Positions 1-64,000 of a DNA stretch of 64,000 nucleotides are shown here, piece after piece. Made by a program: the position numbers and the translations under genes. The stretch is taken from NCBI RefSeq assembly GCF_905175385.1, contig NZ_HG992749.1, forward strand, positions 2,542,001-2,606,000, in the 5' to 3' direction. The notes under the pieces were generated by a model, which had not been told where the DNA came from, searched no databases, and saw nothing but the letters and a program-made list of their open reading frames with translations. This DNA is from Vibrio sp. B1FLJ16. Lineage in GTDB: Bacteria > Pseudomonadota > Gammaproteobacteria > Enterobacterales > Vibrionaceae. Within the stretch, counting starts at the first letter, position 1. Each line of letters opens with the position of its first letter.

Positions 1-1163
1 CGCCAGAATCGGACATCTCTTCTTGCCAATCCAGCAGCTTACGTAGCCAGGTAATTTTCTCATCGTATCCACTGCGTGCACTCGTACCTTCTTTATACTT
101 CCAGTGCGCAGCCACACCCAATTCCGACTCTTCATGCATTTGCTTAGTTCGGATTTGGATCTCGATGGTTTTCCCTTCAGGGCCTAGGATAACGGTATGA
201 ATGGACTGGTATCCGTTTGGTTTCGGGTTTGCTACGTAGTCATCAAATTCACTCGGCAGATGCTTGTATTTGGTATGCACAACACCTAAGGCCGCGTAAC
301 AGTCCTGCAGTTTATCAGCGATGATACGGACAGCTCGGACGTCAAACAGCTCATCAAACGCCAGACTCTTCTTCTGCATTTTGCGCCAGATACTGTAAAT
401 GTGCTTTGGACGGCCACTCACTTCCGCATTGATACCGCAGACTTTCATCTCCTCTGTGAGGTCATCGACAAAGTCTTTGATGTACTGCTCGCGAACGATG
501 CGGCGTTCAGACAGCTGCTTGGCTATTTGCTTGTAGGTTTCTGGCTGCTGGTAGCGAAACGCATAATCTTCGATTTCCCACTTTAACTGACCGATACCTA
601 GTCGGTTGGCCAGTGGCGCATAAATGTTGGCGCACTCTTTAGCAGCGGCTCGACGGATTTCATCCGGCGCTTTTTTTTACTTCTATCAGATTGCAGATGC
701 GTTCTGCCAGTTTGATAACCACGCAACGAAAGTCATCAACCATAGCCAGCAACATACGACGCACATTGTCTACCTGAGACGATGCCGCGCCGCCTTCCAT
801 AGTGACATTGAGTTGGCCGATGGCGGCCATTTCTTCAACACCATCAATCAGCTTTACAATCTCTTTGCTGTACTTCTCTTCAAACAACTCTCTTTTGAAA
901 GCGCCGCTTGAAACCAATGGAAACAGTTGAGCCGCTACTAATGTAGCTTTATCCATAGACAAGGTGATCAGAATTTCGATCATCTCTCGTCCACGCCACA
1001 GCAGTAGTTCCGCTTGTTCATTCCCTGCCAAAATCGTCTGGCAGTCTTTGTATACCTCAATCAAGCGTTTTGCTGTGTTTTTCTCTTGCCCTAGGCTAGC
1101 CACCCATTGCTCGAGTTCAAACTGTTCATTTTGATTTAAATGCGCGCTTCTTACCGCAACCAT
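1..1163 (-). CDS. relA: (p)ppGpp synthetase I RelA, N-terminal part, with a one-base frameshift
   Basis: RelA makes (p)ppGpp on stalled ribosomes during amino-acid starvation. The gene starts at 1163 with MVAVRSAHLN, the usual RelA start, and runs off the window at base 1, so only about 387 of roughly 740 residues are seen. The pseudo-hydrolase region comes first, then the synthetase domain with the motifs GRPKHIYSIWRKM, FDELFDVRAVRI and NPKPNGYQSIHT. An A8 run (671-678 on the plus strand, read as T) holds one base too many: the frame breaks after IEVKK, and dropping one A restores the family sequence APDEIRRAAAKECANIYAPL. Everything downstream to base 1 is open in the restored frame. The break is probably a homopolymer error; a true null or slippage-rescued gene is possible. 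Confidence 0.9.
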
Positions 1164-1280
1164 CTCAGCGTCCTAATTATTATATTCGTGTGGTTCGACT
1201 AACAACGTTCAGATTAGTTCTTAAGTCATTACTGTTTGCTGACTTTTTGACCCCACCACAAGTAAGGGTCGATGCCTGTT

Positions 1281-2603
1281 TTATGAGGACTTTTCAAACA
1301 AGGCCATTGATTCTAAATGGCTGGTATGCGGGAACATATCCAGCATGCCTAATTTGGTTAATTGGTAGCCTTGTTCTATTAAGCTCTGACTGTCCCTTGC
1401 AAGGGTAGCAGGATTACAAGAAACGTAAACCACGCGCTCAGCACCCAGAGCTGATACTTGATCGATGATCCCACTTGCGCCGGCACGAGCAGGATCGAGT
1501 AGGATTTTATCAAATTTTTGCTCCGCCCAAGTCTGACCTTTAAAGTCCTGCTCAAGGTTAGCGTGATAAAACTGCGCGTTATTGATTTGGTTCAATGATG
1601 CGTTATTTGTGGCTTTTTCTACCATCTCCGCCACACCTTCCACTCCCACCACCTGTTTTACTGCCTTCGCTATCGGTAAACTAAAGTTACCAAGACCACA
1701 GAACAGATCTAACACTCGATCATTCTCCTGCGGGTCTAGCCACGCCATTGCCTGCGCAACCATTTTTTGATTTACCGCCTGGTTGACCTGGATAAAGTTA
1801 TTCGGTGTGAATGGCACTTTCACGCCAGTTTCCTGATAGAACGGTGTTTCACCTTCCACTAAGTCCAATTGGTCGGTTTCTGGCATCAGGTACAATGCCG
1901 CATTGTGGCGCTTGGCAAGCTCAACCAACGCCTCCACTTCGTCGTCAGCCAATTTACTCATGTGTCGCAGCGTAATGCACGGGCCGTTATCACCCAGTAC
2001 CAGCTCAACATGGCCGAGCTGTTCAGGCTTTTTAAAATTTTGCAGAACCGCGTAAATTTCCGGAAGCAACACATTCAGCTGGGGCGCTAAAACCGGACAA
2101 TCGGTCACTTGAGCGATTTGCTTACTTTGCTTTTTACGGAAACCAAAATTCAAATGACGCGTTTTTTTGTCGACAAACAAACTGACCCGGGCACGGCGAC
2201 GGTAGCCTAGCTGCTCACCTAAAATTGGGGCATCAAGATCAATATCACTACCGGCAAATTTTCGCATAAGCTGACGCAGGGTCTGCTGTTTGTGCGTCAA
2301 TTGTTGGTCATAATCCAGATGCTGTAAATCACATCCACCGCACTCATGGTAATGAGGACAGAATGGTTCAACGCGTTTATCACTCGGCTGCAAAATCTTA
2401 ATCAGCTTGCCGCGGGCAAACTTACTTTTTTCTTCCACTAACTGAGTCACTACCTCTTCACCCGGCAAAGCGCCCTCAATAAATAGCGGCTTTTTGTTCA
2501 GGTAAGCGATACCTGCGCCGTGATGATCCAAACGTTCAACCTGCACCGACTGGTGACGAGTGTTGAGTTGGGTTTTCTTTTTAGGTTGGAAGATGCGTGC
2601 CAT
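1281..2603 (-). CDS. rlmD: 23S rRNA (uracil-1939-C5) methyltransferase RlmD
   Basis: The product methylates U1939 of 23S rRNA using SAM. It has 440 residues, the normal length. An N-terminal TRAM domain (about 10-70) is followed by the [4Fe-4S] cysteines C82, C88, C91 and C169, then a Rossmann methyltransferase domain with the SAM motif [14 protein letters not shown] and the catalytic [11 protein letters not shown] (C396). The gene lies upstream of relA in the same direction, as in other gammaproteobacteria, and is divergent from barA. The start at 2603 gives [10 protein letters not shown], the usual basic N-terminus. Confidence 0.95.
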
Positions 2604-2801
2604 GATCTGTGCCTGATTTGTGTCTTATTGCTCTGCGGCTTCACTATTATTGATTGCAGCCGTTGTGTGAATCGAGTGACTTTATTATGCTTACCATTCA
2701 TCCGGTAACGTCACCTTTACTCAAGGCAATATGTCTACTCTTGAGAAATTATGCGTTATTTTCCCATATCCAGACTCCGATGTAATTAGATAATAGAAAA
2801 C

Positions 2802-5600
2802 ATGACCAGATATGGCTTACGAGCACGTGTAATAACACTGACTCTCGCTCCCACTCTCATTATTGGCTTATTACTGAGCGGCTTTTTCTCATTTAACCGC
2901 TATCAGGATCTAGAGAAACAAGTCATCACCACTGGCAATAGCATCATTGAGCCCTTAGCCATCGCCAGCGAATCTTACTTACTGACAGAAAGTCGGGAAG
3001 CCGTTCGTCGTCTTGTCAGCTATGCTCACCGCAAAAACTCTAAACTGGTTCGAAGCATTGCCGTGTTTGATTCTAACCACGAGCTATTCGTTACCTCAAA
3101 CTTTCATCCCAACTTCGAAACTCTGATGTTTCCTAAAGATAATCCTATTCCACAACTGGGAAGTTCAGAGCTTTACGATAATTATCTGATCCTGCGTGTG
3201 CCTGTTTTATCTGAAGGCCAATACCTGACCGATCTCTCCAATAAAAGTCAGGCAACCAGAGCCATCGGCTACATTGCCGTTGAACTGGATCTGTCGTCTC
3301 TGCGTCTTCAGCAATACCAAGAAGTCTTCTCGGCATTTTTGGTGCTGATTTTAGGCCTCGGTCTTGCCAGCGTGTTTGCTTCCCGTTTAATGCATGATGT
3401 CACTCAGCCAATCACGCACATGAAAAACGTCGTGGATCGCATTCGACGCGGTCATTTGGACGTTCGTATTGAAGGAAAAATGCATGGTGAACTTGATCAG
3501 CTGAAAAACGGTATCAACGCAATGGCTATCTCTTTGTCGGAGTACCACGTAGAGATGCAGCACAGTATCGACCAGGCAACCTCAGATCTGCGCGAGACCT
3601 TAGAACAGTTGGAAATTCAGAACGTTGAGTTGGATATCGCTAAGAAGCGGGCACAAGAAGCGGCTCGTGTGAAGTCTGAATTCCTGGCCAACATGTCGCA
3701 CGAACTAAGAACACCACTGAACGGAGTAATAGGCTTTACGCGCCAGATGCTGAAAACCCAGTTATCGAACAGTCAGACGGATTATCTGCAGACGATTGAA
3801 AAGTCGGCCAATAACCTGCTGAATATTATCAATGACATCCTCGATTTCTCGAAACTGGAAGCGGGTAAACTGGCACTGGAAAACATTCCATTTGATTTCC
3901 GCGAAAGCTTGGAAGAGGTCATCAGCCTTCAGGCCACCAGCGCGCATGAGAAAGGATTGGAAATTACACTCAAAGTTGACCCTAAAATTCCATCAGGCCT
4001 GATAGGCGACCCATTGCGTATCCAACAAGTACTGACGAACCTGGTCGGTAACTCAATCAAGTTTACCGAACGTGGCAACATCGACATCAGTGTCGAAATG
4101 CGTTCTCAGGCTGGTGACTCGGTCGAACTGCAATTTATGGTGCGCGATACGGGGATTGGTATCTCAGAGCGTCAGCAAGCACAGCTGTTCCAGGCGTTTA
4201 GCCAGGCTGATGCAAGCATCTCACGCCGCTACGGCGGGACAGGTCTTGGTCTGGTCATTACCCAGAAACTGGTGAGCCAGATGGGCGGAGAGATCAGTCT
4301 GACTAGTCGTCTTCACCAGGGTTCCACCTTCTGGTTTACTCTGCGCCTCAACTCAACAGATATGCCGATGAGCGACCTTATCGAGATTGAGCTGCTTATG
4401 GGTAAACAGCTGCTGTTAGTCGAGCCAAACATGCAGGCGGCCTCCGTAACTCAGCAGATCCTAAGTCAGGAAGGCATGCTGGTTACCTACCGTTCATCTC
4501 TGCCAGAAGGAGATGAGCACTACGATTACGTGTTGCTGAACCTGGCTGCAAACCAGACTTATGATGAGCAGTCTGTGGCAGTATGGATAGAGCAAGCAAA
4601 ACAGATGGCGCCAAGCGTAATCATGGGTACGCCAAGTACTGAGCTGGCACTAGCCGATCAAATAATGACAGAGCATCACATCCAATGTCTGACCAAGCCT
4701 CTGTCGCGACGCCGATTACTACAGAGCCTGATCAGTGAGCATGTAGAATCGCCTCAGCCTCTGGCAGCGCCAATCCCGACCATAGCGGAAGAGCGTTTAC
4801 CATTGCACGTATTAGCTGTCGACGATAACCCAGCTAACCTGAAGCTGATTGCAGCTCTGCTCAAGGAGCGGGTTAAAACAGTGACAGCATGCAGTAACGG
4901 TCAACAAGCGGTGAATCTGGCAACCGAGAAGAAATACGACATGATCTTCATGGACATTCAGATGCCACATATGGATGGCGTGACAGCGTGTAAGCACATC
5001 AAACAGATTGAACTTAATAGAGATACGCCGGTAATTGCGGTAACCGCACACGCGATGGCGGGTGAACGCGATCGTCTGCTCGCGGCGGGCATGGATGATT
5101 ACCTGACCAAGCCAATTGAAGAACACATACTGCAACAGGTTTTGGTTCACTGGAACCCGAATGCCTGCGCCGAAAGCATTGGTAAAGTCGCGCCATCTTA
5201 CGTCGATGAACCTGAGAGTGAAGCAGACAATACCGCAGAAAGTGCTCATCAGGATGTAATTATCGACTGGGGAGCCGCATTAAAACAGAGTGCAAACAAG
5301 GAAGACTTAGCCAAAGATATGCTACGCATGTTGATTGAGTATATCCCGGAAGTCGATGCCGTCGTCGCCAATGCTCTGGAAGAAGAGAACTACTCACGTG
5401 AAGAGTTAATTCACGTCATCCACAAACTGCATGGCAGCAGCTCCTATTGTGGTGTACCAAGATTAAAATCGCTGTGCGCGACACTGGAGCAGGCTTTACG
5501 TTCCGATGCCAGCCTTGAAGATATTGAACCGGAAATGTTTGAGCTGCAGGATGAGATGATTAAGGTTACTACAACCGCAAAGCTCTATCTTGAACAGTAA
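2802..5600 (+). CDS. barA: Hybrid sensor histidine kinase BarA (VarS in Vibrio)
   Basis: This is the membrane kinase of the BarA/UvrY (VarS/VarA) system, which controls CsrA through Csr small RNAs. The 932 residues hold, in order: TM1 (about 10-30), a periplasmic loop, TM2 (about 172-197), HAMP, a coiled coil, HisKA with SHELRTPLNG (phospho-acceptor H300), the ATPase domain (NLVGNSIKFT, DTGIGIS, GGTGLGL), a degenerate receiver-like region (about 535-650), a true receiver (DDNPANL, phospho-acceptor D718 in MDIQMPHMDG), and an Hpt domain with H877 in HKLHGSSSYCG. All phosphorelay residues are present. The gene diverges from rlmD and ends at a clear terminator. No Csr RNA or varA gene is visible in this window. 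Confidence 0.95.
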   Translation: MTRYGLRARVITLTLAPTLIIGLLLSGFFSFNRYQDLEKQVITTGNSIIEPLAIASESYLLTESREAVRRLVSYAHRKNSKLVRSIAVFDSNHELFVTSNFHPNFETLMFPKDNPIPQLGSSELYDNYLILRVPVLSEGQYLTDLSNKSQATRAIGYIAVELDLSSLRLQQYQEVFSAFLVLILGLGLASVFASRLMHDVTQPITHMKNVVDRIRRGHLDVRIEGKMHGELDQLKNGINAMAISLSEYHVEMQHSIDQATSDLRETLEQLEIQNVELDIAKKRAQEAARVKSEFLANMSHELRTPLNGVIGFTRQMLKTQLSNSQTDYLQTIEKSANNLLNIINDILDFSKLEAGKLALENIPFDFRESLEEVISLQATSAHEKGLEITLKVDPKIPSGLIGDPLRIQQVLTNLVGNSIKFTERGNIDISVEMRSQAGDSVELQFMVRDTGIGISERQQAQLFQAFSQADASISRRYGGTGLGLVITQKLVSQMGGEISLTSRLHQGSTFWFTLRLNSTDMPMSDLIEIELLMGKQLLLVEPNMQAASVTQQILSQEGMLVTYRSSLPEGDEHYDYVLLNLAANQTYDEQSVAVWIEQAKQMAPSVIMGTPSTELALADQIMTEHHIQCLTKPLSRRRLLQSLISEHVESPQPLAAPIPTIAEERLPLHVLAVDDNPANLKLIAALLKERVKTVTACSNGQQAVNLATEKKYDMIFMDIQMPHMDGVTACKHIKQIELNRDTPVIAVTAHAMAGERDRLLAAGMDDYLTKPIEEHILQQVLVHWNPNACAESIGKVAPSYVDEPESEADNTAESAHQDVIIDWGAALKQSANKEDLAKDMLRMLIEYIPEVDAVVANALEEENYSREELIHVIHKLHGSSSYCGVPRLKSLCATLEQALRSDASLEDIEPEMFELQDEMIKVTTTAKLYLEQ

Positions 5601-5614
5601 ATTAAGACTTAAAA

Positions 5615-5639
5615 GCCAGAGCGTTTGCTCTGGCTTTTT
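5615..5639 (+). terminator. Intrinsic terminator after barA
   Basis: The perfect stem GCCAGAGC/GCTCTGGC with a TTT loop is followed by five T. It lies 15 bases after the barA stop codon and just beyond the 3' end of the convergent acpS gene. Confidence 0.85.
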
Positions 5640-5677
5640 GCTATTTGTTTTTTGTAGGCTATCTACCCGCAAGTCAT

Positions 5678-6058
5678 TCAGGACTCCAGAATCACCGTCG
5701 CAACAGCGTAGTGACGCTCATCTGATATTGAAAGGTGAATGTTGTTCACACCAATGCCCTGCGCCAACTGCTGAGCAACACCAGACAGAGTAAGTACCGG
5801 CTTACCCCGCTCATCGTTATCGACACAAAAGTCGTGAAAGGTAACACCTTTCGCAATACCCGTTCCCAATGCTTTAGATGCGGCTTCTTTTACCGCAAAT
5901 CGCTTAGCGAGATAACGGCCTTTTTGTTTTAACTGAGCAAACTTGAGCATCTCTTCTTCACAGAGAATACGCTCTGCAAACGCTTCACCAGTGCGAGAAA
6001 GCGCCTGTTCAATACGCTCAATCTCCGCAATATCCGTACCTAAACCTAAAATGGCCAT
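5678..6058 (-). CDS. acpS: Holo-[acyl-carrier-protein] synthase AcpS
   Basis: AcpS transfers 4'-phosphopantetheine from CoA to apo-ACP, which fatty-acid synthesis requires. I chose the ATG at 6058, which gives 126 residues beginning [10 protein letters not shown], the universal AcpS N-terminus; an upstream in-frame ATG at 6088 lies inside pdxJ and would add ten atypical residues. The signatures [10 protein letters not shown] (Mg2+-binding Asp) and [15 protein letters not shown] are present. The gene follows pdxJ by 13 bases, the conserved recO-pdxJ-acpS order. Confidence 0.93.
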
Positions 6059-6071
6059 TAATAATGCCGGA

Positions 6072-6803
6072 TTATTTACGCGCTTCAATCATCAGGGCTT
6101 TCATGTCAGCTACGGCTTTTTCTAAGCCGTCGAAGACCGCGCGGCCGATGATTGAGTGGCCAATGTTCAGTTCATAAATTTCTGGCAGTGCCGCAATAGA
6201 CGCAACGTTGTGGTAAGTCAGACCATGCCCGGCATTGACAATAATTCCCAGGCCATCAGCGTAGCTTGCACCTGCTGCGATTTTCTTTAGCTCAGCCTGC
6301 TGTTCTTCTTCTGTTGTTGCATCCGCATAGTGACCAGTGTGGAGCTCAATATATGGCGCGCCACATTGCAGTGCTGCATCAATCTGCTGACGGTCTGCAT
6401 CAATAAACAGAGATACCTTAATACCTGCTTCGGTTAGCTTCTGTGTCGCTGCTTTTACTTTATCAAGCTGGCCAACCACATCCAGACCGCCCTCTGTCGT
6501 CAGCTCTTCGCGCTTCTCCGGCACTAAACAAACGAACTCCGGCTTGGTTTTCAGAGCAATCTCAACCATTTCATCTGTTACCGCCATCTCCAGATTCATA
6601 CGCGTCTGAATAGTTTCACGCAGAATACGTACATCACGGTCTAGAATATGGCGACGGTCTTCACGCAAGTGGATGGTGATACCATCTGCGCCCGCGCGCT
6701 CTGCTATTTCAGCAGCATGAACAGGATCCGGGTATTTAGTGCCACGCGCATTACGTAAAGTAGCAATATGATCGATATTAACGCCTAAATAGATTGAGCT
6801 CAT
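6072..6803 (-). CDS. pdxJ: Pyridoxine 5'-phosphate synthase PdxJ
   Basis: PdxJ condenses 1-deoxyxylulose 5-phosphate with 3-amino-2-oxopropyl phosphate to form pyridoxine 5'-phosphate. It has 243 residues, typical length. Family motifs seen are [40 protein letters not shown] and [11 protein letters not shown]. The start codon overlaps the recO stop by four bases, so the two genes are translationally coupled. Epd (at 33.6-34.6 kb) belongs to the other branch of the same vitamin B6 pathway. Confidence 0.96.
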
Positions 6804-7531
6804 TTTCCGTTACTCCGTGCTCTCGGTATGTGAATAAATAATTCACGACTTTTTAAAGGTTTGCCGCCAAGATACGGCTTTAAGGCTATACGTGTAAAGC
6901 GTTTTGCGGCTTTTAGCTGCTCTTTAGTGACGAAGCGCCGCTCACTGATGGCAATCAGCTCATTACCTAAAAATGTCAGGTTATCGCGTCTTACTGAAGC
7001 AATGAACCCCTTCTGTTCGCGGTAACGATAGGTCATGTCCGCTTCGACTGGCTCACCTGTCCCGGCACAGTGCATAAAGTCGACGCCGTACCCCATTGAA
7101 GAAAGTAAAGCCAGCTCAAACCGGCGCAGCGCTGGCTCTGGATTGTCACACTGAGCAAGTTCGGTTAATGCATGAAGATAATCATGAAACAGGGCTGGCA
7201 TTGGCACCTCTGCCATCAGTACGCGCCCAATCAACTCATTAACGTACATCGCTGAATAAAGATTGATTCCGCTTAACGGCAATCCCAGGCTGATTGGTTC
7301 TGCCTGCCGTAATGTTTTCATGGAACCTTTGCCTGACCACTTAAGTAATAAAGGCGTGAACGGCTGCAGCGCCCCTTTCAGGTTGGAACGTTTACTGCGC
7401 GCGCCTTTAGCCATTAGCGTGATACGTCCGTATTCCTCACTGAAAACATCAAGGATTAAACTCGATTCACTGTAAGGTCTTCGATGTAAAACAAAGCAGC
7501 GCTGGAAGCCTTCAGAAGAGAGGTTGCTCAT
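6800..7531 (-). CDS. recO: DNA repair protein RecO
   Basis: RecO loads RecA at gaps with RecR and anneals single strands in the RecF pathway. The protein has 243 residues, with an N-terminal OB fold (about 1-80, [20 protein letters not shown]) and an alpha-helical C-terminal part. It overlaps pdxJ by four bases. A terminator-like hairpin separates it from era upstream, so recO-pdxJ-acpS may be a separate or attenuated unit. Confidence 0.93.
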
Positions 7532-7570
7532 CTAATTCGGTGTGCCTAAAAGTCGAAATACTAAGTGGTA

Positions 7571-7596
7571 AAAAATAAGGAGCCCAAAGGCTCCCT
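7571..7596 (-). terminator. Intrinsic terminator after era
   Basis: On the minus strand GGGAGCC-TTT-GGGCTCC is followed by TTATTTTTT. It lies between era and recO and probably ends or attenuates the lepA-lepB-rnc-era transcript. Confidence 0.75.
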
Positions 7597-7636
7597 ATTC
7601 GAATCAATGCTGGAGCGAAGTGTCTTCGCCAAGTAG

Positions 7637-8599
7637 TTATAGATCGTCGATGTAACCAAGTGAACGCAGAGCGCGCTCATCATCAGCCCAACCAGATTTC
7701 ACTTTAACCCAGGTCTCCAGGTAAACTTTGCGACCAAAGAGCTCTTCCATATCCAGACGTGCTTCACGACCGATAGTTTTGATCTTTTCGCCGCCTTTAC
7801 CAATCACCATTTTCTTCTGACCATTACGTTCAACAAGAATCAGGGCATTGATATGGAAACCGTCGGTATCCGGATTGTAATCAAAGCGTTCAATCTCTAC
7901 CGTAACTGAGTAAGGCAGTTCATCACCAGTGAAACGCATGAGCTTTTCACGAACAATCTCTGACGCCATAAAGCGTTGTGAACGGTCTGTCACATACTCT
8001 TCCGGGAAGTGGTGTGTGGCTTTTGGCAAGTGATCACGAACGTGCTTACGCAGCACATCGATGTTTTTACCTTGCTTAGCCGAGATTGGCACAACGTCGA
8101 CAAAGTCCATTTTCTTAGACATGTCAGCCATGTGCATCATTACTTCATTACGGTCTTGTACGTTGTCGACTTTGTTTACACAAAGCACGACTGGGAAGTT
8201 GGACTTCTGAAGCTTGGTCAGTACCATCTCATCATCTTTAGTCCAATGCGTACCATCGACCAAGAAGAACACTAAATTCACATCACTCAAAGATGAATTT
8301 GCTGCTCGGTTCATCAAACGGTTGATAGCTCGCTTCTCTTCGATGTGAAGTCCAGGAGTATCAACGTAAATCGCCTGGTAATCACCATCGGTGTCTACAC
8401 CCATGATGCGGTGACGAGTCGTTTGTGGCTTACGTGACGTGATCGAAATCTTCTGACCTAAGATTTTGTTCAGAAGGGTCGACTTACCTACATTTGGACG
8501 ACCAACAATGGCAATAAAGCCACAATGTTGGTTTTCCGGTGAGCTAACTTCACCGTGTGACGCAAAAAATGCATCAATATCGAATTCGTTATCAGCCAT
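7637..8599 (-). CDS. era: GTPase Era
   Basis: Era is an essential GTPase that binds 16S rRNA and takes part in 30S assembly. The 320 residues include the G1 motif GRPNVGKS (33-40), the G3 motif DTPGLH, the G4 motif NKVD, and a C-terminal KH domain with [10 protein letters not shown]. Its start overlaps the 3' end of rnc by eight bases, the conserved rnc-era coupling. The N-terminal extension of about 25 residues is acidic, as in other Vibrio Era proteins. Confidence 0.96.
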
Positions 8600-9269
8600 T
8601 AGTTAATTGCTCTAGTGCTGTTTCAGCTGCCGCCTGTTCTGCCTTGCGGCGGCTGGTGCCTTTACCGATTACAGGTTTTTCCACACCTGCAACTTCACAC
8701 TCAACCGTAAACTCTTGGTTGTGTGCTTCACCTTTAATATTAGTCACTGTGTAAACTGGCAGAGGTTTTCTTCTGCCTTGCAGGAACTCTTGGAGGCGAG
8801 TTTTTGGGTCTTTCTGTGATACACCAGGTTTAATGGCTTCAAGACGTGACTCGTACCAACTCAGTACAATGCCACGCACTGCTTCAATATCACTATCCAG
8901 GTAAATTGCACCAATAATGGCTTCTACCGCATCGGCAAGAATAGAGTCACGGCGAAAGCCACCACTCTTCAATTCACCTGGACCTAATTTTAAATAATCT
9001 CCCAGATCGAATTCACGACCCAGCTCCGCCAATGTGTGTCCGCGTACTAAGGTAGCGCGCATACGGCTCATGTCACCTTCGTTTACTTTTGGAAAACGAT
9101 GGTACAGATCATCAGCGATGACAAAACTTAAAATTGAATCGCCCAGAAACTCAAGACGTTCGTTATGCTTACTGTGAGCGCTGCGGTGAGTCAGCGCTAG
9201 GTTTATAAGCTCGGCATCCTGAAACTGGTAGCCGAGTTTACGCTCTAGTTTATCAATTGGAGAATTCAT
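8592..9269 (-). CDS. rnc: Ribonuclease III
   Basis: RNase III cleaves double-stranded RNA, including rRNA precursors. The 225 residues carry the signature ERLEFLGDS (catalytic D44), the second acidic cluster [11 protein letters not shown], and a C-terminal dsRNA-binding domain ([18 protein letters not shown]). The gene lies between lepB and era. A long perfect hairpin sits just upstream (9301-9332) and could be an autoregulatory cleavage site, as is known for the E. coli rnc leader. Confidence 0.96.
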
Positions 9270-9300
9270 ACTCTCTCGATATTTATGTTTATTTCTCTAT

Positions 9301-9332
9301 TAGTTGGAGTTGCAGCTAGGCGACTCCAACTA
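9301..9332 (-). promoter_or_regulatory. Hairpin in the lepB-rnc intergenic leader, candidate RNase III site
   Basis: TAGTTGGAGT pairs perfectly with ACTCCAACTA around a 12-base loop, and the stem extends by two more pairs, one of them a wobble. It starts 31 bases before the rnc start codon. No T tract follows on the minus strand, so it is not a standard terminator. RNase III autoregulation is an inference from the E. coli rnc leader. Confidence 0.45.
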
Positions 9333-9342
9333 TGATGAGAAG

Positions 9343-10242
9343 TTAGTGAATACCACCGATGCGATTAAAACGAACACCAGTCGGGATCCATGAAGGTAGA
9401 ACGCTATCTGCGCCACGTTCAAACTCGAAGCTGATCCAGATGGCGACTGCTTTGCCAACTAAATTTGCTTCTGGGACAAAGCCCCAGTATCGGCTGTCTG
9501 CACTATTGTCACGGTTATCCCCCATCACAAAGTACTGACCTTGTGGTACAACCCATTCTGTTGTGCCGCTACGCGGAAAGTATTGCTGCACATGATTGCG
9601 AACCAACGGATTTACCAGAATATTATGTTCAACAGCACCCAGTTTTTCATCCATCTGGATCATCGGGACACCATTTGAGACAAACTGACTCTCTTCGACA
9701 TTACTCAGTTTAACTGGCTTACAGCCGGAGTCACCTTTGCTTTGAACACACAACTGCTTGTCATCTGAATAACGCACAATATCACCCGGCAGACCAACAA
9801 CGCGCTTAATGTAGTCAATGCTAGGATGAGGTGGATACTTAAACACAACGATATCGCCGCGTTCTGGTTTGCCTGTTTCTACCAGCTCAGTGCGCCATAC
9901 CGGATCTTTTATGCCGTAAGCATATTTTTCTACCAGAATGAAATCTCCGACCAGTAAAGTAGGCATCATTGAGCCTGACGGAATCTGAAACGGTTCGTAG
10001 ATAAAAGAGCGCAATACGAGTACAAACGCGATCACCGGAAAGATAGAGACGCTGTTTTCAATCCACCATGGCTGGCGTTCCACTTTTTGTAGCGTAACTG
10101 CATCTAGACCATTAGTTGTTTGAGCTTGAATCTCTGCGACTTTTTCCTGACGTTTTTTCGCAAACACCAGCTTTTCCAGTAGCCAAACTACACCAGTTAC
10201 CAGGGTCACGATAACCAGAATCAGTGAGAATGTATTCGCCAT
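9343..10242 (-). CDS. lepB: Signal peptidase I (LepB)
   Basis: LepB removes signal peptides of secreted proteins at the outer face of the inner membrane. The 299 residues contain two N-terminal TM segments (about 4-24 and 64-80), the box IPSGSMMPTLL with nucleophile S91, and the general base K146 in SIDYIKRVVGLPGD, then the GDNRDNSADSRYWG box. The gene follows lepA by about 100 bases; a 9-bp stem-loop (10270-10293) lies in that gap. Confidence 0.97.
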   Translation of the reverse strand: MANTFSLILVIVTLVTGVVWLLEKLVFAKKRQEKVAEIQAQTTNGLDAVTLQKVERQPWWIENSVSIFPVIAFVLVLRSFIYEPFQIPSGSMMPTLLVGDFILVEKYAYGIKDPVWRTELVETGKPERGDIVVFKYPPHPSIDYIKRVVGLPGDIVRYSDDKQLCVQSKGDSGCKPVKLSNVEESQFVSNGVPMIQMDEKLGAVEHNILVNPLVRNHVQQYFPRSGTTEWVVPQGQYFVMGDNRDNSADSRYWGFVPEANLVGKAVAIWISFEFERGADSVLPSWIPTGVRFNRIGGIH

Positions 10243-10269
10243 TAAATTCCCTTATCTAAAAATGCGAAA

Positions 10270-10293
10270 GTGAAAGAGCGCTAACTCTTTCAC
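10270..10293. other. Stem-loop in the lepA-lepB gap
   Basis: GTGAAAGAG and CTCTTTCAC form a perfect 9-bp stem with a 6-base loop. On the minus strand a weak T-rich tract follows some bases later, so it may act as a leaky attenuator or as an RNA-processing site between lepA and lepB. Confidence 0.4.
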
Positions 10294-10345
10294 TTATATC
10301 AATACTAACGTCTTATGACCAACGAGAATGGAACAAAGTTCAATT

Positions 10346-12139
10346 CTAGTCTTTGCCTACGTGAAGAATAGCCAAGAACGCTTCTTGAGGCAGTTCTACG
10401 TTACCAATCTGCTTCATACGTTTCTTACCTTCTTTCTGTTTCTTCAGAAGTTTCTTCTTACGGCTCACGTCACCACCGTAACATTTCGCGATTACGTTCT
10501 TACGTAACTGTTTAACCGTTGAACGCGCGATGATGTGGTTACCGATCGCCGCCTGAATCGCAATATCGAACATCTGACGAGGGATGAACTCTTTCATCTT
10601 CTCAACTAGCTGACGACCACGCGTCTGAGACTGGTCTTTGTGAGTGATCAGCGCTAGAGCATCCACTTTGTCGCCGTTTAGAAGAACATCAACACGAACC
10701 ATGTTTGATGCTTCAAAACGCTGGAAGTTGTAATCCAGAGACGCGTAACCACGAGAAGTTGACTTCAGACGATCGAAGAAATCGAGTACTACTTCTGCCA
10801 TTGGAATATCGTAAGTTACTGCCACCTGGTTACCGTGGTAAACCATATCAACCTGAAGACCACGCTTCTCCACACACAGTGTGATTACGTTACCTAGGTA
10901 ATCTGCTGGTACCAGGATGTTACAACGTGCAATTGGCTCACGAATTTCTTCAATATCGTTTACCGCAGGCAACTTAGCCGGGCTGTCCACATACAGAAGT
11001 GTGCCGTCCGTTTGCTCCACTTCATATACTACCGTCGGTGCCGTAGTAATTAGGTCTAGATCGTATTCACGCTCAAGACGCTCCTGGATGATTTCCATGT
11101 GCAGCATACCAAGGAAGCCACAGCGGAAACCAAAGCCTAGTGCTGCCGAGTTTTCTGGCTCGTAGAACAATGAGGCATCATTCAGGCTTAGTTTACCTAG
11201 AGCATCACGGAAGTTTTCGTAGTCATCAGATGATACTGGGAACAAACCCGCGTATACCTGAGGTTTAACTTTCTTAAAGCCTGGTAGTGGCTTATCACTG
11301 CCGTTTTTCGCCAATGTCAGCGTATCACCTACTGGCGCGCCGAGAATGTCTTTAATACCACAAACCACCCAGCCTACTTCGCCAGTATTCAGAACATCTG
11401 TATCTACTTGCTTAGGTGTGAAGATACCCAAACGGTCTACACCCCAAGTTTGACCAGTGCTCATTACTTTGATCTTGTCGTTCTTCTTCAGTGAACCGTT
11501 TTTGATTCGCACTAAAGAAACTACGCCAAGGTAGTTATCAAACCATGAGTCGATAATCAGTGCTTGTAGCGGTGCGTCTGGATCACCTTCTGGCGCTGGA
11601 ATCGCTGATACAATGTTTTCCAGTACGTCTTCAACGCCCAAGCCTGTTTTCGCTGAACATCGGGTCGCTTCCATCGCATCGATACCAACGATTTCTTCGA
11701 TTTCTTCAGCAACACGTTCTGGATCAGCAGCTGGCAGGTCGATCTTGTTCAGGATTGGCACAACTTCCAGATCCATTTCGATCGCGGTGTAACAGTTTGC
11801 TAGTGTCTGCGCTTCTACACCCTGACCTGCGTCAACAACCAATAGCGCGCCTTCACAAGCCGCCAGAGAACGTGATACTTCGTATGCAAAGTCTACGTGT
11901 CCCGGAGTATCGATGAAGTTCAGCTGGTATGTTTCACCGTCTTTAGCGGTGTAGTTTAGCGTCACACTCTGAGATTTAATGGTGATACCACGCTCACGTT
12001 CAAGATCCATAGAATCCAGAACCTGTGCGGCCATTTCACGATCGCTCAACCCTCCACAAACTTGGATTAAACGGTCTGATAGGGTCGACTTACCATGGTC
12101 GATGTGGGCGATAATCGAAAAGTTACGAATGTGCTTCAT
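10346..12139 (-). CDS. lepA: Elongation factor 4 (LepA)
   Basis: EF4 is a ribosome-bound translational GTPase that can back-translocate ribosomes and affects initiation. The 597 residues show [10 protein letters not shown] (G1), DTPGHVDF (G3), [10 protein letters not shown] (G4), EF-G-like domains II, III and V, and the LepA-specific C-terminal domain ending in [19 protein letters not shown]. It heads lepA-lepB-rnc-era, downstream of the rpoE-rseABC group, a common gammaproteobacterial order. Confidence 0.97.
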
Positions 12140-12287
12140 AGATTTAGGCTGACTAACTCTTTACAAATAGGGACAGTAAGAAAGCCATCATCTGATGGCA
12201 TTTCAATCAAGTTGCCAGATTCTACCGAATTTCGTTAACGGGCGCACGTAATTTAAAGTGCGACTTTACTAACAAAAGATCGGTAAG

Positions 12288-12758
12288 CTACAGGATGGGA
12301 TCACCAAGGACACGAATCAGTGTGACCTGACGCTCTGATTCGTCTTCCAGTGGTCGTGAAACAAGTTTCGCTAACCACACGCCAGCAGCCGCGAACATTA
12401 CTGAAGCGAGAATGATAATCCCCTCGCCACCAGCGGTAACAGGTGCTAATACGAAATGACCAATCAAAGCACCAAAAATTAAGCCGATTAGTGGCAGCAG
12501 ATACACTGCCATGGCGGATTTGATCAGACTAGATTCTGGAAAACCGATTTCAACCACCTGCCCGACGTGCACGGATTTATCTGAGCGTAAATGCCATGAC
12601 AAGCTTTTATTACCAATGGCTTTAGTCACCACGCCTGTACCACAGCTTTTTTGCGATGAGCAGCTGCTACAACTGGTTTGCTGCTCGCAGCTCAGATCAA
12701 TCTCATATTGCTTACCACGACGCTGAACACCTGTCACCGTTGCTAACGCGGTCATCAT
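12288..12758 (-). CDS. rseC: SoxR-reducing system / sigma-E regulator RseC
   Basis: RseC is an inner-membrane protein of the rpoE-rseABC locus, related to the RsxABCDGE system that resets SoxR. The 156 residues have an N-terminal cysteine cluster (CEQQTSCSSCSSQKSCG), two TM segments in the middle (SAMAVYLLPLIGLIFGALIG and IIILASVMFAAAGVWLAKL), and a cytoplasmic tail. A second ATG one codon downstream (12755) is an equally good start. It lies 29 bases after rseB. Confidence 0.9.
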   Translation of the reverse strand: MMTALATVTGVQRRGKQYEIDLSCEQQTSCSSCSSQKSCGTGVVTKAIGNKSLSWHLRSDKSVHVGQVVEIGFPESSLIKSAMAVYLLPLIGLIFGALIGHFVLAPVTAGGEGIIILASVMFAAAGVWLAKLVSRPLEDESERQVTLIRVLGDPIL

Positions 12759-12787
12759 TCCAAGTTACTCATGTTGCTTGTACGTTA

Positions 12788-13744
12788 CTAATTACTGGTT
12801 ACTTTAAAGGTGACCGATTGGGCGATGCGCTGCGCAGTGGCTGGCGGAATGTCACCCACGACAGAGATTTCATAGTCACCATTTACGTAGCTGTGCAGCG
12901 TTCTTCGCCCCTGGCGAACAAGCTGACCTTTCAAAGAGTGTTCATCTTTGCTTGCGACATAGACTGAGAAATTGAACAGGCCATCGGAATACATTTGGCT
13001 TTCTACCATCTGATCACTTACTGCCATGCGGTAGCGATTAAGCTCGTTAGGCTCAAAACCATCAGGAGTCCAGCTGACCACCCAGTCACTGGTACTGACA
13101 TCGCCTTTAGGCATAGTCAGAACTGCAGGAAGCTGAACGTCTGCTAGCCCACTCATCAGTTCAGAGATTTTTGGGTTCACTGTGTAAGAAATGGTGCGGT
13201 ACTGTTCCAGAATCTCTCCGTCACGGTCGATTAGATCAGCTCTTAGCGGTAACTTGCTGTTTTCATCTATCCAGAGGATATAGGAATAACGTAAACCATC
13301 TTTGGGTACAATACGCAAAACCTCAGTCGCCACTCCCGCTTCACGGGCTCGTCCGACCTGCACGTAATCGTAATACAGGTTAAGTTCATCAATATCAGTG
13401 TTCAGCATCGGAATAGTCGGTGCAACCATATTCCCCGATTCAATAGTGAAAGGTTCTGCGCCGGTTTCGATGTAGCTGACCTCTCGGCCACGGCGAATCA
13501 CTTCACGTACAGGACCGCTGAGATAGACAAGATGGGCATATTGATCTTCACCGTGCGTAGCATGACGGTACAGCAAAGGCTCAATACTGGTCTTTTTGAT
13601 GAGAATATAAGAGAGTTCGTAACTTAAATTCTTACTCGCCTCGCTCATTTGATGCAATAAAGCCTCCGCTGGCTTGTCACCAGCAAAGGCTTGCGAAGAC
13701 ATCATACTGAACAGAGCGCAAGCGCTGATCAGAAATTTTTTCAT
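12788..13744 (-). CDS. rseB: Periplasmic sigma-E regulator RseB
   Basis: RseB binds the periplasmic part of RseA and shields it from DegS cleavage, releasing it when lipopolysaccharide or lipoprotein stress signals appear. The 318 residues begin with a signal peptide (MKKFLISACALFSMMSSQAFA), followed by the MucB/RseB N-terminal LolA-like domain and a smaller C-terminal domain. The start overlaps the rseA stop by four bases. Confidence 0.94.
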   Translation of the reverse strand: MKKFLISACALFSMMSSQAFAGDKPAEALLHQMSEASKNLSYELSYILIKKTSIEPLLYRHATHGEDQYAHLVYLSGPVREVIRRGREVSYIETGAEPFTIESGNMVAPTIPMLNTDIDELNLYYDYVQVGRAREAGVATEVLRIVPKDGLRYSYILWIDENSKLPLRADLIDRDGEILEQYRTISYTVNPKISELMSGLADVQLPAVLTMPKGDVSTSDWVVSWTPDGFEPNELNRYRMAVSDQMVESQMYSDGLFNFSVYVASKDEHSLKGQLVRQGRRTLHSYVNGDYEISVVGDIPPATAQRIAQSVTFKVTSN

Positions 13745-14367
13745 TCAACATCCGGAGTCACAGGCACATCTTGTTGAGATGCGTCACTGTTAATTCTTAA
13801 CTGTAATTCGTAGTCTCGTAGCATAGCATGAACACGCTTACGTTGCTCCTGCATATTTGCTTCACCCATTGAGCGCTCTACAGACTCACGGGTTAAACTC
13901 ACTGGCTCTGCACTACCTGCAAACGGAATAGTCTGCAATACAGGTAACTGCTCAGCTTGAGGGGCATTAGAATCACTACCGCCGTACTGCTGCACACCTA
14001 AAATGACAACCAAGGATACACAAGCAGCAACCGCTACCTGACCAAATTGAGTCAACCAACCTGGTAGTTGACGCTTGGCTTTCTGTGGTTCTGGTTGCGA
14101 CTCTTTTGGCGCATCCGCGATTGAAATCACGTTTGCACTGTGCGAGTCGACAGCACGATGCACTGGCTCGTCTTCTAACGCTAACGCCACGCTTTCAGCA
14201 ATATTCCACTCAGGATTTGCTGGCGCTTCACCTCGCATCACATCACCAATAAGGTGATAGTTCTGCCAAGCTTCACGGCGCTCTTGATCTTGCTCTAACT
14301 CTTGAATTAAAGCCTTATCGATCAATTCTCCATCCATGAGAGCTGAAAGTTTTTCTTTGTCAGCCAT
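13741..14367 (-). CDS. rseA: Anti-sigma-E factor RseA
   Basis: RseA is a single-pass inner-membrane protein that sequesters sigma-E until regulated proteolysis releases it. I prefer the ATG at 14367, giving 208 residues starting MADKEKLSALMDGE, because GGTGA lies just upstream; an ATG at 14379 adds four residues. The N-terminal sigma-binding domain ends near residue 95, the TM segment is QVAVAACVSLVVILGV, and the periplasmic tail follows. The gene begins 26 bases after rpoE. Confidence 0.93.
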   Translation of the reverse strand: MADKEKLSALMDGELIDKALIQELEQDQERREAWQNYHLIGDVMRGEAPANPEWNIAESVALALEDEPVHRAVDSHSANVISIADAPKESQPEPQKAKRQLPGWLTQFGQVAVAACVSLVVILGVQQYGGSDSNAPQAEQLPVLQTIPFAGSAEPVSLTRESVERSMGEANMQEQRKRVHAMLRDYELQLRINSDASQQDVPVTPDVE

Positions 14368-14393
14368 TGTTTTCACCATAGTTATTACTTGTA

Positions 14394-14972
14394 CTAGCGC
14401 TGCATCAGAGGTTTTATTCTCTTTTCCACCGCTTCACGAGCACGGAAGATACGTGAGCGTACCGTTCCTACCGGGCAATCCATTACTTCAGCAATTTCCT
14501 CATAGCTCAAGCCATCAAGCTCTCGCAGGGTCATTGCGGTTTTTAAATCTTCAGGTAAAGCTTCGATTGCGCTGAACACTACCCGTTGCAGTTCTTTGGA
14601 CAACGTTAAGTTCTCAGGGTTCGAAATTTCTTTAAGTGCATTACCTGTTTCGTAAAATTCAGCTTCTTCAGCATCAACATCCGTCGCAGGGGGTCTTCGC
14701 CCTTGAGCCACAATGTGATTTTTCGCAGTATTCACTGCAATGCGATATAGCCAAGTATAGAACGCACTCTCCCCGCGAAAGCTGGGAATCGCTCGGTAAG
14801 CTTTGATAAACGCTTCTTGTGCTACATCTGGAACATCACCAGGATTACTTACATATCTGGAAATAAGATTACAAACCTTGTTCTGATACTTTGTCACTAA
14901 CAGGTTGAATGCTTGCTTATCGCCATTCTGAACTCGCTCAATCAATACTTGATCGGTCAGCTGCTCGTTCAT
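14394..14972 (-). CDS. rpoE: RNA polymerase sigma-E factor RpoE
   Basis: This is the ECF sigma factor for envelope stress. The 192 residues carry region 2 (DVPDVAQEAFIKAYRAIPSF, FYTWLYRIAVNTAKN) and region 4 (LPEDLKTAMTLRELDGLSYE, VGTVRSRIFRAREA). It heads rpoE-rseA-rseB-rseC on the minus strand. A sigma-E-like promoter (GGAACTT at 15095-15101) lies about 125 bases upstream, consistent with autoregulation. A second sigma-E-type promoter is found at 19749. Confidence 0.97.
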   Translation of the reverse strand: MNEQLTDQVLIERVQNGDKQAFNLLVTKYQNKVCNLISRYVSNPGDVPDVAQEAFIKAYRAIPSFRGESAFYTWLYRIAVNTAKNHIVAQGRRPPATDVDAEEAEFYETGNALKEISNPENLTLSKELQRVVFSAIEALPEDLKTAMTLRELDGLSYEEIAEVMDCPVGTVRSRIFRAREAVEKRIKPLMQR

Positions 14973-15072
14973 TCGAGCGGATACTCCTATTTGTTATGCC
15001 CCTACTCTTCTCAGATATGGGTACTATTTATGCAAAATGTAGTATTGACACCACTGCTTACTTGAGCACTAT

Positions 15073-15101
15073 TGTGACTGCTGTTTAAATGAGAAAGTTC
15101 C
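15073..15101 (-). promoter_or_regulatory. Candidate sigma-E promoter of rpoE
   Basis: On the minus strand GGAACTT (15101-15095) is followed after 17 bases by TCACA. The -35 element matches the sigma-E consensus exactly; the -10 (consensus TCTAA/TCAAA) is weaker. Its place in front of rpoE fits the known autoregulation of this gene. Confidence 0.5.
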
Positions 15102-15392
15102 ATAGGTTCTCAAGTTTTTATCATTGTTTTTTCACTGTGTGATGTCATACACCAATGCCCTACTTTGTTTAAACTTAAATCTAAGTTTGTCAGACGAGCA
15201 AATTGAAGGGAATTGGGTATAATAATCGTCCTCTATCCAAATTGTGCTGGGTAGAGCATGGAAAAGCAATGACATTGACAAACTATTACTTTTCATTTGC
15301 ATGGCTGTTGGCTATCTGAATAACGCGTTTTAAATGAAACTCAAAAAGTATTCGTATGTAATTTTGGTCTTCGACCTGTGCATACCAAAAAG

Positions 15393-15414
15393 AAGAGTGA
15401 CCCAAGTCACCAGA
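15393..15414. promoter_or_regulatory. CRP-like palindrome 1 upstream of nadB
   Basis: The core GTGA-CCCAAG-TCAC matches the CRP half-site pattern with N6 spacing (consensus TGTGA-N6-TCACA, outer bases not conserved). A second copy lies 57 bases downstream. CRP is the best-known protein for this pattern, but it is not proven here. Confidence 0.35.
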
Positions 15415-15449
15415 GTAACTGTAGTTTAGATGAACCTCCCAACTTAGCC

Positions 15450-15471
15450 CTTAGTGACGGATGTCACGCTA
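15450..15471. promoter_or_regulatory. CRP-like palindrome 2 upstream of nadB
   Basis: GTGA-CGGATG-TCAC, with the same core and N6 spacing as the site at 15393. It lies about 75 bases before the nadB start. In RNA it would form a short hairpin, an alternative explanation. Confidence 0.35.
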
Positions 15472-15544
15472 ATGGAAGAGCACATGGTGTGCAAATAATA
15501 TACAAGACAACCTTATTGTCTTAGCTTGGGATTATAAAAGTTAT

Positions 15545-17167
15545 ATGAACACAAATCGTGAACATGAATGTGATGTGTTAGTGGTAGGGAGTGGGGCTGC
15601 AGGCTTGTCGTTGGCTTTGCGTGTCGCAAACCACTGTAAGGTAATGGTTCTCAGTAAAGGACCACGAAGCGAAGGCGCGACGTATTACGCTCAGGGCGGC
15701 ATTGCTGCGGTGTTCGATGAGTCAGATACGATTGACTCTCACGTAGAAGACACCCAAATCGCAGGCGATGGAATATGTGATGAAGAGACCGTAAGATTCA
15801 TCGCTGAACATTCAAAAGAGTGTGTACAGTGGCTGATTGATGGTGGTGTTCCATTTGATCGCGAAGATGATGATTCTGACGAAGAACCTCGTTACCACCT
15901 GACCCGTGAAGGTGGCCACAGCCGTAGACGTATTCTGCATGCTGCAGATGCAACGGGCATGGCGATGCAAACTTCCCTGCAAGACAACGCTCACAACCAT
16001 CCCAATATTCATGTTCTCGAGCGTCATAACGCGCTGGATCTTATCACTGAAGATAAAGTGGGTGGTGATAAGAATAAGGTTATTGGTGCCTACATCTGGA
16101 ACCGCAACGAAGAGCACGTAGAAACCGTTCGTGCCAAGTTTGTTGTTCTGGCAACTGGCGGCGCTTCAAAGGTTTATCAGTACACTTCAAACCCGGATGT
16201 TTCCTCTGGTGATGGCATTGCCATTGCCTGGCGCGCTGGCTGTCGCGTCGCAAACTTGGAATTTAATCAATTCCACCCAACCTGCCTGTTCCACCCGGAG
16301 GCACGTAACTTCCTGCTCACGGAAGCACTACGCGGTGAAGGCGCGTACTTACGTCGTCCAGATGGCTCTCGCTTTATGCCAGACTTCGATGAACGTAAAG
16401 AGTTAGCGCCGCGCGATGTCGTTGCTCGCGCTATTGACTTTGAAATGAAGCGCCTCGGTGCTGATTGCATGTATCTCGACATCAGCCATAAACCGGCTGA
16501 CTTCATTACTAAGCACTTCCCGACCATCTACTCACGCTTGATGGACTTAGGGATCGACATGACCAAAGAGCCTATCCCTATAGTTCCTGCTGCGCACTAT
16601 ACCTGTGGTGGTGTGATTGTTGATCAGAACGGGCATACAGACCTGAAGAATCTATATGCGATAGGTGAAGTAAGCTACACTGGTCTGCACGGTGCCAACC
16701 GTATGGCTTCAAACTCACTATTGGAGTGCGTGGTCTACGCCTGGTCTGCCGCAAAAGACATTCTTAAACACCTGTCAGAAGTGAGCTTAGCTTCTCAATT
16801 ACCTTGCTGGGATGAAAGTCAGGTCACCAACAGTGATGAAGAAGTGATTATTCAGCATAACTGGCATGAGCTGCGCCTGTTTATGTGGGACTACATGGGC
16901 ATTGTACGTACAGATAAACGCTTGGAGCGTGCGTTGCGCCGTATTCAAATGCTGCAACAAGAAACACACGAATACTACAGTAACTTCCGTGTATCCAATA
17001 ACTTGCTTGAGCTGCGCAACCTGCTGCAAGTCGCTGAACTCATGGTGCGCTGTGCGATGCAACGCAAAGAGAGCCGCGGTTTGCACTACACCCTGGATTA
17101 TCCGAATCAACTGGAAAGCAGCGGGCCGACGATCCTCACACCTACCAAGCAGCTGAATCAGCAGTAG
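15545..17167 (+). CDS. nadB: L-aspartate oxidase NadB
   Basis: NadB oxidises L-aspartate to iminoaspartate, the first step of de novo NAD synthesis, with FAD and oxygen or fumarate. The 540 residues begin with the FAD motif VVGSGAAGL (14-22) and contain the succinate dehydrogenase/fumarate reductase-type segment [25 protein letters not shown], and the C-terminal [20 protein letters not shown]. There is no strong Shine-Dalgarno; the start is supported by family alignment. Divergent from rpoE, as in other gammaproteobacteria. Confidence 0.96.
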
Positions 17168-17195
17168 TCGTAAGAGCCTGAACCAATCAGTCAGA

Positions 17196-17621
17196 TCAAC
17201 AGAGAGCTTCGGCTCTCTGTTTTATTTCCCACTGACGTAATACCAGAACGAGTTGGCGGTATTGATTATCGCTACAGCTGTCCCTCCATACCGTCACACT
17301 CTCTCCTGATTCAAGTATAAAAGTGGTCTTAAACGGTAAAGTCGACAGGTCAGCTTTCACGAGCTGAGTCTTTGTATTTTCACTTCTGACCGTTCCATCT
17401 CGATGAACATACCAAAGACCCACGCTAACAGGAACAACAGAACCTGTCGGCAAATACAGCTTGGTAATCATTAATAACAAATAAATCGATAATACAATTG
17501 GGATGTCAGAAAGAATAATAGCCCAGGTCATTGAGAGGAGAAGTATGAGATTAATGACCCGGGCAGTAACGGAGGGGGAAAGTGTCAGATTAACGAACTT
17601 TGCTGAGGTTGTGGGCGACAA
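17196..17621 (-). CDS. ygfX: YgfX (CptA) family membrane protein
   Basis: YgfX-type proteins are small inner-membrane proteins encoded next to sdhE; the E. coli homologue has been reported as a toxin or division/flavinylation-linked factor, so the exact role is unsettled. The 141 residues have two adjacent TM segments (about 21-55) and a soluble C-terminal half with the conserved LWYVHRDGTV region. It overlaps sdhE by 32 bases. No ATG is near the expected start; TTG at 17621 is the first possible start, so the true start is uncertain and translation is probably coupled to sdhE. Confidence 0.75.
   Translation of the reverse strand: MSPTTSAKFVNLTLSPSVTARVINLILLLSMTWAIILSDIPIVLSIYLLLMITKLYLPTGSVVPVSVGLWYVHRDGTVRSENTKTQLVKADLSTLPFKTTFILESGESVTVWRDSCSDNQYRQLVLVLRQWEIKQRAEALC
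17199..17225. terminator. Terminator of nadB overlapping the ygfX 3' end
   Basis: ACAGAGAGC-TTCG-GCTCTCTGT has a perfect 9-bp stem with a UUCG tetraloop, followed by TTTTA. It ends nadB on the plus strand and lies within the last codons of convergent ygfX. Confidence 0.75.
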
Positions 17622-17850
17622 TTTTATCGACCATCGATGCGTGACCTAGATTTTCACTACGGCCATGTCCCATAATCCATGTAAACAAATCAGGGTCATC
17701 ACATTCAAGCAAAGAAACAAAGTCATGCTGCTCCTGTTCACTCAGCGCATCAAAGCACTCTTCAAAAAACGGCATAATCACCACATCAAGCTCAAGCATA
17801 CCTCGACGGCAAGCCCATTTAATACGCGCCTTTTCTTCCGGAGTGTACAT
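17590..17850 (-). CDS. sdhE: FAD assembly factor SdhE
   Basis: SdhE helps attach FAD covalently to succinate dehydrogenase and fumarate reductase. The 86 residues contain the signature RRGMLELDVVI (RGxxE) and the acidic CDDPDLFTWIMG region. The usual length is about 88. The gene precedes and overlaps ygfX and diverges from ygfZ. The nearby nadB product is a related flavoprotein, but NadB does not need covalent FAD. Confidence 0.93.
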   Translation of the reverse strand: MYTPEEKARIKWACRRGMLELDVVIMPFFEECFDALSEQEQHDFVSLLECDDPDLFTWIMGHGRSENLGHASMVDKIVAHNLSKVR

Positions 17851-18036
17851 TCATTATTCCTTAATAGATGTCTTGTTATAGGTGCGGAGTGTAGCAACTG
17901 ATGTGCAACGTCACTAGTGTCCCGGTCACAATACGCGAACCAAACTCCATGAGGTTATGTACGCATAATGAGAGCTGACAAATGCTTCATCTACAATTAA
18001 CATAGCTGAAAAATATCTTCAAAAGGCATTGTAATC

Positions 18037-19002
18037 ATGGAATGGCAAACCCGCTTTTCAGCACTACCCCTCTCAACTCAAGATGCATTACCTGAGCTTT
18101 CTATCTCATTATTAGACAACTTAGGCATGATCACCATGGTCGGTGATGATAAAAAATCGTACTTACATGGCCAGGTAACCTGTGATGTCGTTTCGCTTGA
18201 AAAAGACCAGTCAACACTGGGCGCGCATTGCGATGCTAAAGGCAAAGTGTGGAGTGTTTTTCGTTTGTTCCATCATCACGATGGCTACGGCATGATCCAA
18301 CCGAAAACAGCCCTTGAAGTTGAACTAACAGAAATTAAGAAATACGCCGTATTTTCAAAAGTCACCATCGAGCAATCAAGCGAGGTTATTCTTGGCGTGT
18401 CTGGCGTTAAGGCCGACAACTTTATCGCAAGTTTGACTGAAGAAACGGGCAACGTGCGAGGAATTAACGGTGGCACTGCAGTAAAAGTTGAAGATAATCG
18501 CTGGTTACTAGCCGTAAGCAATGAGGCTGCACAAGCAATAGTTGAAACAAGCGATGCAACCCTGACAAACAATCAGTTGTGGAACCGTTTCGATATTGAA
18601 GCTGGACTGCCATTTGTGTCTTCAAGTGCACAAAACGAACACATACCTCAGGCTCTCAACCTTCAAGCGCTGGGTGGAATCAGCTTTACTAAGGGCTGTT
18701 ACACTGGCCAAGAAACCGTCGCGCGCGCCAAATATCGCGGCATCAACAAACGAGCTATGTACATCGTAAAAGGTGTAATCACGTCAGACTTAAACGAACC
18801 TGTTGAATTAGAACGAAGCGTAGGAGAAAACTGGCGTTCTGTCGGTGCCCTGCAGGCTCACTACCAGTTTAGCGACAACCAGGCTATCGGTTTGATTGTG
18901 TTACCAAACAACCTAGATGAAGACACGCGTTTGCGTTTGGTTTCTCAACCTGAATGTGAATGGAGCATCGAAGCACTACCTTATAGCTTGGATGATGAGT
19001 AA
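18037..19002 (+). CDS. ygfZ: tRNA-modifying protein YgfZ
   Basis: YgfZ is a folate-binding protein needed for some Fe-S enzymes such as MiaB. The 321 residues contain the diagnostic [17 protein letters not shown] near residue 225. The aminomethyltransferase-like fold spans most of the protein. Its stop overlaps the start region of the YbaK-like gene that follows. Confidence 0.94.
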
Positions 19003-19468
19003 TCCCATTCATACCCCTTTGATGCAATTCCTGTCTGAGCAGAACATCCAGTACAGGTTACTGCCACATCAAAGACCCGCCACGACCATTGAGGATGTCG
19101 CACAACAACGCGGCATTCGTCCTTCTCAGATGGTAAAAGCGATCCTGCTGCGTGACATGGGAAACCTTTATGCACTGGCTTGTGCACCTGGTGATCGCAG
19201 TGTCGATCCTAAAAAAGTACGCGTGCTTCTGCAGTCTCGGCGCATGACTTGCGTTGATCAAACCGATGTTGAAAGCATTACAGGATATAAAATTGGCACG
19301 GTGACACCGCTATTACTTAAGCGTCATATGCCTGTGGTATTTGACCCAAGTCTTTTTGAGGAAGGGGAAGTCACCATCAGTAGCGGTGATCGAATGGCCG
19401 GACTTGCTTTATCCATCGATGATCTTGCCAAATTATGTCAGCCAATCGTGGCTGATATTTGTCGATAG
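18995..19468 (+). CDS. YbaK/EbsC (aminoacyl-tRNA deacylase-like) protein
   Basis: The product belongs to the YbaK/ProX editing-domain family, whose members hydrolyse mischarged aminoacyl-tRNAs in trans. From the ATG at 18995 it has 157 residues (an adjacent ATG at 18992 is equivalent). Family features are [20 protein letters not shown] with the catalytic-type Lys, and [17 protein letters not shown]. The gene overlaps the last codons of ygfZ by eight bases. Substrate specificity cannot be assigned from sequence. Confidence 0.8.
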
Positions 19469-19608
19469 TCGGGGCCAGAAATGTAATCGGTTGCAAAACC
19501 ATGCAAGAAACTGTACCAGCCTCACGCTTTGCATTAATTAGAATGGAATTTTTAATCAACTTAAAAACATAAATAGTCACATTTAAAAAACTTATATATG
19601 ATATTCAT

Positions 19609-19744
19609 GTTGGTTAAGTTTTCAACAGGACTTGACTGACATAAAGTGGTAATGCTGAGTTACATAACGTTCTCTGTTATTTCAGCAGCCCACTTTTGTG
19701 TAATGCATCTGTGACTATTCGCCCGCTGAAGCGGGCTTTTTTTT
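19609..19744 (+). ncRNA. Candidate small regulatory RNA
   Basis: A long imperfect hairpin is visible: AAAGTGG (19643) pairs with CCACTTT (19690), TGCTGA (19653) with TCAGCA (19682), and ATAAC with GTTAT inside. A single-stranded stretch of about 24 bases follows, then the GC-rich terminator GCCCGC-TGAA-GCGGGC with T8. A possible promoter is TAGTCA-N17-TATGAT (19574-19602). This layout is typical of Hfq-binding sRNAs. I do not recognise the RNA; the 5' end is a guess. Confidence 0.5.
19721..19744 (+). terminator. Strong intrinsic terminator
   Basis: GCCCGC-TGAA-GCGGGC followed by eight T. It lies 250 bases after the preceding gene, so it more likely ends a separate small RNA than that gene. 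Confidence 0.85.
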
Positions 19745-19748
19745 GTCT

Positions 19749-19775
19749 GAACTTTAGCGAAACCCCTGCCTCTAA
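19749..19775 (+). promoter_or_regulatory. Sigma-E-type promoter
   Basis: GAACTT (19749-19754) and TCTAA (19771-19775) are separated by exactly 16 bases, matching the sigma-E consensus GAACTT-N16-TCTRA. The predicted start near 19781 would give a transcript with a leader of about 320 bases in front of the 68-residue protein gene at 20105. Confidence 0.6.
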
Positions 19776-20104
19776 GATCACATGAGCAGAAAAAAACGGA
19801 ATGAATGTTACAAAAGAAACATTTAGCAAACTTATGTTTTCCTTCTATTCTTAATTCTGTAACAAAACTGTTGCTTAATGCATCGTGCAAGAAGGAGATA
19901 AGAACAAATAATGTTCCTTACACAGGCGATATTTGGGGTAAACCTCACGCAAATTAAGATATCCACCTGACATTTTGCTTGTGACAGCACAAATATCTAA
20001 TCTGTTACATATCACCTGTACTTTATATTATTGCCATCACAATAATATCGCGTCAAAAACGTAAAATAACCTGAGCTAGGTAAAATAAAAAAAGGAAAGT
20101 AAAT

Positions 20105-20311
20105 ATGAGACTGTTTAAGCGCTATACTCCAGGTATGATTGCTAAACATATAAGTCGTCTTTTTAAAGGAAGAATTTATATTTACGGAGTCGGTAGGTTC
20201 GAGTTTGATAACGGTAAGTTGATGATCCCTGAAAAAGCGGAACAACGTCATTTCAGAGCAGTAAAAGAGATCAACCAGGAAATCATGAAGCTCCGGTGCG
20301 CATATGCTTAG
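20105..20311 (+). CDS. Small basic protein of unknown function
   Basis: I do not recognise a family for this 68-residue protein. It is rich in Lys and Arg at both ends and has no TM segment or signal peptide; the middle (RIYIYGVGRFEFDNGKLMIP) looks like a short beta hairpin. A good ribosome binding site (AAGGAAAG) precedes the ATG, and a clear terminator follows 20 bases after the stop, which supports a real gene. A sigma-E-type promoter upstream suggests an envelope-stress role, by inference only. Confidence 0.65.
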   Translation: MRLFKRYTPGMIAKHISRLFKGRIYIYGVGRFEFDNGKLMIPEKAEQRHFRAVKEINQEIMKLRCAYA

Positions 20312-20330
20312 CTAAACATCGATGTTAAAA

Positions 20331-20354
20331 AGGCTGAATTATTCAGCCTTTTTT
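20331..20354 (+). terminator. Terminator after the small-protein gene
   Basis: AGGCTGAAT-T-ATTCAGCCT followed by TTTTT, with A's upstream, so it may also serve the convergent ubiI. Confidence 0.8.
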
Positions 20355-20370
20355 GTGATTCAACAACAGC

Positions 20371-21576
20371 CTACTGACGAGCTAGCTCAGGCAAATGCCC
20401 TTTCAGGCCAAGCGCCCGCTTCATGATTTCATCTTTCGCGCCCGGCAGTTGCCCAGCTAGACTCAAACCAATTCCACGAACCAATTTTTTAGCCGGATTC
20501 TCACCCGAGAACAAATCGCGAAAGCCTTGCATAGCAGCAATCATCTTGGCAGCTTCGGCTTTACGCCAGCGCTCATAACTGCGAAGATTACGCTTGCTAC
20601 CTATATCCTGTCCTTGCTTCCAAAGCATCAAAACTTCCTGCGCCAGGCTTGCTGCATCTAATAGACCTAAGTTCACTCCCTGTCCGGCTAATGGGTGAAT
20701 GGTATGCGCAGCATCTCCGACCAACGCAACACGCTCTGTGACAAAGTCACGTGCATAACGCATTTTCAGAGGAAAAGCTGCTCGCTCACCTAATACCTCA
20801 CACAGACCAAGACGCGCATCAAATTCGCTGGTCAACGCTTTATTGAAGTCGTGCTCATCCATCGCGAGCAGCTGCTCTGCCCGATCAGGCTCCGTAGACC
20901 ATACAATAGAACACATATTTGGCTGAGACATCGGCAGCAATGCTAATGGACCATGAGGCGTGAAAATCTGACGCGCAATGTTATTGTGCGGCTCTGTCGT
21001 TCTTACGTTCGCAACCAACGCACTATGACCGTAATCCCAGTGAGTAAGCGGGATATCCACTTGGTTGCGCAGCCAGGAATTCGCGCCATCCGCGCCAACC
21101 ACCAATTTTGCCGTCATCGCCTGACCATTGTCCAATGTCAGCCAGCTTTCCTGTTCACCAACTGCAAGGGTGGCGCAACGAGCAGGCATAAACAGAGTAA
21201 CATTATCCAGTTTTTGCACCTGCTCGAGCAGCGCCAACTGAATCACTCTGTTTTCAACAATATGTCCAAGATCCGGCTGTGCCATGCTTTGTGCATCAAA
21301 CTCTATTTTGGCAAAGCTGTCCTGTTCCCAGACTTCCATTCCGTAATACGGTGAAGCTCGTCGCTGTTCTATTCCCGACCAGGCACCAAGCTTACGCAAT
21401 ATAGTTTCACTAGAGCGGCTCAATGCAGAAACACGCACGTCGGGTAACTCATTAAGTTGCTGATCAGGCACGCTTCCTTCGATAACAGCGATACGAAGGT
21501 CACTGTCCCTGAATGCGGCGGCAAGCGCCAATCCAACCATCCCGCCGCCAATGATGGCGATATCTACACTTTGCAT
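20371..21576 (-). CDS. ubiI: Ubiquinone C5-hydroxylase UbiI (VisC)
   Basis: UbiI is an FAD-dependent monooxygenase that adds the C5 hydroxyl in aerobic ubiquinone synthesis. The 401 residues begin MQSVDIAIIGGGMVGLALA with the GxGxxG dinucleotide motif, contain the ADGANSWLRNQ (DG) motif and the second FAD motif ALVGDAAHTIHPLAGQGVNLG. The sequence follows UbiI rather than UbiH: GHIVEN near residue 105 and FRDLFSGENPAKKLVRGIG near the C-terminus. An extra ATG directly upstream (21579) is possible. The gene follows ubiH by about 100 bases. Confidence 0.93.
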   Translation of the reverse strand: MQSVDIAIIGGGMVGLALAAAFRDSDLRIAVIEGSVPDQQLNELPDVRVSALSRSSETILRKLGAWSGIEQRRASPYYGMEVWEQDSFAKIEFDAQSMAQPDLGHIVENRVIQLALLEQVQKLDNVTLFMPARCATLAVGEQESWLTLDNGQAMTAKLVVGADGANSWLRNQVDIPLTHWDYGHSALVANVRTTEPHNNIARQIFTPHGPLALLPMSQPNMCSIVWSTEPDRAEQLLAMDEHDFNKALTSEFDARLGLCEVLGERAAFPLKMRYARDFVTERVALVGDAAHTIHPLAGQGVNLGLLDAASLAQEVLMLWKQGQDIGSKRNLRSYERWRKAEAAKMIAAMQGFRDLFSGENPAKKLVRGIGLSLAGQLPGAKDEIMKRALGLKGHLPELARQ

Positions 21577-21675
21577 CATTACTTATACTTACCTAATAAC
21601 TGATGTAACTTAAGAGCTAATTGTTACCTAAGAACTAACCTAGTAACTAATAGTTACCTAACTCGTTTCTGCCAT

Positions 21676-22854
21676 TCATCGCTTCACTAAACCAAGTGTA
21701 TGGCGTAGCAAAGGCTGCTTAAAGATAGAAAGGTTGTCCATCGCGGCTAAGGCTGTATTACGCCCGATTCGCATCGCGGGTAAATCATTGGAAAAAATAT
21801 GAACCAGCGCGCTCGTTAGCCAGATTGTCTCATTCCGGTCAGCTTCGCGGCGCTGACTAAAGCGCATTAAGCCCTGATAACGCCCAGCATCATCAGCTTG
21901 TTTGACCACTTCTTCAGCCAGAGAGACCACATCACGGATCCCAAGATTAAAGCCTTGCCCCGCTATTGGATGAAGTGTCTGGGCGGCATTGCCCACAATC
22001 GCAAAGCGGTGAGAGATGTTCTGCTTACGATGGCGAAGTAGCAGAGGATAACTCGCGCGTTGGCCTACCTTCTTAAGAGCGCCTAAACGCCAGCCAAAGT
22101 CTTGTTGCAGCCTCGCAAGAAAATCACTGTCAGAAAGGGCTAAAACAGTCTCAGCTTCATCCGGATGGAGACACCACACTAATGACATTCGATTGTCACT
22201 CATCGGAAGTAACGCAACAGGGCCATTCTCAGTAAAGCGCTCAAATGCGCGCCCCTGATGAGCCTCTTGAGCAACAATATTAGCAATGACGGCTACCTGT
22301 TCGAAATCATGTTCAAAGAGTTCTAAGCCAACTTGCTGGCAGCACTGTGAAACCGCGCCATCAGCGGCAACTAATAGCTTCGCAACCAGCTTTTCACCAC
22401 TACTTAATTCGACATTGGTATGCTCTTGTTCCCGCTCGATATAGGTAACGGAGTCAGGACAGAAGAAATCAATACAAGCGCTTTTCGCAAGCAGGTCTTG
22501 GTAAACACGACCTACATCGGCCAGCTCCACAACATATCCCAAAGCTTCTACCCCAACCTCTTGCCTGGTGATCTCCGTCATCCCTGCATGAGAGCGGTCA
22601 GAAACATGAATATGCTCAATTGAAGTCGCAAATGGTTCAATGACCGACCAAAGCTGTAAATGGCGCAACAAATTAACGGTGCCGTAAGACAGCGCGATTG
22701 AGCGTGAATCAAAGCCCGGATGGGCATCAGACTGCGCCTTAAATGGCTCGACAACAGCAATTCGCAACGTCTCCTGAGATAAGTGCTCAATCGCCAGAGC
22801 TAACGTAGCCCCAGCCATCGCACCACCAGCAATCACTACATCATACTGCTTCAT
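21676..22854 (-). CDS. ubiH: 2-octaprenyl-6-methoxyphenol hydroxylase UbiH
   Basis: UbiH hydroxylates the ubiquinone ring at C1. The 392 residues contain the FAD motif VIAGGAMAGATLALAIE, the ADGAVSQCCQQ segment and AIVGNAAQTLHPIAGQGFNLG. It is a paralogue of neighbouring ubiI, and the order ygfB-ubiH-ubiI is conserved, except that the pepP gene found between ygfB and ubiH in E. coli is missing here (27-base gap). Confidence 0.94.
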   Translation of the reverse strand: MKQYDVVIAGGAMAGATLALAIEHLSQETLRIAVVEPFKAQSDAHPGFDSRSIALSYGTVNLLRHLQLWSVIEPFATSIEHIHVSDRSHAGMTEITRQEVGVEALGYVVELADVGRVYQDLLAKSACIDFFCPDSVTYIEREQEHTNVELSSGEKLVAKLLVAADGAVSQCCQQVGLELFEHDFEQVAVIANIVAQEAHQGRAFERFTENGPVALLPMSDNRMSLVWCLHPDEAETVLALSDSDFLARLQQDFGWRLGALKKVGQRASYPLLLRHRKQNISHRFAIVGNAAQTLHPIAGQGFNLGIRDVVSLAEEVVKQADDAGRYQGLMRFSQRREADRNETIWLTSALVHIFSNDLPAMRIGRNTALAAMDNLSIFKQPLLRHTLGLVKR

Positions 22855-22881
22855 GCTTACCTCTGCTGAACTAATCTGCGA

Positions 22882-23460
22882 TTAGTGAATCGTTGGTTTA
22901 CTGTCACTACTTTCAGGGCGCACACCAAACTCTGCATGGATCGTGAGTACGCAAGCTTTAACATGCTCGATGACTTGTTCCAGCAATTGTGCCTGCTCGC
23001 CCAAATCATCTTCTTCATCAATACCCAGTTTGGCGATTTCTTCTAAATCAGCCAATGCTTCTTTGGCATCGTCGGACGCTTTGTTCAGTGTAATACCACC
23101 TAAGCCAAGTCCTGAGATAAAATGATTAACGAAATCAGATAAACCATCTGCCAGTGCAAATAAACCTTCTTCGCCTGGCTCATCTGGCAATAGCAACGAC
23201 AACTCCATTGAAGAGCCTGTCAGCTCATCCACAGTAACTTTAAACACACTTTGTGCAAACGTTAGAGCCGTTGTTGGCCATCCCATGCCCTCATTGGTGT
23301 AATCAAACAAAATTGGCTGCCAGGTCTGATCGTCAATCGCCAATCCACCACTTAACATACCGACAAGCAATCCGTGCAATTCAGCTGGACTAACTGCCAG
23401 ACTTGCAGATTTCAATTCAGCGGCAATAGATTGGTATTCCGGAAGGGTGATTTCACTCAT
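22882..23460 (-). CDS. ygfB: UPF0149 family protein YgfB
   Basis: YgfB is a small acidic UPF0149 protein of unresolved function. I chose the ATG at 23460 (192 residues, the usual length), which gives [10 protein letters not shown]; upstream in-frame starts add up to 12 atypical residues. The family pattern of [16 protein letters not shown] near the N-terminus and [14 protein letters not shown] in the middle is clear. It is divergent from zapA and heads the ygfB-ubiH-ubiI group. Confidence 0.88.
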
Positions 23461-23708
23461 AACTTGGCTCATTCTTGCGTAATAATGTATCGACATATCC
23501 TACCATCAAGCCTGGCCCTCCGAAACGACTATCAAATTCATTTTGAACACCATTTGCTCAATTTGCCGAATTCCTGTGTGATCACATCATCATTTCTCTT
23601 TCTGTGATGGGAAATGCTTGAATCTTAAATCCGCTTTTCCTATAGTTTCCTCCTCGGTAGTTGTATGGAGCAACACCTTAGATAGCGCGAATATAGAGTT
23701 TATTCATC

Positions 23709-24017
23709 ATGAGCAATCAAGCGATCGACGTTGAAATACTAGGCAAAGTAACACGAGTGAACTGTCCTACTGGACAAGAAGAATCTCTCGTTGCAGCAGC
23801 AAAAGATCTTGATCGCCGATTGAAAGAGATGAGCGATCGTACTAAGGTAACCAATGAAATTCAGTTGCTGACATTTGCCGCATTGAACATTTGTTATGAA
23901 TTGCAGACTAAATCATACGAGTCAAGTGGCCAACAGCAAGAAATGACTGAGCGAATGGAAAAGCTCACTGCGTCGTTAGAAAACGCACTAAGTAAAGTTA
24001 CGCAAGGACAGCAGTAG
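23709..24017 (+). CDS. zapA: Cell division protein ZapA
   Basis: ZapA binds FtsZ and promotes Z-ring bundling. The 102 residues have the N-terminal beta segment VDVEILGKVTRVNCPTGQEE-like fold and a long C-terminal coiled coil (about 65-100). It is followed directly by the 6S RNA and fau, the conserved zapA-ssrS-fau order. Confidence 0.94.
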   Translation: MSNQAIDVEILGKVTRVNCPTGQEESLVAAAKDLDRRLKEMSDRTKVTNEIQLLTFAALNICYELQTKSYESSGQQQEMTERMEKLTASLENALSKVTQGQQ

Positions 24018-24024
24018 ATACAAA

Positions 24025-24211
24025 ATTTACCCTGGGGTGTGCGTCAGCAGGATTTAAGTCCCCGAGCCGATAAGCAATACCAAAGGGTTAGTACTTGATA
24101 GCTATTGAGCAAGCTTGGCATGTACCGAGAAGCCTACGGTTATCATTGCTGATCCGCCTTGAACTAGCTGGTTCAAGGGTCATAATCCTCAACGGCACCC
24201 TGGGGTATTCC
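24025..24211 (+). ncRNA. ssrS: 6S RNA
   Basis: 6S RNA binds the sigma-70 holoenzyme in stationary phase and mimics an open promoter. The position between zapA and fau is diagnostic. The conserved elements are visible: AAGTCCCCGAGCCGATA near the 5' side, CCGAGAAGCCT in the middle, GGTTCAAGGGT towards the 3' side, and a closing stem between ACCCTGGGGTGT and GGCACCCTGGGGT. Ends are approximate. The 3' end abuts the fau start codon, so the RNA is probably co-transcribed with fau and processed, as known in E. coli. Confidence 0.93.
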
Positions 24212-24214
24212 TCT

Positions 24215-24823
24215 ATGTCAGAACTATCCATATCATCAAGCTCCCGACAAGATTTCCGAAAACTAATTCGTGAAAAACGCAACGCCCTGTGTAGTGATAC
24301 CCAGTTCCAGGCGGCTCTCGACCTTATTACGCAATTTTCCCAACTCCCTGAAATACAGCATTCGCAGCACATCGCTATATATTTATCTGCGGATGGTGAG
24401 CTAGATACCAAACCACTTATCGAATGGTTATGGCAACAAGGAAAGTCGATTTACCTGCCAGTTATCCATCCCTTTTCCAAAGGTCAGCTACTGTTTCATC
24501 AGTACTTAAACGACGACCAACTGGTTTACAACAAATATGGCATTCTTGAACCCAGGCTCGATATCCGTCACCTGATGCCAGTAAAACAACTCGATCTTAT
24601 CTGCACACCGTTAGTCGGTTTCGACAGTATCGGCCATCGGCTAGGCATGGGCGGCGGGTATTACGATCGTACACTTTCCCTCTGGTTCGCGACCGGTGAA
24701 GGAGCAATACCGGTTGGTATTGCTCACGATTGCCAGCATGTTGATCGCCTGCCAACTGAAAGCTGGGACATCCCACTGCCTAAGATCGTGACTCCAAGCC
24801 GAATCTGGCAATGGGAAAACTAG
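24215..24823 (+). CDS. fau: 5-formyltetrahydrofolate cyclo-ligase
   Basis: The enzyme (YgfA) converts 5-formyl-THF to 5,10-methenyl-THF with ATP. From the ATG at 24215 it has 202 residues, beginning after the 6S RNA; a longer reading frame from 24095 lies inside the 6S gene and is rejected. Family motifs are RKLIREKRN near the N-terminus, LIWTPLVGFD-like ICTPLVGFDSIGHRLGMGGG, and YYDRTL. Confidence 0.93.
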   Translation: MSELSISSSSRQDFRKLIREKRNALCSDTQFQAALDLITQFSQLPEIQHSQHIAIYLSADGELDTKPLIEWLWQQGKSIYLPVIHPFSKGQLLFHQYLNDDQLVYNKYGILEPRLDIRHLMPVKQLDLICTPLVGFDSIGHRLGMGGGYYDRTLSLWFATGEGAIPVGIAHDCQHVDRLPTESWDIPLPKIVTPSRIWQWEN

Positions 24824-24881
24824 CACTTAGCCGCTATAATCACGCCGCAAATGTTAACGAACATCTATTCAGGAGATTGGC

Positions 24882-25538
24882 ATGACTCAAGATGAAATGA
24901 AAAAAGCGGCTGGTTGGGCAGCATTAAAATATGTTGAAAAAGGCAGCATTGTTGGTGTTGGTACCGGCTCTACCGTGAATCACTTCATCGATGCACTAGG
25001 TACAATCAAAGACGATATCAAAGGTGCTGTCTCTAGCTCTGTTGCTTCTACTGAGCGCCTGAAGGAGCTTGGTATTGAAGTATTTGAGTGTAACGACGTA
25101 ATTAAGCTGGATGTTTATGTTGATGGCGCTGATGAAATCAACCCGACACGTGACATGATCAAAGGTGGTGGTGCAGCGCTGACTCGTGAAAAAATCGTCG
25201 CAGCAATCTCTGAAAAATTCGTGTGTATAGTCGATGATACCAAAGCAGTTGACGTACTAGGCCAGTTCCCGTTACCTGTAGAAGTTATCCCAATGGCCCG
25301 CTCTTACGTTGCTCGTGAGCTGGTGAAACTTGGTGGTGATCCGGCGTACCGTGAAGGTGTGGTAACAGATAATGGCAACATTATTCTGGACGTACACAAC
25401 ATGAAGATTACTAACCCGAAAGAGATGGAAGACAAAATCAACAGCATCGCAGGTGTTGTAACCAATGGTCTTTTTGCTCATCGTGGTGCCGACGTAGTCA
25501 TTACGGGCACACCAGAAGGCGCAAAAATCGAAGAGTAA
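24882..25538 (+). CDS. rpiA: Ribose-5-phosphate isomerase A
   Basis: RpiA interconverts ribose 5-phosphate and ribulose 5-phosphate in the pentose phosphate pathway. The 218 residues carry [16 protein letters not shown] (phosphate loop), [26 protein letters not shown] and the catalytic region [14 protein letters not shown] precedes the ATG. It is in line with serA and ends at a terminator. Transketolase (36.2-38.2 kb) uses its product. Confidence 0.97.
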
Positions 25539-25590
25539 AATACCTAAAAACCTGGCTATCAGGTTCATTTTTCGGTTATTTCATTACATA

Positions 25591-25613
25591 CGGTGCTGCA
25601 AAGCACCGTTTTT
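25591..25613 (+). terminator. Terminator after rpiA
   Basis: CGGTGCT-GCAA-AGCACCG followed by TTTTT, about 50 bases after the rpiA stop. Confidence 0.85.
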
Positions 25614-25705
25614 CGTTCTTTCGCTCAATAAATTTATTCCTTATTCCGTAATTTTCTTACCCAAAGTAATTTTTTTTTTGTTACTTTATTGAACAGAAGA
25701 CGCAC

Positions 25706-25721
25706 AAGGAAACGTTTGTCC
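25706..25721. promoter_or_regulatory. Weak PurR/Cra-like palindrome upstream of serA
   Basis: The site has the core GGAAACGTTTGT, sharing AAACGTTT with stronger boxes at fbaA, tkt and metK but with two mismatches to the PurR pattern. A T10 run flanked by AAAGTAA/TTACTTT lies just upstream (25663-25687). Confidence 0.25.
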
Positions 25722-25811
25722 TCCTAAAAAACGGTTAATTATCCCCTTTTTAATCGTTTTGCCCAATGTGCGCCATTATTAGCCCACCTTTCCATTTAAG
25801 GACGAGAAAAA

Positions 25812-27044
25812 ATGGCCAAAGTTTCACTGGAAAAAGACAAGATTAAGATCCTCTTACTTGAAGGACTTCACCCTTCTTCAGTTGAAGTTCTGCAAGCAGC
25901 TGGTTACACCAACATTGAATATCACAAAGGTTCACTTCCTGAGGAAGAACTGATTGAAGCCGTAAAAGATGCGCACTTCATCGGTATCCGCTCCCGAACG
26001 AATCTGTCTGAAGAAGTGATCAATGCAGCAAACAAACTGGTTGCTATTGGCTGTTTTTGTATCGGTACTAACCAAGTTGATCTGGACGCAGCAGCAAAAC
26101 GCGGTGTTCCTGTATTCAATGCTCCGTTCTCAAACACACGCAGTGTAGCCGAGTTAGTACTAGGACAGGTTCTGCTGCTTCTTCGCGGCATTCCTGAGAA
26201 AAATGCACTGGCACATCGCGGCATCTGGAAAAAGAGTGCGGATAACTCATACGAAGCTCGTGGTAAGCGTTTAGGCATTATCGGTTACGGTCATATCGGT
26301 ACTCAGCTGGGTATCATTGCTGAAAACTTAGGTATGCGTGTTTACTACTACGATATTGAAAACAAGTTATCACTGGGTAACGCAACGCAAGTTCACACTA
26401 TGAGTGAGCTGCTGAATAAATGTGATGTCATCTCACTGCATGTTCCGGAAACACCAGAAACGAAGAACATGATGGGTGAAGAAGAATTTGCACGCATGAA
26501 GCCGGGCGCAATATTTATCAATGCAGCGCGCGGTACTGTGGTAGACATTCCAGCTCTTTGTCATAGCTTGGAAGCTAGCCACCTTGCCGGCGCAGCTATC
26601 GATGTTTTCCCGGTTGAACCAAAAACGAATGCAGACCCGTTTGAGTCTCCGCTACAGAAGTTCGACAATGTCATCCTGACACCACACGTCGGTGGTTCGA
26701 CTCAAGAAGCTCAAGAGAACATCGGTGTTGAAGTTGCAGGTAAACTCGCAAAATACTCAGATAACGGTTCGACACTTTCAAGCGTCAACTTCCCTGAAGT
26801 ATCACTTCCTGAACACGGTGGTGAGTGTTCTCGTCTACTACACATTCACAAAAACCGTCCTGGTATCCTGACTCAGATCAACACCATTTTTGCTGAAGAA
26901 GGCATCAACATCGCTGCGCAATACCTGCAAACGGCAGCAGAGATCGGCTATGTGGTTATCGATGTAGAAACAGAGCGCTCAGAAGAAGCTCTAACCAAAC
27001 TGAAAAGCATCGAAGGCACGATTCGTGCGCGTATTCTTCACTAA
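25812..27044 (+). CDS. serA: D-3-phosphoglycerate dehydrogenase SerA
   Basis: SerA oxidises 3-phosphoglycerate, the first step of serine synthesis. The 410 residues match the E. coli-type enzyme: substrate domain, NAD motif GYGHIGTQLG (about 155-165), catalytic Arg/Glu/His region (INAARGTVVD, LTPHVGGSTQEAQ), and a C-terminal ACT domain for serine feedback (about 335-410, HIHKNRPGILTQIN). It has its own leader and terminator. Confidence 0.97.
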   Translation: MAKVSLEKDKIKILLLEGLHPSSVEVLQAAGYTNIEYHKGSLPEEELIEAVKDAHFIGIRSRTNLSEEVINAANKLVAIGCFCIGTNQVDLDAAAKRGVPVFNAPFSNTRSVAELVLGQVLLLLRGIPEKNALAHRGIWKKSADNSYEARGKRLGIIGYGHIGTQLGIIAENLGMRVYYYDIENKLSLGNATQVHTMSELLNKCDVISLHVPETPETKNMMGEEEFARMKPGAIFINAARGTVVDIPALCHSLEASHLAGAAIDVFPVEPKTNADPFESPLQKFDNVILTPHVGGSTQEAQENIGVEVAGKLAKYSDNGSTLSSVNFPEVSLPEHGGECSRLLHIHKNRPGILTQINTIFAEEGINIAAQYLQTAAEIGYVVIDVETERSEEALTKLKSIEGTIRARILH

Positions 27045-27060
27045 GAAGCTTACAAACAAT

Positions 27061-27086
27061 AAAGGCAGGGATTTCCCTGCCTTTTT
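27061..27086. terminator. Bidirectional terminator between serA and yggE
   Basis: AAAGGCAGGG-ATTT-CCCTGCCTTTTT, with A's on one side and T's on the other, located between convergent genes. Confidence 0.85.
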
Positions 27087-27106
27087 ATATCCAGAAATAA
27101 TTGGTA

Positions 27107-27817
27107 TTACTTCAGCTTGTAGATCACCTCAACCTGATCCCGGATCACCATTGTTGAGTCTTGGTAACTGTTCACATGCTGTTTACTATCTAATGCCACT
27201 GAGCGCATCAGTACCGGCTCAGGATAGGTGTGGTTATAGTTCACGCGCCAGATGTCGCCAAGTTGCTTATCAAATCCCGATGCTAATGAAGCTGCACTTT
27301 CTCTGGCATCCTTAATTGCCTCCATGCGCGCCTTCTGCTGAAACTCAGTCTGATTACTCACCTTAAGCTGAATATTATCCACCTGATTAATACCCGCTTG
27401 TATTGCCATATCCAGATAATCATTAAGGCGAGATAAGTCCGTTACCGTAACGTTAATACCGCGCGTGGCCCGGTAACCTACTAACTCAGGCTTACCTGAC
27501 TTCGGATAATGATATTGCGGGGCAAGATACAGATTCGAGCTTGTGACACTATCTTTCGATAAGCCAGCAGCAGATAGTTTTTTCAAAAATTCATCGACCG
27601 TTTCATCCACCGACTGTTTTGCTTGCTCTGCAGTCATTGTCGTATCAACGACTTTAACAGAGAACGTTGCCATATCGGGCGCTGCAACAACTTCACCGTA
27701 ACCAGTCGTCGTAATATGAGCGAATTCTGGCGTGCTGGCCAGAGCAGAAATACTCGCAAAGCTGAGTACAGAGGCTAACAAACACGAGTACAGCTTCACT
27801 TTGACAAATCTATCCAT
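27107..27817 (-). CDS. SIMPL (DUF541) domain periplasmic protein, YggE-like
   Basis: YggE/SIMPL proteins are exported proteins linked to oxidative-stress tolerance in E. coli; the biochemical role is unknown. From the ATG at 27817 it has 236 residues with a signal peptide (KLYSCLLASVLSFASISALA) and a single SIMPL domain beginning ITTTGYGEVVAAPDMA. An upstream in-frame ATG at 27874 gives a longer N-terminus that does not look like a signal sequence. The gene lies between serA and argP, as yggE does in E. coli. Confidence 0.85.
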   Translation of the reverse strand: MDRFVKVKLYSCLLASVLSFASISALASTPEFAHITTTGYGEVVAAPDMATFSVKVVDTTMTAEQAKQSVDETVDEFLKKLSAAGLSKDSVTSSNLYLAPQYHYPKSGKPELVGYRATRGINVTVTDLSRLNDYLDMAIQAGINQVDNIQLKVSNQTEFQQKARMEAIKDARESAASLASGFDKQLGDIWRVNYNHTYPEPVLMRSVALDSKQHVNSYQDSTMVIRDQVEVIYKLK

Positions 27818-27974
27818 AATATAAACCGCAAGATACCCCAAATTAGATGGCTTGATCATAGAAAGTTTTGACAATTATCCAACCACCTTAGCTCACTTCT
27901 AACACAATTTTAACCTTGCAATTCAGGTTCTTTTTAATCGGCTCATTGTAGAATAGGTTTAGTAGCTTCAGTAT

Positions 27975-28871
27975 TTACTGAGGTAAATGACGCTGTGCAT
28001 AACGCACGATGGCTTGGGAAATTTCTTGCAGAACGCCCGTCTCCAACTGCCAGTGGTGCCAGTAAATCCGGTAGGTCATCAAGAATCCGGGGGTGATATC
28101 AATCAACGTTCCTTGCTCCAGTTCATCAGTGATCTGCAACCTGGGAATCAAACAATACGCGACACCAGCCAGCGCCATTTTTAAAAACGCTTCAGAGCTG
28201 CTGATGTTATGATGAATAACGCTATCCGGTCGTATATTGAAGTGCTCCGTGAGAAACTTCTTATGCAGTTCATCATATTGATCGTAGGAAACTGCGGGAG
28301 CATGTGAGAGCGTTTGGTTATTTACACCTTCAGAAAAATAGCGCTGATAAAATTCCGGATTCGCAACACAAACATAATCGATACGACCCAGGTAGTCTGC
28401 CCGACAGCCTGGTATTGGTTGTGATTCCAAACTGATTGCGCCAGCCACTTCCCCACTTTTAAGCTTCTCAATAGATCGGGATTCACCATAGATAGCGAGT
28501 TTTAGTTCAACCTGACGCGTCTTCATCACCCCCTGCAGAGCGGGCAGTAACCATGTGGCTAAACTGTCGGCGTTTGTGGCAAGTGATAACTGAACTGGGC
28601 GAGTACTGCTGTCATTTTTTAATTCCGGCAGAATTTCATGTTCCAGCAAACGAACGCGACGATACAATCCCAAAAGCTTCTTACCGATCGGGGTCGGTTT
28701 CGGTGGCTGCTCACGAATTAATACAGGTTGGGCAAGAAACTTTTCTAACTGTTTGATACGCTGAGAGATAGCTGATTGCGAGATAAAAAGATTATCTGCA
28801 GCTCGCTCAAAGCTTCCTTGATAGACTACCGCATCTAACGCTTCAATCCATTTATAGTCCAGTCCGCGCAT
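27975..28871 (-). CDS. argP: LysR-type regulator ArgP
   Basis: ArgP (IciA) activates argO in response to arginine. The 298 residues have an N-terminal winged helix-turn-helix ([20 protein letters not shown], about 19-38) and a LysR effector-binding domain. It is divergent from argO, the classic arrangement of this regulator and its target. Confidence 0.92.
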
Positions 28872-29012
28872 ACACCCTCCCTCCTGTTACAGTCCCCAAA
28901 GCAACTTGATAAGCTTTACTTATATTATATTAAAATCATTAATTATACTTATTTACCCAGAAGTTTTATCTTCCACTCCTCGGTCTTTTTACTACTAATT
29001 TTGAGGTGTGTT

Positions 29013-29642
29013 GTGAGCTTTTGGGTTTTGTTACAAGGGTTTGGTTTAGGGGCATCAATGATCATCCCTATTGGTGCACAGAATGCATATGTTCTAAATC
29101 AGGGTATCAAACGCAACCATCACCTGACCACAGCGACCATCTGTAGCATCCTAGATATGCTATTCATTTCTTTAGGTATTTTCGGTGGCGGTGCCATTTT
29201 ATCGCAAAACGAAATTCTGCTAACCTCAGTGACACTCGGTGGTATTGCGTTTCTTGGCTTTTATGGTTTCCTCTCATTAAGAAGCGCCTTGAAACCAGCA
29301 GATGAATCGGAAACGAGAGGGGAAGTCATTGCCCGTGGACGTCGTACTGTAATTTTAGGTGCACTTGCGGTAACGGTATTGAACCCTCACCTGTATCTGG
29401 ACACCGTTGTTATTCTTGGTTCTATTGGAGGCCAGTTTGAAGGCCATGACCGCATTGCATTTGCTCTTGGTACTATTATGGCTTCTTTTGTGTGGTTCTT
29501 TACCTTGTCTCTTGGCGCGGCAAAATTAGGTCCGACTCTCTCGAAACCTAAGGTGAAAAAAGGTATCGACATCGCTGTAGCCGTGATGATGTTTACCATC
29601 GCTTATTTTTTAGCTAGTGAGTTAATCACTAAATACTGGTAA
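29013..29642 (+). CDS. argO: Arginine exporter ArgO (LysE family)
   Basis: ArgO exports arginine (and canavanine). I chose the GTG at 29013, with GAGG a few bases upstream, giving 209 residues. Five or six TM segments are visible, starting LLQGFGLGASMIIPIGAQNA, which is the LysE/ArgO signature. The divergent argP/argO promoter region (28872-29012) is very A+T rich and carries repeated ACTTAT motifs, plausible ArgP contacts. Confidence 0.9.
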   Translation: MSFWVLLQGFGLGASMIIPIGAQNAYVLNQGIKRNHHLTTATICSILDMLFISLGIFGGGAILSQNEILLTSVTLGGIAFLGFYGFLSLRSALKPADESETRGEVIARGRRTVILGALAVTVLNPHLYLDTVVILGSIGGQFEGHDRIAFALGTIMASFVWFFTLSLGAAKLGPTLSKPKVKKGIDIAVAVMMFTIAYFLASELITKYW

Positions 29643-29695
29643 GTACTCTGATTGCATACGAAAATGAGTAGGTAACGTACCTAATTGACATGCAT

Positions 29696-29726
29696 AAAAA
29701 GCGAGGCTACTGCCTCGCTTTTTTTG
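29696..29726. terminator. Bidirectional terminator between argO and mscS
   Basis: AAAAAGCGAGGC-TACT-GCCTCGCTTTTTTT lies between two convergent genes. Confidence 0.88.
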
Positions 29727-29743
29727 ATGCCTAATCGTAAAGA

Positions 29744-30610
29744 TTAAGCTTCGACTCTGTTCAGGTGAACATCCATCTGTGGGAACGGAATTTCGATACC
29801 ATTCGCATCCAATGCTTCTTTAATGCCTTGCATCGAATCAAAGTAAACTGGCCAGTAATCTGCTGTTTTAACCCAAGGGCGCACAACAAAGTTAACTGAA
29901 GAATCAGCAAGAGCCAGTACACCGATTGTCATGTCTGGATCTTTCAGAATACGTGGATCTTTTTCCAGTGTTTCACGAATCACTTTCTTAGTCAGTTGTA
30001 AATCAGCTTTGTAAGAAACACCTATTACGAGGTCAACACGACGAGTGGAATGGCGAGAGTAGTTTGTGATTGCACCACCGATAACAGAAGAGTTAGGCAC
30101 AACAACCATTTTGTTATCTGGGGTTTTCAGAACCGTCTGGAAGATTTGAATCGCTTCAACGCTACCTGCTACACCACCGATTTCTACATAGTCACCAGAT
30201 TTGAATGGGCGGAATGCAACGATAAGCACACCTGCCGCAAAGTTTGATAGCGAACCTTGTAGAGCAAGACCAACAGCAAGACCTGCCGCACCAATCACAG
30301 CGACAACAGATGCCGTTTGAACACCTACGCGGCCAAGGGCTGCAATAAGTACGATAACAAATAATAAATAACGAACAAGGCCGTGAATAAACTCCACAAC
30401 CGCCTTATCCATATGTTTCTTTTCTAGTACTTTTGCTACGCTGCCAGCGACTGCTTTAACGATAATATTACCGATAAACAGGATAATCAGTGCTGAAATA
30501 ATGTTTACACCGTACTGAATAAGTAGGTCTGAGTTGTTTGAAAACCACTTCTCTGCTTGATTCAACCCGTCAGTTAAAGTGGTATCGATACCAGTCGATT
30601 CACCTGCCAT
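29744..30610 (-). CDS. mscS: Small-conductance mechanosensitive channel MscS
   Basis: MscS opens under membrane tension to release solutes during osmotic downshock. I chose the ATG at 30610 (288 residues, starting MAGESTGIDT), preceded by AAGAG; an ATG at 30643 would add eleven hydrophobic-aromatic residues. TM1 and TM2 span about 30-110, the pore-lining TM3 has the Ala/Gly pattern VIGAAGLAVGLALQGSLSNFAAG, and the beta and C-terminal domains follow (FRPFKSGDYVEIGG). It lies between argO and fbaA, as in E. coli. Confidence 0.94.
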   Translation of the reverse strand: MAGESTGIDTTLTDGLNQAEKWFSNNSDLLIQYGVNIISALIILFIGNIIVKAVAGSVAKVLEKKHMDKAVVEFIHGLVRYLLFVIVLIAALGRVGVQTASVVAVIGAAGLAVGLALQGSLSNFAAGVLIVAFRPFKSGDYVEIGGVAGSVEAIQIFQTVLKTPDNKMVVVPNSSVIGGAITNYSRHSTRRVDLVIGVSYKADLQLTKKVIRETLEKDPRILKDPDMTIGVLALADSSVNFVVRPWVKTADYWPVYFDSMQGIKEALDANGIEIPFPQMDVHLNRVEA

Positions 30611-30960
30611 AACTCTTATCCTCAAATAAAAATATAAAACCAATTGCCGTTTAGTTATGAGCCTTGTTTTACAAGCTCTTATTTAAAACAATATTGCTAT
30701 TGTTACATATACTGACTGATGCCAGATTTTTGGCACGATATCTCAACTCTGGCTATTCACCAAGTCAAATTTTCGTAAATACTTACAAAACAAAGCCTTG
30801 TAAGAAATTCCGCATATCGTCAAATACAGGTTACGCAATGCTCAAGTATTTCGCCACTTCTAATGCTCTAACTTGCGCAGAGCGAACAATATTTCGCCAA
30901 CAAATTGAGAATGCTCACATATATGCTTATACATCAACCTATTGTTCAATACCCAAGTAT
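30611..30960. other. mscS upstream region
   Basis: About 350 bases with no supported gene. It should hold the mscS promoter on the minus strand. A short inverted repeat (TGCCA-N8-TGGCA, about 30719-30736) is visible. A 137-codon frame crosses the terminator and enters fbaA antisense; I do not believe it. Confidence 0.5.
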
Positions 30961-30989
30961 AAAAAAACCCGCTCAATGAGCGGGTTTTT
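30961..30989. terminator. Terminator after fbaA
   Basis: AACCCGCT-CAATG-AGCGGGTT with A7 and T5 flanks. On the minus strand it ends the fbaA transcript 21 bases after the stop codon. Confidence 0.87.
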
Positions 30990-31010
30990 AACAACGTTAA
31001 TTCGGACGAA

Positions 31011-32087
31011 TTATAGTACGTCAACTGCGTTAAGGTCAGCAAATGCCTGCTCAAGACGAGCAACCATTGAAGCCTGACCAGCACGTAGCCATACACGTGG
31101 GTCGTAGTACTTCTTGTTTGGCGCGTCTTCGCCAGTAGGGTTACCGATTTGACCTTGCAGGTAATCGTGGTTTTCCGCTTCGTACTGACGGATACCATCC
31201 CAAGTTGCCCACTGCGTATCAGTATCGATGTTCATTTTGATAACACCGTAGCCGATAGACTCTTGGATTTCTTCTTGAGAAGAACCAGAACCGCCGTGGA
31301 ATACGAAGTTCAGAGAGTTAGCAGGTAGGCCGAACTTCTCAGAAACGTGCGCTTGTGAATCACGTAGGATAGTTGGAGTCAGAACAACGTTACCAGGCTT
31401 GTAAACACCGTGTACGTTACCGAAAGATGCTGCGATAGTGAAACGTGGGCTAACTGCAACTAGTTTCTCGTAAGCGTAAGCAACGTCTTCTGGAGAAGTG
31501 TAAAGCTCAGATGCGTCCATGTGAGAGTTATCAACACCGTCTTCTTCGCCACCAGTACAACCTAGTTCGATTTCAAGAGTCATGTTCATTTTAGACATGC
31601 GCTCTAGGTACTTAGCACAGATTTCGATGTTCTCTTCTAGAGACTCTTCAGAAAGGTCAATCATGTGAGAAGAGAATAGAGGCTTACCAGTTTGAGCGAA
31701 GTGCTCTTCACCAGCGTCTAGAAGACCATCAATCCATGGTAGAAGTTTCTTAGCTGCGTGGTCAGTGTGAAGAATTACTGGAACACCGTAAGCTTCAGCT
31801 ACAGTGTGTACGTATTTAGCACCAGCAATAGCACCAAGGATTTGAGCGCCTTGACCTTCAAGTTTCACGCCTTTACCAGCGAAGAAAGCTGCACCGCCGT
31901 TAGAGAACTGAACAACAACTGGAGCTTTAACTTTTGCTGCTGCTTCTAGTACTGCGTTCACAGAATCAGTACCTACAACGTTTACAGCTGGAAGTGCGAA
32001 GTTATTTTCTTTCGCTACTTCAAAAACTTTTTGAACGTCATCACCAGAGATAACACCTGGTTTTACGAAGTCGAAGATCTTAGACAT
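31011..32087 (-). CDS. fbaA: Class II fructose-bisphosphate aldolase
   Basis: FbaA cleaves fructose 1,6-bisphosphate in glycolysis using Zn2+. From the ATG at 32087 it has 358 residues, beginning MSKIFDFVKPGV; AGGA lies upstream. The Zn ligands are in HTDHAAKK and ELGCTGGEEDG, with phosphate-binding HGGSGSSQEEI. The gene is the last of epd-pgk-fbaA. A palindrome GCAAACGTTTGC (32142-32157) lies in its leader. Confidence 0.97.
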   Translation of the reverse strand: MSKIFDFVKPGVISGDDVQKVFEVAKENNFALPAVNVVGTDSVNAVLEAAAKVKAPVVVQFSNGGAAFFAGKGVKLEGQGAQILGAIAGAKYVHTVAEAYGVPVILHTDHAAKKLLPWIDGLLDAGEEHFAQTGKPLFSSHMIDLSEESLEENIEICAKYLERMSKMNMTLEIELGCTGGEEDGVDNSHMDASELYTSPEDVAYAYEKLVAVSPRFTIAASFGNVHGVYKPGNVVLTPTILRDSQAHVSEKFGLPANSLNFVFHGGSGSSQEEIQESIGYGVIKMNIDTDTQWATWDGIRQYEAENHDYLQGQIGNPTGEDAPNKKYYDPRVWLRAGQASMVARLEQAFADLNAVDVL

Positions 32088-32141
32088 GGATTTAATCCTA
32101 TTTATCTGTTGTTTTAAACAAAACTTGTTAAGTTGAAAATC

Positions 32142-32157
32142 TTGCAAACGTTTGCTC
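32142..32157. promoter_or_regulatory. PurR/Cra-like palindrome upstream of fbaA
   Basis: The perfect 12-base palindrome GCAAACGTTTGC matches the PurR operator pattern (GCAA-N-CG-N-TTNC). It is also close to the Cra/FruR pattern. The same core occurs upstream of tkt and metK. Confidence 0.5.
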
Positions 32158-32203
32158 ACAACTGAGGCAATTTTAGCAGAGTTCCTCACGCGTTGCAGCA
32201 AAC

Positions 32204-32236
32204 AAAAAAGCGGGAGAATGACTCCCCCGCTTTATT
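32204..32236 (-). terminator. Terminator between pgk and fbaA
   Basis: On the minus strand AAGCGGGGGAG-TCATT-CTCCCGCTTTTTT, one bulged base. It follows pgk directly, so fbaA is probably expressed partly from its own promoter. Confidence 0.7.
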
Positions 32237-32240
32237 TTAA

Positions 32241-33401
32241 TTACTTAGCGCGTGCTTCTAGCATTTCAACTGCTGGAAGTACTTTACCTTCTACGAACTC
32301 TAGGAAAGCGCCGCCGCCAGTAGAGATGTAAGAGACGTCAGCTTTGATACCGAACTTGTCGATAGCTGCTAGCGTGTCACCACCACCTGCAACAGAGAAG
32401 CCTTCAGAAGCTGCGATCGCTTCAGAGATACCTTTAGTACCTGCTTCGAAGTTCTTGAATTCGAATACACCTACAGGACCATTCCACAGGATAGTTTTCG
32501 CGTTCTTAAGAATTTCAGCCAGTGCTGCCGTTGAATCTGGACCAAGGTCGAAGATCATGTCGTCGTCTTGTACTTCAGAAACATCTTTGATTTCAGCTTC
32601 TGCGTTTTCGTCAAACGCTTTAGCACATGCAACGTCAGTTGCTACTGGAATTGCACACTCATCCATTAGCTTCTTAGCTGTATCTACTAGGTCTGCTTCG
32701 TATAGAGACTTACCAACGTTGTGGCCAGCAGCTGCGATGAACGTGTTTGCGATACCACCGCCAACAACAAGTTGGTCAGCGATTTTCGACAGAGACTCAA
32801 GAACAGTCAGTTTAGTAGAAACTTTTGAACCACCTACGATTGCAACCATTGGACGAGCTGGCTTGTCCATTGCTTTGCCTAGTGCTTCTAGTTCGTTTGC
32901 TAGCAGAGGACCAGCACAAGCTACAGGAGCGTGCATACCAACTCCGTGAGTAGACGCTTGAGCACGGTGAGCAGTACCGAATGCATCCATTACAAATACG
33001 TCACATAGTGCTGCGTATTTCTTAGATAGCTCTTCTTCGTTTTTCTTCTCGCCTTTGTTGAAGCGAACGTTTTCTAGAACGACTAGTTCACCCGCGTTTA
33101 GCTCTAGGCCATCTAGGTAATCTTTTGCTAGTTTAACTTCGCAATCAAGTGCGTCGTTTAGGTAGTTAACAACAGGTTGTAGAGAGAACTCTTCAGCGTA
33201 TTCACCTTCAGTTGGGCGACCTAGGTGAGAAGTAACCATTACTTTAGCGCCTGCTTCTAGGCAGTGCTTAATAGTAGGAAGAGATGCGATGATACGTGCA
33301 TCTGAAGTTACTTTACCGTCTTTTACTGGCACGTTTAGGTCAGCACGGATAAATACACGTTTACCTGCAAGATCCAGGTCAGTCATCTTGATTACAGACA
33401 T
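32241..33401 (-). CDS. pgk: Phosphoglycerate kinase
   Basis: Pgk makes ATP from 1,3-bisphosphoglycerate. From the ATG at 33401 it has 386 residues ([11 protein letters not shown]), with GAGGA upstream; an ATG five codons earlier is rejected. Signatures are [14 protein letters not shown] near the N-terminus, [12 protein letters not shown] and the C-terminal [13 protein letters not shown]. Part of the epd-pgk-fbaA glycolytic group. Confidence 0.97.
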
Positions 33402-33554
33402 GTTGTGTCCTCTCAAATATTTAAAAATTAAAGTTTTTGAAAACTCGGCAACCCTGCCAAGCCTGTTAATTCTTCAAACTGGTTATAGATATGGAGACAT
33501 ACAATATTTATTTCAAGGCTAAAATTAAATATTTTTCCATCACTGCTGTACAAC

Positions 33555-34610
33555 TTAATTCGCAGTATGCATTGCTAAAGCGGTATCCAGCATCCGATTA
33601 GCAAAGCCCCATTCGTTATCGCACCATACGAGCATTTTAACTAACTGCCCGTTACTCACTCTGGTCTGAGTTCCATCCACTATTGCACTATGGGGGTCGT
33701 GGTTAAAATCGATGGAAACAAGTGGCGATTCAGTATAGTCAACAATGTCACGTAATGTACACTGAGATGCGTTCACAATGGTTTGATTTACGTCATTAAC
33801 TTTCACATTTGTACTAATTGAGACACTTAAATCCATTGCAGTGACGTTAACTGTCGGAACCCGAACAGAAATCGCTTCAAATTTGTTAGAAAATTTCGGG
33901 AAGATTCTTTCAATCCCTTTATGCAATTTGGTATCAACGGGGATAATAGATTGGCTTGCGGCACGTGTACGTCGTAAATCACTATGATACGCGTCGATAA
34001 CCTGCTGGTCGTTCATCGATGAATGGATAGTCGTTATCGTGCCAGACTCAATCCCAAATGCTTCATCTAAAACTTTAATGATAGGAACAATACAGTTAGT
34101 CGTACAGGAACCGTTAGAAACAACGACGTGCTCATCTTTTAGTGTTTCATGATTCACACCGTAGATAATGGTGTTATCGACATCTGCAGCACCCGGGTGG
34201 GAAAAGAGTACTTTCTTCGCACCTGCAGCGATGTGTGCTAAACCATCCGCTTTAGAGCCATAAACACCGGTACAGTCTAATACGATATCGACTTCAAGAT
34301 CTCGCCAGGGCAGAAGCTCAATATCAGCAAGGTGAAGGATGCGAATCGCATCGTACTCGCCTGTGATTTGGAGACTTGAGCCTTGACGGCATGAGCTATG
34401 ATGAACGTAGAGGTGTTCTTGGTCGTGGGAAATCTTCTTACCAAAGCGGCCATGACTGGTGTCATATTGAAGTAAGTGCGCCATTGCTTCGGGCTGAGCC
34501 AGCTCGTTTACTGCAACAACCTTGATCTGCTGATGTTTGCCACTTTCATACACAGCTCGCAGAACATTACGACCTATACGCCCAAAACCATTAATCGCAA
34601 CTTTTAACAT
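33555..34610 (-). CDS. epd: Erythrose-4-phosphate dehydrogenase Epd
   Basis: Epd oxidises D-erythrose 4-phosphate to 4-phosphoerythronate, the first step of the DXP-dependent vitamin B6 pathway that PdxJ (6.1-6.8 kb) serves. The 351 residues have the Rossmann motif [10 protein letters not shown] and the catalytic Cys in SNGSCTTNC. Its location upstream of pgk and the divergence from true GapA ([11 protein letters not shown] region) support Epd rather than glycolytic GAPDH. Confidence 0.9.
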
Positions 34611-34727
34611 CCTGACTGTATCTCATGCTGGCTCAATTCGGTAAGGGATGTATTTTACCTGATTATATGAGCGATAGCATCAGTTACAGCCAGAAATGCA
34701 ACTAGAAAAATGTGCTACTAAGAAGGC

Positions 34728-35888
34728 TTATAACTTGTAAAACAAAGTTTTATTGCTGCTGACATGTTCTTTACTGGATTCTGCTTTACCTTGGTATTCC
34801 GCTTTGAATGTATAGTCACCTTGATCGATTAAAATGACCTTATTCACGCCTTTACCAATTTCTTTACCATCCATGTAAAAAGTAGCGTACTGATTGCTTC
34901 GCAACACCAGACTAACCTTGTGACTTTCAGGCAATCCAACCACAGAATATAAGCTGTTCAGCAAACGGTTATTAACATTAACCATCAGCTTGGTTTTAGC
35001 TTTGAACTGAGTTGTCCCATGCCAGTCCTGAGTTACATTCAAGTATTCAAGATCCAGTAGTTTATAATCCAACGCTTCCCAGTTGTTTCCGTTAGATTGA
35101 TAACCACTAAAGTAATGCTTCAAACCGGAATCAACGACTTTCTCGCGGGTAGATGCTTTATTCATACACTGCTTCAATGCTTCACCAGTCTGGCATCGAA
35201 CCGTGCCGCTGAAGGTAAAAGACTTCGCCTCACTAAAGTGTTCTTTAGCAAGTTCACCGATCGCTTTCTTGGTATCAATTTGCAGTGCGTTGATTTTATG
35301 ATCAAGCTTGACCAGCGTTTCAAGCTGTTGGTCAGCTTTGTTCTTGGCAAGATTTTGCTCACTTTCTAGCTTTTCGAGTGCAGAAAGTTTTTGCTTACGA
35401 GTTGCGATATTTTTTTGGATGGAGCTAAACAGCTTTTCAGCGTTTTTAGGATCGTTTTCCAGACTAGTTGATAAAGCTAGCTTATCTTCTTCAAGCTTTT
35501 GATTAAAAATCACCAGCTCAGATTGCTGCCTGTCTAAGTCTAAATAGATTTTTTCAGCAGCAAGGTTAGCGTCATTGAGAGCTTTCGCACTTTCTTCTCG
35601 TTGCTGTTGAACTTCATTTGCTCGCTGTTGGTAAGTCGTCGCTATTTTGCGGATATCAAACAGCGTTCCATCGTTAGAAATATTGTCAGTCTTACCAGAA
35701 ACAGAAGTCTCTGTTCCTTGTTCAGCGTTTCTTACTTCTTTTCCACTGTTCGGCTGTTGAAGTTCCTCACCACCAGCAAAAACATATGATGAAACTGCAA
35801 CGACAGAGGTGAGCGTAATAATTTTACTTTTTAACGAAAAATTTTCATGGCATCCAACAACGTAAAAGTAAGGGTTACCCCCCCCCAC
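34728..35888 (-). CDS. Exported coiled-coil protein of unknown function
   Basis: I do not recognise this protein. From GTG at 35888 it has 386 residues. A signal-like hydrophobic stretch (KIITLTSVVAVSSYVFAGGE) is followed by a linker, a long Glu/Lys/Gln-rich coiled coil (about 70-215), and a C-terminal half with two Cys in VRCQTGEALKQCMN and an end resembling PEGA-type beta domains (YMDGKEIGKG). The N-terminus is doubtful: a G9 run lies at the start, and a more natural signal peptide (MKIFSLKSKI) would arise from the ATG at 35848 if the T5 run at 35837-35841 had one more base. It sits between tkt and epd and may be specific to a Vibrio lineage. Confidence 0.65.
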   Translation of the reverse strand: MGGGNPYFYVVGCHENFSLKSKIITLTSVVAVSSYVFAGGEELQQPNSGKEVRNAEQGTETSVSGKTDNISNDGTLFDIRKIATTYQQRANEVQQQREESAKALNDANLAAEKIYLDLDRQQSELVIFNQKLEEDKLALSTSLENDPKNAEKLFSSIQKNIATRKQKLSALEKLESEQNLAKNKADQQLETLVKLDHKINALQIDTKKAIGELAKEHFSEAKSFTFSGTVRCQTGEALKQCMNKASTREKVVDSGLKHYFSGYQSNGNNWEALDYKLLDLEYLNVTQDWHGTTQFKAKTKLMVNVNNRLLNSLYSVVGLPESHKVSLVLRSNQYATFYMDGKEIGKGVNKVILIDQGDYTFKAEYQGKAESSKEHVSSNKTLFYKL

Positions 35889-36166
35889 CTCTAACGGACC
35901 TTAACAAATGAATCTATTTCAAATAATCAAAGCAAAATACATTAACTACACTTATCAGTCCAATAAAAATATCAATAACTTACTCTGAAAAAGATGTCAG
36001 AACCCCCTCACTTTTGAGTATGAAAATCTATTTACAGGATTCGTAAATGAAGCATTGAGTATTATAAATGAGACACGCACTCCTCGTCTCTCATTGATAT
36101 TTTTGTAAGTGAATACCAACTAACAAATAAAGAAAATAAACCGAATACAAACAAAAAAATCAGGTA
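35889..36166. other. A+T-rich gap downstream of tkt
   Basis: No gene is supported. A hairpin AATGAGAC-N10-GTCTCTCATT (36066-36097), with one bulged T, is followed by a T-rich tract on the plus strand. It might end an unknown small transcript or act in the leader of the exported-protein gene. Confidence 0.4.
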
Positions 36167-36196
36167 TAAAAAAAAGCCCCGATAAGGGGCTTTTTT
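36167..36196 (-). terminator. Terminator after tkt
   Basis: GCCCC-TTATC-GGGGC on the minus strand, followed by a run of T, 21 bases after the tkt stop. Confidence 0.87.
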
Positions 36197-36216
36197 ATTG
36201 AAAAGTGTGACTAAGA

Positions 36217-38211
36217 TTAAGCTAGAAGCTCTTTTGCTGTGTTTACTACGTTTTCAGTAGTAAAGCCAAACATCTTGAACAGTTCGCCTGCTGGTGCAGA
36301 TTCACCGAAAGTAGTCATACCGATGATCTTGCCGCCAAAGCCCACGTACTTGTACCAGAAGTCTGCGATGCCCGCTTCAATAGCAATACGTGCAGTAACA
36401 TCTGATGGTAGTACTGCTTCACGGTAAGCTGCGTCTTGCTTGTCGAATGCATCCGTTGATGGCATTGAAACAACGCGTACTTTCTTACCTTCTGCTGTTA
36501 GTTGTGCTGCTGCTTCTACCGCTAGCTCAACTTCAGAACCTGTTGCGATTAGGATAAGCTCTGGCTTGCCTTCGCAATCTTTCAGGATGTAAGCACCTTT
36601 AGCGATGTCTGCAACTTGTTCAGCTGTACGCTCTTGTTGTGCTAGATTCTGACGAGAGAAGATAAGCGCAGTTGGTGCATCTTTACGCTCGATAGCCAGT
36701 TTCCATGCTACTGCAGATTCAACCTGGTCACATGGACGCCATGTGCTCATGTTTGGAGTCAGACGTAGAGAGGCCATTTGCTCAACCGGTTGGTGAGTTG
36801 GGCCGTCTTCGCCTAGACCGATAGAATCGTGCGTGTAAACCTGGATGTTCTGGATTTTCATCAGAGCAGCCATACGCATTGCGTTACGAGCGTATTCCAT
36901 GAACATTAGGAAAGTTGCGCCGTAAGAAACGAAACCGCCGTGTAGTGCGATACCGTTCATGATCGCAGTCATACCGAATTCACGCACACCGTAGTGGATG
37001 TAGTTACCTGAGAAGTCATTTGCTTCCAGAGACTTAGAACCAGACCACATAGTTAGGTTAGAAGGTGCTAGGTCAGCAGAGCCGCCCATGAATTCTGGTA
37101 GAAGCGCACCAAACGCTTCTAGTGCGTTTTGCGATGCTTTACGTGATGCAATGTTAGCTGGGTTCGCTTGAAGATCAGCAATGATTTGGCTTGCTTTCTC
37201 TTCCCACTGAGCAGGAAGTTCACCGTTTAGACGACGCTTGAGTTCTGCCGCTTCTGCCGGGTAAGCCGCTGCGTAAGCGTCGAATTTCTCATTCCAGGCC
37301 GCTTCTTTCGCTGCGCCAGCTTCTTTTGCATCCCATTCTGCGTATACGTCCGCAGGAATTTCAAATGCAGGGTGTTCCCAGCCCAGGAACTCACGTGCTG
37401 CTGCAATTTCTTCAGCACCTAGTGGAGCACCATGACAGTCGTGTGAGCCTGACTTGTTTGGAGAGCCAAAACCAATGATGGTCTTAGTACAGATAAGCGT
37501 TGGGCGAGGGTCTGCTTTTGCCGCTTCAATAGCTGCATTGATCGCTTCAGGATCGTGACCATCGACTGCCGGGACTACGTGCCAGCCGTACGCTTCAAAT
37601 CGCTTAGGTGTATCGTCAGAGAACCAGCCTTCAACGTGACCATCGATAGAGATGCCGTTGTCATCCCAAAACGCGATCAGTTTGCCCAGACCTAACGTGC
37701 CTGCCAGAGAGCATGCTTCGTGCGAGATACCTTCCATCAGACAGCCATCACCCATAAATGCGTAGGTGAAGTGGTCAATGATGTCGTGGCCTTCTTTGTT
37801 GAACTGAGCTGCCAGTGCTTTTTCAGCCATGGCCATACCAACAGCGTTAGTAATACCTTGACCTAGAGGGCCTGTAGTTGTTTCGATACCTGGTGCGTAG
37901 CCGTACTCAGGATGACCTGGAGTCTTAGAGTGAAGCTGACGGAAGTTTTTCAGATCGTCGATAGACAGCTCGTAACCACTTAGGTGTAGTAGTGAGTAAA
38001 TCAGCATTGAGCCGTGGCCGTTTGACAGTACAAAACGGTCGCGGTCAGCCCACTCTGGGTTTGACGGGTTGTGGTTCAGGTGAGAGCGCCAAAGAACTTC
38101 AGCGATATCAGCCATACCCATAGGTGCACCTGGGTGACCAGAGTTAGCTTGTTGAACACCATCCATGCTTAGAGCACGAATTGCATTGGCAAGATGTTTA
38201 CGAGACGACAT
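36217..38211 (-). CDS. tkt: Transketolase
   Basis: Transketolase moves two-carbon units between pentose-pathway sugars with thiamine diphosphate. The 664 residues are the family's usual length. Seen are TPGHPEYG, the ThDP motif [13 protein letters not shown], the pyrimidine domain ([27 protein letters not shown]) and the C-terminal transketolase domain. The leader contains a PurR/Cra-like palindrome (38279-38294). It is divergent from metK; epd and pgk lie downstream beyond the exported coiled-coil protein gene. Confidence 0.97.
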
Positions 38212-38278
38212 GTCTGCTCCTGAGTACGTTAAGCGATAAGAAAAAATAGGTCATAATTCTCTCAAAGCCCCTGAGGGT

Positions 38279-38294
38279 GTGCAAACGTTTTCCA
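38279..38294. promoter_or_regulatory. PurR/Cra-like palindrome upstream of tkt
   Basis: GTGCAAACGTTTTCCA matches the PurR operator pattern (GCAA-N-CG-N-TTNC) well. It lies about 70 bases upstream of the tkt start codon on the minus strand. Confidence 0.5.
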
Positions 38295-38575
38295 CTCCAA
38301 AAGCTTATAAATATCGCATCTGTGAATTTAATTTCTTCGAAACTCGTAAAAGAATAAATAATCTGAATAGGAGAGAAGGAAGTTAGCAAGCCTTTTAATA
38401 TCAAATTGTTACTCTCGCAGCATAGCCAGTACTGCATTTCTGCTGACTAACCCAGGCAAAATCTGAAGTCAGTAGTTGAACTGCTGCTGTGGCTCTAAGG
38501 GAGCTCTGGGGCGAAATGGTGGTACTGGCTGGCTTTAATTAGCCTGTGCTCGGGTTAAATAATTCAGGCAAACGT

Positions 38576-38591
38576 TTAGTTGTGACAAAAA
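38576..38591. promoter_or_regulatory. PurR/Cra-like palindrome upstream of metK
   Basis: AGGCAAACGTTTAGTT keeps the GCAAACGTTT core with one mismatch in the second half. It is just upstream of the metK -35 element. Confidence 0.4.
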
Positions 38592-38603
38592 CCAAAAAAG
38601 AGC

Positions 38604-38631
38604 TTGTAATTCGAGCAATCAAATTTAGAAT
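38604..38631 (+). promoter_or_regulatory. Sigma-70 promoter of metK
   Basis: TTGTAA and TAGAAT are separated by 16 bases. The start point would fall in the adjacent MetJ-like boxes. Confidence 0.55.
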
Positions 38632-38655
38632 AGCCGTCTAGATGTAGATACACCT
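38632..38655. promoter_or_regulatory. MetJ-box-like tandem upstream of metK
   Basis: Three contiguous 8-mers AGCCGTCT, AGATGTAG and ATACACCT resemble the MetJ box AGACGTCT (7, 5 and 5 matches of 8). They begin directly after the metK -10 element, an ideal place for methionine repression. MetJ control of metK is known in enterobacteria. Confidence 0.5.
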
Positions 38656-38726
38656 ACATATTTTATTATTTTTACGCGGTAGCGTTTATCACGCTGCCGC
38701 TATAAACCAGATATAGTGGAGCTAAC

Positions 38727-39881
38727 ATGGCTAAGCACCTGTTTACTTCTGAGTCAGTATCAGAAGGTCATCCAGATAAAATTGCAGACCAGATTTCTGA
38801 TGCGGTTCTTGACGCGATTCTAGAGCAAGATCCAAAGGCTCGTGTTGCATGTGAGACTTACGTTAAAACCGGTATGGTAATGGTGGGTGGTGAGATCACG
38901 ACTTCAGCATGGGTTGACATCGAAGAGCTAACTCGTGAAACCGTTCGTGAAATCGGCTACGTACACTCAGATATGGGTTTTGATGCTAACTCTTGTGCAG
39001 TACTGAATACAATCGGTAAACAGTCGCCAGATATCAACCAAGGTGTTGATAAAGCAGATCCAAAAGAGCAAGGTGCAGGTGACCAGGGCATCATGTTCGG
39101 TTACGCATGTAACGAAACTGAAGTGCTAATGCCAGCTCCAATTACTTACTCTCACCGTCTTGTTGAAAAGCAAGCGGAAGTACGTAAGAACGGCACACTA
39201 CCTTGGTTGCGTCCAGACGCGAAATCTCAGGTAACGTTCCAGTACGACCAGGGTAAGATCGTGGGTATCGATGCAGTTGTTCTTTCAACTCAGCACTGTG
39301 ACACTATCTCTACTCCGGATCTGCGTGAAGCGGTAATGGAAGAGATCATCAAGCCAGTTCTTCCTGCTGAGTGGATCAACAAAGAAACTAACTTCTTCAT
39401 CAACCCAACCGGCCGTTTCGTAATTGGTGGCCCAATGGGTGACTGTGGTCTGACTGGTCGTAAAATCATCGTAGATACATACGGCGGTGCAGCTCGTCAC
39501 GGTGGTGGTGCATTCTCTGGTAAAGATCCATCAAAAGTTGACCGTAGTGCAGCGTACGCAGCTCGTTACGTAGCGAAAAACATCGTTGCAGCTGGTATGG
39601 CTGATCGTTGTGAAATCCAGCTTTCTTACGCTATCGGTGTTGCAGATCCAACATCAATCATGGTTGAGACGTTCGGTACTGAGAAAGTATCTCACGACAT
39701 CATCATCGAAGCAGTACGTCAGTTCTTTGACCTGCGTCCTTACGGTCTGCAAGAAATGCTTAACCTTCTGCAGCCAATCTACAAGAAGACGGCAGCATAC
39801 GGTCACTTCGGTCGTGAAGAATTCCCATGGGAAGCGACTGATAAAGCAGCACTTCTTCGCGATTTTGCTGGCATCAAATAA
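38727..39881 (+). CDS. metK: S-adenosylmethionine synthetase MetK
   Basis: MetK makes SAM from methionine and ATP. The 384 residues contain [18 protein letters not shown] near the N-terminus, [12 protein letters not shown] and [16 protein letters not shown] (phosphate loop), all diagnostic. GGAG precedes the ATG. SAM feeds the methyltransferases RlmD, RsmE, TrmB and the TRM11-like enzyme encoded in this window. Confidence 0.98.
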
Positions 39882-39902
39882 GAAAGCCAGTTTGAATCTT
39901 CA

Positions 39903-39935
39903 AGCCCTCGCCTAATGGCGGGGGCTTTTTGTTTT
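39903..39935 (+). terminator. Terminator after metK
   Basis: AGCCCTCGC-CTAATG-GCGGGGGCT, followed by TTTTTGTTTTT. Confidence 0.85.
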
Positions 39936-40199
39936 TACCAGTATCCACGCCCTCTTCCTTATCCAATTTCTCAGTCGAACGAAAACAAATTTTAAGCAAA
40001 TAGTTGTAAATTGTTCGAACTCTGCCAATAGTTAAAATAATGTTAAAAAGTGTTTCGATAACATTTCGGGTGCAAGCTAGGGTAACAACAGAAAACTTGG
40101 GGAGTACGTTAGCCAGGCATCCTTTATGACTTACACCTAACAGGGGTTGGTATAAGTCACTGCTTAGATAACTGCGTAGGAATAAGCCAAGGAGGAGTT
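39936..40199. other. Leader region of the DUF2189 gene
   Basis: The long upstream stretch contains an inverted repeat GACTTA-CACC ... GGTATAAGTC (about 40126-40159) and a G-rich Shine-Dalgarno (AAGGAGGAG) right before the ATG at 40200. No known riboswitch consensus is recognised. Confidence 0.4.
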
Positions 40200-40997
40200 A
40201 TGCCTAGAACAGTCAATCCATCCGACTTCCACGGTAAGAAAAAGGAAGTCCCAGATAACGAATACGCTAGAACCATTCCATGCAATACGGTGAACATTAG
40301 CGCGCCATTCCATTGGCTCGCACTCGGTCTGCATGATTTCGTCCGAATGCCGCTTATAAGCGCGTTTTACGGCCTCTGCTTTATGGCAGCAGCCATTGGA
40401 ATTGTTTTACTTGTACAATGGCAGGGTACACATCTTGTCGTGATGCCAAGTCTGATTGTTTATATGCTGATTGGCCCATTTCTGGCCCTGGGCCTGTACG
40501 ATGCAAGCTGGGAAAGAGAACGCGGACATAAGCCCAGCCTGTTCCACTCGATGAAAGCCATCGGTCGTAACTCCACTTCTCAATGGGCATTTGCCGTTTT
40601 GCTTGCGGTGTTTATGATTTTCTGGATGCGAATCGCGTCACTGCTTCATGCTTTATATCCGTCCGTACAAGGTGCTCCACTGTCTGAGTTCCTGCCTTTC
40701 TTACTGGTCGGCTCTATCGTTGGGTTTGTTTTGGCATGTGTCGTATTTAGTATTTCTGCCTTCTCTATTCCGTTAATGATGGAACGCCGGGTTGACATGA
40801 TGTCTGCGGTCTTTACCAGCTTTAACGCGGTTAAGTCGAACATTCCGGCCATGATTGTCTGGGCAGCAATAATCTGTGGTGGCATCCTCATCGGGTTTGC
40901 AACCTACGGAATCGGGATGCTATTTACTATGCCGATCCTTGGTTACGGTACCTGGCATGCTTACCACGCAACTATCAAGAAAAAGCATACTCTTTAA
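40200..40997 (+). CDS. DUF2189 domain membrane protein
   Basis: This is a multi-pass inner-membrane protein of unknown function with a DUF2189 pattern: DWFALGLHDF-type segment (HWLALGLHDFVRMPLIS), then FLALGLYDASWERERG and six hydrophobic segments across about 50-250. The 265 residues match the family's usual length. A very strong ribosome binding site precedes the start, and a terminator follows, so it is a single-gene unit between metK and sprT. Confidence 0.85.
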   Translation: MPRTVNPSDFHGKKKEVPDNEYARTIPCNTVNISAPFHWLALGLHDFVRMPLISAFYGLCFMAAAIGIVLLVQWQGTHLVVMPSLIVYMLIGPFLALGLYDASWERERGHKPSLFHSMKAIGRNSTSQWAFAVLLAVFMIFWMRIASLLHALYPSVQGAPLSEFLPFLLVGSIVGFVLACVVFSISAFSIPLMMERRVDMMSAVFTSFNAVKSNIPAMIVWAAIICGGILIGFATYGIGMLFTMPILGYGTWHAYHATIKKKHTL

Positions 40998-41016
40998 ATC
41001 AGTGATGCTATGATCC

Positions 41017-41043
41017 AGCCCTCGCCAACGCGGGGGCTTTTTA
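41017..41043 (+). terminator. Terminator after the DUF2189 gene
   Basis: AGCCCTCG-CCAACG-CGGGGGCT followed by TTTT. It closely resembles the metK terminator 1.1 kb upstream. Confidence 0.75.
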
Positions 41044-41063
41044 GTAAATGAAGTGGAGTAAAG

Positions 41064-41561
41064 ATGGATATTGAGCTGAGCTACCAAGCAAAACAAGTGA
41101 TGGCAGACCATATTGCCTTAGCTGAACATGCTTTTAAACGCTCATTCCCTCTCCCCCATATTACGTTTAATGTGCGTGGTAAAGCGGCTGGCAAAGCCTA
41201 CCTCCAGCTTAATGAAATTCGCCTCAATCCAATTTTGTTTAAAGAAAACAAGCTCGCTTTTTTACATGAAGTGATACCGCATGAAGTCGCACACTTAATT
41301 ACATACCAGGTCTACGGACGGGTACGTCCTCATGGTAAAGAGTGGCAAGGGGTGATGGAATCGGTGTTTAAAATACCGGCCAAAACTACCCACTCCTTTG
41401 AAGTCACTTCCGTTCAGGGTAAGACCTTCGAGTACTGTTGTCGTTGTACTGCTTATCCGCTGTCTATTCGTCGTCATAACAAGGTGCAGCGCAAACAGGC
41501 GGTGTACTCGTGTCAAAAATGTCGCCAGCCGCTGAAATTCACAGGTAATCAGTTAACGTAA
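41064..41561 (+). CDS. sprT: SprT family zinc metalloprotease-like protein
   Basis: SprT-like proteins share a zincin core with eukaryotic Spartan; the bacterial role is poorly known. The 165 residues carry the zinc motif HEVAH (73-77) in [13 protein letters not shown] and a C-terminal zinc ribbon with CCRC and CQKC pairs. It is followed by endA, as in E. coli. A 12-bp palindrome lies between the two genes. Confidence 0.92.
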
Positions 41562-41598
41562 CCTGAACGTTTTGCTCAATAAATAATCAATCGGATAT

Positions 41599-41638
41599 AA
41601 TGAGCAACTTTTCTTTTATTATTATTAAGTTGCTCATT
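41599..41638. repeat. Perfect 12-bp inverted repeat between sprT and endA
   Basis: AATGAGCAACTT pairs perfectly with AAGTTGCTCATT across a 16-base A+T-rich loop. No T tract of terminator type follows on either strand. Confidence 0.7.
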
Positions 41639-41698
41639 ACGAAAGCCAATATCTGAGTGATAGAATGGCTAAAGTCATACTTTTCTAAGACTTTAACC

Positions 41699-42394
41699 AT
41701 GAAACACCTGTTCTCTTTTTTCATTCTGGCACTCTCCAGTGCAGCAGTGGCAGCGCCACCAAGCTCCTTCTCAGCAGCAAAGCGCGAAGCCGTTAAAATC
41801 TATCAGGACAACCCCACCAGCTTTTACTGCGGGTGCAACATTCAATGGCAAGGCAAGAAAGGCTTACCTGACCTTGAATCTTGTGGCTACCAGGTGCGCA
41901 AACAACAGACACGCGCCTCACGCATAGAGTGGGAGCACGTCGTTCCAGCCTGGCAATTCGGCCACCAGCGACAATGCTGGCAAGACGGCGGTCGTAAAAA
42001 CTGTACCCGCAATGACCAAGCATTCCGTCTGATGGAAGCCGACCTGCATAACCTGACTCCTGCCATTGGTGAAGTCAACGGTGACCGTTCCAATTATAAC
42101 TTTAGCCAGTGGAACGGTATCGATGGTGCAACCTACGGGCGTTGCGAGGTTCAGGTTAACTTCAAGCAGCGCAAAGTCATGCCGCCTGATCGCGCACGGG
42201 GCTCAATCGCTCGTACCTATCTATACATGAGCCAAGAATACGGATTCAAGCTCTCCAAGCAGCAGACTCAACTGATGGGCGCATGGAACAAAACTTATCC
42301 GGTTGATAAATGGGAGTGTGAACGAGACAAGCGTATTGCTAAAGTTCAGGGCAATCACAACCCATTTGTTAAAGAGGCGTGCCGCGCACTTTAG
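41699..42394 (+). CDS. endA: Endonuclease I / extracellular DNase Dns
   Basis: EndA-type nucleases cut DNA in the periplasm or outside the cell; in Vibrio, Dns degrades extracellular DNA and limits natural transformation. From the ATG at 41699 the product has 231 residues with a signal peptide ([19 protein letters not shown]). The nuclease core has EWEHVVPAW with the catalytic His, and [18 protein letters not shown]. Eight cysteines suggest disulfides. An upstream ATG at 41657 is rejected because it would bury the signal peptide. Confidence 0.94.
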
Positions 42395-42420
42395 ACACAT
42401 AGCCTTTCCCCTTTAATATT

Positions 42421-42448
42421 GAGGCGTTTGATTAACTTCAAACGCCTC
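42421..42448 (+). terminator. Hairpin after endA, probable terminator
   Basis: GAGGCGTTTGA-TTAACT-TCAAACGCCTC has an 11-bp perfect stem. The following tract (TTGCCCCCTTGTTTTTT) is not a clean T run. Confidence 0.6.
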
Positions 42449-42518
42449 TTGCCCCCTTGTTTTTTCGATAAAATGCATCCATGTTAGGAACTAAGTTTAT
42501 TCTCTTGCCGGAAATCTC

Positions 42519-43250
42519 ATGCGTATTCCTCGAATTTATCACCCAGAAACCATTCAGCAAATTGGCACACTCGCGTTAAGTGAAGACGCTGCAAACCATA
42601 TCGGTCGCGTACTTCGAATGAAAGAAGGCCAGGAAGTTCTCCTTTTTGACGGTAGCGGCGCTGAGTTCCCGGCAGTGATCAGCGAAGTCAGTAAAAAGAA
42701 CGTCATGGTTGATATCACTGAGCGTACAGAAAACAGCATTGAATCCCCGCTAGATCTGCACCTTGGACAGGTTATCTCACGCGGCGATAAAATGGAGTTC
42801 ACGATCCAAAAGTCAGTAGAGCTAGGGGTCAATACCATTACTCCTCTCATTTCAGAACGCTGCGGTGTCAAACTCGATCAAAAACGCTTTGAGAAGAAAC
42901 TGGCTCAGTGGCAGAAAATCGCCATCAGTGCTTGTGAGCAATGCGGTCGTAATGTCGTCCCTGAAATTCGCCCGATCATGAGCTTGGAACAATGGTGTAA
43001 AGAGGAGTACGATGGCCTAAAGCTCAATCTGCATCCTCGTGCAAAATACTCGATCAACACACTGCCGACACCAGTTGAAAAAGTTCGTCTTCTGATCGGC
43101 CCTGAAGGTGGCTTGTCGTCAGAAGAGATCGACATGACCCGCGAATATCAATTTGAAGAGACGCTCCTCGGCCCACGCGTGCTGCGCACCGAAACTGCGG
43201 CTCTTACAGCAATTACAGCCTTACAAGTTCGTTTCGGCGATCTTGGTTAA
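42519..43250 (+). CDS. rsmE: 16S rRNA (uracil-1498-N3) methyltransferase RsmE
   Basis: RsmE methylates U1498 of 16S rRNA. The 243 residues include an N-terminal PUA-like domain and a SPOUT knot with [14 protein letters not shown] and [16 protein letters not shown]. The order endA-rsmE-gshB-yqgE-ruvX is conserved. Confidence 0.95.
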
Positions 43251-43264
43251 AACGGAGAAAAATA

Positions 43265-44212
43265 ATGATCAAACTCGGTATTGTAATGGACCCTATTTCG
43301 TCCATTAACATCAAGAAAGACTCTAGCTTTGCCATGATGCTTGAAGCGCAACGCCGCGGCTACGAAATCCACTACATGGAAATGAACGATCTGCATTTGG
43401 ATCAGGGTGTCGCAGTTGCCGACACTAAAGTGGTAGAGCTGAAAGAAGATCCAAATGGCTGGTACGAATTCAAATCAGAGCAAACGATCGAGCTATCTGA
43501 GTTAGATGCGGTTCTAATGCGTAAAGATCCTCCGTTTGATACCGAGTACATCTACGCGACTTACATTCTTGAACGAGCAGAAGAACTAGGCACGCTGATC
43601 GTCAACAAGCCTCAGAGCTTACGCGACTGTAACGAAAAACTATTTACCGCTTGGTTCCCGGAGTTAACCCCAACTACGATCGTGACGCGCAAAGCAGAGA
43701 AAATTAAACAGTTCCGCGAGCAACATGGTGATGTGATCCTTAAGCCTCTTGACGGCATGGGCGGTGCGTCTATTTTCCGCGTAAAAGAAAACGATCCAAA
43801 CGTATCGGTGATCATCGAAACGCTGACCAACCATGGTCAAAACTACGCGATGGCACAAACGTTCGTTCCGGATATCAGCAATGGTGACAAGCGTATCCTT
43901 GTTGTCGACGGTGAACCAATGCCTTACTGCCTTGCCCGCATTCCTGCCAAAGGTGAAACGCGCGGTAACTTAGCAGCAGGCGGTACCGGTGAAGCTCGCC
44001 CACTAAGCGAAACCGATCTTAAAATCGCTCAGGCAGTAGCTCCGACCTTGAAAGAAAAAGGCCTAATCTTTGTTGGTCTTGACGTGATTGGCGACAAACT
44101 GACTGAAATAAACGTAACCAGCCCGACTTGTATCCGTGAAATTGAAGCCGCATTCGATGTTTCAATCACAGGTAAGCTAATGGACGCCATTGAACGCCGA
44201 CTAAAAGGCTAA
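43265..44212 (+). CDS. gshB: Glutathione synthetase
   Basis: GshB joins gamma-glutamylcysteine and glycine with ATP. The 315 residues begin MIKLGIVMDPISSINIKKDS, the family N-terminus, and carry the ATP-grasp signature ILKPLDGMGGASIFRV and the C-terminal EINVTSPTCIREIE. It starts 14 bases after rsmE, so the two form an operon. Confidence 0.97.
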   Translation: MIKLGIVMDPISSINIKKDSSFAMMLEAQRRGYEIHYMEMNDLHLDQGVAVADTKVVELKEDPNGWYEFKSEQTIELSELDAVLMRKDPPFDTEYIYATYILERAEELGTLIVNKPQSLRDCNEKLFTAWFPELTPTTIVTRKAEKIKQFREQHGDVILKPLDGMGGASIFRVKENDPNVSVIIETLTNHGQNYAMAQTFVPDISNGDKRILVVDGEPMPYCLARIPAKGETRGNLAAGGTGEARPLSETDLKIAQAVAPTLKEKGLIFVGLDVIGDKLTEINVTSPTCIREIEAAFDVSITGKLMDAIERRLKG

Positions 44213-44247
44213 ATATATAGTAAAGTTATACTAGAGAGCCAAATGCT

Positions 44248-44288
44248 AACTTGAGCAAACTTATTCTTATAAACGATTTGCTCAAGTT
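44248..44288. repeat. Perfect 12-bp inverted repeat between gshB and yqgE
   Basis: AACTTGAGCAAA pairs with TTTGCTCAAGTT across a 17-base loop. It lies 30 bases before yqgE and has no T run. Confidence 0.7.
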
Positions 44289-44318
44289 CATTTACGAGTC
44301 CGAAGGGTCGGTGTAAGT

Positions 44319-44882
44319 ATGAACCTCACAAACCATTTTTTAGTTGCCATGCCTGGAATGAAAGACCCCTATTTCCAGAACAGTGTTATCTACGTTTGCG
44401 AACACAACGAAGAAGGTGCAATGGGATTGATCATTAATGCGCCTGTCGATATCACTGTGGGAAACATGCTTCAGCAGGTCAAAGTAGACCCTGTACATCC
44501 ACGCCTGTTTGAGGCAAGTCTCGAAAGGCCGGTGTATAACGGCGGACCGATCTCAGAAGACCGGGGATTTATCCTGCATAAACCCAAAGATTATTACGAG
44601 TCCAGTATTCAGATGACTGATGAACTGGCAGTCACAACTTCACGGGATATCCTGTCAGTATTAGGGACAGAAGCTGAGCCTAGTGACTATTTGGTCGCTC
44701 TGGGTTACGCAGGCTGGAGTGCAGGCCAGCTAGAAAACGAGTTAGTTGAAAACTCCTGGCTGACTATCGAAGCGACGCCTGAAATTATCTTTGACACTCC
44801 TATAACTGAGCGCTGGAACAAAGCAGTGGAAAAACTCGGTATCGATCCGAGCCAACTCTCCTCAGATGCAGGTCATGCGTAA
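44319..44882 (+). CDS. yqgE: YqgE/AlgH family protein (UPF0301)
   Basis: The protein belongs to the YqgE/AlgH family of unclear function. The 187 residues begin [18 protein letters not shown] and contain [12 protein letters not shown] and [17 protein letters not shown], typical of the family. It is followed by ruvX 48 bases downstream, the near-universal yqgE-yqgF pair. Confidence 0.93.
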
Positions 44883-44930
44883 CCTGAAAGCTCAGCCCCG
44901 TTTAGATTAAATTTAGATTTGAGACACTTT

Positions 44931-45356
44931 ATGTCACGTACAATTATGGCTTTTGACTTCGGAACCAAAAGCATTGGCAGCGCCATCGGCCAGGAAATTA
45001 CCGGTACCGCCTCTCCTCTGAAAGCATTTAAAGCCAATGACGGCATCCCGAACTGGGACGACATCGAAAAACAGATCAAAGAATGGCAACCCGATTTGCT
45101 GGTTGTTGGTTTGCCGACAGACCTGCACGGGAAAGATTTGGAAACCATTACCCCGCGAGCGAAAAAATTTGCCAACCGTCTGCAAGGTCGTTACGGATTA
45201 CCAGTTGAACTTCACGACGAGCGTTTATCTACGGCTGAAGCAAGGGCAGATCTTTTCGAAATGGGCGGCTACAAAGCACTGTCAAAAGGCAATATTGATT
45301 GTCAGTCTGCGGTTGTGATTCTGGAAAGCTGGTTTGAAAAGCTTTGGGGTGAATAA
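44931..45356 (+). CDS. ruvX: Putative pre-16S rRNA nuclease YqgF (RuvX)
   Basis: YqgF is an RNase-H-fold nuclease that matures the 5' end of 16S rRNA. From the ATG at 44931 it has 141 residues ([11 protein letters not shown]); a start four codons earlier is less likely. The first catalytic Asp lies in [10 protein letters not shown], and DERLSTAEA and the C-terminal DCQSAVVIL complete the site. Last gene of the rsmE-gshB-yqgE-ruvX group. Confidence 0.94.
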
Positions 45357-45390
45357 GTTTTAAAAAGATTGCGTGAATGCATACAAAGAG

Positions 45391-45416
45391 AAAGGTTGGC
45401 TTCTGCCAACCTTTCC
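45391..45416. terminator. Bidirectional terminator between ruvX and pilU
   Basis: AAAGGTTGGC-TTCT-GCCAACCTTT, a 10-bp stem between convergent genes; the T tract is short on both strands. Confidence 0.65.
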
Positions 45417-45428
45417 TTTCTGAAATAT

Positions 45429-46535
45429 CTATTCCATATCGATCTTAACGTTGGCCAAACTTCCCGTAGCAAGTGGCTCACCACGCTGGGTTTTCAGCAT
45501 CAGACGCAGGTCGTTCGCAGAATCTGCACTGTGCAATGCATCCTCTTCGCTGATTTTTCCTTCCATCACCAGTTTGTAAAGTGACTGGTCGAAGGTCAGC
45601 ATGCCAAACTCGTTTGAACGCGCCATGGTCGATTTCAGCTCATGCAAATCGCCACGTCGGATCAAATCCGAAATACGCGGACTGTTTAGCAATACCTCAA
45701 ACACGCCATGGCGCCCTTTGCCGCTTTTGTCACGGATAAGCTGCTGACCAATTACTCCCTTCAGGTTCATAGAGAGATCGAACAGGAACTGCTCTTTTTG
45801 ATCTTTCGGCACTAAATGAAGGATGCGTTCCAGAGCCTGGTTGGCATTGTTGGCGTGCAACGTCGCCATACACAAGTGGCCTGTTTCTGCGAAGGTCATC
45901 GCGTATTCCATTGTCTCCCGGCTACGGATCTCACCAATCAAGATCATATCCGGAGCCTGACGCAACGAATTTTTCAGTGCGATTTCATAACTTTCAGTAT
46001 CTAACCCCACTTCACGCTGCGTCACTATACAACGCTTGTGTTCATGCACAAATTCAATTGGGTCTTCTACCGTCAGAATATGTCCGGCTCGGTTACTGTT
46101 TCGGTAGCCCGTCATCGCCGCCATTGTTGTAGACTTACCCGAGCCAGTTGCACCGACCACCAGCACTAATCCGCGCTTGGCAATCGCTAGATCCTGCAAC
46201 ACAACAGGCAGTTTAAGCTGCTCAAAACTCGGAATTTCAGTCTCAATTCGGCGGATGACAGCACCTGGTAGCTCGCGCTGGAAAAAAGCACTGACACGGA
46301 AGCGGCCGCAATCTCTGACAATAGCGAAGTTAGACTCACGACTTTTACGAAATTCCTGACGACGCTCAGGATCCATTGCATTATCCAGCAGTTGAGCCAC
46401 GTCATTTTCAGTCAGTTTATCGCCTTGCGGGCGCAGTTCACCATCAACCCGGAACAGGATGGGAGCACCCACTGTGATATAAAGGTCTGACGCTTTAAGC
46501 GCCAACATACCTTCAAGAAATTTGTTCAAATCCAT
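45429..46535 (-). CDS. pilU: Type IV pilus retraction ATPase PilU
   Basis: PilU is an accessory motor for type IV pilus retraction that works with PilT. The 368 residues have a PAS-like N-terminal domain, the Walker A motif GATGSGKST, the Asp box (IEFVHEHKRCIVTQREVG), Walker B (DMILIGEIRS) and the His box (HLCMATLHANN). It lies 29 bases after pilT, the conserved pilTU pair. Confidence 0.95.
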   Translation of the reverse strand: MDLNKFLEGMLALKASDLYITVGAPILFRVDGELRPQGDKLTENDVAQLLDNAMDPERRQEFRKSRESNFAIVRDCGRFRVSAFFQRELPGAVIRRIETEIPSFEQLKLPVVLQDLAIAKRGLVLVVGATGSGKSTTMAAMTGYRNSNRAGHILTVEDPIEFVHEHKRCIVTQREVGLDTESYEIALKNSLRQAPDMILIGEIRSRETMEYAMTFAETGHLCMATLHANNANQALERILHLVPKDQKEQFLFDLSMNLKGVIGQQLIRDKSGKGRHGVFEVLLNSPRISDLIRRGDLHELKSTMARSNEFGMLTFDQSLYKLVMEGKISEEDALHSADSANDLRLMLKTQRGEPLATGSLANVKIDME

Positions 46536-46564
46536 CTTGTGTATACACCTTTATTTAATGAGGG

Positions 46565-47604
46565 CTACGAGAACGGCTGGACATCAAGACCGACTTTGCT
46601 GTCTGCCTCTTCATGAGAAACAATACCCTGAGCGAGTAACTGTCGAGCGTTTTGCTCCATGGTCTGCATTCCGTGAGCCGCACCCGTCTGAATGATCGAG
46701 TACATCTGAGCGACTTTATCTTCACGAATTAGGTTACGGATTGCCGGTGTCGCCATCATGATTTCATGACAAGCAACGCGTCCGCCACCATTACGTTTCA
46801 ACAGTTTCTGGGCAATAACAGAACGTAAAGATTCAGATAGCATTGAACGAACCATGTCTTTATCGCTGCCCGGGAACACATCAATAATACGGTCAATGGT
46901 TTTCGCAGCAGAACTCGTGTGCAGAGTACCAAACACTAAGTGACCCGTTTCCGCAGCGGTTAACGCAAGACTGATGGTTTCTTTATCACGCATCTCACCA
47001 ACCAGGATGACGTCTGGGTCTTCACGCAGCGCACTACGTAAAGCATTTTTAAAGCTATGTGTATCACGGTGAACTTCACGTTGGTTGATCAGACATTTGT
47101 TATTGGTATGAACAAATTCAATCGGATCTTCAATTGTGAGAACGTGCTTATTGTGATTACGGTTAATGTAGTCGACAATGGCAGCTAAGGTCGTCGATTT
47201 ACCTGAACCGGTTGGCCCTGTGACCAGAACGAGACCTTTTTGTGCGTTAGCAATTTTCGAAAAATATCTGGTGCATCCAGTTCTTCGAGAGTCGGTATAA
47301 TGCTTGGAATAGTACGAAATACCGCAGCACAACCACGAGATTGGTTAAATGCGTTAACACGAAAACGACCTACGTTCTGGAGTTCAAACGAGAAGTCAAC
47401 TTCAAGCTTTTCTTCAAACTCACTGCGTTGGGCATCGTTCATGATTTCAAAAACCAAGCGATGCACCTCTTGGTGTGTAAACGCCGGAATACCTAGCTTT
47501 CGTACATCACCATCGATTCTGACCATAGGCGGTACGCCAGCAGAAAGATGTAGATCCGAAGCATTATGCTTTACACTAAAATCCAGTAACTCAGTGATAT
47601 CCAT
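46565..47604 (-). CDS. pilT: Type IV pilus retraction ATPase PilT, with a one-base frameshift
   Basis: PilT powers pilus retraction, needed for twitching and DNA uptake. The first 117 residues (MDITELLDFSVKHNASDLHL...) and the rest (from IANAQKGLVLVTGPTGSGKS) lie in different frames. The switch is at an A4 run (47254-47257, T on the plus strand); one extra A restores KIANAQKG and a protein of 346 residues, the normal size. Walker A (GPTGSGKST), Walker B (DVILVGEMRD) and the His box (HLVFGTLHTSS) are all intact. Probably an assembly error. Confidence 0.93.
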
Positions 47605-47631
47605 TTAAAACCCTTAAATCAAAATACAGCT

Positions 47632-48345
47632 ATGAGTAGTATCCAACAAAATATTGAACATATCACCTCTCAAATACGCAACGACGAACGAAAGTGCGGC
47701 CGTTCTCCTGAGTCAGTGCAACTTTTAGCAGTAAGTAAAACCAAACCTGTTGAAGCCATTCTTGACGCGTACCAAGCCGGCCAAACCGCGTTTGGCGAAA
47801 ACTACGTTCAGGAAGGCGTTAACAAAGTCCAGCACTTTGAGCAGTATTATCCAGAAAATCACATAGAATGGCACTTTATCGGCCCTATTCAGTCCAATAA
47901 ATCCCGCCTTGTTGCTGAACATTTCGATTGGGTTCACACCATTGATCGGGCCAAGATCGCTCAACGCCTGAATGATCAACGACCTGACGAGCTAAAACCA
48001 CTGCAAGTACTTATTCAGGTCAATACCAGTGGTGAAGACTCAAAGTCCGGCGTAACCGATGCAGAAGTATTCGAGTTAGCTGAGTTGATTTCTCGTCTTC
48101 CCAACCTCACTTTAAGAGGGTTAATGTCTATTCCTGCGAACGTATCGGACTACGAGTCACAACTTCATGAGTTCCAGAAACTGGCTACATTGAAGCAAGT
48201 GCTCGAACAGCAGTATCCGGAAGTAGACACATTATCAATGGGAATGAGTGGCGATATGACCGCAGCCATAGACGCAGGCAGTACCATGGTTCGCATCGGA
48301 ACAGCTATTTTTGGAGCACGTGACTACAGCACAAAGAGTGAATAG
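47632..48345 (+). CDS. yggS: PLP homeostasis protein YggS
   Basis: YggS-type proteins bind pyridoxal phosphate and buffer its cellular level. The 237 residues form an alanine-racemase-like barrel with the PLP lysine in LLAVSKTKP, plus FGENYVQEGVNKV, WHFIGPIQSNKSRL and LSMGMSGDM. It diverges from pilT and precedes proC, as in many gammaproteobacteria. Confidence 0.95.
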   Translation: MSSIQQNIEHITSQIRNDERKCGRSPESVQLLAVSKTKPVEAILDAYQAGQTAFGENYVQEGVNKVQHFEQYYPENHIEWHFIGPIQSNKSRLVAEHFDWVHTIDRAKIAQRLNDQRPDELKPLQVLIQVNTSGEDSKSGVTDAEVFELAELISRLPNLTLRGLMSIPANVSDYESQLHEFQKLATLKQVLEQQYPEVDTLSMGMSGDMTAAIDAGSTMVRIGTAIFGARDYSTKSE

Positions 48346-48466
48346 TCACTGGCAACATATGCAATTCAACTTGCCCCTGTCAGAGCCTTTTTCGCGTGGC
48401 AAGACTTAAATGTTATGGCGCGCGAGTGCATTTTAGTAATACAGAATCACAACGGAATTCAGATAA

Positions 48467-49285
48467 ATGGAACATAAAACGATTGCCTTTATCGGCGCAG
48501 GTAACATGGTAAGAGCCATTATTTCTGGCTTAGTAACAAATGGTTATCCAGCGCAGAGTATTATCGCAACAGCTCCTTCGGAAACACGCCGCTTGCCTCT
48601 TGAGCAAGATTTTGGCATCCGCACCACCAGCGACAACATCCTTGCAACGTCAGAAGCCGATGTGGTGGTTTTATCGGTGAAACCACAAATGATGGCGGAG
48701 GTATGTAAACCTCTGCAAGCAGTCGATTTCAGTGACAAACTGGTGATTTCTATCGCTGCTGGTATTAATTGTTCACGTTTAGATGAGATGCTGAACACTC
48801 AATTAAACCTGGTTCGAGTAATGCCAAATACCCCTTCTCAGCTGGGTTTAGGGATGAGTGGGCTTTTTGCACCAGAACATGTCAACGAACAAGATAAAGA
48901 GTTTGCCGCCCAGCTGATGGAAGCCGTTGGCAAAGTATGTTGGGTAGAGCAAGAGTCCGGCATTAACAATGTGATTGCAGCAGCGGGAAGCGCACCAGCG
49001 TATTTCTTCCTGTTTATGGAAGCGATGCAGGCAGAAGCTATTGCGCAAGGCTTCGATAAAAAGACAGCCCGCATATTGGTTCAGCAAGCCGCATTGGGCG
49101 CAGCCAGCATGGTTGTGAATAATCCGGATACCGAGTTATCCACCCTGCGTGAGAACGTGACGTCTAAAGGCGGGACAACAGCAGAAGCACTACGCACATT
49201 CAACGAGCACCAACTTTCTGATATTGTGGCAAAAGCAATGCAGGCAGCAGTTGCTCGCGCGGAAGAAATGGAAAAATTATTTTAA
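48467..49285 (+). CDS. proC: Pyrroline-5-carboxylate reductase
   Basis: ProC makes proline from pyrroline-5-carboxylate. The 272 residues have the NAD(P) motif FIGAGNMVRAI, SIAAGI, VRVMPNTPSQLGLGMS and the C-terminal GGTTAEALRTF. It is in the yggS-proC-yggT-yggU group. Confidence 0.96.
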   Translation: MEHKTIAFIGAGNMVRAIISGLVTNGYPAQSIIATAPSETRRLPLEQDFGIRTTSDNILATSEADVVVLSVKPQMMAEVCKPLQAVDFSDKLVISIAAGINCSRLDEMLNTQLNLVRVMPNTPSQLGLGMSGLFAPEHVNEQDKEFAAQLMEAVGKVCWVEQESGINNVIAAAGSAPAYFFLFMEAMQAEAIAQGFDKKTARILVQQAALGAASMVVNNPDTELSTLRENVTSKGGTTAEALRTFNEHQLSDIVAKAMQAAVARAEEMEKLF

Positions 49286-49333
49286 TTATCTGGCTGATTC
49301 AGAGAGATCATCCACTTTTATGAAGGGTAACCT

Positions 49334-49891
49334 ATGAATTCTATGAGTTTTCTCATCTCAACCCTATTCGACCTGTACATCATGGTCGTTTTATTGCGTA
49401 TTTGGTTGCAGGCTGCGCGCGCAGACTTCTACAACCCATTCTCGCAATTTATCGTTAAAGCTACGCAACCTGTCATTGCTCCGCTGCGTCGAGTTATCCC
49501 GTCTATCGGTAATATCGACTTAGCGACAGTTCTGTTTGCGTATCTGCTTTGCGTGCTTAAATTTGTTGCTTTAATTCTTATCGCATCAAGCGGCTCTGTT
49601 TCTTTCAGTGCTGAGTTCCTGTTCTTGGGCTTCCTGTCTCTGATTAAAGCGGCCGGTGGTTTAGTGTTCTGGGTATTGCTACTTCGAGCCATCCTGAGCT
49701 GGGTGAGTCAGGGCCGCAGCCCGATTGAGTATGTATTCCACCAGCTTACAGAGCCAATGTGCGCGCCTATCCGTCGTATTCTTCCGGCGTTTGGTGGTCT
49801 TGATCTTAGTGTTCTGGTTCTGTTTATCGGCCTCCAGTTCGCCAACTTCCTGATGGGCGATATTATCGGTCCGATTTGGTTCCAGCTGTAG
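49334..49891 (+). CDS. yggT: YggT family membrane protein
   Basis: A two-repeat YggT protein of 185 residues with about four TM segments. The repeated signature PxxxPIRRxxP occurs twice ([15 protein letters not shown] and [20 protein letters not shown]). Its function is not clear. The last base of its stop codon is the first base of the following yggU start, so translation is coupled. Confidence 0.92.
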
Positions 49892-50178
49892 TGTCAGCCG
49901 CCTGGCAAGATGGCGAGGACATTGTCCTTAAGCTCTACATTCAACCTAAAGCAAGCCGCGATAAAATCGTCGGCTTGCACGGGGAAGAGCTGAAAATCGC
50001 TATCACCGCCCCGCCTGTCGATGGTAAAGCCAACGCGCATCTAGCCAAATTTCTGGCTAAACAGTTTAAAGTCGCTAAAGGTTTGGTTCACATAGAAAAA
50101 GGCGAACTGGGACGGCACAAACAAATTCGGATAGAATCCCCTTCCCAGATACCTGCTGAAGTAAAAGCCATCTTATGA
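49891..50178 (+). CDS. yggU: DUF167 family protein YggU
   Basis: A small conserved protein of unknown function. I chose GTG at 49891 (95 residues, [16 protein letters not shown]), which overlaps the yggT stop by one base (TAGTG); a TTG at 49876 is possible. The core [17 protein letters not shown] and [19 protein letters not shown] is typical of the family. Confidence 0.9.
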
Positions 50179-50188
50179 TGGCTTTTTA
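50163..50188 (+). terminator. Terminator overlapping the yggU stop
   Basis: AAAGCCATC-TTAT-GATGGCTTTTT begins inside the last codons of yggU. Confidence 0.82.
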
Positions 50189-50228
50189 TTTAGCCTAAAA
50201 GCAGATGATTTAAATTAAACTTAAATAT

Positions 50229-50255
50229 ACTCAAGCATCTTGAAGTTACTTGAGC
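50229..50255. repeat. Small palindrome upstream of the DUF4426 gene
   Basis: CTCAAG (50230-50235) and CTTGAG (50249-50254) flank GCATCTTGAAGTTA, itself containing CTTGAAG. Similar CTCAAG/CTTGAG words occur in the palindrome at 44248. Confidence 0.45.
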
Positions 50256-50283
50256 ATAGAAGTATCTCTCTGAGGATTTCACG

Positions 50284-50715
50284 ATGAACAAATGGATTAC
50301 TGCACTGCTGATCAGCCTGTTGTCTTTTCCGACTTTCGCTGAACAGTTCAAAAACATGAAAGACATCGAAGTGCATTACGTGGCGTTTAACTCCACCTTT
50401 TTGACACCCAAAATAGCGCGTAGTTACGACATCAAACGTAATGGTTACCTCGCAATCATCAATATCAGCGTACTGGACAGAGCCTCTTTAGGAAAACCAG
50501 CTCTGGAAGCAAAAGTCAGCGGGCAAGCAAAGAACCTGATTGGCCAGACTCAAAAGCTAACCTTCCGCGAAATTAAAGAAGGCGATGCCATTTACTACCT
50601 GGCGGAACTGCCAGTCACACATGAAGAAACTTTTACCTTCGATATTGATGTAAAATCTGGCAACAAAGGCTCTGGTAAACTGAAATTCACTCAGAAATTC
50701 TTTGTAGAAGAGTAA
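50284..50715 (+). CDS. DUF4426 periplasmic protein
   Basis: A 143-residue exported protein with a signal peptide (MNKWITALLISLLSFPTFA). It matches the DUF4426 pattern: VHYVAFNSTFLTPKIAR near the start, a beta-rich body, FREIKEGDAIYYLAELP, and FTFDIDV. No enzymatic motif is visible. It sits between yggU and rdgB, a neighbourhood found in Vibrio but not in E. coli. Confidence 0.82.
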   Translation: MNKWITALLISLLSFPTFAEQFKNMKDIEVHYVAFNSTFLTPKIARSYDIKRNGYLAIINISVLDRASLGKPALEAKVSGQAKNLIGQTQKLTFREIKEGDAIYYLAELPVTHEETFTFDIDVKSGNKGSGKLKFTQKFFVEE

Positions 50716-50759
50716 GGTGTCGAAGAGTGATATGTTGAAAAATAGATTCCAGAGCAATT

Positions 50760-50799
50760 AGAACATCATGAACCAAAAGCCTTTGGAACATGATGTTCT
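50760..50799. repeat. Hairpin 1 of three upstream of rdgB
   Basis: AGAACATCATG and CATGATGTTCT form an 11-bp arm, and CCAAA/TTTGG forms an inner 5-bp arm separated by AA/AA, a symmetrical 40-base structure. Confidence 0.75.
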
Positions 50800-50800
50800 G

Positions 50801-50833
50801 AAAGCTTTTGACCACCAGTAGACCAAAAGCTTT
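50801..50833. repeat. Hairpin 2 of three upstream of rdgB
   Basis: AAAGCTTTTG and CAAAAGCTTT form a perfect 10-bp arm with a 13-base loop. It starts one base after hairpin 1. Confidence 0.75.
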
Positions 50834-50859
50834 CATAAGTTAAAATAACAAAGTAAAAC

Positions 50860-50890
50860 AGATAAGGAGAGCAATAAGCTCTCCTTATCT
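50860..50890. repeat. Hairpin 3 of three upstream of rdgB
   Basis: AGATAAGGAGAGC and GCTCTCCTTATCT form a perfect 13-bp stem with the loop AATAA, ending 18 bases before the rdgB start. No T tract follows. Confidence 0.75.
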
Positions 50891-50908
50891 CAATGAAAAG
50901 AGAACCCC

Positions 50909-51511
50909 ATGAAAAAGATTGTGTTAGCAACAGGCAACCAAGGCAAAGTACGCGAAATGGCTGATTTACTGTCAGATTTCGGCTTCGAAGTACTGGCACA
51001 AAGTGAATTCAACGTAACTGACGTAGCAGAAACGGGCACCACATTCATTGAGAACGCTATTATCAAGGCTCGCCACGCGGCTCAGGAAACAGGCCTGCCT
51101 GCTATCGCGGATGATTCTGGGTTAGAAGTCGATTTCCTTAATGGCGCACCGGGCATCTACTCAGCACGTTACGCCGGCGAAAACGCTACGGATCGGGAGA
51201 ACCTGGAAAAGCTGCTTACCGCTATGGAAGGTGTTCCTGAACAAGAGCGTACGGCACGTTTCCATTGCGTATTGGTGTTAATGCGCCACAAAGACGATCC
51301 GACTCCTGTTGTTTGTCATGGCGTATGGGAAGGCCGTATTCTGACAGAAGCACAAGGTGAAAACGGCTTTGGTTACGACCCTGTTTTCTTCGTACCAGAA
51401 GACGAGTGTGCATCTGCAGAGCTGGAACCAGCGCGTAAAAAACAGCTGTCACACCGCGGTAAAGCGCTTAAATCACTGTTCGCTCAGCTGTCTGCACACG
51501 CAGCCCAGTAA
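50909..51511 (+). CDS. rdgB: dITP/XTP pyrophosphatase RdgB
   Basis: RdgB removes non-canonical purine nucleotides (dITP, XTP). The 200 residues begin [16 protein letters not shown], the substrate-binding motif, followed by [20 protein letters not shown] and [11 protein letters not shown]. It precedes hemW by 45 bases. Three hairpins occupy the upstream gap. Confidence 0.95.
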
Positions 51512-51556
51512 GCCCACAGCCCTACACTCCAAAGTATAGTCATAACGAGTTTAACC

Positions 51557-52732
51557 ATGTTAACGCCCCCAGCACTCAGTCTGTATGTCCACATCCCCTG
51601 GTGTGTACAAAAGTGCCCTTATTGCGACTTTAACTCGCACGCGCTCAAAGCGGAGATCCCGGAAGAAGAGTACATCAATGCCCTTCTGGAAGATCTCGAT
51701 ACCGATATTGAGAAATATCACCTGAACGATGTGCCACGTCCGCTGCACTCTATATTCATCGGTGGTGGTACGCCGAGCCTGATTTCCGCCGAAGGTATCG
51801 AACGTCTGTTAAAAGGGATAGAAACACGAGTACCGTTCAAGCCAGAAATCGAAATTACTATGGAAGCCAATCCGGGAACGATTGAAGCAGAGCGCTTCGC
51901 TGGCTATCGAAAAGCAGGAGTCACTCGTATCTCTATCGGTGTACAGAGTTTCGAACAGGAAAAGCTGGAACGACTGGGACGTATTCATGGAAAGGATGAA
52001 GCAGTTAATGCTGCTAAGCTGGCTCACCAGATTGGCTTAAACAGCTTTAATCTCGATCTGATGCACGGCTTACCGGATCAAAGCATCGAGCAGGCTCTCG
52101 ATGATTTGGACAAAGCGATTGAACTAGCGCCACCGCACCTGTCCTGGTATCAGTTAACTATCGAGCCAAATACCATGTTTTACTACAAGCCGCCGACTCT
52201 GCCGGACGACGACGACTTGTGGGACATTTTCGAACAGGGGCATAAAAAGCTCTCGGCAGCTGGCTACGTCCAGTATGAAATCTCCGGTTACAGCAAACCG
52301 GGCTATCAGTGTCAGCATAATCTTAACTACTGGCGTTTTGGGGATTATCTCGGGATTGGCTGCGGCTCTCATGGCAAGCTGAGCTTTGCGGATGGACGTA
52401 TCATTCGTACCACCAAGGTAAAACATCCTCGCGGGTATCTGGCCGCATACCAGAACATGGTTAAACCATACCTGCATACAGAGCAGTTTGTGGAAGATGA
52501 AGATCGTCCGTTTGAGTTCTTCATGAACCGGTTCCGTCTGATCGAGGCTTGTCCAAAACAGGACTTTATCGACACTACTGGCTTACCACTAAGCAGCATT
52601 CAGGACACCATTCAGTGGGCTCTGGAAGTGGGGTATTTAAGTGAGACTGACACACACTGGCAGATCACCGAGAAAGGCAAACTGTTCTTAAACGATTTGT
52701 TGGAAGCCTTTATGGCTGAAGAAGACGAATAA
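51557..52732 (+). CDS. hemW: Heme chaperone HemW (radical SAM)
   Basis: HemW is a radical-SAM-type protein that binds and delivers heme; it is not the oxygen-independent coproporphyrinogen oxidase it was long named after. The 391 residues carry the cluster motif C16-x3-C20-x2-C23 (HIPWCVQKCPYCDF), GGGTPS and the HemN C-terminal domain. Typical HemW features are the Cys-x3-Cys-x2-Cys motif without the extra C-terminal-side Cys of HemN. Confidence 0.92.
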   Translation: MLTPPALSLYVHIPWCVQKCPYCDFNSHALKAEIPEEEYINALLEDLDTDIEKYHLNDVPRPLHSIFIGGGTPSLISAEGIERLLKGIETRVPFKPEIEITMEANPGTIEAERFAGYRKAGVTRISIGVQSFEQEKLERLGRIHGKDEAVNAAKLAHQIGLNSFNLDLMHGLPDQSIEQALDDLDKAIELAPPHLSWYQLTIEPNTMFYYKPPTLPDDDDLWDIFEQGHKKLSAAGYVQYEISGYSKPGYQCQHNLNYWRFGDYLGIGCGSHGKLSFADGRIIRTTKVKHPRGYLAAYQNMVKPYLHTEQFVEDEDRPFEFFMNRFRLIEACPKQDFIDTTGLPLSSIQDTIQWALEVGYLSETDTHWQITEKGKLFLNDLLEAFMAEEDE

Positions 52733-52755
52733 CTTCCCGAAAAACTGAGCTATAA

Positions 52756-52786
52756 AAATGCCCCTCCTAATGTGAGAGGCATTTTT
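52756..52786. terminator. Bidirectional terminator between hemW and glsB
   Basis: AAATGCCCCTC-CTAATGT-GAGAGGCATTTTT, one mismatched pair, between convergent genes. Confidence 0.75.
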
Positions 52787-52812
52787 GTTGATCCTGCTCC
52801 GAACGGGCAACT

Positions 52813-53733
52813 CTAGAAAATAGAGCGACCAATTCGCTCCGAAAGCAGCTCCAGAGCTTTAGTTCCTGCCAGTGAGTTACCTGCCGAATTAAGCTCCGGC
52901 GACCAGACTGCGATAGTCATCTCTCCCGGAACAACGGCCACAATACCTCCGCCCACACCAGACTTACCCGGCATGCCGACACGGTAAGCAAACTCACCAG
53001 CACCGTCATAAAGACCACACGTTGCGAGAAGAGCATTCAGCTGCTTTGTCTGAGTCGGTGTTACAACAGGCTTTCCTGTTTGTACCGAAGTACCTTTGTT
53101 CGCTAAGTAGCTGAAGGTTTTAGCTAAATCTACGCAGCTCATTTTTAATGCACAAGCGTGGAAGTAGTTCTGCAAAACAGGGATGACTTCATTTTCGAAG
53201 TTACCGAACGAGCGCATCAGGTAAGCAATCGCCGCATTACGGTCGCCATGCATCATTTCAGAAGCCGCGACGACTTTGTCATAAACGATGTGCGTGTCGC
53301 CCGATAGCTGGCGGGCAAAATCAAGCAGACGCTGACGTGGTGCAGACAAGCGACTTTGCAGCAGATCCGCAACGACAATCGCACCCGCGTTAATAAACGG
53401 GTTACGCGGAATACCCTGCTCGACCTCTAACTGGATGAGGGAATTAAACGCCTGACCTGAAGGCTCTTTCCCTACACGCGCCCAAATTTCCTCTTGCTTA
53501 TACAAGCACATCGCCAGTGTCAGGCTTAAGGCTTTAGAAATAGACTGAATGGAGAAGGGCTCATCGGCATCTCCCGCTTTAATCACTTCCCCTTGATTGG
53601 TGTATACCGCGATGCCTAATTTGTTATGAGGCACTTTTGCCAGAGCCGGAATGTAATCAGCCACTTTACCCTGACCGATCAAAGGTCGAACTTCAGTCAG
53701 AATGTCTGTCAAAATTTCCGCTGTCGGTTTCAT
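52813..53733 (-). CDS. glsB: Glutaminase
   Basis: The enzyme hydrolyses glutamine to glutamate and ammonia. The 306 residues match the bacterial glutaminase family: serine-dependent beta-lactamase-like fold with the S64-I-S-K67 motif (SIQSISKAL), [13 protein letters not shown], and [16 protein letters not shown] near the C-terminus. Among paralogues, GlsB versus GlsA cannot be separated with certainty. Confidence 0.93.
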
Positions 53734-53769
53734 TAACTACCTTACTAAAAGAGATTTAACTCAGAGCTA

Positions 53770-53797
53770 AAAAAAGCCAACTAAGTGTTGGCTTTTC
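53770..53797 (-). terminator. Terminator after the TRM11-like methyltransferase gene
   Basis: On the minus strand AAAAGCCAAC-ACTTA-GTTGGCTTTTTTT. Confidence 0.85.
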
Positions 53798-53822
53798 AAA
53801 TAATTGGTTATCGATGTATCGG

Positions 53823-54854
53823 TTATGGTTTCACTGCCACAATAATATTGCGGTTGATAGATTGATCTACACGGTGAAGATAACCGATGTAAGGCTCTTC
53901 TGAAAGCACCTTCCATCCTTGTTCTTCAAACAGTGCCGCGACATCTTTCCATTTCAGTGTGAACTCATTGAAAGACAACACCACAGAGCCCTGCTTTTTC
54001 AGCACTACTTTCCATGCAGGCAATGCTTCTTGCAAAAGTTCAAGTGGGCTGCGGTTCAGCTTGCTGTCTTTGGCATTCTTACTGCCGTGCTGCACGCCGT
54101 AAGGCAAATCAGACACCATAACATCCACTGAACTTTTCTTTACAACCTGGTCTGCGATACGTGTATCAGCCGAATACAGCTTCATTGTCTGAAGATTACC
54201 CTGATTGTAATCTTCTTTAGTCGCTGCCGCCTCAACCACGAAACCATCCGCCACTTTTTTACCACCAGAAGTGCGCTTCTCTTTGCTCACTTTGTGCTTA
54301 AAGCGACCGTTCTTCATAAACTTAACGATGAAGGTTTGGATCTCCTGAACCCATTTCTGGTTGATCTCAACACCCACGACATTCAGACCGTGGATCAAAC
54401 CTTCAAACAGTGTTGTACCCTTACCACACATCGGATCCATTAACGTCAGTTGCGCGCTGTCTGTATTCGCGGCACTTACGCCTAGGTTTACCATCAAGCG
54501 GGTAAACTGCTCGTTGGTTTTACCGGTATAACGCAGGATCTGGCTCATACTCTCCGGGAAAGTGTTGAACGCAGGCGCCTGAACTGGTCGTAGCAAGCCA
54601 TCTTCACGCACTTCGAACAGCGCGTAATAGATAGAAGATGCAGCAATCTTACGCGACTGTTGTTCATTAAGCGCTTCCTCGCACGAGAACACCAGTGCCG
54701 CAGGTAAGCCTACGTCTTTGCTGCCAATTTCAGTCACTTCAACACCTTCAGAAGCTAACATAGCTTTTAGCTCTGAACATGCGATGGTCATTGCGCTATC
54801 AAAATAAATACGGTTATGACCCGGATTCGCTAATATCGCATAGTGGTACATCAA
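53823..54854 (-). CDS. TRM11-like SAM-dependent RNA methyltransferase
   Basis: A 343-residue protein with a UPF0020/TRM11-type Rossmann methyltransferase domain: motif I LMDPMCGKGTTLFEG, motif IV VSDLPYGVQHG (the N/DPPY box in the DLPYG variant typical of TRM-G10 enzymes). It is thus likely to act on guanine N2 of a tRNA or another RNA, but the substrate is unproven. An unusual basic, Lys-rich insertion (about 180-205) follows motif III. It starts eight bases after trmB, so both form an RNA-methylation operon. Confidence 0.82.
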   Translation of the reverse strand: MMYHYAILANPGHNRIYFDSAMTIACSELKAMLASEGVEVTEIGSKDVGLPAALVFSCEEALNEQQSRKIAASSIYYALFEVREDGLLRPVQAPAFNTFPESMSQILRYTGKTNEQFTRLMVNLGVSAANTDSAQLTLMDPMCGKGTTLFEGLIHGLNVVGVEINQKWVQEIQTFIVKFMKNGRFKHKVSKEKRTSGGKKVADGFVVEAAATKEDYNQGNLQTMKLYSADTRIADQVVKKSSVDVMVSDLPYGVQHGSKNAKDSKLNRSPLELLQEALPAWKVVLKKQGSVVLSFNEFTLKWKDVAALFEEQGWKVLSEEPYIGYLHRVDQSINRNIIVAVKP

Positions 54855-54862
54855 CTGACTCC

Positions 54863-55582
54863 TTAAGCGGTACGCTTGAATTTAATGTCCCATACACCGT
54901 GACCAAGACGGTGACCGCGAGCTTCAAATTTCGTCAGCGGACGGTCTTCAGGGCGAGGTACGAAATCACCTTCTTCAGCAATGTTTGCATAACCCGGCGC
55001 CTGGTTCATGATTTCAATCATATGCTCAGCGTAGTTTTCCCAGTCCGTTGCCATGTGGAAAATACCTTCATTAGGGATCAGCTTCTGGCGAACCATTTCA
55101 GCGAATTCAAGCTGTACGATACGACGCTTGTGGTGACGCTTTTTATGCCATGGGTCTGGGAAGAACAGCTGCAGCGTGGTCAGGCTGTCATTCGGGATCA
55201 TGTGTTCGAACACTTCAACCGCATCGTGACACATTACGCGCAGGTTAGTGATACCCGCTTCACGTGCATCAGAAAGACAAGCACCAACACCCGGGCTGTG
55301 TACTTCGATACCGATGAAATTCTTCTCCGGTGCGTTCTTTGCCATTTCAACCAGTGAAGCACCCATACCGAAACCGATCTCAAGCACAACCGGGTTGTCG
55401 TTACCAAAAACTTCTTTCCAGTCAAGAAGTTCTGCTTTGTAATCGATACCCATTGTTGGCCAGCACTCATTCATCGCGTTTTCCTGGCCTTTGGTTAAAC
55501 GACCTTCACGACGAACGAAACTGCGGATTTTACGGATCAGCTTGCCGTCTTCGTTGTATTCGTTAGTGGTTACTTCACTCAT
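54863..55582 (-). CDS. trmB: tRNA (guanine-N7-)-methyltransferase TrmB
   Basis: TrmB makes m7G46 in tRNA. From the ATG at 55582 it has 239 residues; a start five codons earlier is possible. Motifs are [32 protein letters not shown] and [16 protein letters not shown], all diagnostic. It diverges from mutY, as in E. coli. Confidence 0.96.
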
Positions 55583-55772
55583 TGGTTTTGCCTGCACATT
55601 GATTAATCAAAGCGGGGATTATCCAAAGAATTTACCCAGGTGCAAGTTTTTGTTGAGCTCTCAGTCTATAGATCATGCCACCTGTAATATCCCCACAGTT
55701 TACCAGTTGTACTTATCCCCTATTCTGTGGTGCAATTTTGCCCCTAACCAATAATAGAATACAGAGCAAGTC

Positions 55773-56850
55773 GTGACCCCTTTCGCCAGTGCCATCTTGA
55801 AATGGTATGACGCTTATGGAAGAAAAGAGCTTCCGTGGCAACAAAACAAAACCGCCTACAGTGTCTGGTTGTCTGAAATCATGCTTCAGCAAACTCAGGT
55901 CACCACGGTTATTCCTTACTACCAGCGTTTTCTGGAGCGTTTTCCGACCGTGATCGATCTTGCTAATGCCGAGCAAGATGAAGTGCTGCACCTGTGGACA
56001 GGTCTCGGATACTACGCCCGGGCACGTAACCTACATAAAGCGGCCAAAGAGGTCGCCTATAAATACAGTGGTGAATTCCCTCTGGATATAGAGCAGATGA
56101 ATGCCCTGCCGGGTATTGGCCGCTCAACAGCTGCAGCGGTATTGTCATCCGTATATAAGCAGCCCCATGCGATTCTAGATGGTAACGTCAAGCGAACGCT
56201 TTCCCGCTGTTTTGCCGTAGAAGGCTGGCCAGGGCAGAAAAAAGTGGAAAACCAGCTTTGGGAGATTGCCGAGGCACATACCCCACAAACGGATGTCGAC
56301 AAATACAATCAAGCCATGATGGACATGGGTGCTATTGTTTGCACACGCAGTAAGCCTAAGTGCAGCTTATGCCCTGTCGCAGATTTATGTGTGGCGAAAA
56401 AAAAAGGGCAATATACTCGACTATCCGGGCAAGAAACCGAAAAAAGAGAAACCGGTGAAACAAACACGCTTTGTTATGCTGCATCACCATAATGCCAACG
56501 GGCATGAAGTATGGCTGGAACAGAGACCTCAGACAGGGATTTGGGGTGGGTTATTCTGTTTCCCGCAAACTGAACATGTGGATATAGAAAGCGATATTGA
56601 CTTGCTGTTGGAGCAAAGAGGTATTCAGGCTAGAGACATAAAGGATCAGCAAACACTGATCACTTTCCGCCATACGTTCAGTCATTACCACCTCGATATC
56701 ACACCTATTTTGATTGACCTGTCAAAGCAACCCGATGTGGTAATGGAAGACAACAAAGGTCTTTGGTATAACTTATCTCAACCTGAAGAGGTAGGGTTGG
56801 CTGCACCAGTGAAGTTATTACTGGAAGCGCTGCCCCACGAACTTCGTTAA
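55773..56850 (+). CDS. mutY: Adenine DNA glycosylase MutY, with a one-base frameshift
   Basis: MutY removes adenine opposite 8-oxoguanine. The first 210 residues hold all catalytic parts: E35 in SEIMLQQTQ, the helix-hairpin-helix [13 protein letters not shown]136 in LDGNVKR, and the Fe-S cysteines C190, C197, C200 and C206. The frame is broken at an A9 run (56397-56405); A8 would continue as [15 protein letters not shown] into the C-terminal NUDIX-like 8-oxoG recognition domain, giving 358 residues. If the shift is real, the cell would make MutY without this domain. An assembly error is more likely. Confidence 0.93.
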
Positions 56851-56870
56851 TTGAATACAAAGGAGTCATT

Positions 56871-57143
56871 ATGAGCCGCACTGTGTTTTGTGCTCGACTA
56901 AACAAAGAAGCTGAAGGCCTAGACTTTCAGCTTTACCCAGGTGAACTAGGCAAACGCATTTTCGACAACATTTCGAAAGAAGCTTGGGCTCAGTGGCAAC
57001 ATAAGCAAACCATGTTGATCAATGAAAAGAAACTCAACATGATGGATCCAGAGCACCGTAAACTGCTTGAAACCGAAATGGTCAACTTCCTGTTTGAAGG
57101 CAAAGAAGTCCACATTGAAGGCTACACACCGCCTAGCGAATAA
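56871..57143 (+). CDS. yggX: Fe(2+)-trafficking protein YggX
   Basis: YggX protects Fe-S clusters from oxidative damage and helps iron trafficking. The 90 residues begin [20 protein letters not shown] and contain [17 protein letters not shown], the family core. It follows mutY by 20 bases, in the conserved mutY-yggX-mltC order. Confidence 0.96.
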
Positions 57144-57179
57144 AGCTATTTGTTCAATCAAATAAGTTTGTTCAAAAAC

Positions 57180-57213
57180 AATGACACCACACATCACATT
57201 GTGGTGTCATTCT
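57180..57213 (+). terminator. Terminator after yggX
   Basis: AATGACACCAC-N9-GTGGTGTCATT, 11-bp stem, short T tract. Confidence 0.7.
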
Positions 57214-57241
57214 CTCTTCAGATCCCATCCAATAATAAACT

Positions 57242-58381
57242 ATGAAAAAAATTGTCTTAATTGCTGCCGCGCTTTTGATGGCAGGTTGTAGCCGTGAGTT
57301 CGTTGAAAGATTCTATGATGTCAATTATGAGCCGACTAACCGTTTCGCCAATAATTTAGCCGAGTTACCGGGACAATTTGAAAAAGATACCGCCGCTCTC
57401 GATGCTCTGATCAACAGTTTTTCTGGGAACATTCAGAAGCGTTGGGGGAAAAAAGAAGTTAAGTATGCGGGTAAAAGTAACTACGTTAAGTATATCGACA
57501 ACTATCTCAGCCGCGCCGAAGTCGACTTTAAAAAAGGCGTCATAACTATTGAGACAGTCTCACCTACCGAACCCCAAAAGCACCTTAAAAATGCGATAAT
57601 AACTACCCTGTTAACACCCGATGATCCTGCCAGCGTCGACTTGTTTTCTTCCAAAGAGATCAAACTCGAAGGTCAACCATTTCTTTATAAACAGGTCGTT
57701 GACCAGGATAAAAAGCCAATTCAATGGTCGTGGCGCGCGAGTCGGTTTGCCGATTACCTGCTCGCTAACCAGATAAAAACTAAAAACGTTGACTTCAAAA
57801 AAGCCTATTACGTCGAAATTCCATTAGTGGAAGACCACTTCTCTCAGCGCAGCTATCAGTATGCAGATATAGTGCGCCGTGCGTCGAAAAAGTACGATAT
57901 TCCTGAAGATTTGATTTATGCCATTATAAAAACAGAAAGCAGCTTTAACCCTTATGCGGTGAGCTGGGCAAATGCCTATGGCCTGATGCAGGTCGTGCCG
58001 AAAACAGCAGGACGCGACGTATTCAAACTAGTCAAGAAACGCTCAGGGCAACCTAGCCCGGAATATTTGTTCAATCCGGAAAACAACATAGATACCGGCA
58101 CGGCTTACTTTTATATCCTGAAGAACCGTTATTTGAGAGATGTGAGTCACCCTACTTCGCTTGAGTACAGCATAATCTCAGCATACAACGGCGGAACTGG
58201 CGGTGTACTCAACACCTTTAATCGCAGTGACCGTAAACGCGCGATGCGAGACCTGAACTCTCTGCAACCCAATCAGGTTTACTGGGCGCTGACTAAAAAA
58301 CATCCCAATGCAGAAGCACGTCGTTACCTAGAAAAAGTTACAAATTTCAAAAAGGAATTTAACTCCCAGCAAACTTTGTAG
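57242..58381 (+). CDS. mltC: Membrane-bound lytic transglycosylase MltC
   Basis: MltC cleaves peptidoglycan to 1,6-anhydromuropeptides. The 379 residues begin with a lipoprotein signal peptide and lipobox LLMAGC (lipidated C16), have an N-terminal DUF3393-type domain, and end with a lysozyme-like domain with catalytic Glu in IIKTESSFNP, followed by AYGLMQVVP and AYNGG. It is the last protein gene before the tRNA cluster. Confidence 0.96.
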   Translation: MKKIVLIAAALLMAGCSREFVERFYDVNYEPTNRFANNLAELPGQFEKDTAALDALINSFSGNIQKRWGKKEVKYAGKSNYVKYIDNYLSRAEVDFKKGVITIETVSPTEPQKHLKNAIITTLLTPDDPASVDLFSSKEIKLEGQPFLYKQVVDQDKKPIQWSWRASRFADYLLANQIKTKNVDFKKAYYVEIPLVEDHFSQRSYQYADIVRRASKKYDIPEDLIYAIIKTESSFNPYAVSWANAYGLMQVVPKTAGRDVFKLVKKRSGQPSPEYLFNPENNIDTGTAYFYILKNRYLRDVSHPTSLEYSIISAYNGGTGGVLNTFNRSDRKRAMRDLNSLQPNQVYWALTKKHPNAEARRYLEKVTNFKKEFNSQQTL

Positions 58382-58441
58382 CGACAGTTGAACAAAAAGC
58401 GCTCGAACAACCACATTTTTGAAATTATTTGAAAAAAGAGG

Positions 58442-58470
58442 TTGACGCAAAGCGGTAAAATCCGTTTAAT
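58442..58470 (+). promoter_or_regulatory. Promoter of tRNA operon 1
   Basis: TTGACG-N17-TTTAAT, with a G+C-rich discriminator (AGCGCTCCG) before the first tRNA, as in stringently controlled stable-RNA promoters. Confidence 0.85.
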
Positions 58471-58481
58471 AGCGCTCCGTT

Positions 58482-58557
58482 GCCCGGATAGCTCAGTCGG
58501 TAGAGCAGAGGATTGAAAATCCTCGTGTCGGTGGTTCGATTCCGCCTCCGGGCACCA
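58482..58557 (+). tRNA. tRNA-Phe (GAA), acceptor variant GCCCGGA
   Basis: Complete cloverleaf of 76 bases with encoded CCA. Acceptor stem GCCCGGA/TCCGGGC and anticodon GAA in CTTGAAAATC context. First gene of operon 1. Confidence 0.97.
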
Positions 58558-58611
58558 CAATTTCTTAATTGTTGGTGCTTAGCACGAACAGTTAGTAAAA
58601 GAATAAGATGT

Positions 58612-58687
<76 letters not shown>

Positions 58688-58694
58688 TTCTTTT

Positions 58695-58770
58695 GCCTCG
58701 ATAGCTCAGTCGGTAGAGCAGAGGATTGAAAATCCTCGTGTCGGTGGTTCGATTCCGCCTCGAGGCACCA
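58695..58770 (+). tRNA. tRNA-Phe (GAA), acceptor variant GCCTCGA
   Basis: 76 bases including CCA. Identical to the 58482 copy except for two paired acceptor-stem changes (GCCTCGA/TCGAGGC). Confidence 0.97.
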
Positions 58771-58813
58771 TTATTTGGTGCGCTTGCTTATAGCAAGTCA
58801 CAAACAGAATAGT

Positions 58814-58889
58814 TCCTCCTTAGCTCAGTTGGTAGAGCGACGGACTGTTAATCCGCAGGTCGCTGGTTCGAGCCCAGCAGGAGGAGCCA
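58814..58889 (+). tRNA. tRNA-Asn (GTT)
   Basis: 76 bases including CCA. Acceptor TCCTCCT/AGGAGGA, anticodon GTT in CTGTTAATC. Confidence 0.97.
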
Positions 58890-58961
58890 CTTTCTAGGAT
58901 TTCATTTAGGTGAGATTCTAAAAAGAAGAGTTCATCTCTTCTGAGAAAAAGAATAAAGTGT

Positions 58962-59037
<76 letters not shown>

Positions 59038-59044
59038 TTCTTTT

Positions 59045-59120
59045 GCCTCGATAGCTCAGTCGGTAGAGCAGAGGATTGAAAATCCTCGTGTCGGTGGTTC
59101 GATTCCGCCTCGAGGCACCA
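59045..59120 (+). tRNA. tRNA-Phe (GAA), acceptor variant GCCTCGA
   Basis: Copy of the gene at 58695, 350 bases downstream. Confidence 0.97.
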
Positions 59121-59163
59121 TTATTTGGTGCGCTTGCTTATTGCAAGACACAAACAGAATAGT

Positions 59164-59239
59164 TCCTCCTTAGCTCAGTTGGTAGAGCGACGGACTGTTA
59201 ATCCGCAGGTCGCTGGTTCGAGCCCAGCAGGAGGAGCCA
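59164..59239 (+). tRNA. tRNA-Asn (GTT)
   Basis: Copy of the gene at 58814, 350 bases downstream; last gene of operon 1. Confidence 0.97.
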
Positions 59240-59246
59240 ATTTTAG

Positions 59247-59275
59247 AAAACCGCATCACTCGATGCGGTTTTTTT
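59247..59275 (+). terminator. Terminator of tRNA operon 1
   Basis: AAAACCGCATC-ACTC-GATGCGGTTTTTTT directly after the last tRNA. It resembles the terminator of operon 2. Confidence 0.88.
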
Positions 59276-59505
59276 ATATCTCAACATATTCCCTCCTTCA
59301 TCTTGTTTTTCCTCTTTTTAGTTTCAGAGCATATGAAACCTGCTTCGCCAAATAGACTTATTTTACGCTAAAAATTTAATCCCTATCATAATTTAAACAA
59401 GTGCCTGTAGGCGCAATTGTCCTTCTTAAATAAGATGCCCTGTCTATTCAATTATCTCTATAAGCCATGCTTTGCATAGCAAATGAAAAATTATTCGAGC
59501 CAAAT

Positions 59506-61131
59506 ATGAAACTAAAAACTCAAGCTTATTTACTCTCTGCAATCATACTGTTCGCGCTGCTAGCCTTGACGGCGACCGGATTGTGGACACTTCGAGTCGC
59601 AAGTAACCTCGATAATAAAGCCCGGGTAACTGAGCTGTTCAAAAGCGCATACAGCATTCTTACTGAAGTTGAAAAAATGGCCGCAAGTGGACAGATACCT
59701 GAAGATGAAGCAAAAGCGTTGGCCACTCGCTTACTTCGTAACAACATTTATAAAGATAACGAATACGTTTATGTCGCTGATGAAAACATGGTTTTTGTCG
59801 CTGCGCCTCTTGACCCGCAATTACATGGCACTAGTTTCCACGACTTCAAAGACAGTAATAACAATAGTGTTGGCCAGTTAATATTAGATATTTTAGGTCC
59901 CAAAACAGGTCAGATCGTTGAATATACCTGGAGCCAAAAACAAGCAGATGGAAGCATTGAAGAAAAGCTTTCGATCGCATCAAAGACACCTCATTGGAAC
60001 TGGGTTGTTGGTACCGGCATTGGATTTAATGAGGTAAACGCACGCTTTTGGGCTACAGCACAATGGCAGCTGGTGCTCTGTCTGGTTATTGCATCTGCTA
60101 TTCTTGCAAGCCTAATCATCGCTATCCGTAAGATGTTGAGCATATTAGGGGGAGAACCCAACGATGTACGTAACGCTGTCCAGGCTGTCGCACAGGGGAA
60201 TATTCAGACTAGTTTCGATACGGTAGCAGTAAAAGGCAGCATCTATGAGGCAGTGCAGGTGATGAGCCAGTCGCTGGCTACAATGGTGACAAACCTTGAT
60301 AAATCTATGCATGCCCTACGTTCAGAACTGACAGCGGTAGAGTCACGCTCTAAGAACATCGCAGAACTGACCTCATCTCAGCAACAATCAACAGCCATGA
60401 TCGCAACAGCTATGACGGAAATGGCCTCCTCTGCCAACCAGGTAGCCAGTTCGGCTAATGATACCGCCCAGAGTACGGATGAAGCGGATAAACAAAGTCA
60501 GCAGACCCAGTCACTGATCCGCAGTACTGTCGATAATATCCAAGGTCTTGCAACCCAGTTAAATACCGCCAGCCAGGCTGTAGCCGATTTAGACCAGGAC
60601 GTAAATAACATCGTCAAAGTGTTAGATGTTATTGGTGATATTGCAGAGCAAACCAATTTGCTCGCGCTTAACGCAGCTATTGAAGCGGCAAGAGCAGGTG
60701 AACAAGGAAGAGGTTTCGCCGTGGTGGCTGATGAAGTCCGTAATCTTGCAGGGCGCACTCAGGACAGCACTAAAGAGATCCAGAATATGATCTCTAATCT
60801 ACAAGCCGGCTCCCACAATGCGATTCAGACAATGGAGATATGTGCAGAAACCAGTGAAAGCACCGTCACAGAATCTATGAGCGCTTCTGACGCACTACAG
60901 CAGATCGTCACCTCACTAGAATCCATTACAGCTATGAGCCAGCAAATTGCGACAGCTGCTGCAGAGCAGACACTGGTTAGTGATGATATCTCACAACGTA
61001 TTAACCTGATTGAAGAAAGTGGATACCAGTTAAGTTCCGTAGTTAAAGAGAGCCAATCCAGCACACAAAGCTTGACGTCTCTGGCAAACGAACTAGAAGG
61101 CTGGGTGAATAAGTTCTCAGTAAAGCGCTAG
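59506..61131 (+). CDS. Methyl-accepting chemotaxis protein with a periplasmic Cache domain
   Basis: A chemoreceptor of 541 residues from the ATG at 59506 ([10 protein letters not shown]); an in-frame ATG 13 codons earlier is less likely. TM1 (about 7-29) and TM2 (about 187-209) enclose a single-Cache domain containing [17 protein letters not shown] and [15 protein letters not shown]-like segment follows, then the signalling domain with hairpin tip [20 protein letters not shown] and [10 protein letters not shown]. There is no C-terminal CheR-binding pentapeptide. The ligand is unknown. The gene stands alone between two tRNA operons. Confidence 0.93.
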
Positions 61132-61153
61132 TTTAACGTCAATCGGTGAATCA

Positions 61154-61178
61154 AAAGCACGTTTTCGGACGTGCTTTC
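61154..61178 (+). terminator. Terminator after the chemoreceptor gene
   Basis: AAAGCACGT-TTTCGG-ACGTGCTTT, 9-bp stem, with an interrupted T tract (TTTCTGCTTTT). Confidence 0.65.
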
Positions 61179-61324
61179 TGCTTTTGCCGCACTTATTTTG
61201 CCATCAAACTCCTAATCCCCTCTCAAAAAACGCTTAAGTTAAGGTGGGTAGATTTCAAAAATGCATAAAAACAGCCCACTCCGAGCACAATTTCATCAAA
61301 CGATATTTTATTTAAATTTTATTG

Positions 61325-61353
61325 TTGACCTGTGAGCCGAAAAACCGTTTAAT
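61325..61353 (+). promoter_or_regulatory. Promoter of tRNA operon 2
   Basis: TTGACC-N17-TTTAAT. It shares AAACCGTTTAATA-type sequence with the promoter of operon 1, with a C-rich discriminator (CATCCCGTC). Confidence 0.85.
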
Positions 61354-61363
61354 ACATCCCGTC

Positions 61364-61439
61364 GCCCGGATAGCTCAGTCGGTAGAGCAGAGGATTGAAA
61401 ATCCTCGTGTCGGTGGTTCGATTCCGCCTCCGGGCACCA
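61364..61439 (+). tRNA. tRNA-Phe (GAA), acceptor variant GCCCGGA
   Basis: 76 bases with CCA, identical to the first gene of operon 1. Confidence 0.97.
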
Positions 61440-61493
61440 CAATTTCATAATTGTTGGTGCTTGACACGAACAATTAGCAAAAGAATAAGGTAC

Positions 61494-61569
<76 letters not shown>

Positions 61570-61590
61570 CTTTATTTTAAGAAGAATAAT

Positions 61591-61666
61591 TCCTCCTTAG
61601 CTCAGTTGGTAGAGCGACGGACTGTTAATCCGCAGGTCGCTGGTTCGAGCCCAGCAGGAGGAGCCA
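61591..61666 (+). tRNA. tRNA-Asn (GTT)
   Basis: 76 bases with CCA, identical to the Asn genes of operon 1. Confidence 0.97.
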
Positions 61667-61704
61667 CTTTTAGTTATCAAGATGATTTCTTGTTAACGAA
61701 ATGT

Positions 61705-61780
<76 letters not shown>

Positions 61781-61813
61781 CTTTCTTCTCGAAGAAGAAT
61801 ATTAAAAGATAAT

Positions 61814-61889
61814 TCCTCCTTAGCTCAGTTGGTAGAGCGACGGACTGTTAATCCGCAGGTCGCTGGTTCGAGCCCAGCAGGAGGAGCCA
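61814..61889 (+). tRNA. tRNA-Asn (GTT)
   Basis: 76 bases with CCA; last gene of operon 2. The Phe copy expected between Thr and Asn is missing in this operon. Confidence 0.97.
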
Positions 61890-61896
61890 CTTTTAG

Positions 61897-61926
61897 AAAG
61901 CCGCATCATTTGATGTGGCTTTTTTA
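61897..61926 (+). terminator. Terminator of tRNA operon 2
   Basis: AGCCGCATCA-TT-TGATGTGGCT followed by TTTTT, homologous to the operon 1 terminator. Confidence 0.85.
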
Positions 61927-62880
61927 TACCTCAAAGATCCTGACATCACGCAAAATCAATAACAAAGCACCATGAGTTACTCCAAGCTCGGCTGGCTCTT
62001 CTATAATAAAGCTATTTTTACAACTTCACTTTCTATAGCATTTCACTAATCCATTGAAAGAAAGTTATATTAAACCTCCCTTCTTCAAGCACTACGAAGC
62101 ACATTTAATCTAACCGGTGCATAATCATACCAAAACAACAGCCTCAGAATGGACCTACAGTAGCTACATTTATTCTTATCAAAGTGACTAACCTAGCTAA
62201 TCGCATCTCCACTCAGGTAGCGATACAGAACGTTTAAAGGACTCAGAATTCACATCCGCGCGAACCTACCATAGCGCTTCGCTCTGTGTCCCCTGGAATA
62301 ATCATCAAACATACGAACACCTGATATTAAGAAGGCTAAGTTATCGATGAATTTTAAAGAAATAACACATGTTTGAATCAGTACTAATAAAGAAATTAAT
62401 TTTAATCGTAAGTTCTGCATCAGTCAGGAGACAAAACGTTTCACTCATTAATCAGCAGGACTGGTTCTCAGAAAAAATAAGTATCCGATGTTCTGTTTCT
62501 ACCTACCTTATAAAGCAACATGTAATACACATCAGATTTACTCGAAGAAATGCTAAGGCATTGACTCTATTTAAAGCGAACAATATAAGCGATTCACTCA
62601 AAGATATAACCGCAGATAAACAAACAGCGGTTTAGACAGTTACGCCCTTACGACTGACCGTAGAGATCTGGTTTCAAGTTATAAGCTAATGAAAGCTCTA
62701 TCTAGCACCTCCCGTCCCTGATATTTCATATTACTCACGAGGATTCAAAATAAGTACATTTCATTTGAGACTGAATGCTGACTCTCTTAAGGCTAATAGA
62801 GCATGATTTCACGATGGGCCTGTAAGAGGTGTAACGATAAATTAGATCTAATAGTCCGAGGGCGATGTTCTAAGAGCAAT
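61927..62880. other. Gene-poor spacer between the tRNA and rRNA operons
   Basis: About 950 bases with no recognised gene. An 88-codon frame at 62369-62635 lacks a good ribosome binding site and any family likeness. From about 62740 onward, short matches to the tRNA-remnant repeats (for example GATTCAAAATAAGT) suggest very old copies of that array. Confidence 0.5.
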
Positions 62881-62949
62881 ATAACAAAGCCCCTATTCTT
62901 CAGCGGATAGGACGTGCTGCGCACAATAAGACCTGTACACGATTGGAAC

Positions 62950-63470
62950 GCAGTTCTCCTTGAAAAGGAAACGTTGCTGCATAAGCAACAAAAGCCTAGT
63001 CCTTCAACCAAGCTTTCTAATACGTAGCAGAGAACCTGAGAGCACAGGCTATAGGTAGCTCCTCCAACGAGAACCATGGGCGAAAGCTAACTCAATATAA
63101 TCAAGAGGATCTCCGGTATTTCTGCTTGGTTCTGGAATTAATAGCGATACAGCAAGGCATGCAGACGCGGGGTTCATTGTCGAAGGCCAACCAAACTCAG
63201 TACAAACAAAAAGACCCCTGCATTTCTGCTGAGGTCTGGAATAAGTGGCGAAGCGGCTGGAGTCTCAGACTACGGACAAGCCCTCCTGCGGAACTCGATT
63301 TCCCTGAAAGGGAAACTATGTATCATAAACGAAAAAAGCCCTGCTATTTCTAGCAAGGCTTCAAAATAAGTGGTGTAGCGGCTGGGGTTGCAGGCAACCG
63401 GGACTCGATTTCCCTGAAAGGGAAACTATGCGTCATAAACGAAAAAAAGCCTAGTCTTTCGACTAGGCTT
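62950..63470 (-). repeat. Decaying array of tRNA 3'-end remnants and terminators
   Basis: Downstream of tRNA-Asp (minus strand), modules repeat at about 110-125 bases. On the plus strand each has a terminator inverted repeat, then an AATAAGTGGCGGAGCGG-like block (the end of tRNA-Asp), then CTCGATTTCCCTGAAAGGGAAACTATG-like sequence. Clear copies of the tail start at 63291 and 63401; the AATAAGTGG block is at 63240, 63365 and 63474. More diverged copies are seen at about 63105-63235 and 62950-63030, where AAAGCCTAGTC and TTTCTAATA are still readable. Confidence 0.75.
63332..63362 (-). terminator. Terminator-like hairpin within the remnant array
   Basis: On the minus strand GAAGCCTTGCTA-GAAA-TAGCAGGGCTTTTTTC, one mismatch, with a T6 tract. 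Confidence 0.7.
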
Positions 63471-63473
63471 TCT
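63442..63473 (-). terminator. Terminator after tRNA-Asp
   Basis: On the minus strand AAAGCCTAGTC-GAAA-GACTAGGCTTTTTTT begins seven bases after the tRNA CCA end. Confidence 0.9.
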
Positions 63474-63479
63474 AATAAG

Positions 63480-63556
63480 TGGCGGAGCGGACGGGACTCG
63501 AACCCGCGACCCCCGGCGTGACAGGCCGGTATTCTAACCAACTGAACTACCGCTCC
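63480..63556 (-). tRNA. tRNA-Asp (GTC)
   Basis: 77 bases with CCA on the minus strand. Acceptor GGAGCGG/CCGCTCC and anticodon GTC in CTGTCAC. It lies after the distal 5S gene of the rRNA operon. Confidence 0.97.
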
Positions 63557-63587
63557 GCATTGGTCAGACTATAAAGTCAAATAAGAA

Positions 63588-63704
63588 CCTGGCGATGTTC
63601 TACTCTCACATGGGGAAACCCCACACTACCATCGACGCTACTTTGTTTCACTTCTGAGTTCGGAATGGAAGTCAGGTGGGTCCAAAGTGCTATGATCGCC
63701 AAGT
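63588..63704 (-). rRNA. rrf: 5S ribosomal RNA (distal copy)
   Basis: About 117 bases on the minus strand, starting ACTTGGCGATCATAG and ending TCGCCAGG. Conserved blocks CCGAACTCAGAAGTGAAAC and GTGTGGGGTTTCCCCATG are present. It differs from the proximal copy by paired changes in helix II and a one-base indel. Confidence 0.95.
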
Positions 63705-63721
63705 AAAATTCTGTTTGTAAA

Positions 63722-63797
<76 letters not shown>

Positions 63798-63817
63798 ATC
63801 AAGATGTCCCTTAAGAC

Positions 63818-63848
63818 TAAAAAAAGCCCGTCATTCAAACGGGCCCTT
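63818..63848 (-). terminator. Terminator-like hairpin between the 5S gene and tRNA-Thr
   Basis: On the minus strand GCCCGT-TTGAATG-ACGGGC is followed by T7. It lies inside the rRNA operon between the proximal 5S and tRNA-Thr. Confidence 0.75.
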
Positions 63849-63894
63849 TCAACTGTTGTCTTCACCTATAAAAAGGTAAAAACCAAATTTAAAG

Positions 63895-64000
63895 CCTGGC
63901 GATGTCCTACTCTCACATGGGGAAACCCCACACTACCATCGGCGCTGTTTTGTTTCACTTCTGAGTTCGGAATGGAATCAGGTGGGTCCAAAACGCTATG
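63895..64000 (-). rRNA. rrf: 5S ribosomal RNA (proximal copy, partial)
   Basis: The 3' 106 bases of a second 5S gene on the minus strand, cut by the window edge. CCGAACTCAGAAGTGAAAC and the GTGTGGGGTTTCCCC block are present. The 23S gene is expected beyond base 64000. Confidence 0.95.

Follow-up and report, generated by a model that had tools for sequence, protein, structure and literature searches.

A tandem array of putatively structured, TLR-like repeats behind tRNA-Asp at the end of a Vibrio rRNA operon

Behind the tRNA-Asp gene at the end of an rRNA operon of Vibrio sp. B1FLJ16, we found five contiguous repeat units on the minus strand (Table 1), with an architecture strongly like that of the tRNA-linked repeats (TLRs) of E. 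coli. Each unit, as predicted from its sequence, combines an intrinsic terminator (P1) with two hairpins (P2 and P3) and with sequence copied, trailer included, from the T-loop/acceptor 3' end of the cognate tRNA, the general plan being trailer, P1, P2, a piece of the tRNA-Asp T-loop/T-stem, P3 followed by CCRG, and the acceptor 3' strand with CCA. We lean slightly towards regarding the array as TLR-type elements behind an rRNA-operon tRNA-Asp, whose read-through units would be processed, whose terminators would stop the polymerase and whose arrays would be upheld by recombination. On the minus strand, the order ahead of the array is 5S-tRNA-Thr-5S-tRNA-Asp, and the operon runs on into 23S past the edge of the window (L001), the window being the whole stretch of 64,000 nucleotides that was analysed.

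Table 1. Coordinates in the window of the rRNA operon end and of the repeat units behind it
Feature	Positions	Strand	Remarks
rRNA operon end	63587..64000	minus	context of the array
5S	63894-64000	minus	cut by the window end
tRNA-Thr(GGT)	63722-63797	minus	
5S	63587-63703	minus	
tRNA-Asp(GTC)	63480..63556	minus	source of the copied 3' end
Unit 1	63371..63479	minus	intact; 101.1 bits with covariance model R1, whose 36 units include this one
Unit 1, terminator P1	63444-63473	minus	with T-run
Unit 1, hairpin P2	63409-63425	minus	read from sequence
Unit 1, hairpin P3	63386-63399	minus	read from sequence; followed by CCAG, which is not in the tRNA
Unit 1, acceptor-like CCGCTACACCA	63371-63381	minus	acceptor copy has changes
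Unit 2	63246..63370	minus	61.9 bits
Unit 2, terminator	63335-63362	minus	type different from unit 1
Unit 3	63142..63245	minus	degenerate; 51.7 bits
Unit 4	63025..63141	minus	hardly recognisable; 6.3 bits, E 0.21
Unit 5	62901..63024	minus	33.8 bits; fold; 83% repeat of tRNA-Asp end/terminator
Unit 5, terminator P1	62990-63017	minus	

The original prediction had described repeats after tRNA-Asp at 62950..63556. The repeats are real, being found both by the covariance model and by a self-repeat search, which returned a 77-nt direct repeat (63289-63365 versus 63399-63475, 81%), a three-copy family beginning AATAAGTGG (63240, 63365 and 63474; 79% and 62% against the reference copy) and a 46-nt pair at 83% (62987-63032 and 63442-63487). 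The lower limit did not stand, however, as the covariance model gives a larger array that goes down to 62901. The first unit begins at the base directly after the CCA of tRNA-Asp, and the units measure 104-125 nt.

Unit 1 alone is complete in the window and reads trailer CTTATT, P1, spacer, P2, CGAGTCCC, P3 with CCAG, and CCGCTACACCA, where CGAGTCCC equals the T-loop/T-stem part of tRNA-Asp. The 'tail' that had been thought to be shared between copies is indeed repeated, but it is not a single element; it consists of P2 plus this T-loop/T-stem piece. Unit 2 has the same P2 as unit 1, a longer insert where P3 would be and the acceptor copy CCGCTTCGCCA. The terminator hairpin of unit 3 is imperfect and absent from the list of terminator-like sites, and P2 and P3 are lost there, as they are in unit 4, which by itself does not score above chance (tRNA-Asp itself reaches 9.4 bits with the same model) and is placed, by inference, by the tiling between units 3 and 5. 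Unit 5 has kept P1 and a P2-like hairpin, changed from that of units 1 and 2, and has lost P3 and the acceptor copy. Judged by these parts, the proximal unit is structurally intact and the others are decaying.

Between 62300 and 63720 there are five terminator-like sites, against a mean of 1.3 (sd 1.1) in shuffled sequence; three are the P1 of units 1, 2 and 5, and two overlap each other within unit 5. With the five tiled units, these sites confirm the proposed joining of a tRNA-Asp 3'-end copy to a terminator. Promoter-like sites in the same interval gave no signal above chance (two versus a shuffled mean of 2.1). Single-sequence folding was weak, both for units 1-5 (z of -1.6, -0.7, 1.1, 0.3 and -1.2) and for five units of relatives (-1.1, -2.0, -1.4, -0.5 and 0.2). 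At gathering scores, Rfam matched only 5S and tRNA in 55000-64000, and the Asp units of five loci gave only sub-threshold noise at E<=5. A distant blastn search of the plasmid collection with 62400-63480 found no match. Beyond unit 5, 27 nt (62729-62755) resemble the junction of units 1 and 2 at 81%, and 12 nt (62861-62872) are identical to the 3' end of 5S; both are possibly older remnants, and the 12-nt match did not extend any further. Elsewhere in the window, two similar tRNA clusters (58482-59239 and 61364-61889; Phe, Thr and Asn, some repeated) stand either side of an ORF (59467-61131, 554 aa) that by eye resembles a chemotaxis receptor.

The case for structured RNA comes from the family as a whole. 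We extracted 98 units, 93 of them distinct, and aligned 36 picked for standard length and spread. In a test that took in P1, P3 and a closing stem between alignment columns 80-83 and 107-110, 96.4% of cells were paired versus 80.5 after shuffling, 118 cells carried changes on both sides versus 36.5, and the covariation score was 0.529 versus 0.224; none of 500 shuffles reached any of these values, although such tests overstate the signal, the sequences being related. Slid versions of the helices were 33-52% paired. Two counts showed no excess over the shuffles: pairs changed on both sides (11 versus 9.7 shuffled; 148/500) and further pair types (28 versus 25.9; 82/500). The closing stem, 87.5% paired and with no both-side changes, was later dropped. 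P3 is 96.7% paired and shows both-side changes in two of its five pairs: C-G replaces G-C at one pair in 4 sequences, and C-G or G-C replaces U-A at another in 16. P2 is not alignable in a single register and was scored unit by unit against shuffled sequence optimised equally, which gave a mean of 5.3 versus 2.9 and p<=0.05 at 22 of 55 loci (one unit each). Its arms are wholly different by species (TTGGTC/GACCAA, TTTCCCT/AGGGAAA, CTTCCTT/AAGGAAG, TTCGACC/GGTCGAA, TTTGCTC/GAGCAAA), and its between-locus identity, at a mean of 0.48, is about that of the spacer (0.44); to judge by these arms, the predicted pairing of P2 is kept while its sequence drifts. For the other parts the mean identities are 0.68 (trailer), 0.62 (P1), 0.92 (CGAGTCCC), 0.73 (P3), 0.82 (CCRG), 0.68 (acceptor) and 0.88 (GCCA).

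The best-kept helix is P1, with 99.5% of cells paired and both-side changes in 9 of 11 pairs. Together with the terminator-like sites in three units of the window and the dual terminators that close three E. coli rRNA operons (PMC8144298), this would suit units that act as fail-safe terminators only, insulating a strongly transcribed rRNA operon and carrying P2, P3 and the tRNA copy as passengers. We hold that explanation to be decidedly unlikely; it leaves unexplained the upkeep of P2 and P3, the tracking of the tRNA described next, and the fuller copies of tRNA-Pro and tRNA-Trp with inserts in their loops.

The third base of the acceptor 3' strand of tRNA-Asp is G or A, and the copies follow it. 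After removal of four duplicate loci, 71 complete units were listed with tRNA-Asp in view, 41 of them with an acceptor copy regular enough for typing. In 40 of the 41 the base is that of the adjacent tRNA-Asp (23 G/G and 17 A/A; 10 and 6 among first units alone), the single exception pairing an A in the tRNA with a G in the unit; the Fisher p of 1.2e-10 is overstated, units within a locus being related. Trailers often follow that of the tRNA as well (CTACAAT in L052, TTTATTT in L033), albeit not always (2/7 bases in L055, 4/7 in L029, 0/7 in L103). Two units of the same array have a median identity of 0.91 (58 pairs), and two units from different loci one of 0.54 (4220 pairs). Nine of the 16 arrays compared average 0.90-0.99 and seven 0.45-0.70; the array of the window is of the mixed sort, with an identity of 0.70 between units 1 and 2. 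As had been predicted, degeneration mostly increases with distance from the tRNA, the median HMM score falling from 57.9 through 44.9 and 23.3 to 17.1 bits for units 1-4 (57, 41, 27 and 14 units). Fifth units (n=4) are the exception at 58.8 bits, because they sit in long homogeneous arrays.

Several of these observations could also be accounted for by neutral debris, that is, by recombination in tRNA and rRNA loci that copies tRNA ends and terminators under no selection, with gene conversion keeping young copies similar to each other and to the tRNA. Such turnover predicts both homogeneous and mixed arrays, conversion from the tRNA alone would account for the tracking, and the decay of distal units and the weak folding energies fit equally well. 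What neutral debris does not predict is that P3 and CCRG, which are not tRNA sequence, are nevertheless better conserved between loci than the spacer, that the pairing of P1, P2 and P3 is kept through sequence change, or that a hairpin-CCC[AG]G insert recurs across several isotypes (see below), and we regard it as unlikely. With P1 and P3 covarying, P2 pairing kept and the acceptor base tracking the tRNA, the units look like structured RNA and not like plain debris. 'Decaying remnants', as the copies had been called, is apt for units 3-5; for the proximal units it is not, given the covarying hairpins and the tRNA tracking across the family.

A blastn search with the region gave matches in 110 of 148 same-genus genomes, some of them only to short terminator-like pieces. 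The exact signature across P3 occurs in 36 stretches of GTDB contigs from Vibrio, Photobacterium, Enterovibrio, one Vibrionaceae MAG and two other MAGs, one of which (L031) has a lone 24-nt match only; the Asp units sit behind tRNA-Asp. With the 36-unit covariance model, the best match reaches E<=5e-13, or about 61 bits, in 50 of the 150 genomes of the family (21 of 51 in the genus of the window and 29 of 99 outside it; six genera overall). The cut was set there because terminators probably make up most of the matches at 35-50 bits, and for the same reason an unfiltered tally of 147/150 was not accepted. An order-wide search of 197 genomes, run with strict filters at the cost of weak matches, listed no match above 50.3 bits outside the family. 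In the source genome, the HMM found no full unit at the five further tRNA-Asp loci, so the array is dispensable at most Asp loci of this genome. The second of the two other MAGs, a contig filed under Amphritea (L063, 2828-3045), carries two Vibrio-type Asp units that closely resemble the ones in Vibrio fortis (L053), and its binning may be wrong. Downstream of tRNA-Asp in L007, L019, L023, L027 and L131, a similar sequence starting TACCAATC-GG/TAAAATTAAC, which resembles one end of an insertion sequence, interrupts the Asp units, and Asp units of Vibrio and Photobacterium in L050, L034, L103, L046 and L059 have a GGACTAGGCGTCC-like extra small hairpin beside the acceptor copy.

Repeats of this kind are not confined to tRNA-Asp. 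In three genomes (the source genome, G040 and G244), the last 24 tRNA bases plus 6 of the trailer were sought again within 700 bases, using the stretches behind tRNA clusters and leaving out tRNAs taken as lying between 16S and 23S. Copies of the 3' end were found for 12 of 99 tRNAs examined in the source genome (123 in all; 6 loci, 5 isotypes), 22 of 105 in G040 (of 127; 11 loci, 9 isotypes) and 19 of 121 in G244 (of 129; 13 loci, 5 isotypes), with non-cognate controls at 3/1980, 14/2100 and 8/2420, respectively; one copy can serve several tRNAs of a cluster, and the locus counts are therefore safer. Three E. coli stretches yielded 2 of 13 tRNAs, both at the known rtT locus (control 0/98). 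The Pro and Trp repeats (Vibrio, G244) reproduce nearly the whole tRNA, interrupted by inserts in the anticodon loop and in the T-loop, and a Gly repeat has its insert at the T-loop. In the source genome, cognate 3'-end copies stand behind Pro (L068 and L070), Gly (L072), Met (L086), Asn (L079) and Trp (L069), those of Pro, Trp and Gly being fuller and tRNA-like, with an insert in the anticodon loop, the T-loop or both.

A stricter alignment divided the 72 matches listed into 26 to the trailer only, 8 to 5' or internal tRNA pieces and 38 3'-end copies, of which 19, E. coli's two included, start in the T-loop (positions 55-58). The T-loop is a usual place of crossover for integrases, and the repeats might accordingly be scars of integrative elements that recombined into tRNA 3' ends and left short direct repeats. 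That origin is extremely improbable for units that in the window are 104-125 nt long, tandem and mostly equipped with a terminator, and whose inserts are common to several isotypes. One such insert consists of CCC[AG]G preceded by a hairpin of 4 bp with a loop of 4 nt. Sequence up to 700 bases downstream of tRNAs (89.5 kb) contains 23 of them and the other 452 kb contain 4, against about 5 in Markov-shuffled sequence of both sets (0.8, 1.6 and 2.8 across the three genomes). In 18 of the 23, belonging to Asp, Trp and Leu repeats, the bases that follow fit the 3' end of the upstream tRNA at least as well as that of any other isotype, though one of these (L162, 6/11 bases) looks like chance. The test did not rank the cognate first in two units of L181, nor in a Ser repeat (L135) that by eye has the insert (CACTCCGCCACATT).

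The units had been likened to the rtT repeats of E. coli tyrT-tyrV (RtT, RF00391), and rightly so in that both follow a tRNA in tandem and copy its 3' end, in rtT from the T-loop onwards. RF00391 itself (gathering score 45 bits; positive control L107 at 133-138 bits), however, matched none of the units in the window (L001, E<=5) and nothing in the source genome at E<=1e-5. True RtT is found elsewhere in the family, in 26 of 150 genomes above the gathering score and in 36, none of the genus of the window, at E<=1e-5. The matches (L155 226-355, L178 1378-1507 and L188-L195) lie behind tRNA-Ser(TGA) or (GGA), not tRNA-Tyr; the eight loci fetched all adjoin tRNA-Ser (GGA in four, TGA in four), and G244 has two more beside tRNA-Ser(TGA), at 51.3 and 48.3 bits. 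The closing 5' strand fits the cognate 3' end best for E. coli Tyr (1/1) and Ser(TGA) (6/6). Of the four Ser(GGA) cases, two behave likewise, L188 is a tie and L190 departs from the rule, its strand making 7 pairs with the cognate and 8 with Tyr. Because the closing strand mostly fits the cognate tRNA, the RtT insert appears to be homologous between these loci and the tRNA-derived stem exchanged. Both inserts accompany more than one isotype, hairpin-CCC[AG]G being found with Asp, Trp, Leu and Ser, and that of RtT with E. coli Tyr and, in Vibrionaceae, with two types of tRNA-Ser. This raises the possibility, which we put forward tentatively and consider doubtful as it stands, that TLRs of Vibrionaceae and Enterobacteriaceae are one family of RNA cassettes behind many tRNA genes. 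Such a cassette would adopt the 3' end of the upstream tRNA and be cut out by tRNA maturation, its insert shared and its tRNA-derived part and pairing partner rewritten to the cognate.

In E. coli K-12, 22 TLRs are known at ten loci (PMC8144298, for this and the following; Rudd 1999, cited there). Each locus has one to five of them downstream of a tRNA or rRNA gene, and the last 18-19 bp of a repeat are identical to the 3' end of that gene; TLRs were first described in 1978, an early claim about rtT has since been withdrawn, and RrA/B/F are given there as the only ones with a known function. The array likewise follows a tRNA gene of the same operon and has five units, the fourth by inference. 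Its copy is split into CGAGTCCC, P3-CCRG and the acceptor strand, however, and units 1 and 2 match 12 of the last 18 tRNA-Asp bases; because P3 interrupts the copy, the Asp units lack the strict identity, and we call them a variant of the TLRs rather than a member. These Asp units also differ in mostly having an intrinsic terminator of their own. Other repeats do reach 18-19 bp, namely Gly in the source genome (L072, 20 bases), Pro (L145) and Phe (L132) in G040, and Ser (L178) in G244; the locus L169 of G244, a probable Photobacterium, resembles a tRNA-Pro/tRNA-His repeat cluster of Photobacterium phosphoreum that was reportedly described in the 1980s as tandem tRNA-Pro copies with pseudogenes and which, unlike the array, would be a tRNA cluster and not an rRNA-operon end. 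We found no description of Vibrionaceae TLRs in a literature search that covered papers outside subscription, and the phrase 'tRNA-linked repeat' was met there only in PMC8144298 and PMC9245011, the latter also mentioning the RrA/B/F and TLR content of the former.

RrA, RrB and RrF, which lie between the two terminators that end E. coli rrnA, rrnB and rrnD, are read-through sRNAs conserved within Enterobacteriales, with a suggested RNase E cut after the repeat (PMC8144298). They are conserved structured RNAs between terminators behind an rRNA operon, as those of the array would be; what they copy is the end of 5S, and they bind CsrA, whereas the array copies tRNA-Asp. A CsrA sponge was dropped as unlikely, since GGA motifs are depleted in the Asp units (78 in 93 units versus a mean of 119 in mononucleotide shuffles). 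By analogy with 3'ETS-leuZ of E. coli, a tRNA trailer that acts as a sponge (PMC8144298), the copied tRNA end might instead be a decoy that binds a tRNA-processing or -cleaving enzyme or pairs with a tRNA or sRNA. Both lie beyond a tRNA 3' end and the CCA and trailer copies are kept, but 3'ETS-leuZ is a single trailer and not a repeat with a tRNA copy, and the acceptor copy is, unlike CGAGTCCC, among the more variable tRNA-derived parts; a decoy role is very improbable.

For the TLR-type explanation that we favour, we count the five tiled units, the terminators, the covariation, the tracking, the copies behind other tRNAs and the shared insert; counted against it are the weak folding, the two pair counts within the range of the shuffles, the relatedness of the sequences, the missing promoter signal, the single complete unit with its altered acceptor copy and the other Asp loci without a full unit. 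RrA/B/F offer a precedent for its processing model (PMC8144298). A polymerase getting past the first terminator would transcribe the units, whose copied CCA and trailer could be cut by tRNA 3'-end maturation, with RNase E followed by exonucleases, which would release short structured RNAs. Every further terminator would halt polymerases still running, so that the units may both release processed RNAs and aid termination. Recombination of units with each other and with the tRNA ahead of them would let arrays grow and stay alike; distal units of some age, such as units 3-5 in the window, would escape it and decay.

The family-wide set of covarying hairpins, a tRNA part that tracks its tRNA and shared inserts argues against pure debris, and it points to the parts worth mutating and to the places in which to seek processed RNA. 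It also carries a warning for annotation, in that the ends of rRNA and tRNA operons in Vibrionaceae can hold structured RNA, of which the Asp type is not covered by Rfam.
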